Assembly: GCF_900169565.1 (NCBI RefSeq)
Contig: NZ_LT828648.1
Span: forward strand, 3,322,501 to 3,386,500
Reading direction: 5' to 3'
DNA length: 64,000 nucleotides
Source of the DNA: Nitrospira japonica
GTDB lineage: Bacteria > Nitrospirota > Nitrospiria > Nitrospirales > Nitrospiraceae
Below the pieces are notes generated by a model that was not told the origin of the DNA, did no database searches, and worked only from the letters and a program-made list of their open reading frames with translations. Positions 1-64,000 of this stretch are shown here, piece by piece. Numbering within the stretch: position 1 is the stretch's first letter; each line of letters begins with the position of its first letter. Both the position numbers and the translations under genes were made by a program.

Positions 1-767
1 AGGACCGACTGGCTTCCGAACCAATACGCCACATTGTTGGCAACCAGCCATTTCCCAAATTCCCAGTGCTGCCGTGCGACCGTCCCGGCAGTCTTCAACT
101 GCGTGATCCTGAGTCTCATCACTCCTTCATGCTGGAAAATCCCGATGAAGAGGGCGGCTGCCGAGGCCGCGCTAACCATCCACAACGCCCCGGCGGCACT
201 CAAGGTCGACGTCGTGGCGAGTAGGAACAATGCGCACAGACGGAACCCATGAGTGCAGAGGTCATTGAGGAGCGCGGATCCCGTGCGACGCACCGTCAGA
301 AAATAGCGTCTGAGATAGTCCTGCGCGAGGACAAACAGGGCGGCGATGCCAAGAGGTACGGCCAGAGATCCCAGGGTCCAGTCGGGAATCGAGAGGGACA
401 ACAACACTCCCGGAATGGCAATCACGCCCACGCAAGCCAACCCGAATAGCAGTGCGACTTGCAGCACGCGGTCATAATAGGGCGCGGAGTCTTCGCACCC
501 CAACCGCGGTCCACGAACCTGCATGGGAGAGACTATGAGCGCCATTTGAATTCCGGCCAGGAACACCAACACCCCCCATGCCAATACGAATCCACCGAAA
601 TCTTCAGGATTGAGATACTTTGCAAGGATCAGCGTTGTAAGAAAATTCGACGCGCTGACGAGGACTTGGTCGGCCAAGACCATGACACTCTCGCCGCGTC
701 CGACTCCTGACACCGCATGGGGAATTCTCCGAACCGTCTCGGCCCACGAGCCCAATCGTGAAACCAC
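1..767 (-). CDS. Polysaccharide/oligosaccharide flippase-like membrane protein, 3' end cut off by the window
   Basis: The minus strand is open from a GTG at 767 to the window edge (about 255 codons), so the C-terminus lies outside. The predicted protein is very hydrophobic with repeated membrane segments, and its N-terminal region contains LADQVLVSASNFLTTLILAK followed by YLNPEDFGGFVLAW. This pattern is typical of the first helices of Wzx/MATE-type polysaccharide flippases, which move lipid-linked glycans across the inner membrane. The start is supported by a GAGGAG ribosome site (775-780) seven bases before the GTG. An internal ATG at 683 would remove a short basic leader and is a weaker choice. 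Neighbouring GDP-fucose genes fit a role in surface glycan export. Exact subfamily and substrate cannot be read. Confidence 0.72.
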   Translation of the reverse strand, partial: MVSRLGSWAETVRRIPHAVSGVGRGESVMVLADQVLVSASNFLTTLILAKYLNPEDFGGFVLAWGVLVFLAGIQMALIVSPMQVRGPRLGCEDSAPYYDRVLQVALLFGLACVGVIAIPGVLLSLSIPDWTLGSLAVPLGIAALFVLAQDYLRRYFLTVRRTGSALLNDLCTHGFRLCALFLLATTSTLSAAGALWMVSAASAAALFIGIFQHEGVMRLRITQLKTAGTVARQHWEFGKWLVANNVAYWFGSQSV

Positions 768-897
768 CTACATGCTCCTCACTTTCCGTCATAGACGGCC
801 GTTCGATACGACGGTCATCACCCCATCGATTGATAAGAGTCCGCACCGGCGAAGAACTTCGCGGTTGATTCGGCGGCACATGTGAATGGGAGACCGT

Positions 898-1413
898 TTA
901 GCGAGTATGCCGCAGGAAACCTTCCCAGACCTGCAAGGCCTGTTTTGCCCAAGGATTGCCGCGACGAGACCGGTCGGTCGGATCCGACGGCTTCCTGACA
1001 CTCAGCGCTCCGATTCGCTCAGCGACATCTCGAAATCCTGGATCCTCGCGCCGAAGCCACCGGTACGCTTCGAGCGCGTCGTCGGCCCGACCGAGCGATT
1101 CCAATGTCCGTCCGAGGACATACAGTAATTGCACGGTCTCCCGGGCCGAGGCGGTGGGCGATTTCAACGCCCTGCGGAAGGACGTGACGGCCTGTTCATA
1201 TTGCCGAATCGATTTATGACACAATCCTATTTGAGCATAGGCTTTAAGTGCATATTGAGAATCGGCGGCGGCACGTTCGAACTGATCGATGGCTCGTTTG
1301 AAAAGACCGGCCTTCTTGAGCGCCACTCCGCGCTCGTACCATTCCGCGGCCTCGCCGGTTGCTTCGTTTAAGATTCCAGTCGTCGTTCCTTCGGGCGTCG
1401 TTGGTTCCAACAT
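898..1413 (-). CDS. TPR-repeat protein
   Basis: A 171-residue soluble protein with consecutive tetratricopeptide repeats. Units such as AAEWYERGVALKKAGLFKRA, the segment from ALKAYAQIGLCHKSIRQYEQ onward and LGRTLESLGRADDALEAYRW show the usual W/Y-G-A/L-Y-A-P spacing of TPR helices. TPRs bind partner proteins, and no catalytic domain is visible. The ATG at 1413 is preferred because GGAG lies nine bases upstream. The reading frame stays open to a TTG at 1485 with no matching ribosome site. There is no signal peptide or membrane segment from the ATG start. It lies between a flippase and GDP-fucose genes, so a scaffolding role in glycan assembly is possible but not shown. Confidence 0.7.
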   Translation of the reverse strand: MLEPTTPEGTTTGILNEATGEAAEWYERGVALKKAGLFKRAIDQFERAAADSQYALKAYAQIGLCHKSIRQYEQAVTSFRRALKSPTASARETVQLLYVLGRTLESLGRADDALEAYRWLRREDPGFRDVAERIGALSVRKPSDPTDRSRRGNPWAKQALQVWEGFLRHTR

Positions 1414-1617
1414 AGATATACACTCCGCGATATCCACTCCGCTGCTGGCATCTGTGTTCACAACAAGACAGATAGAACTCAGCAAGAGTCAGACCACGGC
1501 GCATAAAAGAGAAGCAGTGATGCGTCAAGGAGTTAGCCACCTATTTGCTTAGTGAAATGGCACGACTGAAGGGCAAATCGTACAAAGTTTGCCGAAAGTG
1601 TGCAGGAGAGAGGGGGA

Positions 1618-1642
1618 GACTCTGGACTCTGGACTCTGGACT
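1618..1642. repeat. Short tandem repeat of GACTCTG, about 3.6 copies
   Basis: Three perfect copies of the 7-base unit GACTCTG (1618-1638) plus a partial fourth lie 19 bases beyond the stop codon of the fcl-like gene, which ends at 1661 on the minus strand. There is no hairpin with a T tract here, so it is not an obvious terminator. It may be a slippage-prone spacer. Confidence 0.7.
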
Positions 1643-1660
1643 TTGTCCTGACGTGGATCG

Positions 1661-2632
1661 CTAAAACTGAACTTCTCGGAGCGCGTGACGATTGTCAAAG
1701 AACCAGCGGATCGTCTTACGGAGTCCGTCACGAAGATTGTGTCTGGCTTGGAACCCAAAGAGTTGCTTCGCCCGGTTCACATCGAGACATCGCCGAGGTT
1801 GCCCGTTCGGCTTGGTCGTGTCCCATTCGATTCGTCCCTTAAACCCGACTTCATCGGCGATCAACTCGGCGAGATTACGAATCGTCACTTCCTCTCCCGT
1901 TCCCAAATTAACCGGCATGTCTCCGTCGTACGTTTCTGCGGCTGATAGAATGCCTTCCGCGGCATCCTCCACGTACAAAAATTCCCTGCTGGGAGATCCG
2001 TCTCCCCACAACGTAAAGGAGCTCCCGCCTGCCTCCTTGGCCTGGGCACATTTGCGAATGAGTGCCGGAATGACATGGGAGGTTTCAAGGTCAAAATTAT
2101 CCCGCGGACCGTACAGATTCACCGGAAATAATACGATTGAATTGAATCCATACTGCTGCCGATAGGCTTGCGATTGAACCAGCATCATCTTTTTGGCAAG
2201 ACCATAAGGGGCGTTCGTCTCTTCAGGATATCCGCTCCAAATGTCGTCTTCTTTGAACGGAATCGGCGCAAACTTCGGATACGCGCAAATCGTCCCAAGC
2301 GCGACGAACTTCTTAAGCCCTCGCTGGCGACCAATTTCAATGAGCTGGGTCCCCATCATGAGATTGTCGTAGAAAAATCGACCCGGGTTAGCCTGATTCG
2401 CACCGATGCCTCCCACGCGTGCGGCCAGATGAATCACCACATCCGGTCTGGCATCGGCATACAACTGCTGCACCGCGGCCATTTGAACGAGATCATACTG
2501 TCGGCTCCGTGGAACGATCACCTGCGAGCATCCCCGCTCCTGCAGCCGGCCTACGACGTATGATCCGAGGAAACCGGCGCCGCCTGTAACCACCACACGC
2601 TTGTTGTCCCAAACGCCCGACGACTCACTCAT
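1661..2632 (-). CDS. fcl: GDP-L-fucose synthase family NAD-dependent epimerase/reductase
   Basis: A 323-residue short-chain dehydrogenase. It has the N-terminal nucleotide-binding motif GGAGFLG (residues 17-23), [11 protein letters not shown] (69-79) and the catalytic Y143-x3-K147 in YGLAKK. Cys116 in GTICAYPK and the histidine in [10 protein letters not shown] correspond to the epimerase acid/base residues of E. coli Fcl. The usual SSC is TIC here, which I recognise as a common subfamily form. The enzyme would convert GDP-4-keto-6-deoxymannose to GDP-L-fucose. The ATG at 2632 overlaps the stop of the upstream gmd by four bases (ATGA), so the two steps are translationally coupled. The frame extends further upstream but that part runs inside gmd. 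Confidence 0.88.
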
Positions 2633-3639
2633 TGTTTTCTGGGCCTCACGCCTTCCAATCGTTCTTTTTCCGCAGCCAGATCGGCATCCACCATCATCGC
2701 CACCAGTTCGTCGAATCCAACCTTGGGTTCCCAACCCAACTCGCGCTTCGCTTTGCCGGCATCGCCGATGAGCAGGTCCACTTCCGTAGGACGATAGTAT
2801 TTCTCGTCGATCTTCACGTGTTTCTTCCAATCGACACTCACCCGATCAAACGCCAGTTCAAGCATTTCCCGCACCGTGTGGGTTTCGCCGGTGGCGATCA
2901 CGTAGTCATCGGGACTCTTGGCCTGCAGCATCATCCACATGGCCTGGATGTAATCGCCCGCAAAGCCCCAGTCTCGTTTGGCTTCAAGATTTCCAAGAAA
3001 CAAGTCGTGTTGGATGCCGAGTTTGATGCGCGCCGCGGCTTTCGTAATTTTCCTGGTAACGAAAGTCTCCCCTCGTCTCGGTGACTCGTGATTGAACAAA
3101 ATCCCGTTACAGGCAAATAAATTATACGCCTCACGATAATTGACCGTGATCCAATAGGAATAAACTTTGGCTGCCCCGTAGGGACTCCGTGGATAGAACG
3201 GGGTGGTTTCCCGCTGAGGAACCTCTAGAACCTTTCCGAACATTTCGCTCGAAGACGCTTGATAGAACTTCGGCCTGAGACCGGACTCGCGGATGGCTTC
3301 AAGAAGTCGAATGGTGCCCAACCCCGTAACCTCTCCCGTATATTCGGGAATATCGAAGCTAACCCGCACATGGCTTTGCGCCCCTAAATTGTAGATCTCG
3401 TCCGGTTGCACCGTCCTTAATATGTGATTCAGGGAACTGGCGTCGTTGAGATCGCCGTACACAAGGTGGAGCCGACGGTGCGGGACGTGAGGATCTTCAT
3501 AGATCCCCTCGATACGACCTGTGTTGAACGAACTGGAGCGGCGGATGATGCCATAGACCTCGTACCCCTTCGCCAGCAGAAACTCCGAAAGATACGATCC
3601 GTCCTGGCCGGTGATACCGGTGATGAGCGCTTTTTTCAC
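2629..3639 (-). CDS. gmd: GDP-mannose 4,6-dehydratase
   Basis: A 336-residue protein matching the family in length and motifs: [20 protein letters not shown] at the N-terminus (NADP-binding GxxGxxG), the ASSSEMFG segment, and the catalytic pair Y154-x3-K158 in [12 protein letters not shown]. It dehydrates GDP-D-mannose to GDP-4-keto-6-deoxy-D-mannose, the precursor of GDP-fucose and related 6-deoxyhexoses. The start is GTG at 3639 with AGGAG about seven bases upstream. It is the first gene of a two-gene unit with the epimerase/reductase gene, whose start overlaps its stop. The product sugar probably goes into LPS O-chain or exopolysaccharide. Confidence 0.95.
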
Positions 3640-3770
3640 GAGTGAACTCCTGGGTTATGCCGGATTATTGATCGAATGATTCCCAAAGTCCACAGATAGA
3701 AATTTTGTCACGAAGATGACGACCGTCGCTGAGACGCTCGTTCATCATGCGGGCGGCAACGGATTCGCCG

Positions 3771-4547
3771 TCAGACGGATTCGCCGACTTCCAATGAATT
3801 ATCTTTGGCGGATTCAGCCGGAGGCTTGCTGTCCGTCGTTGGCTCTGCTTCCCAGTAGAGCATCCGATGACAGTAGGGGCAGGTATGAAGGCCTTGGGAG
3901 CGCTTGACCTCCGCCACTAACTGGGGAGGAATTTGAAGTCGGCATCCCGCACACATGCCGCCCTTGATCGCGGCGAGAGCCTGGTCCTTCCTGGCAGATT
4001 TTAGCTTGGTATAGCGGTCGAGAAGCCCTCGCTCCACATGCGTCGCTTGTTGACGTTGTTGAATTTCGAGTTCGGCAAGTTCATGTGAAAGCCGCCCCTC
4101 AAGCTCATCAAGCACGCGCTTTTCTTGTTTGAATGTGTGTTCCACCGCTTCGACACGTTCCTGCGATTCCTTTATCGTCCGTTGCAGTTGCTCGATCTTC
4201 TCCATGCAGGCCAGCACCTTGTCCTCGATTTCGGACTTCTTCTTATTGGCCATCTGCAATTCGAACAAGTGCGCCTGATACTCCTTATTGGTCTTGATCT
4301 CGGACAGGCGCGCACGCATCTTATCATTGTGCGCGTCTTGAACCTCCACGTCGCGTTCGTATCCTCGACGCTCCTTGACCACGGCCTCCATCGAAACCAT
4401 CGTCTCTTGGAGCACCTGGCGCGCATCGCGCAACGGCGTTTCGACCTGATGCATTCGATCGGGGATTTTTCGGCGTTGTTCGCTGATCTCCATGATGCGG
4501 AGATCCAGCTTCTGCAATTCGATGAGCGGGGAAAGATGCTGGTTCAA
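3771..4547 (-). CDS. Coiled-coil protein with C-terminal C4 zinc ribbon (CdsZ/PF02591 type)
   Basis: 258 residues. About the first 195 are charged heptad-type helix forming a long coiled-coil hairpin, with the family signature KTNKEYQAHLFEL near residue 87. Two CxxC pairs follow (GMCAGCRLQ and HTCPYCHRML), giving a four-cysteine zinc ribbon, then a polar acidic tail. This is the bacterial zinc-ribbon family often annotated as a nucleic-acid-binding protein; its cellular role is not settled. The start appears to be TTG at 4547, with AGGAG four bases before it. The gene sits directly downstream of a tRNA on the same strand. Confidence 0.82.
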   Translation of the reverse strand: MNQHLSPLIELQKLDLRIMEISEQRRKIPDRMHQVETPLRDARQVLQETMVSMEAVVKERRGYERDVEVQDAHNDKMRARLSEIKTNKEYQAHLFELQMANKKKSEIEDKVLACMEKIEQLQRTIKESQERVEAVEHTFKQEKRVLDELEGRLSHELAELEIQQRQQATHVERGLLDRYTKLKSARKDQALAAIKGGMCAGCRLQIPPQLVAEVKRSQGLHTCPYCHRMLYWEAEPTTDSKPPAESAKDNSLEVGESV

Positions 4548-4623
4548 TGCACTCCTATTTTCTTGTCTCTCTTCTTAAGAATAGCCAATCGACACCCCTA
4601 TGTTTACCGGCCGCTGATCCTCT

Positions 4624-4700
4624 TGGTGGGCCCACTAGGACTTGAACCTAGGACCAGCTGATTATGAGTCAGCCGCTCTAACCACCTGAGCTATGGGCCC
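4624..4700 (-). tRNA. tRNA with CAU anticodon, probably tRNA-Ile2 (lysidine type)
   Basis: Read on the minus strand, 4700 down to 4628 folds as a full cloverleaf. The acceptor stem GGGCCCA pairs with TGGGCCC, the D arm holds AGCTCAGGTGGTTAGAGC, the anticodon loop is CTCATAA, the T arm contains GGTTCAAGTCC, the discriminator is A, and an encoded CCA lies at 4624-4626. The CAU anticodon could be Met or Ile2. The C4-G69 and C5-G68 acceptor pairs and the GACTCATAATC arm resemble E. coli ileX and fit TilS recognition, so Ile2 is preferred over elongator Met. Confidence 0.9.
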
Positions 4701-4846
4701 ATGCCAACAGGCCCGGACAGAAGCCGGTCTCAGAAGCCCTCTGGTCGGCGAGATGCTCGGCCTCCGCATAACCCATCAGGACATCTGCCTTGCTCGATTC
4801 TAGGCCGCAGCGGAGGCGGAGTCAAATTAATGACGGCGCCATACCT

Positions 4847-6655
<1,809 letters not shown>

Positions 6656-6657
6656 GC

Positions 6658-8493
6658 TTACTCCTTGACCAATGACAGAACAGGCGGCTGTCCGGCTTTC
6701 CGCAACCGCAGTTCGTTGACTTGCACATTGAGTGCCCGCGCCTCTTCCGTTCGTCCGTCGCGCTCCGCGACCTTGAGCCGTGCGATCAACTCCCGCAATG
6801 CTGATTCCGCATGTTTTCGATCGAGCCGATCCAGACAATCCTGCAGGTGGGCGCGCACGTCGTCAAAGTGCTGCTCCAACATGGATAGCTCCGTCGCCAG
6901 CGGACCACACTCGGGGTCCTCGACGACCGTGTCCAGCAGATGCCGCAATCCCACCCGGCCATCTTGACCGACATGCGTCAAGGCGCGCTCGACCAACGTT
7001 CGGCAGGCCGATACCGTAAATGTTTCCGGTCGGAGTCGTCTCACATCAAGGGGGGACAGCTGCCCCTGCAGAAGCAAATATACGACGTCGCGTTCTTCAG
7101 GGGCGCCCCTCCAGAGGGATGAAGGGCGCACCTGCGTTTTGTCGCTGGACGGCCGCCGTTTGTCCTGCGATGCCAATGCAGGATATCGGTCGATCAAGTG
7201 CTGTTGATTGATGCCAAGGCGCTCGGCCACGATTCTCATGCGTTCTTGACGCTCGATCGGATGTTCGCTTTTTTGTAAAATGCGCAGAACCTCGTCGACG
7301 CTGCGGATACGTCCTTCCACCGTACCGCCCTCTGCGGACTGCAGGCTGTGTTCCAGCGCAAAATCCAAAAGACTCGGAGCTCGTTCCTCCAGCCGTGCGA
7401 ATGCCTCCGGACCAGACGATCTGACGAACGTGTCCGGGTCGTCGCCTACGGGAAGCGAAACGACTTTGACGCCGAGCCCGCTGTTCACGAAGAGATCGAG
7501 TCCTCGAAGAGCGGCACGGACACCTGCCGGATCGGGATCGAAGAGCAACACGACGTTCGACGCGAACCGACGCAACACGTGAATGTGATCGATCGTCAGA
7601 GCGGTTCCCAACGTGGCCACGGTGTGGGTCAATCCCGCCTGATGCAATGCGATCGCATCAAAATACCCTTCGACCACGATGACCGTTTTTGTCCGGGTGA
7701 TGGCCTCACGCGCCAGGTCCAAAGCAAACAGCGTGTGCCCCTTCTTGAACAAGGGGGTATCGGGTGAATTCAAATATTTTGGAACTCCATCGCCAAGAAC
7801 CCGGCCCCCGAATCCCACAATGCGTTTGCGAAGATCGGAAATCGTGAACATCACGCGTGCACGGAATCGGTCGTAAAAGCCCGACCCGTTGTCTCGAGCG
7901 ATGATCAATCCGGCGGCGGCAAGTTCGGCTTGTTGGAATCCTTCCTTGGTCAGAGCCTTGAGCAGGCCATCCCATTCCCCCGGTGCCACGCCGATCCCAA
8001 AACGATCGATTGTGGGTTGTTCAATTCCTCGCGTGCGAAGATATTGGCGGGTCTCCGCACCTAAACGATCATCGCGAAGATTCCGCCGAAACCACTCGGC
8101 GGCGCTTCTGTTCAGTACCTCGAGTCGCCCGTTTTGAGCTTGGGAAGGTCCCGGAAGGTCGGTGTCCGGAATGTCGATACCCACCTTGTGCCCGAGGTCC
8201 CGAACCACCTCCGGGAAGCTTGCGCCTGTGATGCGGGTCAAAAAGGTGAAGACGTTGCCGCCGGCTCCGCAGCCGAAGCAATGAAAAATTTGCCTGGAGG
8301 AACTGACAGTGAAGGAGGGAGTCTTTTCTTGATGAAAGGGACACAGCCCTTTCAAATTCTGACCGCCTCTGACCAAGCTCACGTGCTGCCCGACAATCTC
8401 CGTGATGTCGACCCGGTCCCTGATTTGATTGATGATGTCTTCAGAAATCAGGCCTCGGCCCACGGGAGTCGCGGCTCCAGTTTCCCGCCTCAA
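6658..8493 (-). CDS. dnaG: DNA primase
   Basis: 611 residues. The N-terminal CHC2 zinc-binding domain is clear ([14 protein letters not shown], then [10 protein letters not shown]). The TOPRIM catalytic core follows, with [16 protein letters not shown] and LLFDPDPAG carrying the acidic metal-binding residues. A C-terminal helicase-interaction domain completes it. It synthesises RNA primers for lagging-strand replication. The listed start is TTG at 8493; a GTG at 8463 with GGAG upstream gives a leader closer to typical DnaG length and may be the true start. It lies immediately upstream of rpoD with a two-base gap, so the genes are almost surely co-transcribed. Confidence 0.95.
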
Positions 8494-8667
8494 GCCGGCG
8501 GGTCGTTCGAACGTAAGTGATCGAAAAAATTGACCGGTTACCCTAACAGACAGGAAGGAAATCTGTCAATGTCCGAGGACGGCAGTGAGGAGATCCCTCC
8601 AGATCCCTTTCGTCCCCCAGCATTATCATTAATAGTGATGTCCCGTGAGCCGGCGGTGAACAGGTGA

Positions 8668-9012
8668 TCAACCGGGTGGCCAAGTCATGCGTCGTCCGCC
8701 CATCACATGAAAATGAAGATGCGGCACGGTCTGACCGCCGTCCTTTCCAGCATTGGTAACGAGCCGGAATCCCGCTGCCGTCAACCCTTTGAGGCCCGCG
8801 ACCTGATTGCAACTTACCAAGAGCCGTCCGAGTAATGCCTCATCCTTCGCGTCGAGGACATGAACCGAATCAACATGCCGCTTTGGAATCACCAGCGTAT
8901 GAACGGGAGCCTGAGGATTGATATCGTCGAAGGCCAAGGTATGATCGTCCTCATAGACCACCGCCGTCGGGATTTTCTTGTCGACGATCTTGCAAAAAAG
9001 ACAATCACCCAT
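8668..9012 (-). CDS. hinT: HIT-family nucleotide-binding hydrolase (HINT type)
   Basis: 114 residues with the histidine-triad signature H98-L-H100-F-H102-V near the C-terminus and the N-terminal CLFCKIVDKKIPTAVVYED typical of HINT proteins. The family hydrolyses purine nucleoside phosphoramidates. The ATG at 9012 lies eight bases inside the end of hisIE, so the gene is the last member of the histidine operon and translationally coupled to it. A 174-base gap then separates it from dnaG. Co-location of a HIT gene with hisIE is seen in several bacteria; a functional link to histidine synthesis is not established from sequence. Confidence 0.93.
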   Translation of the reverse strand: MGDCLFCKIVDKKIPTAVVYEDDHTLAFDDINPQAPVHTLVIPKRHVDSVHVLDAKDEALLGRLLVSCNQVAGLKGLTAAGFRLVTNAGKDGGQTVPHLHFHVMGGRRMTWPPG

Positions 9013-9697
9013 GTTCTGCCCCTCCTGAATTCGCCGTTCTGAGCCCCGGCTTGCCGAAACGCCTCCCCAATTCTGCCAAAATCTCCTGCAGCGTGATGTC
9101 GTGATACCCGAGAACCATCAGCGCATGAAAGAAGAGATCCGCCGTCTCGTAAATAATCTCCTCTTTCTTCCCCCCTTTGGCCGCAAGGAGTACCTCGCCC
9201 GCCTCCTCCGCGACTTTTTTCAAAATCTTGTCCTGTCCTCCTTCAAACAGCTTCGACGTGTAGGAACCTGCTTGTGGATGGGCCCGACGCTCCTTGATGG
9301 TCCGTAATACCGCGTCCAAAATTCCGCCGGACGCCTCCGTCGTTCTTGCCTCTTGAGGACGCCCCTGCGAATCAAGCCTGGAAAAAAAACAGGCGCGCTC
9401 TCCTGTGTGGCACGTCGGCCCTACCTGTTCTGCTTTGACCAAAATCGTATCCCGATCACAATCGATAAACAAATCCTTCACGATCAGTTTGTGCCCGGAG
9501 GTTTCACCTTTTTCCCACAGTGACCGTCGGGAACGGCTCCAGAAATGGACCGATCTTGTCGCAATCGTCTTCCCAATCGCCTCCTGATTCATATAGCCCA
9601 ACATGAGCACCGTTCCGTCCAGCCAATCCTGGATGACGGCGGGGAGCAATCCCTGCTCATCCAACTTCAAGCCCGTCATTGAATTACTGTCCATCAC
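9005..9697 (-). CDS. hisIE: Bifunctional phosphoribosyl-AMP cyclohydrolase / phosphoribosyl-ATP pyrophosphatase
   Basis: About 230 residues fusing two histidine-pathway steps. The N-terminal HisI part has [36 protein letters not shown] and the metal-binding [20 protein letters not shown]. The C-terminal HisE part has the acidic helices around [20 protein letters not shown] and [14 protein letters not shown]. Together they hydrolyse PR-ATP to PR-AMP and open its ring to ProFAR. The frame starts at GTG 9697; the ATG at 9694 forms a TGATG junction with the hisF stop and is the likelier start. Its 3' end overlaps hinT by eight bases. Confidence 0.95.
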
Positions 9698-10479
9698 CGT
9701 CCGTCTTCCTCTCCCGAAACGATCCGTACGGAAACGCCCCGCTCTCGCAAAAACGCCTTGGCTTGAGGGATCGTGAACGTGCGAAAGTGAAAGATCGACG
9801 CGGCCAGCACTGCATCGGCTTTGCCGCTGACGAACCCCTGATACAGATGTTCCAGCGTCCCGACGCCGCCGGACGCGATGACGGGAATCGACACGGTCCC
9901 GGAAACCGCGGCGGTCAATCCCAGGTCATATCCGCTTTGCCGTCCATCCTGATCCATGCTGGTCAACAGAATTTCCCCGGCTCCGTAGTCTTCCATCCGC
10001 TTGGCCCATTCGACGGCGTCGAGCGCCGTGGCGTTTCGACCACCGTGCGTAAAGACTCCCCAACGAGTGCCGTCAGGATCGTGTTTCGCATCGATCGCCA
10101 CGACGATGCATTGCGTACCGAACCGTTGGGCGGCCTCCTTCACGAACTCCGGCCGTTGAACTGCGGCCGTGTTGATGCTGACCTTGTCTGCACCCGCATT
10201 CAACAACGCCCGAATGTCTTCGATCGTCCGCACGCCGCCTCCGACCGTCACCGGCATGAAGACGCGCGCGGCCGTGCGCTCCACGACGTCGAAGATCGTC
10301 TTTCGGTTCTCGTGCGAGGCCGTGATATCGAGAAAACAGAGTTCATCAGCCCCTTCACGATCGTAAGCGGTGGCGACTTCAACCGGATCGCCGGCATCGC
10401 GAAGAGCGACGAAACTGACGCCCTTGACGACGCGCCCATCCTTGACGTCCAGACATGGAATGATGCGCTTGGTCAACAT
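9694..10479 (-). CDS. hisF: Imidazole glycerol phosphate synthase, cyclase subunit
   Basis: A (beta/alpha)8-barrel of 261 residues beginning [20 protein letters not shown], which carries the catalytic Asp of CLDVKDG. Other family marks are [30 protein letters not shown], the [10 protein letters not shown] segment, LLTSMDQDG with the second catalytic Asp, and [11 protein letters not shown]. With HisH it converts PRFAR plus ammonia to IGP and AICAR. The ATG at 10479 matches the family start; an in-frame start at 10500 adds seven non-conserved residues. It is followed directly by hisIE and preceded by hisA. Confidence 0.96.
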
Positions 10480-10521
10480 GCCGCCTCGGCCATTTTTCAA
10501 AAACCCGTCATGCCGGGCATG

Positions 10522-11262
10522 TCAGCGTCGATCTTGGCCGTTCGTGGCCGTTGCGGCGATGGCGGCACGAAGATCCAGCTTGCCATCATAGAGAGCTTTC
10601 CCGACGATCGCTCCCTCAATACGTGGCCCAAGGGTTTGGACCGCCCGAAGATCCTCGAGTTTGCTGATACCGCCTGACGCAATGACGGGAAAGGAGGACC
10701 GATCAACCACTTCCTGAAGTGCTCGAATATTGGGCCCGGCCAACATGCCATCGCGGGCGATATCCGTATAGATCACGGCGCCGATTTCGCAGCCCGACAC
10801 CTCTTTGAGCACGTCAACGGCCAGGCGATCGGAAACGGCCGTCCATCCTTTGATGGCCACTTTCCCGTCTCGCGCATCGAGACCGAGAAGGATGCGCCGG
10901 GGGAACTCCTTGCACGCCTGCTCGAGGAAGGCACGGTCTGTCAGCGCAGCGGTGCCAAGTACGACGCGCGATACGCCGGCCTTCAAATATCGACGCACGG
11001 TCTGAATATTCCGAATGCCGCCGCCCACTTGTACCCTGACATCCACATGTCGCATCACCTGCTCGATCTGCGGAAGATTCCTCGGCTCTCCATCCACGGC
11101 ACCGTTCAAATCGACGACGTGGATGACCTCCGCCCCCTGTTCCTGCCATCGACGGGCAACGGTAGGAATATCTTCCGAATAAACCGTCTCGGCCGCCATA
11201 TCGCCTTGGCGCAAACGGACACAGCGTCCGTCCTTTAGATCGATGGCTGGAATGACGATCAT
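10522..11262 (-). CDS. hisA: Phosphoribosylformimino-AICAR phosphate isomerase
   Basis: A 246-residue (beta/alpha)8-barrel starting MIVIPAIDLKDGRCVRLRQG, which holds the catalytic Asp8, with QVGGGIRNIQTVRRYLKAGV, TDIARDGMLAGPN (second catalytic Asp) and VIASGGISKLEDL. It isomerises ProFAR to PRFAR, the step before HisH/HisF. The gene begins four bases after the stop of the lipoprotein gene inserted between hisH and hisA. The order hisH-X-hisA-hisF-hisIE is otherwise standard. Confidence 0.96.
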   Translation of the reverse strand: MIVIPAIDLKDGRCVRLRQGDMAAETVYSEDIPTVARRWQEQGAEVIHVVDLNGAVDGEPRNLPQIEQVMRHVDVRVQVGGGIRNIQTVRRYLKAGVSRVVLGTAALTDRAFLEQACKEFPRRILLGLDARDGKVAIKGWTAVSDRLAVDVLKEVSGCEIGAVIYTDIARDGMLAGPNIRALQEVVDRSSFPVIASGGISKLEDLRAVQTLGPRIEGAIVGKALYDGKLDLRAAIAATATNGQDRR

Positions 11263-11265
11263 GTC

Positions 11266-12015
11266 CTAGTCCCCCGTCGATCCGAACGGAAACACCTTCA
11301 TGAGTTCCTCCACCCCGTAACGTGTCAGCTCATCAACGGTCACAAACCCCCAGCCATGATGGATGAAACCGGAGAAATCTTCCGTCATCGGCTTTTGACG
11401 TTCAAAGTAATTCCCCGCCCACAGCACATGTCCGTCCGCCGCGACCGCCTTGATCTCGAAGCCGACCGACGCCGGAGGATTCGCGCCAAGCCGGCTGCCT
11501 ACCCGCTCTTGATACACGGACACCTGCCCCACTACTGCGGCGTCCGCGCCGACCTTTTTGGCCGCATCCGCGGCAGCCTGCTCCGGCAGAACCTGCGGCA
11601 GATCGCCTGCCTGATGCGTCGACGTTTTGGAGCCGGAGCTTGGGGCCGGCGAGAGAATCGTCACGCCCTTCAAATTCCGCAACCTGACCCAAAATAATTG
11701 CGTGATCTTGTCGGCCGCATAGGCCGGCACCACCATCGTTTGGTGTAATTGCGGTTCCGCGCTCATGGGAACACCGACCGAAATGTCGGAAGCTTGAGCG
11801 CCCCGCGGCGTCGACATGTATCGATTGCCCGCATCCCTGATCTGTGGCGTGTTCAGCGTTTCGAATGGAAGCAGCACCAGCGTGCGGACCTGATATCGCG
11901 GCAGACTGCCCGACTTCTGCGTCGTCACCTTGGCCCCGCTGCAGGCCGACCCGATCACAAGCGCCACCGCCGCAACCACCATCAGTATCCATGACCGACC
12001 GCAAACCCGCGTCAC
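11266..12015 (-). CDS. Predicted lipoprotein of unknown function embedded in the histidine operon
   Basis: 249 residues from a GTG at 12015 that overlaps the hisH stop by four bases (GTGA). It begins with a basic residue, a hydrophobic stretch (ILMVVAAVALVIGSA) and a cysteine at the likely signal peptidase II site; the lipobox is imperfect because Gly sits at -3. The mature part contains VRTLVLLPFETLNTPQIRDA, a middle region with VGADAAVVGQVSVYQERVG and a C-terminal stretch with HVLWAGNYFERQKPMTEDFS. This layout recalls envelope lipoproteins related to CsgG or GNA1162 that start with a 'xVAVLPF'-type strand, but I do not recognise a named family. An open frame extends upstream only through hisH. 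Confidence 0.72.
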   Translation of the reverse strand: MTRVCGRSWILMVVAAVALVIGSACSGAKVTTQKSGSLPRYQVRTLVLLPFETLNTPQIRDAGNRYMSTPRGAQASDISVGVPMSAEPQLHQTMVVPAYAADKITQLFWVRLRNLKGVTILSPAPSSGSKTSTHQAGDLPQVLPEQAAADAAKKVGADAAVVGQVSVYQERVGSRLGANPPASVGFEIKAVAADGHVLWAGNYFERQKPMTEDFSGFIHHGWGFVTVDELTRYGVEELMKVFPFGSTGD

Positions 12016-12620
12016 AGCCAACCCCCGAAATTCCTCATCAAACGCAACCCGACGGATTGGCTCTTCTCCGGGTGAAACTGGCATGCCACCACATTGTCTC
12101 GCCAGATGCTCGACGCAAAAGAGATCCCATATGTCGTCGTCGTTGCGATGATCGACGGATCCACCGGTTCGACAAAATATGAATGGACAAAATACCAATC
12201 GGCCCCGTCCCCAACTCCATCGAACAGGGGACAATCGGTCCGAAGAGTGACCTGGTTCCATCCCATGTGCGGAACTTTGACGGCCGGGCCGGCGGCAAAC
12301 CGCCTCACTCTGCCGGGAATGATGCCAAGCCCTTCATGCCGGCCGAACTCTTCGCTCTCCGTGAACAGTAATTGCAGTCCCAGGCAGATCCCGAGAAAAG
12401 GCTTTCCCGACTGAACGCTCTTTCGAATGCTCTGCACAAGACCGTACCGTTCGAGGTTCGCCATGCAATCCCCGAACGCGCCGACACCGGGTAAAACGAC
12501 CCGGCTGGCGTCGTCGATCACCCTGGTATTGCGTGTGACCACAGCCCGGTGTCCGACAGCCTCGAAAGCCTTGGAGACACTGCGAAGATTACCCATGCCA
12601 TAGTCGATGATGGCAATCAT
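12012..12620 (-). CDS. hisH: Imidazole glycerol phosphate synthase, glutaminase subunit
   Basis: 202 residues of the class I glutamine amidotransferase fold. It begins IAIIDYGMGNLRSV and has LPGVGAFGDCM, the nucleophile elbow GICLGLQLLF with Cys79, and the His-Glu pair of CQFHPEKSQ near the C-terminus. It supplies ammonia from glutamine to HisF. It is the first gene of the operon on this strand. The divergent OmpA-like gene starts 200 bases away, so the shared intergenic space 12621-12820 should contain both promoters; I could not identify convincing -35/-10 elements there. Confidence 0.96.
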   Translation of the reverse strand: MIAIIDYGMGNLRSVSKAFEAVGHRAVVTRNTRVIDDASRVVLPGVGAFGDCMANLERYGLVQSIRKSVQSGKPFLGICLGLQLLFTESEEFGRHEGLGIIPGRVRRFAAGPAVKVPHMGWNQVTLRTDCPLFDGVGDGADWYFVHSYFVEPVDPSIIATTTTYGISFASSIWRDNVVACQFHPEKSQSVGLRLMRNFGGWL

Positions 12621-12820
12621 GATTTCAGCCTCACCGCAATAGTCGACTCGTCAGCCGCAAAGGGTCTGTACCATACCGCAATCGTCCCGATCGTGCCACT
12701 CCCATACCCTTGGGCTTGCGTCGGTCCTTGCCTGCCTCGAACCCAATCCTAAGGCTGACTTGCCCCCTCATTGTATGGTACTGTCCGGTTTCATGTAAGG
12801 GACAAGGAAGCACTATCATC

Positions 12821-13705
12821 ATGATCCGCGCAGCGATTCTCGGCGCAGGTGGGATTGCGCTCCTACTGCTGGCCGTAGTGTGTATCCCTCGCCATTTTCC
12901 ACAGAATCCCGCGCCGCCGATGATTCCCGCCAGTTTTCACGCGAGAATCGAAAATGGGACGCTGACGCTCCGCGGCACACTTCCCACTACGTCCAGCTTG
13001 GGAAGAATCCTCCAGGGTGCGCATGCCCGATACGACGCCGCTCATGTTCAGATCGTTGATCAATTGACCGTGGACAGCAAGGTGTCGTCCGCGCGTTGGA
13101 TCGATCCCTTACCCTCGGTGCTTCCCGTTCTCCAGCAGATGAACGGACGCGGCTCCATGATCATCGATGGTCGATCTCTGGTCATGAGCGGAAAGGTAGC
13201 GAGCGAACAGGCGAAGGCCAGCGTCCTGCGGGCTATTGCCCCGATCACCGCAACAGGCCTCGAATTGGAGGATCACATTCTAGCGGCCGCGGCACCTTCC
13301 GCACCCCCGGGTCCCGCTCGGCCGCCGCGAGCTTCGCTTCAATCGCGTCTGAACGCCGTCCTCTCTCACAACCGGATTGAATTTGAATCCAACCAAGCGA
13401 GCCTGACCGCCACCGGACGGGCGACGTTGGATGTCCTCGTGCCCATCCTGCGTGACGCACCGCCGCAAGCCGAAATCGAGATCGCGGGACACACCGACGG
13501 GTACGGCGCACCTGACTATAATTTGACCCTCAGCCGCCGTCGCGCCGAGGCTGTCCGCGACTATTTTGTGAAGCATGGACTGACGCAACACTTCACGCCC
13601 GTCGGATACGGCTCGACCAAACCTCACTCCAATGAGCGCACACAAGCCGCGCTCAAGAAGAACAGACGAATTGAACTGCAGGTGAAAGGGAACGGTGACG
13701 CATGA
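12821..13705 (+). CDS. OmpA-family outer-membrane/periplasmic protein with BON-like N-domain
   Basis: 294 residues. An N-terminal hydrophobic segment (AILGAGGIALLLLAVVCI) acts as signal or anchor. Residues about 35-160 contain two BON-like halves (ARIENGTLTLRGTLP and GRSLVMSGKVASEQAKAS), like those of mycobacterial OmpATb. After a proline-rich linker (APSAPPGPARPP) comes an OmpA C-terminal peptidoglycan-binding domain with IEFESNQASLTATGRATLDV, EIAGHTDGYGAPDYNLTLSR and RAEAVRDYFVKHG. It would tie the envelope to the cell wall. The ATG at 12821 follows AAGGAAG; the open frame to 12710 lacks such a site. Its stop overlaps the next gene by four bases. Confidence 0.85.
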   Translation: MIRAAILGAGGIALLLLAVVCIPRHFPQNPAPPMIPASFHARIENGTLTLRGTLPTTSSLGRILQGAHARYDAAHVQIVDQLTVDSKVSSARWIDPLPSVLPVLQQMNGRGSMIIDGRSLVMSGKVASEQAKASVLRAIAPITATGLELEDHILAAAAPSAPPGPARPPRASLQSRLNAVLSHNRIEFESNQASLTATGRATLDVLVPILRDAPPQAEIEIAGHTDGYGAPDYNLTLSRRRAEAVRDYFVKHGLTQHFTPVGYGSTKPHSNERTQAALKKNRRIELQVKGNGDA

Positions 13706-15027
13706 TGACGCTCATCGGCCAGATCGCAGGATGCCTGATTATCGCGGCCGGAATCGGCGGCCTTGTCGGATGGTTCTTGCGTCAGCATTCCGTCCGTTCG
13801 CTCGATCAGCAGATCTACGATCTCATGACCGCCTTGCGGGTCAAGGAGCAAGCCGTGACCGCAGCCCAACTGGAACTCAAATCCAGGACCTCGACCATGC
13901 AAGGCTATGAGGGAAAACTCGCCGCAACCGAGGTCCTCTTGCAAACCGCCCAGGAGGAGGCCGCCGCACACAGCGAACGGATCAAACAGGTACAGGCCGA
14001 GTCATCCGCCGCGATTCAACGCGTCGCCTCCCTGGAATCCGACCTGGCCTCGTCTCTTCAGCGCTCCGTCGACAGTGAAAAGATGGTCCTCGCCTTCGAA
14101 CAGGAAGCGCGTCAGGCCAATGCGGCCCGCACTGCGGCGCAACAGGCCTTGAGTGTTAAGGATGAGGAATTGTCCGAATTGCAGAACCGAGTGGCCGAAC
14201 TGCAAGGTCTTTCGGCTGAGGCAGATCAGCTGCGGTCTCATGTGGCGGAGATCGAACCCGCTCAAGGCCGTCTCCATTGGCTGGAGGTACAGCTGAGCGA
14301 AAAAGAAAGCCACCTCCGAACGGCATCCCATGACGCCGAAGAACAACGCGCCGCCGCGGCCCAACGCGGGAGCGAACTGGACGTCTTGAAGAAACAGCTC
14401 GAAGAACAGTCTCAACTGCTGCGCGATTGGGAATCCAGACACGATAAGACTCTGCGGCAGCGTGCAACGGATGCGAAACTGATCGAGACACATCGTGAGA
14501 CGATCGAGGAGCTGCAGTCCACCCTGGCGGAACGCGAACGGAGCGCGGAGACACAAGCCGAGAAAATTGCGGCACTCCAGCGGCAATTCGACGAACTGAG
14601 TCTGCTCTATACCACCCTGACCGAATCCCAAACAAAAGGAAAGCAAGACGACGCCGATCGATCCGGCACACGCAAGCGTCAAGCCGAAATGCGTGCGCCC
14701 CGGAAGGTGAAAGGACCATCGGAATCCATTGGGCGGCAACCGCTTCCCGCTGAGAATGACCAACTCACGTTGGAAGTCTCCTCGGGAGTGCAAGCGACCG
14801 AATCACGGAAGGACGATCTGACGAGAATTCGGGGCATCGATCCTGCCCTTGAGCAAGCTCTGAATAAATTGGGTACTCACAGCTTTATCCAGATTGCACG
14901 ATGGACGAGCACTGATATGTCTCGTGTCGCCAAGCAACTCGCCACCCCATTGGATCAATCCAAGAGGCGCAATTGGATCGCCGACGCCAAAAAGCAACAT
15001 CGTGAGAAGTATGGCGAACATCTCTGA
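13702..15027 (+). CDS. Membrane-anchored coiled-coil protein with C-terminal helix-hairpin-helix-like domain
   Basis: 441 residues. One N-terminal transmembrane segment (IGQIAGCLIIAAGIGGLVGW) is followed by roughly 280 residues of glutamate/glutamine/alanine-rich heptads predicted to form a long coiled coil. A basic linker comes next, then a C-terminal domain beginning LTRIRGIDPALEQALNKLG and containing SFIQIARWTSTDMSRVAKQL. That last domain resembles the helix-hairpin-helix modules appended to various envelope coiled-coil proteins. The ATG overlaps the OmpA gene stop (ATGA), so the pair is made together; the coiled coil could span the periplasm or face the cytoplasm. No catalytic residues are visible. 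Confidence 0.75.
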   Translation: MMTLIGQIAGCLIIAAGIGGLVGWFLRQHSVRSLDQQIYDLMTALRVKEQAVTAAQLELKSRTSTMQGYEGKLAATEVLLQTAQEEAAAHSERIKQVQAESSAAIQRVASLESDLASSLQRSVDSEKMVLAFEQEARQANAARTAAQQALSVKDEELSELQNRVAELQGLSAEADQLRSHVAEIEPAQGRLHWLEVQLSEKESHLRTASHDAEEQRAAAAQRGSELDVLKKQLEEQSQLLRDWESRHDKTLRQRATDAKLIETHRETIEELQSTLAERERSAETQAEKIAALQRQFDELSLLYTTLTESQTKGKQDDADRSGTRKRQAEMRAPRKVKGPSESIGRQPLPAENDQLTLEVSSGVQATESRKDDLTRIRGIDPALEQALNKLGTHSFIQIARWTSTDMSRVAKQLATPLDQSKRRNWIADAKKQHREKYGEHL

Positions 15028-15078
15028 CCGGCCTGCTACTCGGCACATCAAACCCTTGCGAAATGTCCGTCAGCACTA

Positions 15079-15106
15079 GGAAATCCATCAAAATCGTGGG
15101 ATTTCC
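15079..15106 (+). terminator. Hairpin between the coiled-coil gene and the first Ig lipoprotein gene
   Basis: GGAAATCC (15079-15086) and GGATTTCC (15099-15106) form a perfect 8-base stem around a 12-base loop, 52 bases after the preceding stop codon. Only CTTA follows, with no T tract, so termination is plausible but an operator or leader structure is also possible. Confidence 0.35.
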
Positions 15107-15115
15107 CTTACATCT

Positions 15116-15134
15116 GTAGGGGTAGACCGCCTAC
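15116..15134 (+). promoter_or_regulatory. GGGG-rich inverted repeat upstream of Ig lipoprotein gene 1
   Basis: GTAGG (15116-15120) and CCTAC (15130-15134) flank GGTAGACCG. The sequence TGTAGGGGTAGACC recurs, minus one T, at 22068-22080 upstream of Ig gene 5, and a related form lies upstream of genes 2 and 3. A 12-base perfect palindrome, CGTAATATTACG, follows at 15144-15155, just before the ATG at 15159. Likely a regulator-binding site or leader element. Confidence 0.45.
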
Positions 15135-15158
15135 GAACCTTCCCGTAATATTACGTCC

Positions 15159-17537
15159 ATGTCATCTAGCTTACCTTCACGAATGAGGCAGATCTCAATG
15201 TCAGCATTCCAAGCATTTTCCGATCTTCGAACGATCACGTTTCTTTTTCTCGCCCTCATCTTCAGCTTAAATGGTTGCAATGACGTGTCAGAGGCACCGG
15301 CTCCACCTCCGGGGCCTGCCGCATTAGAAATTGCCTCGGGTTCCCCACTTCCCAATGGCAGCACGGGGATCCGCTATAGCACGACCTTGGCCGCTTCAGG
15401 CGGAAATCCTGCTTATTCATGGAGCTTAGCTGCTGGCTCACCTGCATTGCCCAATGGTCTCAGTTTGAGTCCGACTGGTGTAATCAGCGGCACTCCGACG
15501 ACAATCCAAACCGTCACACCAAAATTCCAGGTGGTGGATTCTTCAGCGCCAACCCAGCAAATTGCGCAGAAATCTCTCACGATTTCGATCAATGCAGTGC
15601 CACAACCTACTATAAGTGCACCAGCCGTCCTCCCAAATGGCATCGTTGGACACGCGTATCCGCAGACACAATTGACGGCTTCAGGAGGAACTCCCCCCTA
15701 TACCGGATGGACAGTGAACCCCGCATTGCCGGGCGGACTTGTTTTTAATACCTCCACGGGAACGATCAGCGGCACCCCAACAGCAACGAACAATCAATCG
15801 CATACTTTTACCGTCACGGACTCTTTTTCTCCGACTCCTCAGGATGGGTCGAGACAATACACATTGACGATCAGTCCAGCTCCACTGCCTTTAACGATCA
15901 CCACGAACTCTCCGCTTTCGAATGGCACGGTGACCGTGGCATATGGCCCAGTGCAACTGGCAGCAACAGGCGGTACCCCACCGTTAACATGGAGTATCGC
16001 CAGTGGCTCTTTGCCTCCGGGTCTTCAATTGAATCAGAACACAGGCACGATTTCCGGCACCCCAACAACAGCTGGAACCTCTACTGCCACTATCCGGGTA
16101 CAGGATGCGGGATCACCGCAGCAATCAGCTCAGAAGCCATTCTCGATCACGGTAGGCCTTCCAGGTCCACCGATTATCACTACGACATCGCTTCCCAACG
16201 GGACGTTCAACAATACGTACAATCAAACATTGCAAGTTACGGGAGGAGTATCTCCTCGAACATGGGGCGTTACCTCAGGATCTCTGCCTCCTGGCCTCGG
16301 CCTGAATGCATCCACGGGTGTGATTTCTGGCACAGCAACGCAAACAGGCACTTTTAGTTTTACGGTGCAAGTCACTGACGTCATTCCCCAGTCTGATTCC
16401 CAATCCTTATCCATTACGATCACCGCTCCGGCCCCTCCGCAAATCACCACGTCGTCGCTCCCGAACGGCACAGTGACCCAAACGTATCCAAGTACGACCT
16501 TGCAAGCGTCCGGTGGTACTGCGCCTCTGGTATGGGACCAAGTGGTTCAACCAGCCCTTCCGAACGGATTATCGTGGAGTGCAGCAACGCATACCATTAC
16601 TGGCTCACCTCTGAATGGAAGCCAGGGCACGACCTCACATACGTTTTCCGTAAGAGATTCGACAAATCCATCTCAGACAGCGACCAGGACGTTGTCGATT
16701 ACAATCAATCTTCCCTCGCCGCCCAACATCACGACAACCTCGGCTTCACTCCTGCCAAATGGAGTGGTAACGAATGCGTACAGTCGTACCATCCAAGCCA
16801 GCGGCGGAACTGGATCATTGAAATGGAGCATACAATCAGGTTCGCTCCCCACCGGCCTGAATCCGATTAACGAGTCGACGGGCGTGATTTCTGGCACTCC
16901 GTCCGCCCCAGGAACCTTCAATTTTACCGTGAGAGTGACGGACACTTTGAATCAGACTGATGACCAACCTCTTTCAATTGTGATTGGTCTCCCGGCCCCG
17001 CCCAACATCACAACGGCATCCCTGCCGAACGGCACCATGCTATCCGCTTATAATCAAACCGTGCAGGCAACCGGGGGAACCGGCGCCATCACGTGGAGCA
17101 TTAGCACCGGTTCATTACCCACCGGATTGAACCCCATTAATCCCGCGACCGGTCTGATTTCCGGCACGCCACTGTTGGCTGGCACTTCAAATTTCACGGT
17201 CCGAGCCACCGATACATTGAATCAATTTGATGACCAACCCCTTTCGATCACCATTGATCTTCCTGCGCCGCCCAATATCACCACCACTTCGCTCCAGAAT
17301 GGGATAGCCGGTCAGATATACAGTCAGCAGGTGCAAGCTCACGGAGGGATCGGAAATTTGACCTGGAGCATCAGCGCGGGAGCTCTACCGCCAGGTCTCG
17401 ATATTGACCAAACGACGGGGGTCATCTCCGGTACACCGACCGACCCGGGAGTTGGACCCTTTAGCTTCACAGTACAAGTCACCGACACGGTTCCACAATC
17501 CGATACCCAGGCCCTGTCTATCACAATTAACCCCTGA
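15159..17537 (+). CDS. Ig-repeat surface lipoprotein, paralog 1 (eight repeats)
   Basis: 792 residues. A signal peptide (TITFLFLALIFSLNG) ends in a lipobox cysteine followed by NDVSEAPAPPPGPAAL, so the mature protein is lipid-anchored; Asn at +2 does not signal inner-membrane retention. The rest is about eight repeats of roughly 80-95 residues. Each has the putative-Ig (He_PIG-like) pattern LPNG...Y...L.ASGG...W.....LP.GL....TG.ISGTP....G...F.V...D. It has no enzymatic motif, and adhesive or structural surface function is likely. The start may be 15159 or, with a better ribosome site (GAGGCAG), the ATG at 15198. It has its own downstream terminator and is the largest of five tandem paralogs. 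Confidence 0.82.
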   Translation: MSSSLPSRMRQISMSAFQAFSDLRTITFLFLALIFSLNGCNDVSEAPAPPPGPAALEIASGSPLPNGSTGIRYSTTLAASGGNPAYSWSLAAGSPALPNGLSLSPTGVISGTPTTIQTVTPKFQVVDSSAPTQQIAQKSLTISINAVPQPTISAPAVLPNGIVGHAYPQTQLTASGGTPPYTGWTVNPALPGGLVFNTSTGTISGTPTATNNQSHTFTVTDSFSPTPQDGSRQYTLTISPAPLPLTITTNSPLSNGTVTVAYGPVQLAATGGTPPLTWSIASGSLPPGLQLNQNTGTISGTPTTAGTSTATIRVQDAGSPQQSAQKPFSITVGLPGPPIITTTSLPNGTFNNTYNQTLQVTGGVSPRTWGVTSGSLPPGLGLNASTGVISGTATQTGTFSFTVQVTDVIPQSDSQSLSITITAPAPPQITTSSLPNGTVTQTYPSTTLQASGGTAPLVWDQVVQPALPNGLSWSAATHTITGSPLNGSQGTTSHTFSVRDSTNPSQTATRTLSITINLPSPPNITTTSASLLPNGVVTNAYSRTIQASGGTGSLKWSIQSGSLPTGLNPINESTGVISGTPSAPGTFNFTVRVTDTLNQTDDQPLSIVIGLPAPPNITTASLPNGTMLSAYNQTVQATGGTGAITWSISTGSLPTGLNPINPATGLISGTPLLAGTSNFTVRATDTLNQFDDQPLSITIDLPAPPNITTTSLQNGIAGQIYSQQVQAHGGIGNLTWSISAGALPPGLDIDQTTGVISGTPTDPGVGPFSFTVQVTDTVPQSDTQALSITINP

Positions 17538-17584
17538 CCAATCTCCGTTCTACAGAAGTCACCTAATTCCTAGAACTTGGGAAA

Positions 17585-17617
17585 GGGCGAAGACATCACT
17601 TCGCGCCCGTCTTTTTT
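17585..17617 (+). terminator. Rho-independent terminator after Ig lipoprotein gene 1
   Basis: GGGCGAAG (17585-17592) pairs with CTT(CG)CGCCC (17599-17608, two-base bulge) around a six-base loop. It is followed by GTC and a run of six T (17612-17617). It lies 48 bases after the stop codon and separates the first paralog from the second. Confidence 0.8.
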
Positions 17618-17643
17618 ACGTCGGATATCGTGCGTCAACGACG

Positions 17644-17683
17644 ACCTAGGGGTTTCTCTAGGTGCCTTAGGCATTCCCCTAGG
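17644..17683 (+). promoter_or_regulatory. Nested inverted repeats upstream of Ig lipoprotein gene 2
   Basis: ACCTAG (17644-17649) and CTAGGT (17658-17663) flank GGGTTTCT. The same left arm, CCTAGGGG (17645-17652), also pairs with CCCCTAGG (17676-17683), enclosing TGCCT-T-AGGCA (17663-17673). The core CCTAGGGGTTTCTCTAGGT recurs with three changes at 19871-19888 upstream of gene 3. It lies after the terminator and before the GTG start, so it is either an operator or a folded mRNA leader. Confidence 0.5.
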
Positions 17684-17731
17684 GTACCGTCACGTCCATC
17701 CTGTACGTCCTCATCCACTGGAGTTGGGTTT

Positions 17732-19810
17732 GTGGGGCAACGAACCCGCCATATATTCCATCATCGAACTGATTCACCCCTCAGTACGTTGTTCTCGCTA
17801 GTTTTCTTTCTCTGCGTACTGACCTCGTGCAACGACGTATCCACAGCACCTGCTCCTCCGCCGGAGCCTGGCGCGCTCGCGATTGCATCGGACTCTCCGC
17901 TTCCCAGCGGCAGCCTCGGCGTCACCTACAGCACGACTTTGGCCGCTTCAGGTGGAAATCCCGGGTATGCATGGAGCCTCGCGGGGGGGTCACCATCACT
18001 ACCCAGCGGGCTTGCCTTGAGTTCAACCGGAGTGATCAGCGGTAGGCCGACAACCATCCAGACGGTGACTCCCAAATTCAGAGTGGTGGACAGCACGACT
18101 CCAGCGGCCCAGGCAGCGGAAAAAGCCCTGAGTATTTCGATCAATGCGGTACCGCAGCCGACAGTGTCCTCCCCGGCTACGCTAGCCAACGGTATCGTGA
18201 ATCAGCCATATCCCCTGACGACCTTGACCGCCACCGGCGGCACACCGCCCTATACCAAATGGTCGGTCAGTCCCGGATTGCCGAACGGCTTCGGCTTCAA
18301 TGCTACCACAGGGACGATCAGCGGCACCCCGACAACCGCAAGCAACACGACGCATACGTTCACCGTCACCGACTCATTTTCGCCGACGCCTCAAGACGGA
18401 TCACGACAATACACACTGATCATTACTCCGGCCCCGTTGCCCTTGACGATCACCACGACGTCCCTACGATCCGGAACACAACTCCAGACGTACAGCGATA
18501 ATGTGGTGGCGGCGGGAGGTACCGCACCCTTGGCGTGGACTGTCGTGAGCGGGGCACTGCCCCCCGGGCTGCAACTGAACCAGAGCAACGGAGCGATTTC
18601 AGGCACACCGACGACTTTTGGAACGTTCACACCGACATTCCGAGTGCAAGACAGCGGCACTCCACAGCAATCGGCGCAAAAACAACTCAGCATAACCGTC
18701 AACCAACCGGCTCCGCTCAGTATCACGACCGGATCCCTCAGCAACGGCGTGCTGGGTCAACCCTATGATCAGACCCTTCAGGCCACGGGCGGTTCCGGAA
18801 CCAGAACGTGGAGCTTTCAAGGCGGTAACATTCCCAATTTGAGCATCAGTTCCTCGACGGGCAGGATCACGGGAACTCCGACGCCGACGGGTAACTTTAC
18901 ATTTACGGTCCAGGTCGTCGATGCGCTGTTTATCGCGACAAAACAATTCACGATAGCCGTAACCCCGCCGCCGCCCCCAAGTATCATCGCTCCCACGGCC
19001 CTTTCAATCGGCACCGTCAATGTGCCCTATCCCAGTACGACTCTTCAGAGCAGTGGAGGCGCGCCTCCCTTGTCTTTCCAGCCGGTAGGTATGCCGTTTG
19101 GCCTATCATTCGATCCAACCACGGCGACGATCAGCGGAACTCCGACAAGCCCCGGCGCAACGGACGTCACGTTTACAGTTCATGACTCCACCATCCCCTT
19201 CAACCAAACCGGGAGCAGGTCGTATACTCTACGAGTCAATTCGGCCCTCACGATCAATAGCGATGACTCCACGTCGCCGCTTCCCGTCGGCACGACCAGT
19301 CGCCCCTATACCACCTCTCTCACGGCATCGGGAGGAACAGGACCGTCGACGTACTCCTGGTCCATAACCGGTGGGGGTCCCACGCCGGCTCCGGGGTTAT
19401 CACTCGGCACAAACGGTACGATCAGCGGTCAACCGACGACGACTGGATCTTTTGCTCGAACATACCGTGTGCGGGACGGAAATGGAGTGACCGCCACAAA
19501 AACTCTCACGGTAAAGATCAGCACTGCACTGACGATCGAATCCGATGACGTGACCAAGCCTCTCGCCGTCGCCATCGAGACCAATATCTATGCGACAACG
19601 TTGTCCGCCTCTGGCGGAGTGCCTCCATACAGATGGGCGGTGAGTCCCACGTTGCCGCCCGGGCTCTCGCTGGAGCCAATTGCCGGTGTCATTGCAGGCA
19701 TACCCGAACAGGGCACGGCCGTAACTCCACCCGCCAAATTCATCTTTACGGTGACGGATTCACTCGACCAATCGTCCCAAAAGACACTCACATTGATCAT
19801 CGTTCGTTAG
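17732..19810 (+). CDS. Ig-repeat surface lipoprotein, paralog 2 (seven repeats)
   Basis: About 692 residues from a GTG at 17732, which has GGAG about eight bases upstream; an earlier GTG at 17630 gives an arginine-rich leader with no ribosome site. The signal sequence LSTLFSLVFFLCVLTS precedes the lipobox Cys and the shared stem NDVSTAPAPPPEPGAL. Seven He_PIG-like repeats follow. The first two are close to those of paralog 1; both proteins contain HTFTVTDSFSPTPQDGSRQY followed by APLPLTIT. A later repeat contains FQPVGMPFGLSFDPTTATIS, which recurs in paralogs 3 and 4. The protein is predicted to sit on the outer membrane with a long rod of Ig domains. No enzyme motif is visible. Confidence 0.8.
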   Translation: MGQRTRHIFHHRTDSPLSTLFSLVFFLCVLTSCNDVSTAPAPPPEPGALAIASDSPLPSGSLGVTYSTTLAASGGNPGYAWSLAGGSPSLPSGLALSSTGVISGRPTTIQTVTPKFRVVDSTTPAAQAAEKALSISINAVPQPTVSSPATLANGIVNQPYPLTTLTATGGTPPYTKWSVSPGLPNGFGFNATTGTISGTPTTASNTTHTFTVTDSFSPTPQDGSRQYTLIITPAPLPLTITTTSLRSGTQLQTYSDNVVAAGGTAPLAWTVVSGALPPGLQLNQSNGAISGTPTTFGTFTPTFRVQDSGTPQQSAQKQLSITVNQPAPLSITTGSLSNGVLGQPYDQTLQATGGSGTRTWSFQGGNIPNLSISSSTGRITGTPTPTGNFTFTVQVVDALFIATKQFTIAVTPPPPPSIIAPTALSIGTVNVPYPSTTLQSSGGAPPLSFQPVGMPFGLSFDPTTATISGTPTSPGATDVTFTVHDSTIPFNQTGSRSYTLRVNSALTINSDDSTSPLPVGTTSRPYTTSLTASGGTGPSTYSWSITGGGPTPAPGLSLGTNGTISGQPTTTGSFARTYRVRDGNGVTATKTLTVKISTALTIESDDVTKPLAVAIETNIYATTLSASGGVPPYRWAVSPTLPPGLSLEPIAGVIAGIPEQGTAVTPPAKFIFTVTDSLDQSSQKTLTLIIVR

Positions 19811-19870
19811 ACCTCCGGCATCTGTGCTCCACATGCTGATCGGCATTGGCGTATCGTGTCGCAAGTGAGG

Positions 19871-19909
19871 CCCGGGGTTTCTCCAGGTATTCAAGGAAAG
19901 ACCACCGGG
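19871..19909 (+). promoter_or_regulatory. Related GGGG-rich element upstream of Ig lipoprotein gene 3
   Basis: CCCGGGGTTTCTCCAGGT (19871-19888) matches CCTAGGGGTTTCTCTAGGT of gene 2 at most positions. CCCGG (19871-19875) can pair with CCGGG (19905-19909). It is about 105-145 bases before the ATG at 20015. The changes keep the spacing of GGGGTTTCTC and AGGT, which suggests selection on the motif. Confidence 0.42.
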
Positions 19910-20014
19910 GTAACGCGATCTCTGGCCATTCCTATTTTACCGACTAACTTTCCAGCTTGATCTGGATCCCGTAATCAGACTATGAATATGAGTTTGATCT
20001 AAGAAGGAGTTTGT

Positions 20015-21250
20015 ATGACTGCGCTTATAGCCTCCGCACCGCGGCCCTCATTCCGACTACTCCAGCGGTCCCTCAGACTTGTTCTAGGAGTGCTGTCGCT
20101 GTCAGTCATGGCCGGCTGTAACGATGTATCGGAAGCCCCGGCTCCGGATCCGGGCCCCGGCGCCCTAACCATTGTTACCGCTTCGCTCCCGGACGCCACC
20201 GTCAGACAACCCTACTCCATCACAATAGGCGGCTCGGGCGGCATCACCCCCTATTCATGGGGCGTGACTCCTCCGTTGCCGGCCAATCTCTCGTTCAATG
20301 GAGCCAGCGGTGCGATCAGCGGCATGCCGGCCGCACAAGGTACAAGTTCACATACCTTTACGCTTCAAGACTCTTCGGTGCCTCCCCAAACGACCCAGAA
20401 GACCCTTTCATTGAAGATCAATCAGGCCCTGGTTCCACCGGCGATCACCACGCTGTCGTTGCCGGCCGGAACCGTGAACGCGCCCTATCCGCAGACGACA
20501 CTCAATGCGACCGGAGGAGTTCCTCCCTTGGTCTGGCAGCCGGTCGGCATGCCCTTCGGATTGACATTCGACGCGGCCAGCCACTCCATTAGTGGAGTGC
20601 CCACCAGCAGCGGTACAGCAAACGTCACCTTTACGGTGAACGATTCCGCAGTCCCTTTCAATCAAACCGCAAGCGGGACACTCTCCATCACCGTCAATGT
20701 GGCCTTGAAGATCGACACGACTTCGCTCCCGGAAGGTTCGGTCAATCAAGGTTACGGACCGGTTCAACTGAACGCCTCGGGGGGCGGACAACCCTATTCT
20801 TGGACCATCGTCGGAGGAGCGCCGCCGGCTCCGGGCCTCACCCTCAGCTCGGGCGGCGTAATCACCGGTCAACCGACGACCAAGGGAGCATTCACCAATA
20901 CCTATCGCGTGCAGGACAACAATGGAGCGGCCGTGACGCAGTCGCTGACCATTACTGTGGCCGAATTGATCATCGACACCACCGGACTGCCGACCGGGCG
21001 GGTTGGCGTGGCATATGGACCGGTGGCGCTGACTGCATCGGGCGGCACGCCACCTTATGTCTGGTCATCTTCAGTCGTCCCGGTCCTGCCATCTGGATTG
21101 CTGTTCGATCCCAATTCAGGAACAGTCAGTGGGGCTCCACTGGTTCCACAAATTAATGGAAGCCACACATTTTCCGTGCGCGATGCCGCCAATCGTACGG
21201 CGACGAAAGCGCTTGGACTAACCATCTTGGACTCGTTGACGTCGAGATAG
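20015..21250 (+). CDS. Ig-repeat surface lipoprotein, paralog 3 (four repeats)
   Basis: 411 residues with a strong ribosome site (AGAAGGAG) before the ATG. The signal sequence LVLGVLSLSVMAG leads to the lipobox Cys and the stem NDVSEAPAPDPGPGAL. Four He_PIG-like repeats end GAISGMP, HSISGVP, GVITGQP and GTVSGAP. The second repeat (VWQPVGMPFGLTFDAASHSI) is nearly the same as one in paralog 4, and both proteins end in SLTSR. The paralog 4 gene starts 30 bases downstream, so the two form one transcription unit. Lipid-anchored, extracytoplasmic and probably adhesive or structural; no catalytic residues recognised. Confidence 0.8.
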   Translation: MTALIASAPRPSFRLLQRSLRLVLGVLSLSVMAGCNDVSEAPAPDPGPGALTIVTASLPDATVRQPYSITIGGSGGITPYSWGVTPPLPANLSFNGASGAISGMPAAQGTSSHTFTLQDSSVPPQTTQKTLSLKINQALVPPAITTLSLPAGTVNAPYPQTTLNATGGVPPLVWQPVGMPFGLTFDAASHSISGVPTSSGTANVTFTVNDSAVPFNQTASGTLSITVNVALKIDTTSLPEGSVNQGYGPVQLNASGGGQPYSWTIVGGAPPAPGLTLSSGGVITGQPTTKGAFTNTYRVQDNNGAAVTQSLTITVAELIIDTTGLPTGRVGVAYGPVALTASGGTPPYVWSSSVVPVLPSGLLFDPNSGTVSGAPLVPQINGSHTFSVRDAANRTATKALGLTILDSLTSR

Positions 21251-21280
21251 GCAAAACAGAAAGGAGTCGTTCATTCCACT

Positions 21281-22012
21281 ATGAGATCTGTGCGAGCCAA
21301 CCACTTGAAATATTGGCCGGTTGGTGCGCATAACCTATCCGTGCACGATCGCGCATACAGGATATCCAGGTTGGGCATCGCGCTAGCGGCGACCGCTGCC
21401 TTCTGTAGTCTTCTCGGCTGTAACGACATGTCCAAGGCTCCACCGCCTGATCCGGTCCCCGGAGAACTTGCCATCGCGACCACATTTCTTCCCGATGGCG
21501 ACGTGGGGGAACCTTACGTGGCTGCAGTAGGAGGATCCGGAGGCATTACACCGTATAAGTGGTCGGTATCTCCGGCGCTTCCCCCGAGTCTCACGTTCGA
21601 CCAGACGAGCGGTTCAATCAGCGGAACGCCGACGACGGCTGCCACTACCACTCACACCTTTACGCTCCAAGATTCTTCCAATCCCGCCGACACCGTGCAG
21701 AAATCGCTCTCCCTTACCGTCGAACCTCCCCTGTTGGTCAACACCACGTCTCTTCCGGTCGGACGAGTGAACGTGCCGTATCCGGTTACCACATTAACCG
21801 CGGTGGGAGGCTTGCCTCCCCTAGTCTGGCAGCCGGTGGCCATGCCCTTCGGACTGACCTTCGATCCGGCTTCCCACAGCATTCTCGGAACGCCACTGAC
21901 GAGTGGGACAACGAGCGTGACTTTTACGGTCCGCGATTCAAGTTCGCCGTTCAACAAGACAGCTTCCGCTACGCTCGGCTTGACGATTGCCCCCTCATTG
22001 ACCAGCCGGTAG
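21281..22012 (+). CDS. Ig-repeat surface lipoprotein, paralog 4 (two repeats)
   Basis: 243 residues, the shortest of the five. The N-terminus carries an unusually long basic leader, then GIALAATAAFCSLLG, the lipobox Cys and the stem NDMSKAPPPDPVPGEL (Met replaces Val). Only two He_PIG-like repeats remain: GGSGGITPYKWSVSPALPPS..., and one with VWQPVAMPFGLTFDPASHSI. The second is a near copy of repeat 2 of paralog 3, and the C-terminus also ends SLTSR. AAAGGAG lies about 13 bases before the ATG. It is probably co-transcribed with paralog 3, from which it may derive by duplication and loss of repeats. Confidence 0.78.
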   Translation: MRSVRANHLKYWPVGAHNLSVHDRAYRISRLGIALAATAAFCSLLGCNDMSKAPPPDPVPGELAIATTFLPDGDVGEPYVAAVGGSGGITPYKWSVSPALPPSLTFDQTSGSISGTPTTAATTTHTFTLQDSSNPADTVQKSLSLTVEPPLLVNTTSLPVGRVNVPYPVTTLTAVGGLPPLVWQPVAMPFGLTFDPASHSILGTPLTSGTTSVTFTVRDSSSPFNKTASATLGLTIAPSLTSR

Positions 22013-22067
22013 ACCGTCGCATATGACTGCTCGCCTCGGTTGAGTCGCCTCTCCCTTCCTATACCTT

Positions 22068-22082
22068 TGTAGGGGAGACCCC
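22068..22082 (+). promoter_or_regulatory. GGGG-rich hairpin upstream of Ig lipoprotein gene 5
   Basis: TGTAGGGGAGACC (22068-22080) is a near copy of the element before gene 1. Here GGGG (22072-22075) and CCCC (22079-22082) can pair around AGA. It lies 83 bases before the ATG at 22165. A further GGGGTCCTAACCCC sequence occurs at about 22124-22137. Confidence 0.4.
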
Positions 22083-22164
22083 ATCCCGATCCATCCCGTA
22101 AGATGCACTCCTCAGAAAGGCATGGGGTCCTAACCCCGCCACTCCAGCATTGCGCTGAGAGACG

Positions 22165-23418
22165 ATGGTTTTTTACTTGCTGGGTATCACCGTGCCATTG
22201 ACCGATCGGCCGCACAAGATTCACATTACGCCCCCCGCGCGAACTGCAAGGGGCTTATGGGCGCCCTTCCTGTCCGTGGTCTGCCTGTCAGGACTGATCG
22301 GCTGCAATGACGTCTCCAAAGCTCCTGACCCGGCCCCCGGTCCCGGCGCATTGGCCATCGTGTCGCTTTCTCTGCCCGACGGCGTCGTCAATCAACCCTA
22401 TGCGACCACTGTGGGTGGATCCGGCGGAATCACTCCCTATCAATGGTCGGTAAGTCCCCTCCTCCCCCGCAGTCTGACCCTCGATCCTTCGACAGGAGCA
22501 ATCAGCGGCACACCTGAGATCGTCGGGACAACGAGCCATACCTTCGCCCTGCACGACGCGTCCAATCCGGCACAGTCGACGCAAGTCACTCTCTCTTTGA
22601 CCATCAACGCAGCGCCGGCAGTACTGGCCATTACCACCACGTCACTCCCGAGCGGTACAGTCGGCCAACAGTACAGCAGGACGATCCAGGCCACGGGTGG
22701 AACCGCCCCGCTGTCCTGGAGTATTGTGGCGGGCGCTCTGCCTCAAAATGTGGCGTTCAATTCCCAGACAGGACTTGTGTCCGGCACGCCGACCGCCGTC
22801 GGTACATCCAACTTCACGGTGCGCGTCGTGGATACGACCGGACAAGCCGACACGCAATCCCTGTCGATCCTGATCAACCCATCGGCACCGCCCAACATCA
22901 CCACGGCTTCGGCCCTACCGGGAGGCACGGTCGGCTTGCCTTACAGTCAAACCCTGGCCGCTTCCGGTGGAACCGGCACCCTGGTCTGGAGCCGGACGGT
23001 CGGATCACTCCCGGCGAATTTGGCACTCAATCCCGCCGGGATCATCTCAGGTACTCCGACCAATACCGGCACCTCCACCTTCACGGTGAGGGTAACTGAC
23101 GCCCTATCACAGTCCGATTCCCAACAGTTCTCACTGACCGTGAGTGCCGCGCTGACAATAACCACCACTTCACTTGATAATGGCCGCGTCCGACGATCCT
23201 ATGATGAGACATTGCGGAGTTCGGGAGGAACGGCTCCGTTTACCTGGACCGTGTCGCCGCCGCTTCCGGCCGGGCTTGTTCTGAACGCGGCCACCGGAAA
23301 CATCTCTGGAACCCCTTCTTCCACCAGCAATGTGGTCTACGATTTCACCGTCCGGGACTCCACGACACCGACGAATCAGACCTTTACCAAATCCATCCGC
23401 CTCAGAGTCACCAACTAA
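22165..23418 (+). CDS. Ig-repeat surface lipoprotein, paralog 5 (four repeats)
   Basis: 417 residues. The leader FLSVVCLSGLIG precedes the lipobox Cys and the stem NDVSKAPDPAPGPGAL. Four He_PIG-like repeats follow, with the tags GAISGTPEIVG, GLVSGTPTAVG, GIISGTPTNTG and GNISGTPSSTS. Repeat 1 resembles repeat 1 of paralogs 3 and 4 (VGGSGGITPYQWSVSPLLPR). Repeats 2-3 resemble the repeats of paralog 1 with FTVRV.D......SQ. The N-terminal start at 22165 gives a long leader before the hydrophobic core, so a later start cannot be excluded. It is predicted to be an outer-membrane lipoprotein facing outward. It ends the tandem array; dnaE follows 67 bases later. Confidence 0.78.
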   Translation: MVFYLLGITVPLTDRPHKIHITPPARTARGLWAPFLSVVCLSGLIGCNDVSKAPDPAPGPGALAIVSLSLPDGVVNQPYATTVGGSGGITPYQWSVSPLLPRSLTLDPSTGAISGTPEIVGTTSHTFALHDASNPAQSTQVTLSLTINAAPAVLAITTTSLPSGTVGQQYSRTIQATGGTAPLSWSIVAGALPQNVAFNSQTGLVSGTPTAVGTSNFTVRVVDTTGQADTQSLSILINPSAPPNITTASALPGGTVGLPYSQTLAASGGTGTLVWSRTVGSLPANLALNPAGIISGTPTNTGTSTFTVRVTDALSQSDSQQFSLTVSAALTITTTSLDNGRVRRSYDETLRSSGGTAPFTWTVSPPLPAGLVLNAATGNISGTPSSTSNVVYDFTVRDSTTPTNQTFTKSIRLRVTN

Positions 23419-23485
23419 TCGAGCGCTTCTATCGATACCCGAGATCGGGTTTGACATCGACTGCTCCCGCTCATAGAATCCGCGC

Positions 23486-26400
23486 ATGTCGTTCGTGCAC
23501 CTCCATCTCCATACACAATTCAGTCTTCTCGACGGGGCCAACCAAATCGGTCCTCTCGTGCAACAAATTAAATCGTTCGGCCAACCGGCCGTTGCCATGA
23601 CCGACCATGGCAATATGTTCGGAGCGATCGAATTTTATCGAAAAGCGAAAGAGGCTGGAGTCAAACCGATCATCGGATGCGAAGCCTACATGGCCCCGGG
23701 CAGCCGGCTCAACAAGGACGGAAGCCAACTGGCCCACAACGACTACTATCATCTCATTCTCTTGGCTCGGAACCTGACGGGCTATCAAAACCTGATCAAG
23801 CTTGTCAGTAAAGCATATCTTGAGGGGTTCTATTATAAGCCTCGGATGGACAAGGAGATTCTTAAGCAGCACCACGAGGGAATCATTGCCCTTTCAGGCT
23901 GTCTCAGCGGAGAGATTCCGTACCTGATCGGCCAGAAGAATATGGCTGAAGCCATGGCGGTGGCCGGTGAATTTCAAGAGATCTTCGGCCGTGATCACTT
24001 CTACTTGGAAGTGCAGGCGAACGGACTCGACCACCAGCGCATTGCCAATGCGGGCCTGATTGAGATTCACAAAAAACTGAATATCCCGCTGGCCGGCACC
24101 AACGACTGCCACTACCTCAAGAAAGAGGACTCCCGGCCGCACGATCTGATGCTCTGCCTTCAGACCGGCAAGACCATCAGTGATCCGAATCGTATGAAGT
24201 TCGACACGGACGAACTCTACGTGAAGTCCACCGAGGAGATCGCTCCCGCGTTTGCGGAATTTCCGGGAGCCGTCGCAAACACCTGCCGCATCGCCGACCA
24301 CTGCGAACTGGAATTAGCCCTCAACAAAACCTATCTCCCGCAGTATACCGCTCCCGACGGGTATACCCGCGAATCCTATGTCGAACACCTCGCGACGGAG
24401 GGGCTCAATATTCGGTTGAACGATCGGCCGAGCCCTATCGCCCGAGCGCTCTATGAACAACGGCTGCGGGAGGAGCTCACCGTCATCTGCTCGATGGGGT
24501 TTGCCGGTTATTTCCTCATCGTCTGGGACATCATCCGGTTTGCCAGATCCCGCGGCATTCCCGTCGGACCTGGCCGCGGCTCTGCGGCCGGAAGTTTGGT
24601 GGCCTATGCCCTGCGGATTACGGATCTCGACCCCTTGGTCTATAGCCTACTGTTCGAGCGATTCTTGAATCCCGAGCGCGTCTCGCTTCCTGATATCGAC
24701 ATGGACTTCTGTATGGACCGCCGCGGTGAAGTGATCAATTATGTCGTCGAGAAATACGGATCCGACCATGTGGCGCAAATCATCACGTTCGGCACACTCG
24801 GGGCCAAGGCTGCCATCCGGGACGTGGGCCGGGTACTGGAAATGCCCTATGCCGACGCGGACAAAGTGGCCAAACTGGTTCCCAACCAGCTCAATGTGAC
24901 CTTGCAGCAGGCCCTCGACACCGAACCGCGACTCCGCGAGTTGGTCGAAACTGATCCCAGAGTCAAGGAACTGATGTCGGTCGCCCAATCGCTCGAAGGC
25001 CTCGCGCGGCACGCGTCGACCCATGCGGCGGGAGTCGTAATTTCCGAAGGCCCATTGACCGACCATGTGCCGCTTTACAAGGGTGCCAACGACGAAATCG
25101 TCACCCAATATTCCATGGGAGACGTGGAAAAAATCGGCCTGGTCAAATTCGACTTCCTCGGCCTCAAGACATTGACCATGATCCGTCGGGCCGAAACTTT
25201 GATCAACGGGAGTCGTCCGGATCGTGCGCCGCTCGTGGTGGACCGACTGCCGTTCGACGATGCCGAGACCTTCGCGCTGCTCTCGTCGGGCAAGACCACC
25301 GGCATCTTCCAATTGGAAAGCTCCGGCATGCGGGATCTCTTGACGGGGTTCAAGCCTGACCGATTCGAGGACATCATCGCGATCATCGCGCTCTATCGAC
25401 CCGGCCCGATGGATCTGATTCCGGACTTCATCAAGCGCAAACAGGGCAAGGTGCCGATTACCTATGAAACGCCGGAACTCGAGCCGATCCTCAAGGACAC
25501 CTACGGCGTCATCGTCTATCAGGAACAGGTCATGGCGATCGCCAATAAGGTCGCCGGCTTTTCACTGGGACAAGCCGACATTCTTCGCCGGGCCATGGGC
25601 AAGAAGAAGCCCGAGGAAATGGAGAAACTTCGGGTCAAGTTTCTGGAGGGTGCCAAGCAGAACAGGATCTCGGAAAAGAAAGCCGAGAAGCTGTACGAGT
25701 TGATTCAGAAGTTTGCCGGATATGGCTTCAACAAATCGCATGCGGCCGCCTATGCCGTCGTCTGTTATCAAACGGGATATCTGAAGGCCCACTATCCGAC
25801 CGAATTCATGGCGGCACTCATGACCAGCGACATGGGCAATCAGGACAAGATCGTGGGGTATTTCACGGAATGCCGGGATCTCGACATCAAAGTCCTGGGT
25901 CCCGACGTCAACGAGAGCCAGAAGGACTTTGCGGTGGCCGACGGAGCCATCCGCTTCGGGCTCGCCGCCATCAAGAACGTGGGGGAAGGAGCCGTCGAAT
26001 CCGTTCTGGCAATCCGGGACGAGAGCGGCCCGTTCGCGTCGTTCTTTGACTTTTGTCGGCGGGTCGACCTGAGAAAAGTAAACAAGCGGATGCTGGAAGG
26101 GCTGATCAAGACCGGCGCGTTCGATTCGACCGGAGCGAAACGCGCGCAACTCGTCGCGGTGCTGGACCGGGCGGTCGAAGACGGCGCGGCGGCCCAGCAG
26201 GAGAGAGAACTGGGCCAAACGAACATATTCGGAGCGGAATTCCAACCCCAAGGCCAGCCGGCTCATTCAGCCAACCCCATATTGCCTTCGGTTCCCGAAT
26301 GGGATCAGACAACGAGGTTGAAGTACGAGCGGGAACTCACAGGCTTCTACATTACCGCACATCCGCTCGCCCGCTATGAGGCCACGATCGGCGCCCTCGC

Positions 26401-26941
26401 GACCACGACGACAACGGGACTCACGGAACTGTCGGACGGCAAAGAAGTCAAGCTCTGCGGCATCATCGCCACCGTCAAATCCATGCTGACCAAGAAAGGT
26501 GATCGCATGGCTTATCTGTCGTTGGAAGACCTGCAAGGAACGGTCGAGGTCATCGCATTCCCCGACCTCTTCAAATCAGCGGGCGACTTGATCGCGCCGG
26601 AACGTCTGGTCCGAATCACCGGCACCATCGACCGAGGCGACAAAGGCACGAAGATCCGCGGTAGTCATATTGAACCCCTGGCCGAGGTCCAGACTCAAAC
26701 GGTGAAGCGCGTACGCATCAGGCTGACCGACCGTCCGGATACCCAGGACCAACTGCCTCGATTGCTGGAGGTCTTCAAGCGCCACCCTGGAGGCGCCACC
26801 ATATCACTGACGTTCCGGACTGAGGAATCCCTAGAAGCCGATACAGGCCCCCTTCCCAACCTTACCGTCACCGCCAGCGAACACTTCGTGGCGGAGGTCG
26901 AAGAAGTGCTAGGCAAAGGGGCCCTATCTTTGGTATCGTAA
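23486..26941 (+). CDS. dnaE: DNA polymerase III alpha subunit
   Basis: 1151 residues, normal for DnaE1. The N-terminal PHP domain begins FVHLHLHTQFSLLDGANQIG and has VAMTDHGNMFGAIEFYRKAK. The polymerase palm carries GPGRGSAAGSLVAYALRIT and the catalytic PDIDMDFCMDRRGEVI; other marks are HASTHAAGVVIS, RPGPMDLIPDFIKRK and YGFNKSHAAAYAVV. A C-terminal OB-fold (LCGIIATVKSMLTKKGDRMA) and tail complete it. It is the replicative polymerase catalytic subunit. It lies downstream of the unrelated Ig lipoprotein array and 64 bases upstream of accA, with which it may be co-transcribed, as in several bacteria. Confidence 0.97.
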   Translation: MSFVHLHLHTQFSLLDGANQIGPLVQQIKSFGQPAVAMTDHGNMFGAIEFYRKAKEAGVKPIIGCEAYMAPGSRLNKDGSQLAHNDYYHLILLARNLTGYQNLIKLVSKAYLEGFYYKPRMDKEILKQHHEGIIALSGCLSGEIPYLIGQKNMAEAMAVAGEFQEIFGRDHFYLEVQANGLDHQRIANAGLIEIHKKLNIPLAGTNDCHYLKKEDSRPHDLMLCLQTGKTISDPNRMKFDTDELYVKSTEEIAPAFAEFPGAVANTCRIADHCELELALNKTYLPQYTAPDGYTRESYVEHLATEGLNIRLNDRPSPIARALYEQRLREELTVICSMGFAGYFLIVWDIIRFARSRGIPVGPGRGSAAGSLVAYALRITDLDPLVYSLLFERFLNPERVSLPDIDMDFCMDRRGEVINYVVEKYGSDHVAQIITFGTLGAKAAIRDVGRVLEMPYADADKVAKLVPNQLNVTLQQALDTEPRLRELVETDPRVKELMSVAQSLEGLARHASTHAAGVVISEGPLTDHVPLYKGANDEIVTQYSMGDVEKIGLVKFDFLGLKTLTMIRRAETLINGSRPDRAPLVVDRLPFDDAETFALLSSGKTTGIFQLESSGMRDLLTGFKPDRFEDIIAIIALYRPGPMDLIPDFIKRKQGKVPITYETPELEPILKDTYGVIVYQEQVMAIANKVAGFSLGQADILRRAMGKKKPEEMEKLRVKFLEGAKQNRISEKKAEKLYELIQKFAGYGFNKSHAAAYAVVCYQTGYLKAHYPTEFMAALMTSDMGNQDKIVGYFTECRDLDIKVLGPDVNESQKDFAVADGAIRFGLAAIKNVGEGAVESVLAIRDESGPFASFFDFCRRVDLRKVNKRMLEGLIKTGAFDSTGAKRAQLVAVLDRAVEDGAAAQQERELGQTNIFGAEFQPQGQPAHSANPILPSVPEWDQTTRLKYERELTGFYITAHPLARYEATIGALATTTTTGLTELSDGKEVKLCGIIATVKSMLTKKGDRMAYLSLEDLQGTVEVIAFPDLFKSAGDLIAPERLVRITGTIDRGDKGTKIRGSHIEPLAEVQTQTVKRVRIRLTDRPDTQDQLPRLLEVFKRHPGGATISLTFRTEESLEADTGPLPNLTVTASEHFVAEVEEVLGKGALSLVS

Positions 26942-27005
26942 CATCCGACGAGCAGGCCCGGGGGGATCGCCCTCCTGGCGAATATCCACAACCTCTTATC
27001 CGTTT

Positions 27006-27974
27006 ATGCGCGACTATCTAGAATTTGAGAAGCCCCTCCGCGAAATTGAAGAAAAAATCGAAAAATTGGTGACGTCCGGCAGCACCAAAGCCAGTCACCA
27101 GGAAGAAATCCGCAAGTTGCGGATGAAATTGGCCCAGGTCGAGCATGACCTCTATAACGGCCTGACCCCCTGGCAACGCACGCAGTTAGCCCGACATCCG
27201 CAACGTCCCAGCACCCTCGACTATATCAATGAAATTTTTCGAGACTTTCTGGAGTTCCACGGAGACCGGTCGTTCGGCGACGATCGCGCCATCGTCGGAG
27301 GGTTCGCCCGGTTCAACGATCGCTCCGTGATGGTTATCGGCCACCAAAAAGGCAAGACCCTCAAGGAACGGATGCAGCGGAATTTCGGTATGCCGAATCC
27401 GGAGGGGTACAGGAAGGCCTTGCGCCTCATGAAGATGGCCGAGAAATTCAACCGCCCGATCGTCACCTTTATCGACACTCCCGGCGCCTACCCCGGAATC
27501 GGCGCGGAGGAACGAGGCCAAGCCGAGGCGATCGCCAGAAATCTCCTGGTCATGTCGAGACTGAGCGTCCCCATCGTTTCCATTGTCATCGGCGAAGGCG
27601 GCAGCGGAGGCGCACTGGCTTTGGGCGTGTCGGACCGGGTTCTCATGCTGGAGCATGGCGTCTATTCGGTGATTTCCCCCGAGGGCTGCGCGGCTATCCT
27701 CTGGGATGATCCGGCCAAAGTGCCGGATGCGGCCTTCGCATTGAAGATGACAGCCCAGGATCTTCAGGGTCTCGGGATCGTCGACGACATCATACCGGAG
27801 CCCATCGGCGGGGCCCACCGAGAGCCAAGAGCAGTCACGGACCGGGTCGCCAAAACTCTGACCAACTACCTGTTCCCGCTCACCGAGTGCTCGATTGCCC
27901 AACTGCTGGCTGAACGCGAGCAGAAGTACCGGCGCATCGGGGCGGTCAACGGGCTCGAAGCCAAACCTTCATAA
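27006..27974 (+). CDS. accA: Acetyl-CoA carboxylase carboxyltransferase alpha subunit
   Basis: 322 residues, the usual AccA length. It begins YLEFEKPLREIEEKIEKL and has the ARHPQRPSTLDYI segment, GDRSFGDDRAIVGGFARF, FIDTPGAYPGIGAEERGQAE and GEGGSGGALALGVSDRVLML, all diagnostic for the crotonase-fold CT alpha subunit. With AccD it transfers the carboxyl group from biotin to acetyl-CoA, the committed step of fatty-acid synthesis. No accD is visible in the window. It ends in a convergent region with the DUF1080 gene. Confidence 0.97.
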   Translation: MRDYLEFEKPLREIEEKIEKLVTSGSTKASHQEEIRKLRMKLAQVEHDLYNGLTPWQRTQLARHPQRPSTLDYINEIFRDFLEFHGDRSFGDDRAIVGGFARFNDRSVMVIGHQKGKTLKERMQRNFGMPNPEGYRKALRLMKMAEKFNRPIVTFIDTPGAYPGIGAEERGQAEAIARNLLVMSRLSVPIVSIVIGEGGSGGALALGVSDRVLMLEHGVYSVISPEGCAAILWDDPAKVPDAAFALKMTAQDLQGLGIVDDIIPEPIGGAHREPRAVTDRVAKTLTNYLFPLTECSIAQLLAEREQKYRRIGAVNGLEAKPS

Positions 27975-28026
27975 GTTCTTCCTCTTCGTCCACTCTCCGG
28001 TGGGCTGATCTCGCTTGCTGAAAACG

Positions 28027-28069
28027 CTCGGTCGGACGGGCTTCCCATCACAGAATGGTGCCGACCGAG
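28027..28069. terminator. Long-looped inverted repeat between convergent genes
   Basis: CTCGGTCGG (28027-28035) and CCGACCGAG (28061-28069) are perfect 9-base complements separated by 25 bases. They lie between the accA stop (27974) and the end of the DUF1080 gene (28089). There is no T tract on either side. It may serve as a bidirectional terminator or mRNA 3' end stabiliser. Confidence 0.35.
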
Positions 28070-28088
28070 TGTGCAGGCCATTGATCGA

Positions 28089-29042
28089 TTATCGCGCGGG
28101 GGTCAGCAAGATATTGCGGAAAGCGACGCGGCCGTGGTCTCCCTGAAGCATGATGGGGCCAGGCAGTTCTTCATGACTATCCAGAGCAGCGCCGGTAATC
28201 CCCGGGATGTCCGATTCTGAGATCACGCGCCGCCCATTCACCGCGACCGTGACATTCCGGCCTACGATCGTCACATCGAGTGCCTGCCATTCTCCCAATG
28301 GTTTCGCTTCCGAACTCGACGGACTCAATTGACCGAAAATGGCACCCGTCGTTCGAGAGGTGGCCGGCATTCCGGCATCGTTTCCGATCTGGACTTCGTA
28401 TCGTCCTCGAAGATAGACGCCGCTTCCTCCTCCATCACGTAACTGAAATTCGACGTGGAGTTGGAAGTCGCTGAAGCGCAGTTCGCTGACCAAGTCAGTG
28501 CACGGACTTTCGTTGAAGAGAATTTCCTTTTCGACTCGCCAGCATCGGGGATCCCTTCCGCTTCGCGGGACCCAGCCAGACAAATCCCGACCATTCATCA
28601 GGGAGCGGGGATACTCCCAATCGGATTGTCCGGACGCATGAAGGTCCGGAGCCCGGATTCCAGTCCACTGTACTTGCGAGCGCGCTCCGCTTGCGACGCC
28701 CTCCAGCCGGTCGTCCACGAGCCGTGCTGTAAAGATGAGATGTTCTCCGGTGCCTGAGTGATGGAACGTCACGGTTCGGTCGTCAATGATGATATCGTAG
28801 ATCGGGTCGGCGCCTCCGTAGAGCCAGACAAGACGGCCTTGGATCTTGTCGGCCGTTGTTGCGTCGATTTCCAACCAGGCCGAGGACAATCCGTTCGCTC
28901 CACGTGTCGTCAGGTCCCAGCGTCCCGTAAAGTCGACGCTTGAAGATGTCTGCGTCGGCGCCGCAGGCACGCGAATCGGAGAGAGCAGCTCGGCGATAAC
29001 GCACGCCACTCCAAGGACTCCGATGCCAAGAAGTCGAATCAT
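28089..29042 (-). CDS. Secreted DUF1080 (3-keto-disaccharide hydrolase-like) protein with extra N-domain
   Basis: 317 residues. A signal peptide (LLGIGVLGVACVIAELL) is followed by an N-terminal beta-rich region (about 33-130; FTGRWDLTTRGANGLSSAWL onward). The DUF1080 concanavalin-like domain follows, starting near residue 145: SLMNGRDLSGWVPRSG, FSDFQLHVEFQLRDGGGSGV, YLRGRYEVQIGNDAG and PGPIMLQGDHGRVAFRNILL are the family landmarks. DUF1080 proteins are glycan-active; some hydrolyse 3-keto-glycosides. The gene is last in a tight four-gene minus-strand operon (30-base gap to the SGNH gene), which suggests action on a glycan made or modified by that operon. The N-terminal domain is unassigned. 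Confidence 0.83.
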   Translation of the reverse strand: MIRLLGIGVLGVACVIAELLSPIRVPAAPTQTSSSVDFTGRWDLTTRGANGLSSAWLEIDATTADKIQGRLVWLYGGADPIYDIIIDDRTVTFHHSGTGEHLIFTARLVDDRLEGVASGARSQVQWTGIRAPDLHASGQSDWEYPRSLMNGRDLSGWVPRSGRDPRCWRVEKEILFNESPCTDLVSELRFSDFQLHVEFQLRDGGGSGVYLRGRYEVQIGNDAGMPATSRTTGAIFGQLSPSSSEAKPLGEWQALDVTIVGRNVTVAVNGRRVISESDIPGITGAALDSHEELPGPIMLQGDHGRVAFRNILLTPAR

Positions 29043-29072
29043 CGGGTCTGAAATCTCCTCCCAATAACGCGC

Positions 29073-30209
29073 CTACCGAACGAGCGGTGGCGAACCGGCC
29101 AGTTCGGCGGTGCGCCCGGGTCGTTTCGCCGTACCGACATCGAGCGAGGCGGCAGCCATGTAATCTCGAACCGCAGGAAGCAATGCCGCGCTCTGAACGC
29201 GGTACCCATTTCCATTCGCGTGTCCATCGTAGGGCAAATGGTAGAGTTCTTCCTTTGCGTATCCGGAACGCACGAACCAGGGAAGCGTCTCAACCGTCGG
29301 AATACCGATTGATCTGGCAAGATCCTGGATCCGTTGCACCTGACTCGATTGTCCAGGTTCCATCGGAGTTGGAACGCCGATACGTTGATGTGTGGGGTAC
29401 ACGTTAAACAGGAAGCGCACTCTTCGGTCGGCCAAGAAACGTTGCATTTTCCTTAATGTATCGGCGTAAAGACTCCACCGGGATTCATATACTTCTCGCT
29501 CGACATCCGGAGCAGGTGATATTTCCACCGTCTGCGACGGCGCGCGGGCATGGATCGCCCAGGCGGCCCTGACCTTCAACATGTAGTTAAACAAGGCGGT
29601 GTCACGCAACAGACCATACACCAACTTGAATCCGGGTTTGGACTTGAGAAGGCGGTTGCGTTCCAGTGCGACGTATTGCGGCACTGCTGCACCCAGATCG
29701 CCAATGTCGTTTTCACTGAATGTCAAGATGACCATATCCGGATCCAGCGCCATTCCGCGCCGCACAAACTGCATCTGATCGACGATTGTTGTTCCGGGAA
29801 CCCCTCCATTGACAACCTCGACTTGGAAACCTTCCTTACGCAACTTCTGCTCAAGCAGCACGGACAACGTGTCGGAGTCATCGACGAATTCTCCGTACGT
29901 GCCGGAATCGCCGATGCAGAGGATGCGAACCGTATCGCTGGACTTTCGCCGATCGATCTCGGGCCCGCGATAACCGAGAGAATTGATTGTGACACGATAG
30001 TGCAAGCGAGGATGAGGTTTTTCGATAAGGCTTTGATTCGGCTCGAACATACCGGGCACACGGTCATATTCCGCCGCGGAAACCGTATGGACGCTTGCAA
30101 CGGACACGTACCCGGAAAGTCGCAAAGCCCCCTCTGCCGCAAGGATCGTCACCAACGAAAGGCCGATCAGAAGAATGGCATAATGCGCGGCGGTCCTGAG
30201 AGCTCGCAT
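29073..30209 (-). CDS. Membrane-anchored SGNH/GDSL-family hydrolase
   Basis: 378 residues. An N-terminal membrane segment (AILLIGLSLVTILAAEGALR) precedes a periplasmic SGNH domain. Block I is ILCIGDSGTYGEF with nucleophile Ser102, followed by a VVNGGVPGTT block, a SENDIGDL block III and a C-terminal LPYDGHANGNGYR with the Asp/His of the triad. Such proteins act as esterases or acetyltransferase-like enzymes on polysaccharides. The stop lies 30 bases before the DUF1080 gene and the ATG six bases after the PhyH gene stop, so all are co-transcribed. Substrate unknown; O-deacylation or acylation of a surface glycan is the likeliest job. Confidence 0.83.
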   Translation of the reverse strand: MRALRTAAHYAILLIGLSLVTILAAEGALRLSGYVSVASVHTVSAAEYDRVPGMFEPNQSLIEKPHPRLHYRVTINSLGYRGPEIDRRKSSDTVRILCIGDSGTYGEFVDDSDTLSVLLEQKLRKEGFQVEVVNGGVPGTTIVDQMQFVRRGMALDPDMVILTFSENDIGDLGAAVPQYVALERNRLLKSKPGFKLVYGLLRDTALFNYMLKVRAAWAIHARAPSQTVEISPAPDVEREVYESRWSLYADTLRKMQRFLADRRVRFLFNVYPTHQRIGVPTPMEPGQSSQVQRIQDLARSIGIPTVETLPWFVRSGYAKEELYHLPYDGHANGNGYRVQSAALLPAVRDYMAAASLDVGTAKRPGRTAELAGSPPLVR

Positions 30210-30215
30210 GCCCGG

Positions 30216-31115
30216 TCAGACCATCCCCATCACTGATCGCATTTTTGCCACGATGCGGCGCGGGTAATGCATCATATGATTCATTTCCATGACCGCTTCG
30301 ACCAACGAACGATTCATTATCTCCAAAGCAGGATGCCTCCGTTTTCTGACAAACCCGTGCTGGTAATTTCTCTTGTCCCCGAATCCCAACATCCGCTGAT
30401 CTTCTTGAGTCAGATTGCCTAAAAACGCGGCATTGAGCACTAAGGGATGATAGCGATAATACTCGATGTCCTCGCGTTGTAACGCTATGGCAGGATCGTG
30501 ATAATTCAGAAACACGGCCTGTCGGCTCTCTAAAACCGGCGTAGCCTGCCGATGGATACCAGACGTATCGAAAAGAAATGCGGATCCGGCCGGTCCGGTC
30601 ACCTGGACAATCCGATCCGCTGCAATGCCGGCGAGTTCACGGTCGGGAACGAGCCGGGGATGCTGTTGTCGATGACTCCCCTTGATATAGGAGAAGGCAC
30701 CCGACGAAACGTCCGTCAAATAGACGGCCAGCTTGATCTCTCGCGGAATATCCGAATTCATCTGTTGGTCGTACCAGGCATCTCCGTGCCAGCCGTGAAA
30801 GTCCGTTTTGGTCGGGAGCGACAACCACCCCTTGGCTTCCACGAGTTGTGTTCCCGGACCGATGTACTCATAGAGGATTTGTTTGACCAGGGGGTGCAGG
30901 GAGACATCTACAAACCCTTGGTCCAACGTCAAAACGTCCTGAATCATATGTCGAAACTTCTCCGTCCGCTCAAATCCCGGCACGTCGTTCCACGACATAC
31001 GTTGAAGCCTGGTCTCGAAAGCCTGCTGCATCGATAGCAACTGTGCCGGCGGGATGATCACCGGAAGGCGAACAAGCCCATCACGCTCTAGGAGCGTCGT
31101 CAATTCATGTGCCAT
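30216..31115 (-). CDS. Phytanoyl-CoA dioxygenase (PhyH) family Fe(II)/2-oxoglutarate oxygenase
   Basis: About 299 residues from the ATG at 31115, which has AAGG seven bases upstream and lies 11 bases inside the glycosyltransferase gene. The iron-binding facial triad is visible as H110-x-D112 in FHGWHGDAWYD and distal H188 in SGIHRQATPV, with Arg198 ten residues later for 2-oxoglutarate. LAVYLTDVSSGAFSYIKGSH is a further PhyH landmark. The family hydroxylates diverse small molecules, and the substrate cannot be deduced. The gene sits between a GT4 glycosyltransferase and an SGNH hydrolase, so a sugar, lipid carrier or peptide in glycan synthesis is a reasonable candidate. The frame upstream to 31232 runs inside the neighbour. 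Confidence 0.85.
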   Translation of the reverse strand: MAHELTTLLERDGLVRLPVIIPPAQLLSMQQAFETRLQRMSWNDVPGFERTEKFRHMIQDVLTLDQGFVDVSLHPLVKQILYEYIGPGTQLVEAKGWLSLPTKTDFHGWHGDAWYDQQMNSDIPREIKLAVYLTDVSSGAFSYIKGSHRQQHPRLVPDRELAGIAADRIVQVTGPAGSAFLFDTSGIHRQATPVLESRQAVFLNYHDPAIALQREDIEYYRYHPLVLNAAFLGNLTQEDQRMLGFGDKRNYQHGFVRKRRHPALEIMNRSLVEAVMEMNHMMHYPRRIVAKMRSVMGMV

Positions 31116-32316
31116 GTTCAACCTTGCCCGCATCGGACGTCTGCGTATCATACAGTGAAAGGGCCTGTGGCACGCGGGTCTCGTGAGAAAAACGCGCGAC
31201 CGCGTCACCTCTGGCCGCAAGGGCAATCTCATTCAGGAGTGGCCGGCACTCAGCCAACGCGGCGACATGCCGCGCCACAGCCGAATAATCCCCGGCGGCG
31301 ACCAAGAATCCGTTTTGTCCCGATCTCACGAACTCGGGAATTCCGCCGACGTAACTGGCGATCACGGGCAGCCCGCTGGCCATCGCTTCCAGAATCACCA
31401 ATCCTGCCGCCTCCTCCCACAGCGACGGGCAGATCAGGCAATCCGCAGCCTGCATGTAGCGGCACACGTCGGCACACAGCCCAAGAAATGTCGTCCGTTC
31501 GCCAACGCCCAATGATTCGACCAATTGCTCCAACTTCTCTCGCTCGGGACCGTCGCCAACGATCCAGAGCGAGACATGCGAGGGGAGCAGTGCCAAGGCG
31601 CGCAGTGCCGCATCGACTCCCTTTTCAGGAATGAGATGCGCGACGACGAGCATGACAAATCGACGCTCGCACCCCAAGGACGCCCGTACGACCTTCTTGG
31701 TTTCCACGTCCGGCTTGAACCGATCGGTGTTGACAAAATGATAATACCGACGGGGATTCTTCCAAACCTTTTGGTTCAGGAGATCGGAGTGAACATAGTT
31801 GCTGACCGCAAAGACGTCTGAATAGGCCGAGGCGAACCATTTGTGGCTCAGCCGCTTCAGCACATTTGTGGATCGCACAAAGGAGCGAGGACGGGAATTG
31901 TGATCGGTCAGGATATGCCTGATCTTCGGCCTGAGGAGCTTGAGAAGCGGCACATACGGATTGATCGGAGGATACAAATTCCAATGGATGACTTGGACAC
32001 GATGATCATCGGCCAGGCGAAGCAATCGCGCGAGCGCCGAAGCGCGGAATCTCCCTAAGCGAAGAGACGCCACCGGAAGGCCAGCCTTGCGGTACCGCAT
32101 GCCATGGCTCTCGTTAGGATCGCGGGAGAAAACGGGAACCAGCAGTCCGCCGCGATTGGACAATCCCTCCGATAAGAGAAAAATTTGCTCCTCCAAGGAG
32201 CCGAATTTCATGGAAGGATTGAGATTGACGAGATAGAGCACCCTGGCGGCACTACGACAGGGATCACTACCTCGCTCACTCGCAATAGTAGCTTCACAGT
32301 TGCTGTTACCGTTCAC
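31105..32316 (-). CDS. GT4-family glycosyltransferase
   Basis: About 403 residues with a GT-B fold. The N-terminal acceptor domain has VLYLVNLNPSMKFGSLEEQI and VQVIHWNLYPPINPYVPLLK. The C-terminal domain has VMLVVAHLIPEKGVDAALRA, LWIVGDGPEREKLEQLVESL, the PSLWEEAAGLVILEAMASGL segment with the conserved E-x7-E, and VGGIPEFVRSGQNGF. It transfers a sugar from an NDP-sugar donor. The GTG at 32316 is preferred, with GGGAG nine bases upstream, over the adjoining TTG at 32319. It is the first gene of the GT4-PhyH-SGNH-DUF1080 operon. No membrane segment is seen, so it acts on the cytoplasmic face. Confidence 0.9.
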   Translation of the reverse strand: MNGNSNCEATIASERGSDPCRSAARVLYLVNLNPSMKFGSLEEQIFLLSEGLSNRGGLLVPVFSRDPNESHGMRYRKAGLPVASLRLGRFRASALARLLRLADDHRVQVIHWNLYPPINPYVPLLKLLRPKIRHILTDHNSRPRSFVRSTNVLKRLSHKWFASAYSDVFAVSNYVHSDLLNQKVWKNPRRYYHFVNTDRFKPDVETKKVVRASLGCERRFVMLVVAHLIPEKGVDAALRALALLPSHVSLWIVGDGPEREKLEQLVESLGVGERTTFLGLCADVCRYMQAADCLICPSLWEEAAGLVILEAMASGLPVIASYVGGIPEFVRSGQNGFLVAAGDYSAVARHVAALAECRPLLNEIALAARGDAVARFSHETRVPQALSLYDTQTSDAGKVEHGT

Positions 32317-32546
32317 CAAACGCCACTCCCATTCAAGACAGCACTATCTTTCTCCAGGCATGACGAGAGCCTGTGGAAGCCAGGAAAACCCTAACGATGG
32401 GATTCAAGCATCTCAGGTTGAAAGTTTCAAGACGCCAGAAGGGGGATACTCATTTTTTATGGGAGACTGTATACAATCGAGGACAGGAAGAATGGCATTT
32501 AGTGTAATCTCAATGGCTTATATCTCTAGCGTAATTGGAGTGACCA

Positions 32547-32924
32547 TTAATACAGCATTTTTCGGCACTTCTCTTCGAGCATTCTCGGGTCGATCGGCTT
32601 GGCCAGAAAGTCTTGTGCACCAGCCTTGATGGCTTCCAACGAATCCGCCCGTTCAGCGGTCGCAGACATCATAATCACCGGAATCTCGGGATAGATCTTG
32701 CGGAGCTCTCCAAGTACCAACATTCCGTCCATCCCAGGCAGCCTCAAGTCCAAGAGCACAAGCTGAACAGGAGAACGGTGATGCTCCAGAGCCATGGTCG
32801 CCAACGCCGAATATCCGTCGGTCATCAAGACTGTGTCGTACCCCAAGGACTGAAGACGGTCCTGCATGCTCTCGCCGATACACCGGTCGTCTTCGACGAT
32901 CATAATTCGAGCCGATTTACTCAC
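32547..32924 (-). CDS. Single-domain response regulator (CheY-like)
   Basis: 125 residues, receiver only. The acidic pocket is IMIVEDDRC, the phosphoacceptor is Asp59 in VLLDLRLPGMDG, and the conserved Lys109 lies in FLAKPID. There is no output domain, so it must act by protein interaction or phosphotransfer. The GTG start at 32924 overlaps the stop of the small upstream gene by four bases (GTGA); the longer open frame to 33041 lies inside that gene. It is third in a unit of cupredoxin, small protein and receiver. No kinase is in this unit, but a sensor kinase gene lies about 1.6 kb upstream. Confidence 0.87.
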   Translation of the reverse strand: MSKSARIMIVEDDRCIGESMQDRLQSLGYDTVLMTDGYSALATMALEHHRSPVQLVLLDLRLPGMDGMLVLGELRKIYPEIPVIMMSATAERADSLEAIKAGAQDFLAKPIDPRMLEEKCRKMLY

Positions 32925-33172
32925 TCCGACTCCATGGCCGCCGCCCGCACTCTCTTGAGCGTGTAGGTGAACCCCCGGCGACGAAGTTCGACATCCCCGC
33001 GACGGCTCAGGATATCCATGGCCAAAAACAGCTGCGCCCAACTCAGCTCCGGTACTTGGACGAGCATCTCTTCTATCGTAAAGCGGCGCCCGTCTTGGAG
33101 TCGGTCGAGGATCAAATCTTCGGGAAGACTATGATCGGCGTGTTCATAGGCGGCTGTCGATAAGGTGATCAT
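32921..33172 (-). CDS. Small conserved-looking protein, winged-helix-like
   Basis: 83 residues, acidic N-terminal half and basic C-terminus. It contains ILDRLQDGRRFTIEEMLVQV, SWAQLFLAMDILSRRGDVEL and RRRGFTYTLKRV, which read as three helices followed by a beta-wing, like a small winged helix-turn-helix domain. GGGAGGGG precedes the ATG. It is coupled to the CheY-like gene by a four-base overlap and starts 22 bases after the cupredoxin gene. It could be a DNA-binding partner of the receiver, in effect a split response regulator, but I do not recognise the family. Confidence 0.65.
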   Translation of the reverse strand: MITLSTAAYEHADHSLPEDLILDRLQDGRRFTIEEMLVQVPELSWAQLFLAMDILSRRGDVELRRRGFTYTLKRVRAAAMESE

Positions 33173-33194
33173 GCCCCTCCCTCCCTGCTGCAGG

Positions 33195-33614
33195 TTATTT
33201 CACCGAGTGAGCCGACGGTCCGGACATCTCCGTGGCCGCCTGTGACTCTACAACCACCAGCGTCCCCCGCATCACCGGATGCAATTCGCAATGATACGAG
33301 TACCGGCCCGGCGGCAACGGCGCGATGGCAAAACTGTTCTCCGGTGGCACAGCCAGCGACTGAAAGACGCATTGCCCGTCTTCCTTGAGGCACTCGTCGT
33401 GCCGAATGCTGTGCGGCGAGGCAGTCGCGTTGGACCACCGGACAGGTATTCCCGCAGACACCACCGCCAATGGCGGCTCGTAGTAGGGAGCCGAAGATTC
33501 AAAGAGGATCTCGACGATTCCCGTATCGCCGGGACCGGTTCCTCCGATCACCGGATCCGAACCGATCAGAAATATGCCGGCCAGCAGCGTCAGACTGCGT
33601 AGATGTGCGTTCAT
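33195..33614 (-). CDS. Periplasmic cupredoxin (plastocyanin-like blue copper protein)
   Basis: 139 residues. A signal peptide (SLTLLAGIFLIGS) precedes one cupredoxin domain. All four type-1 copper ligands are present: His68 in ASPHSIRHDE, and Cys109, His112 and Met115 in YHCELHPVMRG. The fold would carry electrons or bind copper in the periplasm. The start ATG at 33614 has GAGGGAG upstream; the open frame extends to 33656 without support. It is the first gene of a three-gene unit with a small winged-helix-like protein and a CheY-like receiver. A 124-base spacer separates it from the upstream two-component system on the same strand. Confidence 0.86.
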   Translation of the reverse strand: MNAHLRSLTLLAGIFLIGSDPVIGGTGPGDTGIVEILFESSAPYYEPPLAVVSAGIPVRWSNATASPHSIRHDECLKEDGQCVFQSLAVPPENSFAIAPLPPGRYSYHCELHPVMRGTLVVVESQAATEMSGPSAHSVK

Positions 33615-33710
33615 GGCTGACTCCCTCTCTTGATTGAATCGGTGCAACGGCTGCATCGGCTGGAATAGAGTCTAGCTCTGGAGCAATAAAGTCTCGATAT
33701 GTGAAGGATT

Positions 33711-33728
33711 CATTCCCCATAAGGAATG
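33711..33728. promoter_or_regulatory. Small inverted repeat upstream of the cupredoxin gene
   Basis: CATTCC (33711-33716) and GGAATG (33723-33728) form a perfect 6-base dyad around CCATAA, about 100 bases before the cupredoxin start, in a locally AT-rich stretch. It is a candidate operator for the adjacent OmpR-type regulator; dyads this short can occur by chance. Confidence 0.25.
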
Positions 33729-33780
33729 CATAAATATTGCGTTGATGCGATGAATTAGGAGAGAGAGCGGCAAAATAGGA

Positions 33781-34485
33781 TCAGGATGATGCGTCCCCAT
33801 CCTGGCAAAACCGATATCCGACACCAGGATCGGTAACGATGAAGCTGGGACGGGCGGGAACGAGTTCTATTTTCTTCCGAAGTTGGCCGATAAATACCCG
33901 AAGGTACTGCGCCTGATCCAGATAACCCTGCCCCCACACCGCCTGAAGGATCATGCGGTGCGTCAAAACTTTTCCTGCATGCTCGATCAGATATTTCAAG
34001 AGATCATATTCCGTCGGCGTCAACTTCACAGGTTGGTCGTCCAACAGAACTTCCCGTCGATCGAAATTCACACACATCCTGCCGGCGATGAATACCGGTC
34101 TTGCACTATGTGCGCCCGCAGCCCGTCTGAGCACCGACCGGATCCGGGCCAGCAGTTCTTCGGTCCCGAACGGTTTCGTCATGTAGTCGTCGGCACCGGA
34201 CTCGAGGGCTTCAACCTTTTTGGACTCATCGCCGATCGCAGACAGCACGATAATCGGCACGGTTGCCGACGAGCGGATGCGCCGTGTCACCTCGACTCCG
34301 CCGATGTCGGGCAGGAGCAGATCCACGATCACTACGTCGGGTCGTCGGTAGGTGAAAGACCGCAGGGCTTCCTCGCCGCTCACGGCCGTCTCGACCGCAT
34401 ATCCCCTATTCTCCAAATTGACCTGCAATGACCGACGGATTTGAGGTTCGTCATCCACGACCAGAATGCGCGCCCCCTGCGCCAT
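33781..34485 (-). CDS. OmpR/KdpE-type DNA-binding response regulator
   Basis: 234 residues. The receiver has VVDDEPQIRRSL, phosphoacceptor Asp55 in VIVDLLLPDIGG and Lys104 in YMTKPFGTEELLARIR. The C-terminal winged helix carries LTPTEYDLLKYLIEHAGKVL and RVFIGQLRKKIE with VTDPGVGYRF, which is most like KdpE. It would control transcription on phosphorylation by the adjacent kinase. AGGAG lies six bases before the ATG. It starts 16 bases after the kinase gene stop, so kinase and regulator are co-transcribed. No kdp transport genes are in the window, so the KdpE likeness is structural and not evidence of potassium control. Confidence 0.92.
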   Translation of the reverse strand: MAQGARILVVDDEPQIRRSLQVNLENRGYAVETAVSGEEALRSFTYRRPDVVIVDLLLPDIGGVEVTRRIRSSATVPIIVLSAIGDESKKVEALESGADDYMTKPFGTEELLARIRSVLRRAAGAHSARPVFIAGRMCVNFDRREVLLDDQPVKLTPTEYDLLKYLIEHAGKVLTHRMILQAVWGQGYLDQAQYLRVFIGQLRKKIELVPARPSFIVTDPGVGYRFCQDGDASS

Positions 34486-34501
34486 AAGATCTCCTATCGC
34501 A

Positions 34502-35905
34502 TCAGGTCTCTGTCGATCCCGACGGTCCTCGAAGCGGATCCCTCGAAGTCGTCAGGGTAAACATGATCGTCGTCCCCTCAGCCGGCACGGATGTCGCCAC
34601 AATTCGACCACCGTGAGCTTCCACGATAGCTTTGCAAATGGCCAGCCCCAAGCCGGTTCCTGGAATCCCGCCGTTCCTTGCGGACTGCGCGCGATAGAAA
34701 CGTTCGAAGATCCTGGACAATTCGTCTGCCGGGATGCCCGCTCCGGTATCGGAAACCGATACTTCTATCGTATCCCCCGCAACAGCCGCCGCCAATCGAA
34801 CCGAGGAGGAAGGAGCAGAAAATTTCACCGCGTTCTCGAGCAAATTGATGAGCACCTGCTGAATCTGCATCCCGTCGACGTATACGGGCGGAATATCGCT
34901 CGCCAGTTCGATCTTCAATACCCTCCCTTCCAGCACCGGGGCAGCCACCCGGATGGCCCCCTCAGCCAATTCGTCCAGCACGTGCCATTCGCGGCGGGAC
35001 GGCAGCCCCCCGGATTCCAGCCTGGACATGTCGAGCAGATTGCCGACGAAGCGATTCAGATGATCCAACTGCTTGTCCATGCTGCGAACAAATTCTTGTC
35101 GCACGGGGGATGACTGTGCGCCGGGATCATCGCGAAGGCTGAACAACATCGATTTGATCGCCGTTAATGGCGTCCGCAGTTCATGGGACACCGACGAGAG
35201 CAGCGCCGACTTCATCGCGTCGCTCTGGCGCAAGGCTTCCACGATGGCTCTTTCGCTTCGTTGTAGCGCCTTCTCCGTCTCGATAAATCGCCAGATCAGT
35301 AGAGACGTCACCGTCACCACCAGTAAGACTGTCCACGTCTCCCATTGAATCAATCGTCGGGAACGTGCCTCGGAGTAACGCGTCAGCAGTTCGACCGCCG
35401 CATTGGCCGTTTCCAAAAGCACGGCATTGTCAGCGAGCAACTCGTCTCGTGCGGCCGCCCGTTCGGGCGAAGCCGTTTGAGTCCGGAAATATCGATCCGC
35501 CTTGGCTTCGAAGGACTCCAGCAGCCGGCGTTGGTCCAGGAGTCGCTCACGAATCTCGGCAGTCGGCGCGCCGCTCAAGATGACAGCTTGCCGGTCACTG
35601 CGCACGATCACCGTCCCCCCGTTCAGCAGCGTATCCAGTCGCTCCCCAAGAGTTCGACGCGTTTGATCATAGGTCGACGGAAGTTCCTGTGCCGAGAGCA
35701 GGAGTTCCTTCATGTGCCGTTCGAGCAGCATCCGCTGACGGCCGGCCAAGTCGATCAACAATGCATCGGAATCGAGGCTCTGCAGGAACGTCATCGTCAG
35801 CGGGACAAAAGCGAGCAGCGTAATAACCAATAACCCGAAGATGCCGGCGACGGTCCATTTGGCGGGGCGCGCGTAGTCAGCCGGAGCAAGCACGATATCG
35901 GCCAT
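34502..35905 (-). CDS. Sensor histidine kinase with NarX/PilJ-type periplasmic domain
   Basis: 467 residues. Two membrane segments (about 19-40 and 191-206) bracket a helical periplasmic domain containing LIDLAGRQRMLLERHMKELL, the signature of type IV pili methyl-accepting/NarX-like sensors. The HisKA phosphoacceptor is His241 in SSVSHELRTPLTAI. HATPase motifs follow: N box in INLLENAVKFS, G1 in DTGAGIPADE, F box in IFERFYRAQ and G2 in GTGLGLAICKAI. It pairs with the KdpE-like regulator encoded 16 bases downstream. The ligand is unknown; NarX-type domains often sense small anions. GGAGG precedes the ATG. Confidence 0.92.
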   Translation of the reverse strand: MADIVLAPADYARPAKWTVAGIFGLLVITLLAFVPLTMTFLQSLDSDALLIDLAGRQRMLLERHMKELLLSAQELPSTYDQTRRTLGERLDTLLNGGTVIVRSDRQAVILSGAPTAEIRERLLDQRRLLESFEAKADRYFRTQTASPERAAARDELLADNAVLLETANAAVELLTRYSEARSRRLIQWETWTVLLVVTVTSLLIWRFIETEKALQRSERAIVEALRQSDAMKSALLSSVSHELRTPLTAIKSMLFSLRDDPGAQSSPVRQEFVRSMDKQLDHLNRFVGNLLDMSRLESGGLPSRREWHVLDELAEGAIRVAAPVLEGRVLKIELASDIPPVYVDGMQIQQVLINLLENAVKFSAPSSSVRLAAAVAGDTIEVSVSDTGAGIPADELSRIFERFYRAQSARNGGIPGTGLGLAICKAIVEAHGGRIVATSVPAEGTTIMFTLTTSRDPLRGPSGSTET

Positions 35906-36037
35906 CCCGACCTCCAGATTGCCTATTGTAGCAGCGATATGAACCGGTTCACCACGCCCGCGCTGAATCCTGCATCAGGATCGATCCTGCGTGATGCCAC
36001 AGATGAAGAGGAGTATACTTGAGAGCAGGAGGGCACT

Positions 36038-37126
36038 GTGCACCACGTGCTTGTCCTGGGCGCCGGCAAAATCGGATCGTTGATTACCTGTCTGCTGGCG
36101 GGACGTGACGATTATACGCTCTCCCTCGGAGACGTCACCCTAGACAGCCCAAAACGTCTCGTGGAAGACCTGGAACTTCCGCGGGTGACTCCGTACCTTC
36201 TCGACGCGCGGCATCCGGATAGTATCGGCGCATTTCTAAAGACGCATCCCGTGGATGCGGTGGTGTCCAGTCTTCCCTACTTTTGCAATCCACTCATCGC
36301 CGGACTCGCTCGCACCCATGACGTACATTACTTTGACCTCACCGAAGACGTCGAGGTCACTTGCCAAGTCAAGAGTCTCAGTGCGGGAGCGACTCGCGCC
36401 TTCGTGCCGCAATGCGGACTGGCCCCCGGCTTCATCAGCATCGTGGCGCACGACCTGATGACCCATTTCGAGAGTCTGGACACGGTCAAGATGCGAGTGG
36501 GAGCGCTGCCCGTTCATCCCAGCAATGCGCTCAAATATTCCCTCACCTGGTCCACCGACGGGTTGATCAACGAATATGGCAATCTCTGCTATGGCATCGA
36601 GCAGGGCGAGCGCATACCGCTTCAGCCCTTGGAAGGTTATGAGACCATCGAACTCGACGGTTTGCTGTACGAAGCGTTCAATACTTCCGGAGGGTTGGGC
36701 ATGCTGGCCGACTCCTATGCCGGAAGGGTCCGCACTATGAACTACAAAACCCTCCGTTATCCTGGTCACTGCGAAAAGATCCATCTCTTGATGAAGGATC
36801 TCAAGTTGAATGAGGACCGCGACACTCTGAAACGCATACTTGAGCGGGCAATACCCCAGACCCTGCAGGATGTCGTCCTCATCTATGCTTCGGTGACAGG
36901 CACCAGGGAGGGCGGATTTTTTGAGGAGAACTACGTGAAGAAGGTCTATCCGCAATGCATCGTGGGGAGACCCTGGTCAGCCATTCAGGTCACCACGGCC
37001 TCAAGCGTCTGCTGCGTCGTCGATCTTGTCCTGCAACACCCCGATTCCTATGCGGGATTCGTGACACAGGAAACATTCGGCCTGCAGGACTTCCTCGCCA
37101 ATGACTTCGGAGCCTGCTTCCGGTGA
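36038..37126 (+). CDS. Lysine 6-dehydrogenase-like / saccharopine dehydrogenase family oxidoreductase
   Basis: 362 residues. The Rossmann motif is VLVLGAGKIGSL at the N-terminus. The central part (VPQCGLAPGFISIVAHDLMT, RVGALPVHPSNALKYSLTWS) and NTSGGLGML...YKTLRYPGHCEKI match the C-terminal domain of lysine 6-dehydrogenase and related saccharopine dehydrogenases. The length is nearer lysine 6-dehydrogenase than a bifunctional enzyme. It would yield alpha-aminoadipate semialdehyde. The start is GTG 36038 with GGAGG upstream. The stop overlaps the aldehyde dehydrogenase gene by four bases, which supports consecutive steps. A saccharopine-cleaving activity (Lys9 type) is the main alternative, but no lysine-ketoglutarate reductase is seen here. 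Confidence 0.83.
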   Translation: MHHVLVLGAGKIGSLITCLLAGRDDYTLSLGDVTLDSPKRLVEDLELPRVTPYLLDARHPDSIGAFLKTHPVDAVVSSLPYFCNPLIAGLARTHDVHYFDLTEDVEVTCQVKSLSAGATRAFVPQCGLAPGFISIVAHDLMTHFESLDTVKMRVGALPVHPSNALKYSLTWSTDGLINEYGNLCYGIEQGERIPLQPLEGYETIELDGLLYEAFNTSGGLGMLADSYAGRVRTMNYKTLRYPGHCEKIHLLMKDLKLNEDRDTLKRILERAIPQTLQDVVLIYASVTGTREGGFFEENYVKKVYPQCIVGRPWSAIQVTTASSVCCVVDLVLQHPDSYAGFVTQETFGLQDFLANDFGACFR

Positions 37127-38658
37127 GTAATGCGCAAGACATACTGAGAGAACTGGGCATTCAGGGCACCAATGCCGGCGGCAGCACTGGAAGCGGCCGC
37201 TGGTGCGGCCCGGGCAATGCGCCGCTGCTTCAATCGATCAATCCCGCCACCGGAGATCCCATTGCCGGCATTCATCCCTGCAGGCTCCCCGACTATGAAC
37301 GCATTCTCAAGGATTCCCTGGAAGCCTTTCAGCGGTGGCGGCTGGTGCCGGCTCCCAAACGCGGCGAGGTGGTCCGACAGATTGGCCAGATGCTGCGGGA
37401 CAAAAAAGACCCGCTGGGTACCCTCGTCTCGTTGGAAACGGGAAAGATCAAGGCGGAAGGCGAGGGCGAAGTCCAGGAGATGATCGACATGGCCGACCTC
37501 GCCGTCGGACAGTCGCGTATGCTCTACGGCGCAACGATGCCGTCCGAGCGCCCGGCTCATCGACTGTCCGAGCAATGGCACCCGCTGGGGCCGGTCGGCG
37601 TCATTACCGCGTTCAATTTTCCCGTCGCCGTTTGGGCGTGGAATGCGTTTCTGGCAGCCATCGCCGGGGATACGATCGTCTGGAAACCCTCCCCGAAAGC
37701 GCCGCTGTGCGCCATCGCCGTACAGCACATCTGCAACCGGGTCATGGAACAACAGGGCTTGTCGGGCATCTTTTCACTGTTCGTCACGGATCAGCAGTCC
37801 CTCGCGGAAACGATGGTGCAGGATCGTCGCCTGCCGCTGATTTCTTTCACCGGCTCCGTCACGGTGGGACGGCACGTGGCCTCCCTGGTCGGTCAACGGC
37901 TGGGCAGAACCCTGCTGGAACTCAGCGGCAATAATGCCGTCATCGTCGATGAGACGGCCGATCTCGACTTGGCCACGCGTGCGATCGTGTTCGGAGCCGT
38001 CGGAACCGCCGGACAACGATGCACCACTACTCGCCGATTATTCGTACATGAGTCGCGAGCGGACGAATTGATCGCCAAGCTCGTCAAGGGCTATGGCCAA
38101 ATCCCCATCGGCAATCCGCTGGAACCGAACGTGCTGATGGGCCCCGTGATCGATCGGACCGCCGTCGAGGCCTATCGGCAGGCGATCGAGGAGATCAAGA
38201 CCGAAGGAGGCCAAATCCTTTATGGCGGGAAGGTCCTGCCTCGAGCCGGTCATTTCGTCGAACCCACCATCGTCCGCGCGCACAATCACTGGCCGGTCGT
38301 CCAGCGCGAGACTTTCGCACCGATTTTGTACGTCATGTCGTTCCACTCGCTCGATCAGGCCATCGAACTGCAGAACAGTGTCCCTCAAGGATTGTCGTCC
38401 GCCATGTTTACGACCAATCTTCGCCATGGCGAACGATTTGTCTCGGCTGCCGGCAGCGATTGCGGGATTGCCAATATCAATATCGGCACATCAGGCGCGG
38501 AAATCGGCGGAGCCTTCGGAGGTGAAAAAGAGACCGGAGGCGGCCGGGAAGCGGGATCCGATGCTTGGAAAGCCTATATGCGACGGCAGACCAATACGGT
38601 GAACTGGGGCACCGATCTGCCGCTCGCGCAAGGAATCAAGTTCGGCTCGTCGTCCTGA
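37123..38658 (+). CDS. ALDH7-type aldehyde dehydrogenase, probable aminoadipate-semialdehyde dehydrogenase
   Basis: 511 residues. NAD-dependent ALDH residues are visible: Asn165 in AFNFPVAVWAW, Lys188 in VWKPSPKAP, SFTGSVTVGR, Glu266 in LLELSGNN and catalytic Cys300 in GTAGQRCTTTRRL. ALDH7 (antiquitin) features include AWNAFLAAIAGDTIVWKPSP and the C-terminal FGGEKETGGGREAGSDAWKA. Family members oxidise alpha-aminoadipate semialdehyde to alpha-aminoadipate. The GTG start overlaps the preceding stop (GTGA), coupling it to the enzyme that should make its substrate. GGAGEIGGAF-type motifs of other ALDH classes are absent. Substrate assignment is inferred from subfamily and context. Confidence 0.9.
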   Translation: MSNAQDILRELGIQGTNAGGSTGSGRWCGPGNAPLLQSINPATGDPIAGIHPCRLPDYERILKDSLEAFQRWRLVPAPKRGEVVRQIGQMLRDKKDPLGTLVSLETGKIKAEGEGEVQEMIDMADLAVGQSRMLYGATMPSERPAHRLSEQWHPLGPVGVITAFNFPVAVWAWNAFLAAIAGDTIVWKPSPKAPLCAIAVQHICNRVMEQQGLSGIFSLFVTDQQSLAETMVQDRRLPLISFTGSVTVGRHVASLVGQRLGRTLLELSGNNAVIVDETADLDLATRAIVFGAVGTAGQRCTTTRRLFVHESRADELIAKLVKGYGQIPIGNPLEPNVLMGPVIDRTAVEAYRQAIEEIKTEGGQILYGGKVLPRAGHFVEPTIVRAHNHWPVVQRETFAPILYVMSFHSLDQAIELQNSVPQGLSSAMFTTNLRHGERFVSAAGSDCGIANINIGTSGAEIGGAFGGEKETGGGREAGSDAWKAYMRRQTNTVNWGTDLPLAQGIKFGSSS

Positions 38659-38672
38659 ACAAAGAGGTGAGC

Positions 38673-39269
38673 ATGGACCGGAATCTGGAACTGGACCGCC
38701 TGCTGGAAAAAATGGTCGCGGCCTACCTCCAGCGCAACGTGGCAGCCGCGACTCTGAAACAGATGTTGGATCGTGTCGGAGTCGGGTTTACGCCGGTCAT
38801 CGATCATCTCACGCTCCGAACTGCGAACATCGACAAACGAGCCACCCCGTTCGTGGCCCTCGGTTATGCGTACGACGAAACGCTCGAATTCGACGACTGG
38901 TATGCCAAGGTCTATAGAAAGGACGGCTATCCGGCACTCTTCGTCGATCAGGCCTATCCCGACGGACGGGGGAAGACCAGCATCATTCCCGGATGGGTCG
39001 ATCAGTTCGGAGACGAGCATTTCCACCACATTGCCGTGAGGGTCGAAGACATCGAAATCGCGATCGAACGGCTGAAAAGCCAAGGCATCGTCTTCGCCGG
39101 GAAAATCGTCGGTGCACAGGGAGAGCAGCTGCGCCAGATTTTTTCGGCGCCTGAAATGGTCGGTGGGCATCCCTTTTCGGTGTTGGAGCTGGCCGAACGC
39201 CACCGTGGTTACCGGGGATTTCTGCCGCCCCAGGCGGACAGCTTGATGAAATCGTCCACCGGACGCTAA
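38673..39269 (+). CDS. VOC-superfamily (glyoxalase-fold) protein in lysine cassette
   Basis: 198 residues from the ATG at 38673, which has AAAGAGGTG upstream. VOC-type metal-ligand positions appear as His45 in VIDHLTLRTAN, His119 in DEHFHHIAVRVED and a C-terminal glutamate in PFSVLELAERHRG. It has paired beta-alpha-beta-beta-beta halves and a helical N-terminus (LEKMVAAYLQRNVAAATLKQ). The DHLTLRT segment recalls the HxA/TxRT motif of DUF1338 2-oxoadipate dioxygenases (HglS), which act later in lysine catabolism. This protein is much shorter, so that link is tentative. It begins 14 bases after the aldehyde dehydrogenase stop and closes the three-gene unit. Confidence 0.75.
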   Translation: MDRNLELDRLLEKMVAAYLQRNVAAATLKQMLDRVGVGFTPVIDHLTLRTANIDKRATPFVALGYAYDETLEFDDWYAKVYRKDGYPALFVDQAYPDGRGKTSIIPGWVDQFGDEHFHHIAVRVEDIEIAIERLKSQGIVFAGKIVGAQGEQLRQIFSAPEMVGGHPFSVLELAERHRGYRGFLPPQADSLMKSSTGR

Positions 39270-39281
39270 CCGTGCGTGCGC

Positions 39282-39701
39282 TCAGCTTCGCGAGCGACGC
39301 ACCGGCAGAAACCACTTGGGCTTCATCCGGCCGAAATCCCTTCGGACGTGCGTCTTCAATCCTCTCTTGGAATCCAGCACGTAGGTTCCGTGTTCATCCG
39401 CCACGTAGACAGTCCAATGCCAGGAGGGGTGTCCGTCCTGAAGGCGCCATTTAATGGCCAGCAGCGCACAGGGAGGCAAAGCATTCCATGAGCGAAACGG
39501 CTGGGGAGACCGACCCGAACGCATTCCGAACCGGGAAAGCAGGCGACGGACGTGACCATGATCCGACCACAGGCGGGGATCGGCGGCGACGATGCCGGCG
39601 GAGCCGGCTACCCGTTTCGCCCGCCCATAGGATACCCCTGCGATCGCCGCCACGGCGGCAATCCCGCATCCGGTCGGCTCCTCTTGCATCACCGGTTTCA
39701 C
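39282..39701 (-). CDS. C39-like cysteine peptidase domain protein
   Basis: 139 residues with the full papain-like set of a peptidase C39 domain. Gln6 (oxyanion hole) and Cys12 lie in QEEPTGCGIAAVAAIAGVSY, His95 in SWHWTVYVADEHG and Asp110 in TYVLDSKRG. There is no signal peptide, membrane domain or ABC ATPase, so it is a stand-alone domain. In C39 bacteriocin exporters this domain cleaves double-glycine leaders; free-standing copies have mixed roles. The GTG start at 39701 overlaps the GNAT gene stop by four bases. The gene faces the lysine cassette tail to tail with only 12 bases between. No obvious Gly-Gly leader peptide gene is nearby. Confidence 0.75.
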   Translation of the reverse strand: MKPVMQEEPTGCGIAAVAAIAGVSYGRAKRVAGSAGIVAADPRLWSDHGHVRRLLSRFGMRSGRSPQPFRSWNALPPCALLAIKWRLQDGHPSWHWTVYVADEHGTYVLDSKRGLKTHVRRDFGRMKPKWFLPVRRSRS

Positions 39702-40183
39702 GACAGGTCGACCTTGAGCTTTCTTCCCCCTGACAGCTGAAATCCCCGGCTCGTATAGAATTTCATCGTCCGGTCAAACTGCGGCAGCGGAGGCGTGGTC
39801 ACTTCGAGCCTGGTCCATCTCCTTGCTTCGCCATAGCGTTTGACCTCGCTCAGGAGCTCCGCGCCTATTCCCCGTGAACGATAGCCCGCGCGCACATAGA
39901 ATTCAGGGATCGTTCCGAACCGTCCTCCCGCATAAAGTCCGTAGCTCTCATAAACAGTCACAAATCCCATCGGGTGACCGACCTCGGAACTCCGCGCCAG
40001 GAAGATCGCATAGGACCGGTCAGCCAACCACTCTCGTGTGCGAAGTTCCGTCCCCGCTCGATCGAATTCAAACACGGCCTCGCCGATCGTGGACATGATT
40101 TCACTCAGCAATTCGCCCACCATCTTGGCGACGTCTGCCGCATCAGCCTGATCTGCTCGCACAATAGATGCGTTCAACGGCAT
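39698..40183 (-). CDS. GNAT-family N-acetyltransferase
   Basis: 161 residues of the GNAT fold. The acetyl-CoA-binding motif A is visible in EFYVRAGYRSRGIGAELLSE (R/Q-x-x-G-x-G/A pattern RSRGIG). MGFVTVYESYGLYAG forms the central strands and the FYTSRGFQLSGG segment the C-terminal strand. The substrate amine is unknown. It is coupled by a four-base overlap to the C39-like peptidase gene, so an acetylation plus proteolysis pair is possible. An ATG at 40183 begins the frame and no longer alternative is attractive. Confidence 0.82.
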   Translation of the reverse strand: MPLNASIVRADQADAADVAKMVGELLSEIMSTIGEAVFEFDRAGTELRTREWLADRSYAIFLARSSEVGHPMGFVTVYESYGLYAGGRFGTIPEFYVRAGYRSRGIGAELLSEVKRYGEARRWTRLEVTTPPLPQFDRTMKFYTSRGFQLSGGRKLKVDLS

Positions 40184-40326
40184 AGGGATCGCTGTCCGTC
40201 AGTCGGCCCCTACCCTAACGATACTTCCGACGAGGAGCAAGGTCGATTCAACAGGCCACCCGGCGGACTCTTTCAGCGCCGCAGTCGAGGATGGACGAGT
40301 GGAAATAGAAGCGCGCAGGAGGGAGG

Positions 40327-40710
40327 TCAGGAAGCGGGGTCGGTCAACCGACCAACGGTTTCGAGCAGACGGGGAACCGCGACGGGTTTGCTCAGCGTTT
40401 CATGCGCACCAAAGAATCGGGCCACATTACAGTGATCGGTATCGTGAGCGCCACTGGAGACGGCGACGACCTTGACCCGAGGGAATTTTTGATGAAGCAT
40501 CCAGGTGAGTTCGAGAATGTCCATGTCCGGCATCAGGATATCCGTGATGACCAGATCGACCGCATGCCGCTGGAGATGAGCCAGCCCTTCCCGTGCTGAG
40601 GAGACCTCATTGACGGCATACCCGGCTCCTTCCAACGTCCGCCGGAAAAACTGTCTGGTCGCGGCTTCATCGTCGATCAGAAGAATGTCAGCCAAAGTGC
40701 CGTTCCTCAC
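40327..40710 (-). CDS. Single-domain response regulator
   Basis: 127 residues, receiver only. ILLIDDEAATRQFF is the acidic pocket, Asp57 in LVITDILMPDMDI the phosphoacceptor and LSKPVAVPRLLE the conserved lysine segment. The frame opens with GTG at 40710. A TTG at 40695 has GAGG at better spacing and may be the real start, trimming five residues. No kinase or output gene is adjacent; both neighbours are more than 70 bases away. It probably signals by protein contact. Confidence 0.82.
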   Translation of the reverse strand: MRNGTLADILLIDDEAATRQFFRRTLEGAGYAVNEVSSAREGLAHLQRHAVDLVITDILMPDMDILELTWMLHQKFPRVKVVAVSSGAHDTDHCNVARFFGAHETLSKPVAVPRLLETVGRLTDPAS

Positions 40711-40786
40711 CTTGGCCGTTGTATCAAAAATGGAGTCTGACTGATACTGGCGGAGACGCCAGGTACCAGGATGGAGGGTAAAAACA

Positions 40787-41647
40787 CTAACGATTTCCGA
40801 TGGATTCGATTTCTCTGAGATCCGGATCCGTGAGCGTAAAATTCCGGCAGGCCAGGTCTTCCGCCATGTGTTGAAGGTTAGTCGTACCCGTCAGCGGCAA
40901 CATCCCGATCTGCATGGCAAATCGAAATATCAACTGAGCCAATCCCATGCCGTAACGCCCGGCCATCGCCCTGATGTCAGGATCGATAGAAACCTCACGA
41001 TTGGCCGTCAGGAGGGAAAAGCCTTGGTAGACGATATCCTGAGCCTGACAAATCTCCCGCACGCCCTTGTCCCAACCGAAGGCCGCATAGCAGCGGTTTT
41101 GTACCACCATCGGCTTGACCTTGGCTCGCTCGCATAGAAGAGCCAGTTGCTCGGACGTCACGTTGCTGATTCCGATCATTTTGACCTTCCCGGCTTCGTA
41201 GAGCCGCTCGAAAGCCGCCCAGACCTCCCAATCCTCCGGCCCCAGTCCTCGCCTCCCGTAGGGTCCGTGCAGAACATACGAATCCACGTAGTCGGTGCGC
41301 AGGTGCTGAAGCGAACTTTCAAATGATTGCTCCACTTGGACACTCACGGCGGCGCGCGGATCATAAGGGGTACGATGGTCCTGACCGTTGAGCGGCGTGA
41401 ACTTTGTCTGGACGAACAGGCCTTCGCGAGACACGCCTTGCTCGGCTAACAGACCCAGCGCCTCTCCTACCCGCGCTTCCTCATAGTGAATGAGCTGATT
41501 GGCCGTATCGATTGCCCGGAAACCGGCTTGCACCGCCGTCACGACAAGCTGCGTGGTGGCCTCCTTCTTCCACGCAGTGCCATACATGAACGAAGGCAGG
41601 CGTATGCCGTTGTGCGCAATAACCGTGTCTTCAGAATTCTCCATCAT
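40787..41647 (-). CDS. Aldo/keto reductase
   Basis: 286 residues forming an AKR barrel. The catalytic tetrad is Asp47 in AIDTANQ, Tyr55 in IHYEEARVGEAL, Lys82 in VQTKFTPL and His127 in SYVLHGPYG. GISNVTSEQLALLC and VQNRCYAAFGWDKGV are further family marks. It reduces aldehydes or ketones with NADPH; the substrate is not predictable. Two ATG codons open the frame (41647 and 41644). It ends 76 bases before the start of the receiver gene on the same strand and follows the metallo-beta-lactamase-fold gene by 27 bases. Confidence 0.9.
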   Translation of the reverse strand: MMENSEDTVIAHNGIRLPSFMYGTAWKKEATTQLVVTAVQAGFRAIDTANQLIHYEEARVGEALGLLAEQGVSREGLFVQTKFTPLNGQDHRTPYDPRAAVSVQVEQSFESSLQHLRTDYVDSYVLHGPYGRRGLGPEDWEVWAAFERLYEAGKVKMIGISNVTSEQLALLCERAKVKPMVVQNRCYAAFGWDKGVREICQAQDIVYQGFSLLTANREVSIDPDIRAMAGRYGMGLAQLIFRFAMQIGMLPLTGTTNLQHMAEDLACRNFTLTDPDLREIESIGNR

Positions 41648-41674
41648 GACAGCGCTCGGTGCCGCATTGCGGCG

Positions 41675-42403
41675 TCAGGGAGTGGCGAGTACGTCCTTCC
41701 ATATCGCAGCGAGTTCACGCAATGCGCCCGCACCGTCGCCCGCCAAGGCGGAGCCGTGCATCGCTGCCAATGTCTTGGGGTTGAGCTCGGCCAACCGGTA
41801 GAGCGTCGGTTCCGTCAATGTCGAGTACGGAATATAGTTTGCCAGAGGTCCCTGCTGATACTCGACCAGTACTTTTCGGCACCGCTCAAGTACTTCCACG
41901 CCGGCCACCGGTTCCACGTTGCCGCTTTGATGGAAAAGGTCGGAGCAAAACAGGGTACGATTGACTTCCTCGAACAGGAGGCCGGCCTCCCAACAATGTG
42001 GGACATGAGGCGTACTGAGGAAGCGGAATCGGTATTTTCCGGTGCTGAGCACCTCTCCATCGCTCATACCTCTCGCCGGTCTGACGGCGAGGCAGTCGTC
42101 GACGCTGACCAGCTTGCCGACCATGCTGCACACAGCGGTTGCCTCGGAGGCGATTCCTTGCCACTCCGGCAACGTCCCGCACTCATCCGCTTCGAAATGA
42201 CTGAAGCCAATCCAACGAAGAGCAGCCGGGTCGATGAGCGAGGCGACAGCCTCTTTCACCATGGGGAATAAGGCCCGAGGCCCCGTATGAAACAATAGCG
42301 GTTCCTCGTCCCGAACCAGAAATTGGCTGAACTGCAGGTCGAACGCCTCAATGAACGTCGTAAGCCGGAACACATCCGGAGCGATTTCCGTCACCTGAGC
42401 CAT
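41675..42403 (-). CDS. Diiron metallo-beta-lactamase-fold protein (ODP/flavodiiron-like), no flavodoxin domain
   Basis: 242 residues. Metal ligands follow the flavodiiron pattern, not that of hydrolases: His69-x-Glu71-x-Asp73 in [11 protein letters not shown], a histidine in [12 protein letters not shown], Asp155 in LFCSDLFHQ and His216 in AAMHGSAL. Flavodiiron proteins reduce oxygen or nitric oxide, and related stand-alone oxygen-binding diiron domains act as sensors or reductases. The C-terminal flavodoxin domain is absent, so a separate electron donor would be needed. GGGAGGGAACC precedes the ATG. It is followed by an aldo/keto reductase gene after 27 bases and preceded by a DUF202 gene. 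Confidence 0.85.
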
Positions 42404-42427
42404 GGTTCCCTCCCGACAAGATATCCG

Positions 42428-42724
42428 TCAGCCGGTTCTTTCAATGCTCTGGGAAACGGTCGACGATTCCACCTCGCGGATCATCATCCGTTGGAACGTG
42501 AAGAACCGATGAATTCCGATGCCCAGGCACATGACTCCCGCGGCCAGAGAGACGCCACCAAGAACGTGGATGGCGGGTTGATCGGGCCACCACACGGCGG
42601 GAATACCCGCGATAAAAAACCCGAGCGCGGTTCTGATATACGCCAGGAGCGTCCGCTCATTGGCCAAGACCGTTCGCTGCCATGCCAGCCGGTCCCGCAC
42701 TTGCGTCTCGGTTCCACCAGCCAT
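42428..42724 (-). CDS. DUF202 small membrane protein
   Basis: 98 residues from the ATG at 42724, which has GGAGGGGG immediately upstream. The DUF202 signature LAWQRTVLANERTLLAYIRT lies at the N-terminus, followed by two or three hydrophobic segments (ALGFFIAGIPAVWW and VLGGVSLAAGVMCLGIGIHR). These are short inner-membrane proteins of unsettled role. The frame continues upstream to 42775, where it would overlap the prfC stop by four bases, but the glycine/arginine-rich extension is not family-like. It lies between prfC and the diiron-protein gene on the same strand. Confidence 0.83.
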   Translation of the reverse strand: MAGGTETQVRDRLAWQRTVLANERTLLAYIRTALGFFIAGIPAVWWPDQPAIHVLGGVSLAAGVMCLGIGIHRFFTFQRMMIREVESSTVSQSIERTG

Positions 42725-42771
42725 TCCCCCTCCGACCCACCAAAGTCGCCGCCGCCTTCCTCCGCCCGCGC

Positions 42772-44370
42772 TCACCCCATCTCCCGCAAAATGTGTTCGG
42801 GATTGCGATCCCGACCGATGGATTTCATGAGAGTATCGCCGAACAGAACGACCACTCGATCGCGTTGGTCCTTTACCATCATGGAGGCGGACGGAGCCTT
42901 GAATGTCGCCGGATCACCCTCCAGCCAAGCGCTGCACGTGTAGGGCAACTGGTCGAGAATGGTTTCCACCCGGTATTCGTGTCTGAGCCGGTATTGTAAA
43001 ACGTCGAACTGGAGACGGCCCACCGCGGCCACGAGTTGATCCCCTTCGTTGAGACTTCGCATGATCTGAACGGTCCCCTCTTGGGCCATCTGGGTCATAC
43101 CTTTGTCGAAGGTCTTGCGTTTGCCGACGTCGGTCGGACGAATGCGGGCGAAGATTTCCGGTTGGAACTGCGGCAATGTCTTGAAATTGAATCCTCCGGA
43201 CGTCGAAATGGTGTCGCCGATCGCGAAGATTCCAGGGTTGATGATGCCGATGATGTCGCCAGGGAAGGCCTCCTCGACCGTGCTGCGCTCCTGCGCCACC
43301 ATGCTGTGGGGACGAGAGAGCCGGATCTCACGGTTCAGACGATGATGCTTGACCACCATGTCGCGCTCGAACCGACCGGAGCAAATGCGGAGAAAGGCCG
43401 TACTATCACGATGTTTCGGGTTCATGTTCGCCTGAAGCTTGAAGACATACGCGCTGAACGGGGCCTCAATCGGATCGACCGATATTTCGCCACCGCCGTC
43501 CAGGTCCGCCGGTCGCGCTCCCGGAGCGGGAGCCAGATCCACGAACGCATCCAAGAAGCTCTCGATCCCAAAATTCGTCAGCGCCGACGCAAAGAATACC
43601 GGCGTCACTAAGCCCTTAAGGAACCGCTCGCGGGAAAACTGGTTGCCGGCGATGTCCAGCAATTCCAAGTCATGCTCCACTTGCATCAGCGTCTCTTCGG
43701 AGACCCGGCCGCTCGCCCCCAAGTCTGCGAGCCCCAACTCGCTGACCGTCACCTTGGTGGCTCCCCCGTGCGCCGTTCTGCCGAACAATTGTATCCGGCT
43801 GTCTTCACGATTCACGATCCCGACGAAATCACTTCCGGATCCGATCGGCCAATTCACCGCGCTAGCTTGAATATCCAATGCCTGCTCCACCTCCGTCATC
43901 AGATCGAGCGGTTGACGGCCCGGTAAGTCCATCTTGTTGACGAGGGTCAGGACCGGAATGTTCCGCATGCGGCAGACCGCGAACAATTTCCTGGTTTGCG
44001 CTTCGACGCCCTTGGCCGCATCAATGACCATGATGGCGCTATCCGCGGCCGTGAGCGTGCGATATGTATCTTCGGAAAAATCCTGGTGTCCGGGCGTGTC
44101 CAGGAGATTGATGACCGCCTCCTTGTAAGGGAATTGCATGGCCGAGGCGGTGATCGAAATACCGCGTTCCTGCTCCATTCCCATCCAATCCGACGCGGTG
44201 ACCTTCCCGCCTTTGCGGCCGCGTACCATCCCCGCCGTGCGGATCAACCCCGAATACAGCAGGAGCTTCTCCGTCAGCGTCGTTTTTCCCGCATCGGGAT
44301 GGCTGATGATTGCGAAGGTCCGCCGTTGCGAGGTCGCGGCGGCCAAGACATGTTGAAGCGTCGATTCCAT
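42772..44370 (-). CDS. prfC: Peptide chain release factor 3
   Basis: About 532 residues. GTPase motifs are clear: G1 in ISHPDAGKTTLTEKLL, switch and G3 in LLDTPGHQDFSEDTYRTLTA, G4 in TLVNKMDLPGR, plus the KGGKVTASDWMGMEQERGIS segment characteristic of RF3. The protein recycles RF1/RF2 after translation termination. The ATG at 44370 gives 14-15 residues before RRTFAI, close to E. coli RF3; an ATG at 44394 adds eight residues, and neither has a strong ribosome site. The patatin gene ends 16-40 bases upstream on the same strand. Confidence 0.95.
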   Translation of the reverse strand: MESTLQHVLAAATSQRRTFAIISHPDAGKTTLTEKLLLYSGLIRTAGMVRGRKGGKVTASDWMGMEQERGISITASAMQFPYKEAVINLLDTPGHQDFSEDTYRTLTAADSAIMVIDAAKGVEAQTRKLFAVCRMRNIPVLTLVNKMDLPGRQPLDLMTEVEQALDIQASAVNWPIGSGSDFVGIVNREDSRIQLFGRTAHGGATKVTVSELGLADLGASGRVSEETLMQVEHDLELLDIAGNQFSRERFLKGLVTPVFFASALTNFGIESFLDAFVDLAPAPGARPADLDGGGEISVDPIEAPFSAYVFKLQANMNPKHRDSTAFLRICSGRFERDMVVKHHRLNREIRLSRPHSMVAQERSTVEEAFPGDIIGIINPGIFAIGDTISTSGGFNFKTLPQFQPEIFARIRPTDVGKRKTFDKGMTQMAQEGTVQIMRSLNEGDQLVAAVGRLQFDVLQYRLRHEYRVETILDQLPYTCSAWLEGDPATFKAPSASMMVKDQRDRVVVLFGDTLMKSIGRDRNPEHILREMG

Positions 44371-44409
44371 AGGTATGAATTGGATCGGCAGCATACCACA
44401 CTGGCGGGG

Positions 44410-45819
44410 TTACTGCTCCAGGAAGGCGCGGATCATCGGCTCCTTTTGCATGACCACTTTTCTCGCGGCAGTGACCACCAAGTCGCGTTCACAGGGTGAG
44501 TCCAGCCACAATCTGGTGACGATCTTCCCCAGTCGTTCCACCACTGCGCGCGACGTCGTCAATGTCGGGTCTTCTTTCCGACAGCTCTCGGGGAGATCGC
44601 TCAGATCATCGCTCCACTGCGCGTCGGTATGACGGACCCTGACGAGCAACAGCTTTTCGACGCCAGGCAACAATCCTTCGCGCTGGGCGCTGTTCAGGAA
44701 CAAAGCCCGGTAGGCGGCAACGCGTTCTTCCATGATCGTGGGAATACGTGAATAGTCGTAACTGAACAGGGAGAAACCTTCCCCAAAACTATTCAACCGC
44801 TCCCCGCCCACGTCGAATGGGAACGAACTGTCCAGCGCGATGATGAGTCCCCTGCGTATTTTTCCAGCCCGAATCTTCTTCAGAAAGACCATCGCCAGGG
44901 ATTCGATCCCGGTGTTGTCCGAGAGGCCTCCGTCCCCCGCATGCCAATACAGATCCTGACCCTCTATCCGAAAGGTAATCGGTCCGATGAGCGGTGGGAA
45001 GGACATCGACGCGGCCACCGCCGTCGCCACCTGAATCTGGCAATGATCGAGTTCCAAGTCCTGGGGAGTGACCGATATGAGTGACTCCCACCGTGCCTTG
45101 AGGGCATCGCTCACCAATGGAGACTCGCGTTGGCTGTCCTCCGGCAACGCCAACGAATGGAACAGGTCATAGCGGGAATACTCCGCCGGCAGCGTGGATA
45201 GAGTGAACCGTCGTCCACTGTTATAGAGCGTCGTGTTCAGAATGAGGTACGGGACGTCCCCCTGGACTTGCCGATGCATGAGATCTTGAAACGTGGCGTC
45301 TCCCAAATAGTCCTCCCGGAGGATTTCACCCAGGGATTTGGCGGCCCATGCCGGATTGAACCACCTCAAACGGAAAATCTGGCGGCGAAGGAGCGGCCCC
45401 TCGAAATCCAGGCTCATGATCTTTTCAAATTGAGTAAAGAACTGCTGGTACTCCGGGGACAATTCGCCGTCGGGAGCCAGAATGGGAAGATCGCGCGGCG
45501 GTTTCTTCAACGTGTAGTATGCGGAAGCTAGGCTGCCGCCGGAGACACTGGATACATAGGAAATGTGCTTCAGAAGCGATTGCCGATCGGAACCTACGCG
45601 CAATTTCGCCAAGGCTTCCATGCCGCCGGCTGCAAACAGAGCGGCGCGACTTCCTCCCCCCGATACGGCCAGGCCGACCAATTGCTCCGTATCGGCCGGA
45701 GCCGACAAACAGGAACTCGCCGTGAGGCTCCTTGGGGCCGTGTAGACGGGTGAGCCGAAGCATCCGCCCGCAAGCGAGGCTACCGCCACACACAGTACCG
45801 CCGAAAACCTTCTGGTCAT
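44410..45819 (-). CDS. Patatin-like phospholipase lipoprotein
   Basis: 469 residues. A signal peptide with a likely lipidated Cys20 (VAVASLAGGCFG) precedes a patatin domain. The oxyanion loop is VSGGGSRAALFAAGG (53-67), the nucleophile Ser93 lies in SSVSGGSLASAY, and the catalytic Asp is in AGDGGLSDNTGIE. Patatins are serine acyl hydrolases acting on phospholipids, and lipidation suggests an envelope location. The C-terminal third, with DLPESCRKEDPTLTTSR, is less conserved. The gene starts six bases after the trmL stop codon and precedes prfC. It may help remodel outer-membrane lipids, but that is inferred. Confidence 0.87.
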   Translation of the reverse strand: MTRRFSAVLCVAVASLAGGCFGSPVYTAPRSLTASSCLSAPADTEQLVGLAVSGGGSRAALFAAGGMEALAKLRVGSDRQSLLKHISYVSSVSGGSLASAYYTLKKPPRDLPILAPDGELSPEYQQFFTQFEKIMSLDFEGPLLRRQIFRLRWFNPAWAAKSLGEILREDYLGDATFQDLMHRQVQGDVPYLILNTTLYNSGRRFTLSTLPAEYSRYDLFHSLALPEDSQRESPLVSDALKARWESLISVTPQDLELDHCQIQVATAVAASMSFPPLIGPITFRIEGQDLYWHAGDGGLSDNTGIESLAMVFLKKIRAGKIRRGLIIALDSSFPFDVGGERLNSFGEGFSLFSYDYSRIPTIMEERVAAYRALFLNSAQREGLLPGVEKLLLVRVRHTDAQWSDDLSDLPESCRKEDPTLTTSRAVVERLGKIVTRLWLDSPCERDLVVTAARKVVMQKEPMIRAFLEQ

Positions 45820-45825
45820 CGTAGC

Positions 45826-46290
45826 CTATTGTCCGCCGTGAAATCCTGCCTGCTTCCACGCTTCATATACGATCACCGCTACCGCATTCGAGAGGTTGAG
45901 GCTGCGACTGTCCGGCATCATGGGCAAACGAAGCCGCTGGGATTCGCCCACGCTCTCCAACACAGGTTCCGGCAGTCCCCTGGTTTCCGCTCCGAACAGG
46001 AACGCATCGCCCTCGACATACTTCACGGCATCATACCGTTGCCGCCCCTTCGTCGTGATAGCGAACAGGCGTCGACCTTCGAAACGTGCTCGACACTCCG
46101 TCCAATTAGCATGAACGCTGATCGATGCCCATTCATGGTAATCCAACCCCGCCCGTCTCAGTTGCCTGTCCTCGAGCGAGAATCCCAACGGCTCGACCAA
46201 ATGAAGCCGTGCGCCAGTATTGGCACACAGCCTGATGATGTTGCCGGTGTTCGGGGGAATTTCCGGCTCATAGAGGATCACGTCAAACAT
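45826..46290 (-). CDS. trmL: tRNA (cytidine/uridine-34 2'-O)-methyltransferase
   Basis: 154 residues of the SPOUT family. PEIPPNTGNIIRLCANTGAR opens the protein. The C-terminal knot has FLFGAETRGLPEPVLE, LRLPMMPDSRSLNLSNAVAV and VYEAWKQAGF, the SAM-binding trefoil. TrmL methylates the wobble ribose of tRNA-Leu isoacceptors. It is the first gene of a run of minus-strand genes reaching to prfC. The divergent outer-membrane gene begins 188 bases away; that spacer should hold both promoters, but I see no convincing elements. Confidence 0.95.
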   Translation of the reverse strand: MFDVILYEPEIPPNTGNIIRLCANTGARLHLVEPLGFSLEDRQLRRAGLDYHEWASISVHANWTECRARFEGRRLFAITTKGRQRYDAVKYVEGDAFLFGAETRGLPEPVLESVGESQRLRLPMMPDSRSLNLSNAVAVIVYEAWKQAGFHGGQ

Positions 46291-46478
46291 GCTCGTGCCT
46301 TTCTGGCAATGGACACCAACCGGACATCAAGGAATTGTGGCTAGGGTATGCGACCCCCGCGGGCCAGGGCCATTCCGAGTGCCTCCTGCTCTTCCACACC
46401 GTCATGCTGCAGCGTGAGGAACATGCTGTCCCCGAATCCGCCAGTTGGAAAGATCAGGGGTCATGTTGATGACACACG

Positions 46479-47804
46479 ATGAGCGGTACCGGACGAGCAC
46501 CCAACTATCATGTTCCCCAGTTCATGACGCTTGCCGTCGCTCTGCTTCTCCTGCTCTCGGACGCCACGATATCCGGGGTCATGGCCGCGGACGAGGAGCC
46601 GACTCCCCTGGCCGGCGAGCCCTTCCACACCGAAGTGCTGGGCGAACCGGTCAAGGTGCCGCCGCGGGATCGTAAAAAGGTCACTGCGGCGAGCTTCGGC
46701 ATATCCGTCCTGCCGGAGGGCCCGAAGTTCTACCAGGTTTTGCCGTTCGGCGCCATGTATCTATGGCGCAATTCCGACGACATGAAGCAGCGGTTCAGGG
46801 CAACCCTTTCCGGCCCGGTCAATGACATGACCATGAACGTCGGGTCCCATTCATCCAGCGGGTGGGAACTGCGACTCACGTTCCAAAACATGATCATCCC
46901 CGTGGGGCGCTCCGAGTATGTCGAAGCGCAGATCATCCGAGATGTCGAGGTGGAGTGGAACTATGTCTTCGGTGGAATCGGTTTGGCCTATCGAAAGCTT
47001 CTGGACCCGGGCCACCAGGACAATGCCTTTGAAGTTTCGCTGACATATGAGCCCGGCTACCGATGGTTCAAAGGAACCTCGAAAACCTCGTCGAACTTCA
47101 TCGTACCGACCGACACCTATGAGGGCCGCGTCCATGCCAGGCTTCGTAATGATGCGTTGGAACGCAACCTCATGGAACTCCCTCATCGTGGCTACTCATT
47201 CGGCGGTGATTTCTATTACGGAAACCGGGCGCACTGGAACGATTGGGGCGGAGGACTGTTCGGTGTTTCGAGCGGACAGCAGGGAAAACAATACCTCATG
47301 GGCAGTGTGTTTGCGGTCAGCGCCACCCCCGTCCCGTTCATCGACAGTGAAAAACACCGCCTCATCGGCTCAGTCTATGGCGGAATCGGACAACATCTCG
47401 ACCGTTTTTCCACCTTCCGCCTTCCCGGCAGGCCAACCGGCTATGAGTGGGAGGCGATTGCCTTGCCCATGCTTCCCAGTGTGGCGTTCAACGAGTTGTT
47501 TCCAACCCGCTACGGCATCGCTCACCTGGAATATCGGTACGAACCCATCTTTTTCATATATCCCTATGTCCGGGGATCATGGGGAATCGTCGAGCAGCCT
47601 CGCTTCAACCCGGACGGCACCGTCCGCAACATCATGGGATCGATGCCGGCGGTGGGAGGAGGTGTGGTCAGCGGTGCACCCTGGAGTTCTCAGATCGAGA
47701 TCAACTATAGCTACAACTTCGGCATCTTTCGAGACCAGGGAAACGGTCAGTCCGCGCAAGGACGCAACGGATTCTTCATCTTCTGGTCCAAAGAACTCTC
47801 GTAG
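46479..47804 (+). CDS. Predicted outer-membrane beta-barrel protein
   Basis: 441 residues. A hydrophobic leader (MTLAVALLLLLSDATISGVM) ending in AA-D suggests signal peptidase I cleavage near residue 37. The mature part is rich in alternating aromatic/polar strands (GWELRLTFQNMIIPVG, VEWNYVFGGIGLAYRKLL, YGIAHLEYRYEPIFFIYPYV), typical of a barrel. It ends in a strand with YSYNFGIF and a short tail. No named family is recognised. The start may be 46479 or the ATG at 46524 beginning the hydrophobic core. The TPR gene follows 125 bases later on the same strand, so a shared role in export of a surface product is possible. Confidence 0.65.
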   Translation: MSGTGRAPNYHVPQFMTLAVALLLLLSDATISGVMAADEEPTPLAGEPFHTEVLGEPVKVPPRDRKKVTAASFGISVLPEGPKFYQVLPFGAMYLWRNSDDMKQRFRATLSGPVNDMTMNVGSHSSSGWELRLTFQNMIIPVGRSEYVEAQIIRDVEVEWNYVFGGIGLAYRKLLDPGHQDNAFEVSLTYEPGYRWFKGTSKTSSNFIVPTDTYEGRVHARLRNDALERNLMELPHRGYSFGGDFYYGNRAHWNDWGGGLFGVSSGQQGKQYLMGSVFAVSATPVPFIDSEKHRLIGSVYGGIGQHLDRFSTFRLPGRPTGYEWEAIALPMLPSVAFNELFPTRYGIAHLEYRYEPIFFIYPYVRGSWGIVEQPRFNPDGTVRNIMGSMPAVGGGVVSGAPWSSQIEINYSYNFGIFRDQGNGQSAQGRNGFFIFWSKELS

Positions 47805-47929
47805 GGATCCAACGGTCGATACCGGCCGAATCCTTCCGATTGGTCGTGCCTCTCACTGCTCCAAGAAGGTTTCCGCAGAGCCAACCGGCGCGCCTCATCT
47901 GGTTTCGGTTGCCGCGGCTTCTTGCTATC

Positions 47930-49762
47930 ATGAATCAAATGGACCGTAATCCGACTGAAATTTGCCCCTTACCCGCCGGCAACTCCGGCATTGCACACCA
48001 GCCGTTGCCCCGCCGCGCGATCGAAGCATCCTTCGTGATGGGATTGCTCGCCACGATGTGGACTTTCCCCGCCTGGGGGGAGCAACCCCGGACTCCCCCC
48101 GAGACGGGTATCATCGAACAAGCGCACGTCATATGGGAAAGTGGAGCCGTCGAACCGGCGCTGGATATCGTGGAACAAGGCATTCAGGATCATCCGGAAG
48201 CCATTACGCTTCAAAAACTTCGCGGGGATATCCTCGCGACTTCTCGCGGACCGCAAGAAGCCATTGAAGCGTATGATGCCGTTCTCGCAAGCGCACCGCA
48301 TGCCCTCGACGTCAGATGGGCGAAGTGGGGGGTACTGGTACGATCCGGCCAAAGCGAAGCTGCCATCCAAGAATTGCAGTTCATCGCGGAAGACGACCCG
48401 CAGAACCCCTTGGTGCATTTGCGCCTCGCGCAAGAGCTCAGAAAGCTCGATCGGCTCGAAGAATCTCTGACCTCGTATCAGAAAGCCGTTGCGCTTGTCC
48501 CCTCGCTGCTCAGCTGGCGGCTGGCCTTGGCCCGGGCGCGTTTCGACCTCTTGGACTATCCGGGCGCCGAAGCCGACGTGCAGTATGTGTTGGAACGGAT
48601 TCCCGCGGGATCCTCTTTGGAGCCCCCGGCCAAGACTCTGCTCTCCATTATCCACGGGACATCACAAGAGCGTGGCAGACGATACGACCCGGCGCTGGCC
48701 CCGAAGGAGATCGCCCCGGAACGCCAGAAGCAATGGGCGATGATTCGGGCTGACGCCTGGAGATTATACGTCGACGGCCACTACGCAGAAGCTGAACCGA
48801 TCTATCGTCAACTTCTGACGCTCAACCCCAACGATCCTTCAGCCACCCATCAATTGGGACTCACCCTGATGCATCTCGGCCGATGTCGGGACGCGCTGAC
48901 CGTCTTCGGTACGATGTTTAATTTGGACCCGAGCAACGAGGACTATGCCGATACGGTCTACCGCATGGGGCAATGCATGGTCGAGCTCGAACAATGGGAG
49001 GAAGCCTTCGCCCATTTTCAAACCTTGTACGATGCGGCCGTCGAATCCGAAGAGAACAACAAGGGCGCCGAACTCCCGCCCGACATGCGTGTGCTGGACA
49101 AGAACAAGATCAACCGGTGGCTCGACAAAGTACGTCCTCACGTTCCCGAATTGGCGCGGCAGCAGGTCGAGGAGGCGGTCGCTCATCGCCGTGCCCGTAA
49201 AGAGGCCCCACCCGGTCCATCCGAGGAGGAACTCTATACGAAGGTCATCGAACGGGCGAAACCGATCAAACCCTTGGAGATTCATGCCTCGCTGGTCGGT
49301 CGCGATGCGGATTTTAGCTGGTTCCGATTCGTCATACCGGCCGGGAAAGTCATGCGGGATGATTTTCCGACCGGGGCGCACGAATTTATCCCTTTGAATC
49401 CAGGAGACAGCTTCCTCGCCGTACAACAGGACATTTATCTGGTGTTCGGACTGGTATCCGCTTCATACGATGCAATCCCGCTGGCCGCACGATGCTTTAT
49501 CGAAACATCCGAAATGACGAGTGAACAGCGGGCGATTACGCAAGACCGTGTCATGATGGCCATGAACGATCAGTCAGGCTACTTCAGGCTGCCGTCTCCG
49601 GCGTCCGGCTGGATGCCGGGACTGTACCGTTGCGGCCTGTTCGAAGGCGAACATACGTCGGCCGACACGCAGGTGGATGAGGTTCGGTTTCGGATCCTGC
49701 AGCCGTTGCAAATTTCACAGCCTGTCGAGCCGCTTCTCCGCAAATCGAACCAGCCTGGTTAA
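47930..49762 (+). CDS. Large secreted/periplasmic TPR protein
   Basis: About 610 residues from the ATG at 47930 (an upstream TTG at 47840 lacks support). A hydrophobic segment (ASFVMGLLATMWTFPAWG) near residue 40 looks like a signal sequence. TPR units fill the first two thirds: ALDIVEQGIQDHPEAITLQK, GPQEAIEAYDAVLASAPHAL, RLEESLTSYQKAVALVPSLL, YAEAEPIYRQLLTLNPNDPS and CRDALTVFGTMFNLDPSNED. A non-TPR C-terminal domain of about 170 residues (KPLEIHASLVGRDADFSWFR onward) is unassigned. TPRs suggest a scaffold for envelope assembly. It may work with the preceding barrel protein; the link rests on position only. Confidence 0.75.
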   Translation: MNQMDRNPTEICPLPAGNSGIAHQPLPRRAIEASFVMGLLATMWTFPAWGEQPRTPPETGIIEQAHVIWESGAVEPALDIVEQGIQDHPEAITLQKLRGDILATSRGPQEAIEAYDAVLASAPHALDVRWAKWGVLVRSGQSEAAIQELQFIAEDDPQNPLVHLRLAQELRKLDRLEESLTSYQKAVALVPSLLSWRLALARARFDLLDYPGAEADVQYVLERIPAGSSLEPPAKTLLSIIHGTSQERGRRYDPALAPKEIAPERQKQWAMIRADAWRLYVDGHYAEAEPIYRQLLTLNPNDPSATHQLGLTLMHLGRCRDALTVFGTMFNLDPSNEDYADTVYRMGQCMVELEQWEEAFAHFQTLYDAAVESEENNKGAELPPDMRVLDKNKINRWLDKVRPHVPELARQQVEEAVAHRRARKEAPPGPSEEELYTKVIERAKPIKPLEIHASLVGRDADFSWFRFVIPAGKVMRDDFPTGAHEFIPLNPGDSFLAVQQDIYLVFGLVSASYDAIPLAARCFIETSEMTSEQRAITQDRVMMAMNDQSGYFRLPSPASGWMPGLYRCGLFEGEHTSADTQVDEVRFRILQPLQISQPVEPLLRKSNQPG

Positions 49763-50016
49763 TCACGGTCTGCCAGCCGTTCTCGCGACTCGAGAAGGCC
49801 GAGAGCCAGGCCACGTAACTCACACCGACTGGCAACGCTCATCTCAAGGCGCCGCCGACGCATCGCACGGCACGCTCGACAGCTGATCCTCGACTTATTC
49901 TGCTGGAGTTCATGAGTCAGACCGAGAGGAGAAACCGCACGGATGGGCCGACGGCACGCCCATCGGCAATACAGTGGAGCGATCTCGTACGTCTGACGAA
50001 GAATAATTCGAGACGG

Positions 50017-51168
50017 TTAGAATCGCGTCCCGCCGAGTTCCGGGGTATTGGGCGGAACGGACTGGGTAGCCGGGGGAAATGCCGGCGGATGAATCGGCAA
50101 CGTAATGACGAAGGTGGTTCCCAGCCCCTCTCGACTCCCGACCGAAATGTGACCGCCGTGCGCATCGACCACGTCCTTTACGATCTTGGTGCCGAGTCCG
50201 GTTCCACCCGCCTTCCTGCTGATCACCCGGCCGGTGAAGAGCGTTTGCCTCACCTCTTCGGGCATCCCCTTCCCAGTGTCCTCAACCATGAGCACGATCG
50301 ACTGAGTCCCGGAATCATGGCGTCCGCGGATGGTGATCGATCCGGAGGGAAGAACCTCCGGAACGGCATTGTGCACTAGATTGTAGAGCAACGAGTATAA
50401 TCGGTTGGCGTCACCGATGATCGTCGGCAATGACTCGAGATCCTCGAGCCGAAGCGTAATTTGCTTCTGCTGAACCAACACCCGCAGTGTTTTCGCGACG
50501 CCGTCGGCAATCTTTCCAATGTGGCAGGGCTCGAGCCGTTGCGGCGCACTCGCAACCGCGACGTAGTCGGCGATTTCCTTCATGCGATCTTGGATCCGCC
50601 TGGAGGTGTTTCGCAGAAGCTGGAGTACTTCTTCGCACGTCTGATGGTGGCCGTCCAAGCGGATCGACGTGTGTTCCGGAAGCGACTTGAACAGGTCGTC
50701 GATCTCCTCCGCGAGCAAATCGGTGCCCGTGACCATCGGCATCAAGAGATTCTTCACATCATGGCTGATCTCTCCCAGCAGTTGCGTCATGTCACCGGCC
50801 TGCTCTCGACGCTCCAGCGCCAAGGCGAGAACGGAATCGATCTGTCCCGGCTCGAATGGCTTGGTGACAAAATCGACCGCGCCCTCCTTCATGGCCTCGA
50901 CGGCTCGTTGAATGCTGCCGTATGCGGTCAGCATCACAACCGGAAGTGTCGGCCATCGCTTCTTGATTCGCTTCAGCGCGTCCATCCCGCTCAACTTGGG
51001 CATGGTAATGTCCAGGAATACGACATCCACCAACGCGGATTCCACCGCCGTCACCGCCGCCTGCCCGTCACCAGCGGTGATCACTTCATGCCCCATCCAG
51101 CGGAACCGCTCGGCCAGGCTCAACAGGATATCCGGTTCATCATCCGCTACCAGGATTCGAACGGGCAT
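50017..51168 (-). CDS. Receiver-histidine kinase fusion protein (receiver first)
   Basis: 383 residues with a reversed hybrid order. The N-terminal receiver (ILVADDEPDI, Asp53 in VFLDITMPKLSG, Lys103 in FVTKPFEPGQID) is followed by a kinase core. The latter has His136 in LLGEISHDVKNLLMPM and the HATPase motifs LYNLVHNAVPEV (N box), VEDTGKGMPEEVR (G1) and GGTGLGTKIVKDVV (G2). No membrane or sensory domain is present, so it is soluble and controlled by phosphorylation of its receiver. It is convergent with the TPR gene, with 254 bases between that show nothing clear beyond a 7-base dyad at 49942-49964. A proline-rich tail ends the protein. Confidence 0.88.
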   Translation of the reverse strand: MPVRILVADDEPDILLSLAERFRWMGHEVITAGDGQAAVTAVESALVDVVFLDITMPKLSGMDALKRIKKRWPTLPVVMLTAYGSIQRAVEAMKEGAVDFVTKPFEPGQIDSVLALALERREQAGDMTQLLGEISHDVKNLLMPMVTGTDLLAEEIDDLFKSLPEHTSIRLDGHHQTCEEVLQLLRNTSRRIQDRMKEIADYVAVASAPQRLEPCHIGKIADGVAKTLRVLVQQKQITLRLEDLESLPTIIGDANRLYSLLYNLVHNAVPEVLPSGSITIRGRHDSGTQSIVLMVEDTGKGMPEEVRQTLFTGRVISRKAGGTGLGTKIVKDVVDAHGGHISVGSREGLGTTFVITLPIHPPAFPPATQSVPPNTPELGGTRF

Positions 51169-51461
51169 CGTCTCTCTTCACCTCCTTCACAACTAAAACA
51201 CAGATGTGTGCCGCGGTCTCCGGACTTATTCTGGTTTTGAGGGATACAGCAAGACGCACGCCACGATCAGACAAGTCGATATCTCAAGCGCTTAGAGGGA
51301 GGTGAAAGAGAGAACGAGGCATTGATGAATCCGATCAGACTCGGGCGGAATCACTTTCGATCCAGCCATGGTCTGCATGAAACCGAGCAGAGACTCAGGC
51401 TCTTGAACCCGAGGTCATCCCGGAGAACGCGTTCGGCATGAGCGGCTTTACGCGTCGCCCG
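51169..51461. other. Intergenic stretch with no recognised feature
   Basis: The 293 bases between the receiver-kinase gene and the downstream-lying lipoprotein gene (both minus strand) hold no open frame with a ribosome site and codon pattern. I saw no tRNA and no strong terminator. It must contain the promoter of the kinase gene, but no convincing -35/-10 pair was seen. Confidence 0.5.
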
Positions 51462-52103
51462 CTACTGTTTTCCGAATAGGGTGGTCTTGAATGGCCGGAA
51501 CTGCATCGATTCCACATCCAGGAGATCGTATCGCCGCTTGATTACGGCCTTGTACTGGTCAAATGTCCCTGGATCGTCTGGGTAATCACGCCAAAACGAT
51601 GGCTCGCCATTGCACGATAATCCAAAATGTCCGATGTAGACGAGTTCGCCCTGCTTGACATCGAACGTGCCACCGATCACCGCCCCGTTTTTCATGAGAG
51701 CGCTAGGACCCACGGTCCCGATCTTCACGTTGAACGTCGAAGCGGCTACCTCAATCGCATAATGCGTCAATGCATAGATCCCTGGTTCGATCGCCAACAG
51801 GTAGTTTACCGGCTCCGACTCTTTGAAATAGGGAGAACCTTCGATGAAAACATCCGGAACATCCCCGTCCACCACCGCCTGTAACGGGATCCGGTCGAAT
51901 CCGAAACCTCGTAATTGCGCATAGCGATACGATCCGCACTTTAAGGCTCGTCCCCAGTTCACCGAGAGCACCACCGCTCCCTTGCGAGGATCCTGTGGAT
52001 ATGAACCCACCGGAACAGCCTGCTTTGGTTTCGGAAGAAGCGCCGGCGACGTACAGGCTGCCAAGAGCGCAATGACCGTGAGAGCGATCGCACGTCGAAT
52101 CAT
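51462..52103 (-). CDS. Predicted lipoprotein, unknown function
   Basis: 213 residues with a clear lipobox: MIRRAIALTVIALLAAC places the modified Cys at position 17, then TSPALLPKPKQAVPVGSYPQ as a flexible linker. The mature domain has VNWGRALKCGSYRYAQLRGF, YLLAIEPGIYALTHYAIEVA, GGTFDVKQGELVYIGHFGLS and a C-terminal YDLLDVESMQFRPFK; two cysteines may pair. The PGxYxL...F.V..GE..YIG layout resembles periplasmic beta-sandwich lipoproteins whose role is unknown. AGGGAGGACGG precedes the ATG. It stands alone, with about 300 bases on each side before the next genes. Confidence 0.75.
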   Translation of the reverse strand: MIRRAIALTVIALLAACTSPALLPKPKQAVPVGSYPQDPRKGAVVLSVNWGRALKCGSYRYAQLRGFGFDRIPLQAVVDGDVPDVFIEGSPYFKESEPVNYLLAIEPGIYALTHYAIEVAASTFNVKIGTVGPSALMKNGAVIGGTFDVKQGELVYIGHFGLSCNGEPSFWRDYPDDPGTFDQYKAVIKRRYDLLDVESMQFRPFKTTLFGKQ

Positions 52104-52405
52104 CCGTCCTCCCTAAAATGAACGTTCCAAGACAACCGCATGGACGGGTGATTGTACCCTAGTGGGCGAAGCGGGTCGCGCTAAGGAAACAGCAGCCAAA
52201 GCACGAAGAGGACATCTCCAGATATCAGACGAACGCCTCTTGTTAGGGAAAATCTCCAGACACTCAGGAATTTTTCCCTAAATACCGTTCTTCCAATACT
52301 TCATCATTTTAATTCTGTACTGATCATAAGTATATGTTATGCATGCATTTTCATGGCAAGAATCATGTTGGCACCAATGGCATATTCCCTGCGTATGGTT
52401 GCAGC
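52104..52405. other. Divergent intergenic region between lipoprotein and RND operon
   Basis: This 302-base region becomes clearly AT-rich from about 52255 to 52350 and should hold the promoter of the response regulator-RND operon. It contains the 10-base inverted repeat at 52243-52281. An in-frame ATG at 52334 would extend the regulator by 24 residues that do not look like a receiver. No gene is recognised in it. Confidence 0.6.
52243..52281. promoter_or_regulatory. 10-base perfect inverted repeat upstream of the RND operon
   Basis: TTAGGGAAAA (52243-52252) is complementary to TTTTCCCTAA (52272-52281), with 19 bases between. It lies 125 bases before the regulator start. It could be an operator for a dimeric regulator with half-sites about three helical turns apart, or a hairpin in RNA. 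On the plus strand no T run follows the stem, which argues against a plain terminator. Confidence 0.5.
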
Positions 52406-52849
52406 ATGCCCCCTACTCCATCGCTCTTGTTGATCGACGATAGTTCGGGTGAACGCGAGCTGTTTCGTGAAGCGTTGCTCCGAACCGAACTCGAGGTCAT
52501 GCTTTTCGCCGAACAGGACGCAGAGGCCGCCCTTCGCTTCCTCCTACATCGTGCAAGTCTCGGGGTTCCCCCTTCCGTCGTTCTGCTGGATTGGCATCTT
52601 CGCCGCTGGGGCGGCCAGGAGTTCTTGCGGCAGCTTCGGGCGCATCCCAGCATCGCGACGACCCCGGTCGTCGTACTCAGCACCTCGGACTCCGTCGTCG
52701 ATGTCTCCGCAGCCTACGCGAACGGTGCAAACGCGTATGTCGTCAAGCCCAACACATTCGACGAACTGGTCCGATGCATCCACACCATGTGCCGGTTCTG
52801 GGTCAGCTGCAACGTATCGCCGCGCCTGGTTGAAGAAAGCCGATGCTGA
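52406..52849 (+). CDS. Single-domain response regulator (Rcp1-like) leading the RND operon
   Basis: 147 residues from the ATG at 52406, receiver only. LLLIDDSSGERELF is the acidic pocket, Asp62 in VVLLDWHLRRWGG the phosphoacceptor and Lys114 in NAYVVKPNTFDELV the conserved lysine. The extended loop and spacing (LLDWHLRRWGGQEFLRQLRA) are like Rcp1-type receivers that partner soluble or phytochrome-like kinases. Its 3' end overlaps the RND permease gene by seven bases, so it is part of that operon. It has no DNA-binding domain, so it cannot itself be a transcription factor. A soluble receiver-kinase is encoded about 1.2 kb away. Confidence 0.85.
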   Translation: MPPTPSLLLIDDSSGERELFREALLRTELEVMLFAEQDAEAALRFLLHRASLGVPPSVVLLDWHLRRWGGQEFLRQLRAHPSIATTPVVVLSTSDSVVDVSAAYANGANAYVVKPNTFDELVRCIHTMCRFWVSCNVSPRLVEESRC

Positions 52850-55800
52850 CCCGCGCCGCCCTCAAGAACCCCTACGCGGTTTTCGCCGTCTGCATGATTG
52901 CGCTCGTGCTTGGCGCGGTTTCCTACAAGAAGATGCGCGTGGACATCTTCCCCGAGATCAAGATTCCGACTATTCTCGTGACCACCTTCTATCGGGGCAT
53001 GAGCCCCAGCGAGATGGAAGGCGCCATCACCCTTCGCATGGAGCAACGGTTCGTCGAGGCCAGTTACGTCGAACACATCGAGTCTCAGTCGCTGGCCGGC
53101 ATGAGCTACATCAAGGTCTTCTTCCAGCCGGAGTACGGCATCGATGCGGCCCAATCGGAGCTCACGAGCCTCGCATACAGCATCATCAGATTGCTGCCAC
53201 CCGGAGTGTATCCGCCTTCCGTATACAAATTCGGCGTTGCCAGCTTGCCGATTGGACTCTTATCCATCAGCAGCGAGAATCTCGGGCCGAAGGAGATCCG
53301 CGATCTGGCGTATTTCACGGTGCGAAATCAAATCGCCAATATTCCGGGCATCTCCTTCGGACCGCCGCTGGGGGGCAAAGTCCGACAGATCACCATATTC
53401 ATGGATCAGCAGCGAATGCTGGCGAGAGGAGTATCGCCCTCCGATGTGGTGAAAGCGGTCAACGCCCAAAGCGCGATCATCCCGGCCGGCGACATCAAGA
53501 TCGGCGACCTGGACTATTACGTCTACAGCAACAGCCTCGTGGACGTGGTGGAGAAAATCAACGACATTCCGATCAAAGTGGTGAACGGCACACCAATCCT
53601 CGTGCGCGACATCGGAACGGCCGCGGACAGCACCGCCATTCAGACTTCCGTCGTGCGGGTGAACGGTCATGAGGCGACGTATCTGCCGATCACCAGACAG
53701 GAAGGGGCCAATACCCTCGAAGTGACCGACGGCATCCGTGCCAAACTTCACAAGCTCACCGAAATCCCGGCCGGCGCGACGGTGAAATTCATCTACGACC
53801 AGTCGCTCTATATCAGACAAGCCATTGCCAATCTGCAAAAAGAAGGCTTGCTCGGCGCAGGGCTCGCCGGCTTGATGATTTTTCTGTTCTTGCACAGCAT
53901 CAAAGCGGCGCTCGTCGTCGGCCTGGCCATTCCTCTGTCATTGACCGCCGCCTTGGTCGCGCTGTACCTGACGGGACAATCCGTCAACATCATGACATTG
54001 GGCGGTCTGGCGTTGGTCATCGGAACCCTGTTGGACAACAACATCGTCGTGCAAGAAAACCTTCACCGCCATCTGGAGATGGGCAAAGACGGACGTTCTG
54101 CGGCCGAGGACAGCGCCACGGAACTTACTCTGCCGATTTTCGTCGCCACCGTGTGCATTCTGATCGTGTATCTACCGATCATCTTCTTCTCGGGTATCAT
54201 CAAATATCTCTTTGTGCCTCTTGCCATGACCGTGGCCTTCGCCATGCTGGCGGACTATGCGGTCTCAATGTCCGTCACACCGGTGGTGCTGGCCAAACTC
54301 TACTCCGGTGGCCATGAGAGCCATTCCGAGGCCGGTTCGGCCGGCGAAGGATGGTTTCGCTATATCCTCGCCGGCTATCTACCTCTGCTCGGCGCCGGAC
54401 TCCGCTTTAAATCCGTCCTGCTGGGAGGGGCCCTCGCGGCGCTGCTGGCGGCCGGACTGCTGATCGTTCCACGGCTTTCGACGGAATTCTTCCCCAGAGT
54501 CGATGCCGGCAACTTCACGATGATCGTCGTGGCGCCGGAGGGATCGAGGATCGAGAAAACGACCGCGATCGTGGCCGATATCGAGCGATTGGTGCAGGAA
54601 ACCATCCCTCAACACGATCTGGAGGAGGTCATTTCGAATATCGGCCTCTACTTCGGGGACGCAGCCCGCTTCGCGCCCAATACGGGCAGCCACACCGCCT
54701 TTATCCTGGTCAATCTCGTCACCGGCCATGAGGGGGCGACCGACGACTACATTGCGACGTTGCGGAAGAAGCTCGGGCAGTCCCTTCCCGGAGTAGAGGT
54801 CAGTTTTCAGACGGGGGGCATCATCAGTGACGTGCTCAATTTCGGCCTGCGCGCGCCGATCGACATTCAAGTGAAGGGACCGAAACTGAACGTGATCCGA
54901 CCGGTCGCGGAAGAGATCCGTGAGCGGATTACTGAAATCCCCAATACCACCGACGTCCGCATCAAGCAGGGTAAGAGCTACCCCGAGCTTCACATCAACG
55001 TGGACCGCACGAAGTCCGCCTACTACGGTCTTACTCAGGATCGTGTGATCGTCGACGTTATTACCGGTATCAGCTCCAATCTGGCGTTGAGTCCCAACTA
55101 CTGGCTCGATCCCAAGACGTCCAACGGCTATTACCTGCTAGCGCAATATCCTGAACAGTCTCTGACCGAAACGGAGGATCTCCTAAACATTCCGGTCATC
55201 GGCGCCCGGACGCCGCTGAATGCGACATCGGCCCTGACCACGGCCGGCTCCAGCGGCTCGACGATCGCCCTGCAGAATACGCCCTTCGCCGGGCGCAATC
55301 TCGACCTGTCGGCCGGATTTTATTCAACGGATGAGCGGCGGGGCCCTCCGGTGCTTCTGCGGGATGTCGCGGGACTCGAGATACGAACCGGGCCCGACAG
55401 CGTGGATCACTATGACTTGTCTCGCCTGGTCGATGTCCTGGTCACCCCGGTCGGCAACGACCTCGGGCGCGTCGCGGCCGACATCGAACGTGTGCTCGCC
55501 TCGGTCAAGTTGCCGAAGGATGTGACGATCGACATCAAAGGGGAAGTGGCCAATATGCGAGGGGCCTTTAGCAATTTCGCGCTGGCCCTGCCGCTGGCCG
55601 TTCTGCTGATCTATCTGGTAATGGTCGGACTGTTTCGCTCCATGATCGATCCGCTGATCATCCTGGTCGCAGTCCCCCTGGGATGGATCGGCACCGTGAT
55701 GCTGTTGTTTTTGACCAACACGTCCGCAAACGTGGAATCCATGATCGGAACGCTCATGATGATGGGGATCGTGGTATCGAATAGTATCCTGCTCGTCGAT

Positions 55801-56106
55801 TTCGCCAACCAAATGGTTCGGGCTGGCGCGACCGCCGAACAAGCGGTCCTGGAAGCGGGTAAACGCCGGATTCGTCCGATTCTGATGACCGCGCTGGCGA
55901 CGATTCTCGGCCTGTTGCCCCTTGCCCTGGGATTCGGCGAAGGCAATGAAACGATGGTGCCATTGGCTCGGGCGGTCGTCGGTGGCCTGGCCGTCTCCAC
56001 CGTCATGACCCTGCTGGTTGTGCCGGTGATGCATGCGGTGGTTCTCGGCCGCCGCGTACATCCGATCGTGTCGCCGACACCTTCCGCGACAGGAGAGGAA
56101 ATCTGA
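52843..56106 (+). CDS. RND-family efflux transporter permease
   Basis: 1087 residues, the length and layout of AcrB-type permeases: TM1 at about 10-28 (AVFAVCMIALVLGAVSYKKM), a periplasmic porter domain, TM2-6 from about 335, a second porter domain, and TM8-12 from about 905. The TM4 motif is IGTLLDNNIVVQENLHRHLE and the TM10 motif is GIVVSNSILLVDFANQMVRA. Relative to AcrB, Asp407 is kept, Asp408 is Asn and Lys940 is Ser, a pattern also found in other RND subgroups. It exports drugs, lipids or metabolites using proton or other ion flux. A periplasmic adaptor and TolC-type protein follow, giving a complete tripartite pump. Confidence 0.93.
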   Translation: MLTRAALKNPYAVFAVCMIALVLGAVSYKKMRVDIFPEIKIPTILVTTFYRGMSPSEMEGAITLRMEQRFVEASYVEHIESQSLAGMSYIKVFFQPEYGIDAAQSELTSLAYSIIRLLPPGVYPPSVYKFGVASLPIGLLSISSENLGPKEIRDLAYFTVRNQIANIPGISFGPPLGGKVRQITIFMDQQRMLARGVSPSDVVKAVNAQSAIIPAGDIKIGDLDYYVYSNSLVDVVEKINDIPIKVVNGTPILVRDIGTAADSTAIQTSVVRVNGHEATYLPITRQEGANTLEVTDGIRAKLHKLTEIPAGATVKFIYDQSLYIRQAIANLQKEGLLGAGLAGLMIFLFLHSIKAALVVGLAIPLSLTAALVALYLTGQSVNIMTLGGLALVIGTLLDNNIVVQENLHRHLEMGKDGRSAAEDSATELTLPIFVATVCILIVYLPIIFFSGIIKYLFVPLAMTVAFAMLADYAVSMSVTPVVLAKLYSGGHESHSEAGSAGEGWFRYILAGYLPLLGAGLRFKSVLLGGALAALLAAGLLIVPRLSTEFFPRVDAGNFTMIVVAPEGSRIEKTTAIVADIERLVQETIPQHDLEEVISNIGLYFGDAARFAPNTGSHTAFILVNLVTGHEGATDDYIATLRKKLGQSLPGVEVSFQTGGIISDVLNFGLRAPIDIQVKGPKLNVIRPVAEEIRERITEIPNTTDVRIKQGKSYPELHINVDRTKSAYYGLTQDRVIVDVITGISSNLALSPNYWLDPKTSNGYYLLAQYPEQSLTETEDLLNIPVIGARTPLNATSALTTAGSSGSTIALQNTPFAGRNLDLSAGFYSTDERRGPPVLLRDVAGLEIRTGPDSVDHYDLSRLVDVLVTPVGNDLGRVAADIERVLASVKLPKDVTIDIKGEVANMRGAFSNFALALPLAVLLIYLVMVGLFRSMIDPLIILVAVPLGWIGTVMLLFLTNTSANVESMIGTLMMMGIVVSNSILLVDFANQMVRAGATAEQAVLEAGKRRIRPILMTALATILGLLPLALGFGEGNETMVPLARAVVGGLAVSTVMTLLVVPVMHAVVLGRRVHPIVSPTPSATGEEI

Positions 56107-56110
56107 CGCT

Positions 56111-57325
56111 ATGAGGTTTGTCTCGCTGAGCCTGTGCGTGTTTTCGCTGTTCCTGGTCGTCACCGCCTGCGGACGGGAGGAAGCGGCGCACAATCCCAAG
56201 CCGGCTTCCGGTAATTCCTACGAGCCGGATGCTCCAAACGCCGATGAGAACAAGCCCGTGGACGTACAGGTGACCAAGCCGTCCAAACAACTCTTGGTCT
56301 ACTCGATTACGCTGCCGGCGAACATCGCTCCGCTGTATCAAACGACGCTGTACGCCAAGGTGTCCGGCTATCTGAAATGGATCGGGCCGGACAAGGGCGA
56401 CACGGTCAAGAAAAATCAGGTGGTCGCCGTGATCGATGCGCCGGAGGTCGAAGAACAGTATCTGCAGGCGATGGCGGACTACAAGATCAAGAAAATCACG
56501 TTCGACCGCCTCATGAAGGTCTGGAACGAGGCTCCGGATGTCATTGCCAAACAGGACGTCGATGTGGCCGAGGCGGCGTATGAAGGCGCGAGAAATCTCA
56601 TGCAGCAGCGGGCGGTGCTTCGAGACTACACGAAGGTCCGTGCGCCGTACGACGGCATCATCACCGCCAGATTCGCCGATCCCGGCGCGCTGATTCAAGT
56701 TGCCACGTCGTCGGCGACGACGGCCATTCCCCTCTTTACGATCATGGATCTGGATACGGTCCGTGTCTATGCCAGCGTTCCCCAAGACGAGTCGCCGTGG
56801 GTGGTGGCTGGAAAGACCAAGGCCTCGGTTACGGTCACGGAACTTCCGGACCGTTCATTCTCCGGCACCGTGACCCGGTCCACCCTGGCCCTTGATCCCT
56901 CGACCCGCAGTCTGCTGATCGAGGTGGACTTGCCCAACGGCGATCATGCGCTCAAGCCGGGAACGTATGCGGAAATGACCGTTGATCTCAGAGAAATTCC
57001 GGACGCGTTGGTACTGCCTCCCCTGGCCGTCACCAGCGGCCCGAGCGGCCACTCGGTCTTTATTGTGGAACAGGGCAAAGCCACGTCGGTCCCCATACGC
57101 ACCGGCATTACGAGCGGCAAATTCATCGAGATTGTCCAGGGTCTGAATGCAGACGACGAGGTTGTCGTCGTCGGAAAGCGTCGGTTGCTGGAGGGCTCGC
57201 CGGTACACGCGAGCCCCTACCATTTGCCGGAAGCGGTGCCGGCACGACAGCGATTCGAACGCAAGTCGGCAGGGCTACCGCCGGCCGAATCAGCCACCGT
57301 CGATCAGGACAAGCGTCGTCCCTAG
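56111..57325 (+). CDS. RND periplasmic adaptor (membrane fusion protein), lipoprotein
   Basis: 404 residues from the ATG at 56111, four bases after the permease stop, with GGAGAGGAAA upstream. The lipobox cysteine is Cys20 (SLFLVVTACGREE). After an acidic/proline linker comes the barrel-sandwich hybrid domain: YAKVSGYLKWIGPDKGDTVK, VVAVIDAPEVEEQYLQAMAD and APYDGIITARFADPGALIQV. A helical hairpin lies between, then a beta-barrel (VYASVPQDESPWVVAGKTKA) and a membrane-proximal domain. The protein bridges the permease and the outer-membrane channel. A frame extending to 56033 lies inside the permease gene. Confidence 0.92.
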   Translation: MRFVSLSLCVFSLFLVVTACGREEAAHNPKPASGNSYEPDAPNADENKPVDVQVTKPSKQLLVYSITLPANIAPLYQTTLYAKVSGYLKWIGPDKGDTVKKNQVVAVIDAPEVEEQYLQAMADYKIKKITFDRLMKVWNEAPDVIAKQDVDVAEAAYEGARNLMQQRAVLRDYTKVRAPYDGIITARFADPGALIQVATSSATTAIPLFTIMDLDTVRVYASVPQDESPWVVAGKTKASVTVTELPDRSFSGTVTRSTLALDPSTRSLLIEVDLPNGDHALKPGTYAEMTVDLREIPDALVLPPLAVTSGPSGHSVFIVEQGKATSVPIRTGITSGKFIEIVQGLNADDEVVVVGKRRLLEGSPVHASPYHLPEAVPARQRFERKSAGLPPAESATVDQDKRRP

Positions 57326-57346
57326 AACGAGCACCAAGGAGGCACC

Positions 57347-58708
57347 ATGCGAACAGCATTTATCAGAAGGACCGGGCCGTTAGCCGTGCTGCTCATGTTT
57401 GGCATGTCCGCAACGGCGTGGAGCCAATCGTCGACCGAGCCATTTGAGCAAGGCAGTTTCCTCGCTCTGCAGCAGGCAATCGAATTGGCCTTGAAACATC
57501 ACCCGGTCGTGCAAGAGGCGAACGCCAATTTGAAAGCATCGGAAGCCAGAACACAACAGACTCGCTCCATGTATTACCCACAAATCTTTGCCAATGCCGA
57601 CACGGTGGCGGGGGCCGGACGGACGAACCCTCGCTTCCTAGTCGGAGGCGCGCTGCTACAGGAGAATCAGACCATTTTTACCGGCGGTGTGGTCGCCAAT
57701 CAGCGACTCTACGATTTCGGATTTACCAGCAATTTAGTCGATTCGGCGAAGCTGGCGGAACGGGCCCAAGGCCAAGACGTCAACGCCAGACGGGCGTTGG
57801 TCATCGTACAAGTACAGCGCGCCTATCTCATCAGCCTGAAGCGGCAGCGACTCGTCCGCATTTCGGAAGAACGGGTCAGAGAACGAGGAATCATCACGGG
57901 CCAAATCGAAATCCTTCATCGACAACAACTGAAATCCAAGTTGGATCTCGATTTGATGCGGGTCGAGCTGGTCAATGCGGAATCGTCGCTGATCCGCAGC
58001 CGAAACGACCTCAAGTCCAGCTTTGCCGATCTGAACCGTGCGATGGGAGTCGCCGGCCGTGAGGACTATGTCCTTGAGGATCTTGCCGTCACGGTCACAC
58101 CGCCGAAGCCGCTAGAATCACTGGTCAGCGACAGCCTATCCCACCCGGAAATTCAACGGCTCAAAGAACAGACCGCCTCGGCCGAGGCGAAATTGGTCGC
58201 GACGAAACGCCAATACCTGCCGACCATCAATGCCATCGGCAGCGGAGGTGCATTCGAACCTTTTGATCCGAGACAGAACCAGCAAACCGGCGGCTGGTGG
58301 ATGGCAGGCGCCCTGATTTCCATGCCGCTCTTTACGGGATTCCTGATCGAAAACCAGGTTGTGGAAGCCACCGCGCAGAAGGAGGCCGCCGCAGCGGCGA
58401 GCATGAATATCGAGCAGGCGCTGACACAGCAGGTCACGAACTCCTACTTGGACACCATGACCTTTTCCCAGCAAATCAAGTTGGGCGAGGAATTGGTCAA
58501 AACGGCACAGGAAGCCCAGCAGTTGTCCAAGCAACGGTACAAGCTGGGCTTGGGATCAATCGTGGAGGTCACGCAAGCGGAGGTCGCCCTGACGGCCGCG
58601 CAAACACGCTTGGCCGAATCCCAATATGACTACAAGATTGCTGAGGTCACCTTGGCCTATGCGTCCGGCGGCAGCGCACAGCTACAAATCGATCCGACCG
58701 TCCGGTGA
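57347..58708 (+). CDS. TolC-family outer-membrane efflux protein
   Basis: 453 residues. The signal peptide PLAVLLMFGMSATAWSQ is followed by two OEP repeats: FLALQQAIELALKHHPVVQE opens the first, and LVSDSLSHPEIQRLKEQTAS the second. GGVVANQRLYDFGFTSNLVD and SMPLFTGFLIENQVVEATAQ are the typical beta-strand/hairpin segments, and long coiled helices fill the rest. It forms the trimeric channel of the pump. It starts 21 bases after the adaptor stop with AAGGAGG before the ATG, so the operon is regulator-permease-adaptor-channel. A terminator for the opposite strand lies just downstream. Confidence 0.93.
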   Translation: MRTAFIRRTGPLAVLLMFGMSATAWSQSSTEPFEQGSFLALQQAIELALKHHPVVQEANANLKASEARTQQTRSMYYPQIFANADTVAGAGRTNPRFLVGGALLQENQTIFTGGVVANQRLYDFGFTSNLVDSAKLAERAQGQDVNARRALVIVQVQRAYLISLKRQRLVRISEERVRERGIITGQIEILHRQQLKSKLDLDLMRVELVNAESSLIRSRNDLKSSFADLNRAMGVAGREDYVLEDLAVTVTPPKPLESLVSDSLSHPEIQRLKEQTASAEAKLVATKRQYLPTINAIGSGGAFEPFDPRQNQQTGGWWMAGALISMPLFTGFLIENQVVEATAQKEAAAAASMNIEQALTQQVTNSYLDTMTFSQQIKLGEELVKTAQEAQQLSKQRYKLGLGSIVEVTQAEVALTAAQTRLAESQYDYKIAEVTLAYASGGSAQLQIDPTVR

Positions 58709-58732
58709 TCAGGACCGGAACGAACCCCGCGC

Positions 58733-58762
58733 AAAAAAGGCCTGCCGGATAGCCGGCAGGCC
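58733..58762 (-). terminator. Rho-independent terminator of the cold-shock gene
   Basis: GGCCTGCCGG (58739-58748) and CCGGCAGGCC (58753-58762) are perfect 10-base complements around ATAG. On the minus strand the stem is followed by a run of six T (58738-58733). It lies 41 bases beyond the cold-shock gene stop. The stem may also stop transcripts of the RND operon arriving from the other side. Confidence 0.9.
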
Positions 58763-58803
58763 TCGTCCAACATAATCCGAGAATCGAGTAAAGAGGTGCC
58801 GCG

Positions 58804-59019
58804 CTAGGATGCCACGGCCTGCTTCGCCACGTTGGCAGCCTGTGGTCCTTTGGCGCCCTGCACGATGTCAAATTCGACGTTTTCTCCCTCTTTCAGGGTT
58901 TTGAATCCTTCCCCTTGGAGTGCGGAGTAGTGGACGAATACGTCCTCTCCGCTATCAAGCCGGATAAATCCAAAGCCTTTACGGTCGTTAAACCACTTCA
59001 CGGTACCTTTTGTCTTCAC
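58804..59019 (-). CDS. Cold-shock domain protein (CspA family)
   Basis: 71 residues, a single cold-shock domain. RNP1 is [12 protein letters not shown]2 VFVHYSAL, and the start [16 protein letters not shown] and end [20 protein letters not shown] match the family closely. These proteins bind single-stranded RNA/DNA and melt mRNA structure. The start is GTG at 59019 with an ideal AAAGGAGG site. The mRNA has a probable leader of about 160 bases, as is usual for cold-shock genes, and a strong terminator. It stands alone between the RND operon and lptF. Confidence 0.97.
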
Positions 59020-59189
59020 AAAACCCTCCTTTCCTCAACGGCTACGTAGGCTTACGCTGCCGTGCCACGACACGGTTAATACTTGCACCAAATAGGAATG
59101 ATAAAAATAAGATGAAGAGGAAGGGACGGGGTCTTTGCCGAGAAAAGACAAATCGCTCACGAGACCCATCTTGGTTACAAACCGCGGAG

Positions 59190-59219
59190 CATGTACCATA
59201 TGATTTTTGAACTTGTCAA
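59190..59219 (-). promoter_or_regulatory. Candidate sigma-70 promoter of the cold-shock gene
   Basis: On the minus strand TTGACA (59219-59214), a consensus -35, is followed after 18 bases by TACATG (59195-59190), a weak -10 match. A transcript from here would have a leader of about 160 bases. The region 59020-59353 otherwise holds a CGTCGT-CCCC-ACGACG hairpin and a CCGGTCCTTCG direct repeat near the lptF side and no gene. Confidence 0.45.
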
Positions 59220-59353
59220 GATAATCTTTACCGTCGTCCCCACGACGACATGGTCATCGGACTCGTCTTCCACCGGTCCTTCGCCGGTCCTTCGATAGAC
59301 AAGCCCCAGCAAGTCGCCTATAGTGTCTTCCCATTTCGGGAATTTCGGCATCC

Positions 59354-60445
59354 ATGCTGCTGTCCAAGCTGCTCGACCGCTACATTTTTACCGAACTCCT
59401 GTCTCCATTTTTGGTCAGTCTGGGCGCCCTCTGCTTCGTCATGTTAACGCGCGAATTGCTCCGCCTGGTCGAACTGCTCGTGTCCAAAGGCGTCGGCCTA
59501 TTGGCGGTCTTAAAGGTGTTCGCCAACCTTCTTCCCTCTTTTCTCGTACTGACGCTGCCGATCGCGGGAATCATCGCTTCCATTACCGCCTTCGGTCGAT
59601 TGTCCTTCGATAAGGAACTGGTCGCCATGCGCGCCGCGGGTCTCAGCCTGCTTCGGCTGGCGCGTCCCGTGTTTCTGTTCGCCTTTTTGGTATTTGTCCT
59701 GACCCTCTGGCTCGCCCAATGGGGCCAGCCCTGGAGTTCCACCAATCTCAAGAAGGTCGCGCTCAACCTCCTACGCGATCAACTGGTGCTCGCTCTGGAA
59801 CGAGGGACGTTCAATGAGCCGATTCCCAAGATGATGATTTACGTATCGGATTTGGGAGACGACGCCTCGACGACCGGCATTTTCGTGTCGGACGAACGCA
59901 ATCCGGACGACCCACGGGTCATCGTGGCGCGAGGGTACCGTGTCTTCGTCGATATGAAGACCAGCCAGGTGGCCCTCCAACTGCAGGATGGAGTGATTCA
60001 CAGCCAACCGGACACCATCGATGAATATCAGCAGGTGGGATTCTCCAGTTATGACTTGAAACTATCCCTCAATCAAAGCGGCTACGCTTCTACCGAAGAA
60101 CGCCCGTCCTACGAAACGATCATGGCACAACTGCGGGAGTCACAAGGACGCGACCCGTCGGCTCGGCGCCGGCTCATGGAATACTACAAGGATCTGGCGT
60201 TTCCGACCGCTTCCCTGGTCTTTTGCATCCTGGGAGTGCCGGTGGGCATCGTCTCCAAACGCTCCGGACGCATCGGAGGCTTTGCGGTGGGAGTCCTGGT
60301 CGTCATCATTTACTATGTGCTGAACGTCGGCTGCGAATTTCTGGTCACGACCGCCACCTTGTCCCCCTTCGCAGGCGCCTGGCTCCCGAATGGAATCTTC
60401 GGGCTCGTGACCGTGTTGTGGTTCTACAAGATGAGCCGGGAATAG
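59354..60445 (+). CDS. lptF: LPS export system permease LptF
   Basis: 363 residues of the YjgP/YjgQ family. It begins LDRYIFTELLSPFLVSLGAL. Membrane helices near the N-terminus (about 14-115) and C-terminus (about 270-355) flank a periplasmic jelly-roll region (FVSDERNPDDPRVIVARGYR onward). SITAFGRLSFDKELVAMRAA is the coupling-helix segment. With LptG and LptB it extracts LPS from the inner membrane. The gene is followed by lptG after two bases. No lptB, lptA or lptC is within the window. Confidence 0.92.
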   Translation: MLLSKLLDRYIFTELLSPFLVSLGALCFVMLTRELLRLVELLVSKGVGLLAVLKVFANLLPSFLVLTLPIAGIIASITAFGRLSFDKELVAMRAAGLSLLRLARPVFLFAFLVFVLTLWLAQWGQPWSSTNLKKVALNLLRDQLVLALERGTFNEPIPKMMIYVSDLGDDASTTGIFVSDERNPDDPRVIVARGYRVFVDMKTSQVALQLQDGVIHSQPDTIDEYQQVGFSSYDLKLSLNQSGYASTEERPSYETIMAQLRESQGRDPSARRRLMEYYKDLAFPTASLVFCILGVPVGIVSKRSGRIGGFAVGVLVVIIYYVLNVGCEFLVTTATLSPFAGAWLPNGIFGLVTVLWFYKMSRE

Positions 60446-60447
60446 CG

Positions 60448-61539
60448 ATGACCATCCTGTTTCGTTATCTCCTACGCGAGTATGCCAAGATTTTCGGCAT
60501 GTGCTTCGCCGGTCTCATGACCATCTACCTCGTCATCGATTTTTTTGAAAAGGTCCGGCGCTTCCTCCGCTATGACGCGAGTTGGCTGGACGTGCTCAGC
60601 TACTTCGCTTTGAAAGTCCCGGGGATTTCCTATCAGATCGCCCCGCTGGCCATCCTCATGGCCACCTTGCTCACGCTCGGCTTACTGTCTCGCAGTCACG
60701 AGATCACCGCCATGCGGAGTTGCGGCATCAGTCTGCCGAGGATCACCTCGCCCTTTCTCACACTGGCCATGGGGCTGGCCATGGTGCTGCTGCTGTTCAG
60801 TTCAACGGTCATCCCGCTGGCATCGAACAAAGCCGAGGAAATCCGCGCAATCCGCATCGAGAAGAAATCGCCGGCGACCGCCTTGAGACTGCCTCAGCCA
60901 TGGGCCAGGATGGGAGCCGATACCATTCTGCAGGTGAAAAGTGTCGCCGTGGGCGGCGGCAGTCTCAGCGGTGTTCGACTGTTCCACTTTGACCCTCAAT
61001 TTCACCTGATCGACATGACGGAAGCGCAAGAGGCCCGGTACGTCGATCAAGCCTGGACCTTGCATCAGGGGTTCCGTCGAATATTTCATCCCGACGGCGC
61101 GATCGTTCTGCAACCGTTTGAGCGCATGCCGGTCCCATTGACGCTGATTCCCGAGGATTTCACCACCTGGCTCGCGAGCGATTCCGAATCCATGACCTTC
61201 CGGGACATTCGCGAACACATCACGCGCCTGTACCACAGCGGCTCACAGATCACTCGGTTGAAAACCGACTATTACGGACGGATCGCCTTCCCGTTCGTGA
61301 CCATTATCATGGTCTTGGTCGGCATCGCGTTGAGCCTCCGCCGCAGCGGCACGCGAGGGGGCAGTATGGCGATCGGCATCGGACAGGCTTTGGTCATCGG
61401 ATTTCTCTACTGGACCACCCATTCCATTTCCATCGCGTTTGGACGAGGGGGCGCCATTCCTCCAATCCTAGCTGGATGGCTGACGAACGCCTTGTTTCTG
61501 AGCTACGGGCTGTATCTCATGCTCAAGGTGCGCTATTGA
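60448..61539 (+). CDS. lptG: LPS export system permease LptG
   Basis: 363 residues starting LFRYLLREYAKIFGMCFAGL. The VIDFFEKVRRFLRY segment and LLTLGLLSRSHEITAMRSCG (coupling region) are typical of LptG. A periplasmic jelly-roll lies between about residues 130 and 260, and C-terminal helices include AFPFVTIIMVLVGIALSLRR and a TTHSISIAFGRGGAIPPILA segment. It pairs with LptF in the LptB2FG transporter. The ATG at 60448 lies two bases after the lptF stop; the upstream extension of the frame runs within lptF. Confidence 0.93.
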   Translation: MTILFRYLLREYAKIFGMCFAGLMTIYLVIDFFEKVRRFLRYDASWLDVLSYFALKVPGISYQIAPLAILMATLLTLGLLSRSHEITAMRSCGISLPRITSPFLTLAMGLAMVLLLFSSTVIPLASNKAEEIRAIRIEKKSPATALRLPQPWARMGADTILQVKSVAVGGGSLSGVRLFHFDPQFHLIDMTEAQEARYVDQAWTLHQGFRRIFHPDGAIVLQPFERMPVPLTLIPEDFTTWLASDSESMTFRDIREHITRLYHSGSQITRLKTDYYGRIAFPFVTIIMVLVGIALSLRRSGTRGGSMAIGIGQALVIGFLYWTTHSISIAFGRGGAIPPILAGWLTNALFLSYGLYLMLKVRY

Positions 61540-61557
61540 AGAGACAGCCGTGTTCTG

Positions 61558-61574
61558 CCATCTCTGGGAGATGG
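61558..61574 (+). terminator. Small perfect hairpin after lptG
   Basis: CCATCTC (61558-61564) and GAGATGG (61568-61574) form a 7-base stem around TGG, 18 bases after the lptG stop. No T tract follows, so it is a weak terminator candidate or an mRNA 3'-end structure. The 133-base gap to fabF otherwise shows nothing. Confidence 0.35.
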
Positions 61575-61672
61575 GAAATGGAGCCGGGCCGACCGTCGCC
61601 AAGGCAGGTTGACTCATCGTACCGCTTCCGGTAAGAACTGAGGCGACCGACGCGCTGAATGAAGGGACCTGC

Positions 61673-62929
61673 ATGAAATCTCGCGTAGTTGTGACAGGAC
61701 TGGGAATCGTCTCTCCGATCGGGATCGGAGTCAGCGAATTCTGGAAGTCCGCCCTCGACGGCCGATCGGGCATCTCGGCTATTTCCGGATTCGACCCGTT
61801 TCCGATGGACGGCTATCGTTCAAAGGTCGCAGGACAGGTGCGGGAGTTCGATCCGGAGCGCTATCTGGAACCGCAGTACGCCGATCGGGTCGACCGCTAC
61901 GCGCAGTTTGCACTCGTCGCTGCCAAGGAGGCCCTGACCGATTCCGGGATAGCCATGAGCAAGGAAAATCCCCATCGGGTCGGGGTCATTGTCGGCGCAG
62001 GGATGGGCGGTATGGTCATGGGAGAGCGGGAGATCACTCAACTGTACCAGCACCAGCGCCCGCATCGGGTCCATCCAAATTTTATCCCCGTCATCACGCT
62101 CAACAGCGCGTCGGGAATCGTCGCCATGGCCACCGGCGCAAAAGGTCCGAATGTGACGATCTCGACGGCCTGTTCATCCAGTGCCCACGCCTTGGGACAG
62201 GCCTTGCATTGTATCCGCGAGGGCCGGGCGGACGTCGCCATTGTCGTCGGCGCCGACGCGAGTATCACGCCGCTCGTCTTCGCCGGATTCTGCTCGCTCC
62301 GGGCCCTCTCGACCAAATACAATGATCAACCTGAAAAAGCCTCGCGCCCGTTCGATTCGGGGCGGGACGGCTTCGTCATGGGCGAGGGAGCGGGCGCCCT
62401 CATTTTGGAGTCGCTGAGTCACGCCAGAAGGCGCAAGGCCAGGGTGTATGCCGAAGTCGCAGGCTACGCCGCAACCAGTGAAGCCTATCATATGGTGATC
62501 CCGCGCGAGGACGGCGAGGAGGTGGCCGCAACCATGCGCCTCGCGCTGGCGGACGCGGGAACGACTGTGGCCCAGGTCGATTACATCAACGCCCATGCCA
62601 CCTCAACGTCGATCGGCGACGCCGTAGAATCCAAAGCCTTACGCCAGCTGTTCAAGTCACGAGCTGAGAACATCACCATCAGCGCCACCAAGTCGCTCGT
62701 CGGCCATACACTGGGTGCGGCCGGCGCGATCGGAGGGATCGCCACTGTCCTGACCCTTCACACAGGCCAGATCCATCCCACCGCAAACTACGACGACCCG
62801 GATCCGGCTTGCGCATTGCCCGGTATCAGCCGCAATCCGCAAGAACGGAAGGTCAAGACGGCACTGCTCAATGCCTTTGGCTTCGGCAGCAACAATGCCG
62901 CCGTGGTACTCAAACGGTATGCCGCCTAG
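61673..62929 (+). CDS. fabF: 3-oxoacyl-[acyl-carrier-protein] synthase II
   Basis: 418 residues of the KAS II family. The Cys-His-His triad is Cys167 in ISTACSSSAHAL, His308 in YINAHATSTS and His345 in KSLVGHTLGAAG, with Lys340 just before. VVVTGLGIVSPIGIGVSEFW opens the protein and FGFGSNNAAVVLKRY closes it. It elongates acyl-ACP by condensing malonyl-ACP. An acyl carrier protein gene follows after 47 bases, the reverse of the common acpP-fabF order. lptFG upstream and lpxD downstream suggest supply of acyl chains for lipid A, though housekeeping fatty-acid synthesis is equally possible. Confidence 0.95.
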   Translation: MKSRVVVTGLGIVSPIGIGVSEFWKSALDGRSGISAISGFDPFPMDGYRSKVAGQVREFDPERYLEPQYADRVDRYAQFALVAAKEALTDSGIAMSKENPHRVGVIVGAGMGGMVMGEREITQLYQHQRPHRVHPNFIPVITLNSASGIVAMATGAKGPNVTISTACSSSAHALGQALHCIREGRADVAIVVGADASITPLVFAGFCSLRALSTKYNDQPEKASRPFDSGRDGFVMGEGAGALILESLSHARRRKARVYAEVAGYAATSEAYHMVIPREDGEEVAATMRLALADAGTTVAQVDYINAHATSTSIGDAVESKALRQLFKSRAENITISATKSLVGHTLGAAGAIGGIATVLTLHTGQIHPTANYDDPDPACALPGISRNPQERKVKTALLNAFGFGSNNAAVVLKRYAA

Positions 62930-62976
62930 GACGATCGCAAGGCACAAGCGATGTCGAACCTGATGGAGTGACGGAC

Positions 62977-63276
62977 ATGACTGACCGTGTCGTAATGGAG
63001 AAAATCATTGCCGCTTTGGCTGAGTATTTGCGGCGAGACCCCCTGACCATTCAGGAAAACTATCATCTCCGGGACGATCTTGGACTGGATTCCATGGCGG
63101 TCATTGAACTGCTGTACAAGATTGAAGAAAACTTCAACATTCAGATTCCCGACGAGGATCTGGTCGGGTTGACGACAGTCGGTTCCGTTGCCGAGTACGT
63201 CCAACATCGTCTGGCTCCCGCCAAACCCGTCGCCTCGGGGCCGGGAAAAGCCAAGACGAAAAAGAGCAAAGGCTGA
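62977..63276 (+). CDS. Acyl carrier protein with basic C-terminal tail
   Basis: 99 residues. The phosphopantetheine attachment site is Ser39 in LRDDLGLDSMAVIELL, and helix III follows in EENFNIQIPDEDLVGLTTVG. Beyond the usual end near residue 78 there is an extra tail rich in Pro, Gly, Ala and Lys (APAKPVASGPGKAKTKKSKG). Typical AcpP is about 78 residues and acidic throughout, so the lysine-rich extension is unusual. The start ATG at 62977 is favoured; the frame upstream lies inside fabF. The gene sits between fabF and lpxD, so it may deliver hydroxyacyl chains to LpxD. Confidence 0.88.
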   Translation: MTDRVVMEKIIAALAEYLRRDPLTIQENYHLRDDLGLDSMAVIELLYKIEENFNIQIPDEDLVGLTTVGSVAEYVQHRLAPAKPVASGPGKAKTKKSKG

Positions 63277-63285
63277 CGCAGGCTC

Positions 63286-64000
63286 ATGGCTGTCCCGATC
63301 GTGTCGAATCCGTGCTCGCTCTCCGAGATTCATCAAGTCATCGGCGGAACCCTCCATGGCGATGGAGCCGTTGCATTGTCGGTCCTCACCTCGCTGAATG
63401 AAGCCACCCCGCACGCATTGTCTTTCGTCCTCAATGATAAAGCACTGAAAGGCACTCCGGAGATCCGTGCGGGAGCGCTTCTGGCGCATCGACACATTCC
63501 GGAACTGCCGATTCCCCATATCGTTGTGCCCAATCCCATGCTGGCATTGGCCCAGGTTGCACAGCGATTTTTTGTCAGACCATATAAGGCCCGGGGCGTC
63601 GCAACCGAAGTCATCCGTGGAACGGACGTCCGGATCGGGGCAGATCCCTCCATTTGGCCCTTCGTCACGTTGGGAGACGGGGTCACGCTGGGAGCACGGG
63701 TCACGCTGTACCCGGGAGTCTTCATCGGCGCGGGATCCAGCGTCGGCGACGACAGCCTCATCTACCCCAATGTGGTGATTCGCGAGGGGTGCACGATCGG
63801 GAACCGAGTGATCGTTCACAGCGGAACGGTCATCGGATCGGACGGCTTCGGTTACGTCCAACACGAGGGGCGGCACCACAAGATTCCCCAGCTTGGAGGA
63901 GTCACCATCGAAGACGACGTTGAACTCGGCGCTAACGTCTCGATCGATCGTGCGACGCTGGGCCAGACGATCATTCGGAAAGGCACCAAAGTCGACAACC
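63286..64000 (+). CDS. lpxD: UDP-3-O-acylglucosamine N-acyltransferase, 3' end cut off by the window
   Basis: At least 238 residues of a protein running off the right edge. The N-terminal uridine-binding domain (SLSEIHQVIGGTLHGDGAVA, NEATPHALSFVLNDKAL) is followed by left-handed beta-helix hexapeptide repeats (VTLGDGVTLGARVTLYPGVF, SLIYPNVVIREGCTIGNRVI). The LpxD-specific IGSDGFGYVQ and HHKIPQLGGVTIEDDVELGA segments follow. It adds the N-linked hydroxyacyl chain from ACP in lipid A synthesis. The ATG at 63286 lies nine bases after the ACP stop, so the genes are co-transcribed. The conserved catalytic histidine lies just past the visible end. Confidence 0.95.
   Translation, partial: MAVPIVSNPCSLSEIHQVIGGTLHGDGAVALSVLTSLNEATPHALSFVLNDKALKGTPEIRAGALLAHRHIPELPIPHIVVPNPMLALAQVAQRFFVRPYKARGVATEVIRGTDVRIGADPSIWPFVTLGDGVTLGARVTLYPGVFIGAGSSVGDDSLIYPNVVIREGCTIGNRVIVHSGTVIGSDGFGYVQHEGRHHKIPQLGGVTIEDDVELGANVSIDRATLGQTIIRKGTKVDN

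Follow-up and report, generated by a model that had tools for sequence, protein, structure and literature searches.

Five tandem genes in a 64,000 nt stretch of the Nitrospira japonica genome (this stretch being the window) raise the question of which parts of a repeat-protein family are held constant and which are free to change. Among the nitrite oxidisers of soil and water treatment, Nitrospira are a major group, and they grow in flocs and biofilms. No rod lipoproteins of this kind were found in the papers searched on surface or Ig-like lipoproteins of Nitrospira.

Five tandem lipoprotein genes with a shared 5′ module

The locus comprises the following features, in window coordinates.

12710–15027, + strand: upstream flank defined by synteny, an OmpA-domain protein (12710–13705) and a coiled-coil protein (13702–15027)
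15111–15151, + strand: putative gene 1 promoter, CATCTGTAGGGGTAGACC, with dyad TAC-N4-GTA, GTAGGG from 15116, -35-like TAGACC at 15123–15128 and -10 TAATAT at 15146–15151
15159–17537, + strand: gene 1, predicted lipoprotein, Cys codon 15276, 8 He_PIG repeats (15345–17531)
17630–19810, + strand: gene 2, predicted lipoprotein, Cys codon 17828, 7 He_PIG repeats
20015–21250, + strand: gene 3, predicted lipoprotein, Cys codon 20117, 4 He_PIG repeats (20171–21226)
21281–22012, + strand: gene 4, predicted lipoprotein, Cys codon 21419, 2 He_PIG repeats
22064–22104, + strand: putative gene 5 promoter, CCTTTGTAGGGGAGACC, with GTAGGG from 22069 and -10 TAAGAT at 22099–22104
22165–23418, + strand: gene 5, predicted lipoprotein, Cys codon 22303, 4 He_PIG repeats (22360–23409)
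23486–27974, + strand: downstream flank defined by synteny, presumably dnaE and accA (labels from sequence and general knowledge)

It had originally been predicted that all five genes encode a signal peptide, a lipobox Cys, a common stem, a proline linker and 8, 7, 4, 2 and 4 repeats respectively. The ORFs, Pfam and a profile built from the locus agree with this description: each plus-strand ORF has a lipoprotein-type signal peptide, the Cys, the stem N-D-[VM]-S-x-A-P, the linker and the expected number of He_PIG domains (PF05345), with all five proteins above the curated Pfam cut-off (whole-protein E values 2e-83 to 1.8e-13). For gene 2 the longest ORF begins at a GTG at 17630, and the start given originally, 17732, is likewise a GTG. 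The lipobox and stem sequences of genes 1 to 5 are LNGC-NDVSEAP, LTSC-NDVSTAP, MAGC-NDVSEAP, LLGC-NDMSKAP and LIGC-NDVSKAP, with a mild deviation from the strict lipobox at -2 in genes 1 and 4. Signal peptide, lipobox and Cys together indicate that all five are bacterial lipoproteins, the lipid itself being predicted.

The stem was found to be specific to the family. The motif CND[VMI]S has seven matches in the whole 4.08-Mb genome, namely the five family genes and two ORFs without a lipoprotein N-terminus, and no other lipoprotein of the complete genome carries the stem. Within a 0.8-Mb sample of this genome, 33 lipoproteins were predicted and all of them lack Asn at +2 as well as Asp at +3, so a general lipoprotein signal of the organism was rejected. 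Matches outside the family were weak (E values 1.9e-6 to 9e-4) and those read were unrelated proteins, such as a membrane-fusion protein. Homologs in three genera retain the Cys, the stem and the layout of rod domains alone, with the consensus C-x-D-V-S-x-A-P and an invariant Asp at +3; homologs lacking the lipobox Cys, which would have spoken against the original prediction, were not encountered among them.

The module also extends upstream of the coding sequence. Across 23 genomes, the pattern TAC-N4-GTAGGG with a -10 box 30 nt downstream gave 16 strict matches, of which 15 lie upstream of family genes, and the reversed control pattern gave none. The gene 1 promoter is conserved in relatives with the 30-nt spacing. 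On sequence grounds, the element is a family-specific promoter, and it offers a handle for finding its regulator. The promoters escaped a sigma-70 consensus scan, as expected because the -35 is weak, and the element was not found at genes 2, 3 and 4. A wider regulon was rejected, since the strict gene 1 and gene 5 patterns have one match each in their own genome. Quorum sensing through a LuxR regulon was likewise rejected: luxI is present in 15 of the 23 genomes and the operator is near it in none of these, G055, G124 and G135 have the operator without luxI, and luxI of N. japonica carries a different dyad, CACCTGGCGAGTCGGCCAGGTG.

Rod replacement behind a conserved anchor

The cluster adjoins dnaE–accA in three Nitrospiraceae genera (most loci read), and its distribution inside these genera is patchy. 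Across relatives the 5′ module of promoter, signal peptide and stem is joined to three Pfam rod families, He_PIG, Cadherin-like (PF12733) and K319L-like PKD (PF22352). Conservation runs from promoter to stem even between genes with different rods, and identity ends 40–60 nt past the Cys codon. In the genomes G132 and G055 the flanking genes are 97 % and the 5′ module 93 % identical, while the rods are 56 % identical against a shuffled baseline of 51 %; the G132 rod instead has 76 % protein identity to a rod of the more distant G072. With anchor, promoter and chromosomal site all shared and the rods completely different, the arrangement looks like a mix-and-match surface-protein locus.

It had been proposed that a fixed anchor is combined with a variable rod length. 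The fixed anchor and the differing lengths within one family hold, but rod type changes too, and length does not appear to be the main variable. Repeat numbers are identical gene by gene (8, 7, 4, 2, 4) in G001, the sole relative with all five genes and a different species, so that this match is not a strain comparison. Tandem Repeats Finder reported nothing in the locus, indicating that the repeats have diverged at the DNA level, and the best within-gene repeat identity in N. japonica is 71 % (protein). Values of dN/dS were 0.09–0.12, consistent with purifying selection. Matching repeat numbers, diverged repeats and a dN/dS of about 0.1 therefore argue against rapid length variation.

The same distribution of rods could be reached with no exchange mechanism, if several rod types had once stood behind duplicated 5′ ends in an old tandem array from which different lineages slowly lost different members. 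Such an array would fit G072, which still has a tandem of one Cadherin-like gene with two He_PIG genes, the rods of N. japonica, among which both G132-like and G055-like types occur, and the unchanged repeat number and order between N. japonica and G001. However, the non-orthologous rods of G132 and G055, set between closely similar 5′ modules and flanks, require a join within the gene rather than mere gene loss, and slow loss by itself is considered somewhat unlikely. Both views, exchange and slow loss, could hold if deletions took place between tandem 5′ modules. In favour of recombination, recent gene conversion was detected between genes 1 and 2 of G001, over 60 codons with 98 % nucleotide identity and a dS of 0.04.

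Location and role of the rods

The best reading of the locus, and one that we consider slightly favoured, is a set of rod lipoproteins in the outer membrane whose anchor cassette is conserved while their rods recombine. The first module, conserved across genera, comprises a promoter and its dyad operator followed by the signal peptide, the Cys predicted to carry the lipid, the stem and the proline linker. It would drive expression and target the product to a single envelope site, for which the outer face of the outer membrane is the most likely candidate. The second is a stack of 2–9 Ig-like domains of one family (He_PIG, Cadherin-like or K319L-like PKD), which would form a stalk with no terminal binding domain. 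Within the 5′ module that the genes share, homologous recombination, by replacement or tandem-array deletion, would join the anchor to another rod beside dnaE. In flocs and biofilm the whole length of the rods may serve as a coat, a spacer or a weak adhesive. A dedicated rod-exchange system is a more doubtful reading. In it, a promoter–anchor module with the stem as its own surface-sorting signal and with its own activator site would take unrelated Ig-like rods at one site and give nitrifiers an exchangeable coat, of use for instance in floc membership or in evading phages and predators.

The predicted destination depends on how the stem is read by the sorting machinery. Asp at +2 is absent in the family and the genome has two LolA genes, as expected from sequence for Lol sorting to the outer membrane; the +2 rule is Proteobacterial and may not be that of Nitrospirota. 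No surface-export machine was identified in the genome, the Slam translocon (SlipAM, PF04575) having no match there or in the control genomes, so that this search lacked a positive control. We infer that the rods are probably on the outer face of the outer membrane. That they are instead a periplasmic structural part is unlikely, although LolA delivery is compatible with it, two of the three genera keep the OmpA-domain and coiled-coil genes next to the cluster, and a sorting function in this phylum is conceivable for the invariant Asp at +3. In the third genus purH/purD-like genes take the place of this neighbour pair, and rod replacement and a stalk-like composition (low charge, rich in Ser, Thr, Pro and Gly) would be unusual for such a part. 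Ig-like domains are about 4 nm long each, and rods of 8–9 domains exceed the usual periplasm.

For the repeat fold, the structure model of the mature gene 4 protein consists of two beta-sandwich domains. Among solved structures the nearest is the stem of SraP, a serine-rich surface adhesin of staphylococci, which gave the best profile match (E 5e-13; PDB 4m00, 4m03) and the top Foldseek matches. The SraP calcium ligand pair Asp-Asn aligns with Ser-Gly in the family and a later Asp is kept. Matches to cadherin and Ig cell-adhesion folds were counted as shared fold and nothing more. Stalk-type domains of this kind, and the published remark that binding functions may arise in stalk domains (PMC9210967), would allow the rods to be fibrillar adhesins in the strict sense, with the last domain as a cryptic ligand-binding tip. 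This is improbable, since the last repeat fits the ordinary profile and is followed by only 2–7 residues in all five genes. Pfam and the locus profile detected stalk-type domains and no adhesive or tip domain in the family, and the reading as a classic adhesin fibre is accordingly unsupported.

Comparison with known systems

The Lig proteins of Leptospira are surface lipoproteins with Ig-like repeats, whose paralogs have a common N-terminal part and diverge beyond it. They use one Ig-like family and a long shared repeat region, whereas the Nitrospira proteins use three repeat families and break right after the stem. SraP has a similar stalk of tandem cadherin-like beta-sandwiches, but it is Gram-positive, with a lectin tip and calcium-rigidified junctions (PMC4047093), whereas the Nitrospira rods are tipless and predicted to be lipid-anchored. 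Fibrillar adhesins share the defining tandem stalk domains and a presumed surface anchor (PMC9210967, PMC8286594), but the Nitrospira proteins are rod-only, with an N-terminal lipid anchor and no known adhesive domain.

The stem itself resembles the Bacteroidota export signal, likewise a short conserved motif straight after the lipidated Cys, with K-(D/E)2 or a polar residue and at least two acidic residues (PMC5080379). Its SDDFE and SDDDD forms start with a polar residue and Asp, like C-S-D-V-S in the Nitrospira family, but the family stem departs from the Bacteroidota pattern in having a single Asp (+3) followed by V-S-x-A-P. Outside Proteobacteria and Bacteroidota, the stem offers a concrete candidate for a signal that sorts lipoproteins or exports them to the surface.

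Periscope proteins also place tandem folded-domain stalks on a fixed anchor, but their repeats are near-identical and differ in number between close strains (PMC8201768). In Nitrospira the repeats are diverged, their numbers are stable between N. japonica and G001, and it is the whole rod that changes. With three unrelated rod families on one anchor, the destination of a protein would be separate from what is displayed there.

Architecture of the five predicted lipoproteins

The original prediction placed five tandem genes at 15159–23418, starting at 15159, 17732, 20015, 21281 and 22165 and encoding 8, 7, 4, 2 and 4 He_PIG-like repeats. The ORFs found on the + strand of the window bear out these positions, and the same repeat counts were returned by Pfam and by a profile built from the locus. 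Gene 2 has a GTG start codon, at either 17630 or 17732. He_PIG (PF05345) was the sole Pfam family over the cut-off in the five proteins, each of which consists of a hydrophobic N-terminal segment, a lipobox-like site, Cys, stem, Pro-rich linker and then repeats only, with a C-terminal tail of 2–7 residues past the final repeat. The stem directly after the Cys is N-D-[VM]-S-x-A-P in all five. The mature proteins contain 24–29 % Ser+Thr, 18–22 % Pro+Gly, less than 4 % Lys+Arg and a single Cys.

In the window genome (G000, a single contig of 4,084,817 bases) the stem pattern had seven matches, namely the five rod genes and two ORFs whose N-termini are not of lipoprotein type. A simple rule predicted 33 lipoproteins in 0.8 Mb of this genome, all without Asn at +2 and without Asp at +3, and He_PIG occurs in only two other places in the genome. 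Another lipoprotein (L071 6482–8230, at ~2028.7 kb of G000; also L073 and L080) carries a single He_PIG domain ahead of propeller-like repeats and has a different stem; its neighbourhood is conserved in three genomes. Further He_PIG proteins in the family (L077, L079 and L081) have carboxypeptidase-regulatory-like N-terminal regions and lack the stem.

The two-domain mature gene 4 protein was predicted to form two beta-sandwiches (mean pLDDT 90.4, pTM 0.68). The best solved relatives by profile were the SraP stem modules (E 5e-13), which were also the top Foldseek matches; VIA-align with one domain gave the N-terminal domains of two Bacteroides galactosidases as best (Z 12.7, 86 residues, rmsd 1.8). 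The SraP stem is a calcium-rigidified spacer (PMC4047093). Its Asp-Asn calcium-ligand pair is Ser-Gly in the He_PIG rods, with a later Asp retained, so an SraP-type calcium site is probably absent.

Relatives and proposed exchange of rods

Searches with gene 3's N-terminal region (147 family genomes) and a 44-residue stem profile (236 order genomes) confined strong members to three genera, within which their distribution is patchy; a phylum sample contributed weak matches only. The cluster directly adjoins dnaE-accA in most loci read, and its other flank is an OmpA-domain/coiled-coil pair or purH/purD-like genes. Some members sit elsewhere (e.g. L053, L059 and L061). In one genus, three genomes encode, adjacent to a rod gene, a 408–409-residue protein that has a signal peptide but matches no Pfam family; it is a possible partner:

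L063, 1921–3144: 408–409-residue protein
L067, 4995–6221: 408–409-residue protein
L068, 4678–5904: 408–409-residue protein

Cluster genes of several relatives combine the same signal peptide and stem with other repeats. Pfam identified Cadherin-like rods (PF12733, 5–8 copies) in L052, L056, L067, L070 and L075 and K319L-like PKD rods (PF22352, 4–7 copies) in L062 and L067; L096 is a further PKD-type rod by inspection. When six genes with different rods were aligned as DNA, identity was high across promoter, signal peptide and stem (with the linker, the 5' module) and dropped out ~40–60 nt past the Cys codon. Between two relatives, G132 and G055, purH and purD are 97 % identical and the 5' module 93 %, and the rods are 56 % identical against a shuffled-sequence baseline of 51 %. 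At the protein level the G132 rod shares 76 % identity with the He_PIG rod of a more distant genome, G072. A conserved 5' module with unlike rods, one of them closer to that of G072, needs a join inside the gene; the genomes are partly draft, leaving assembly error some small share of probability for the rod differences, though the pattern recurs in several genomes. Such a join might arise if incoming DNA replaced the rod, or if the stretch separating the 5' modules of two tandem copies were deleted. The G072 tandem, with one Cadherin-like and two He_PIG genes, shows what the ancestor for such a deletion could resemble.

Transposase- and toxin-type ORFs lie close to the cluster in G040, G072 and G132. 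Genes resembling REP-associated transposases and PIN-domain toxins (L055 9398–10483, L057 14347–15285, L056 6851–7276) sit within or beside the dnaE-side cluster of relatives, which suggests an insertion hot spot.

Promoter element

Genes 1 and 5, like many of the relatives' genes, are preceded by TAC-N4-GTAGGG (the rod operator, with its TAC-N4-GTA dyad), then about AGAC and a TATGAT-like box. The element is present in 25 of the 46 family genes read and absent upstream of genes 2, 3 and 4. The best -10-like box starts exactly 30 nt downstream of the GTAGGG start in 20 of the 25 and at 29 or 31 in four; the remaining gene has TATTAT at 30, the scan having picked 33. Within the 4.08-Mb genome, strict patterns matched nowhere but at genes 1 and 5. 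Across 23 genomes one strict pattern gave 16 matches, 15 of them upstream of family genes; the reversed control gave none, nor did the six genomes that lack the family. The 16th (G133 contig C7 ~183002, L130) is an orphan rod promoter, CATCCGTAGGGTAGAC...TATGAT, without a lipoprotein gene, perhaps left behind when its gene was lost or moved.

Lying just 5' of a weak -35, the dyad would resemble an activator site. Nitrospira japonica is known to carry luxI (PMC5767232), and a homolog was found at ~1532.7 kb of G000 (L194), with a clear lux-box-like dyad, CACCTGGCGAGTCGGCCAGGTG, upstream. This dyad differs from the rod operator, and a quorum-sensing regulator of the rod promoters was judged unlikely.

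Rod length, putative exposure and known stalks

The relative G001 has all five genes with the same order and repeat numbers as G000. Protein identities are 77–86 % and dN/dS 0.09–0.12, compared with 0.04 for dnaE and 0.03 for accA, these values being approximate at a dS of ~1. Repeats match position by position except for repeats 1–2 of genes 1 and 2, which in G001 share 98 % DNA identity over 60 codons (dS 0.04), a recent gene conversion. The homogenisation is seen in G001 and not in the window genome (window 17760–18424; L051 8805–11003). Tandem Repeats Finder detected no tandem repeats in the locus, the copies having diverged too far to allow slippage. Together with the position-by-position match, this means that each gene keeps a stable rod length on the G000/G001 scale.

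The longest rods have up to nine domains, each ~4 nm long. Composition, rod lengths and rod replacement argue for exposure. The best reading is of putative outer-membrane rod lipoproteins, each pairing a conserved targeting module with an exchangeable rod, that would serve as coat, spacer or weak glue. The stem has one acidic residue, unlike the Bacteroidota export signal (PMC5080379). Ig-like stalks, lipid anchors, stalk-type adhesins (PMC9210967) and variable-length stalks (PMC8201768) are each already known. The papers searched gave no account of their combination, a single promoter-anchor cassette carrying three unrelated rod families at the same site of a Gram-negative nitrifier.
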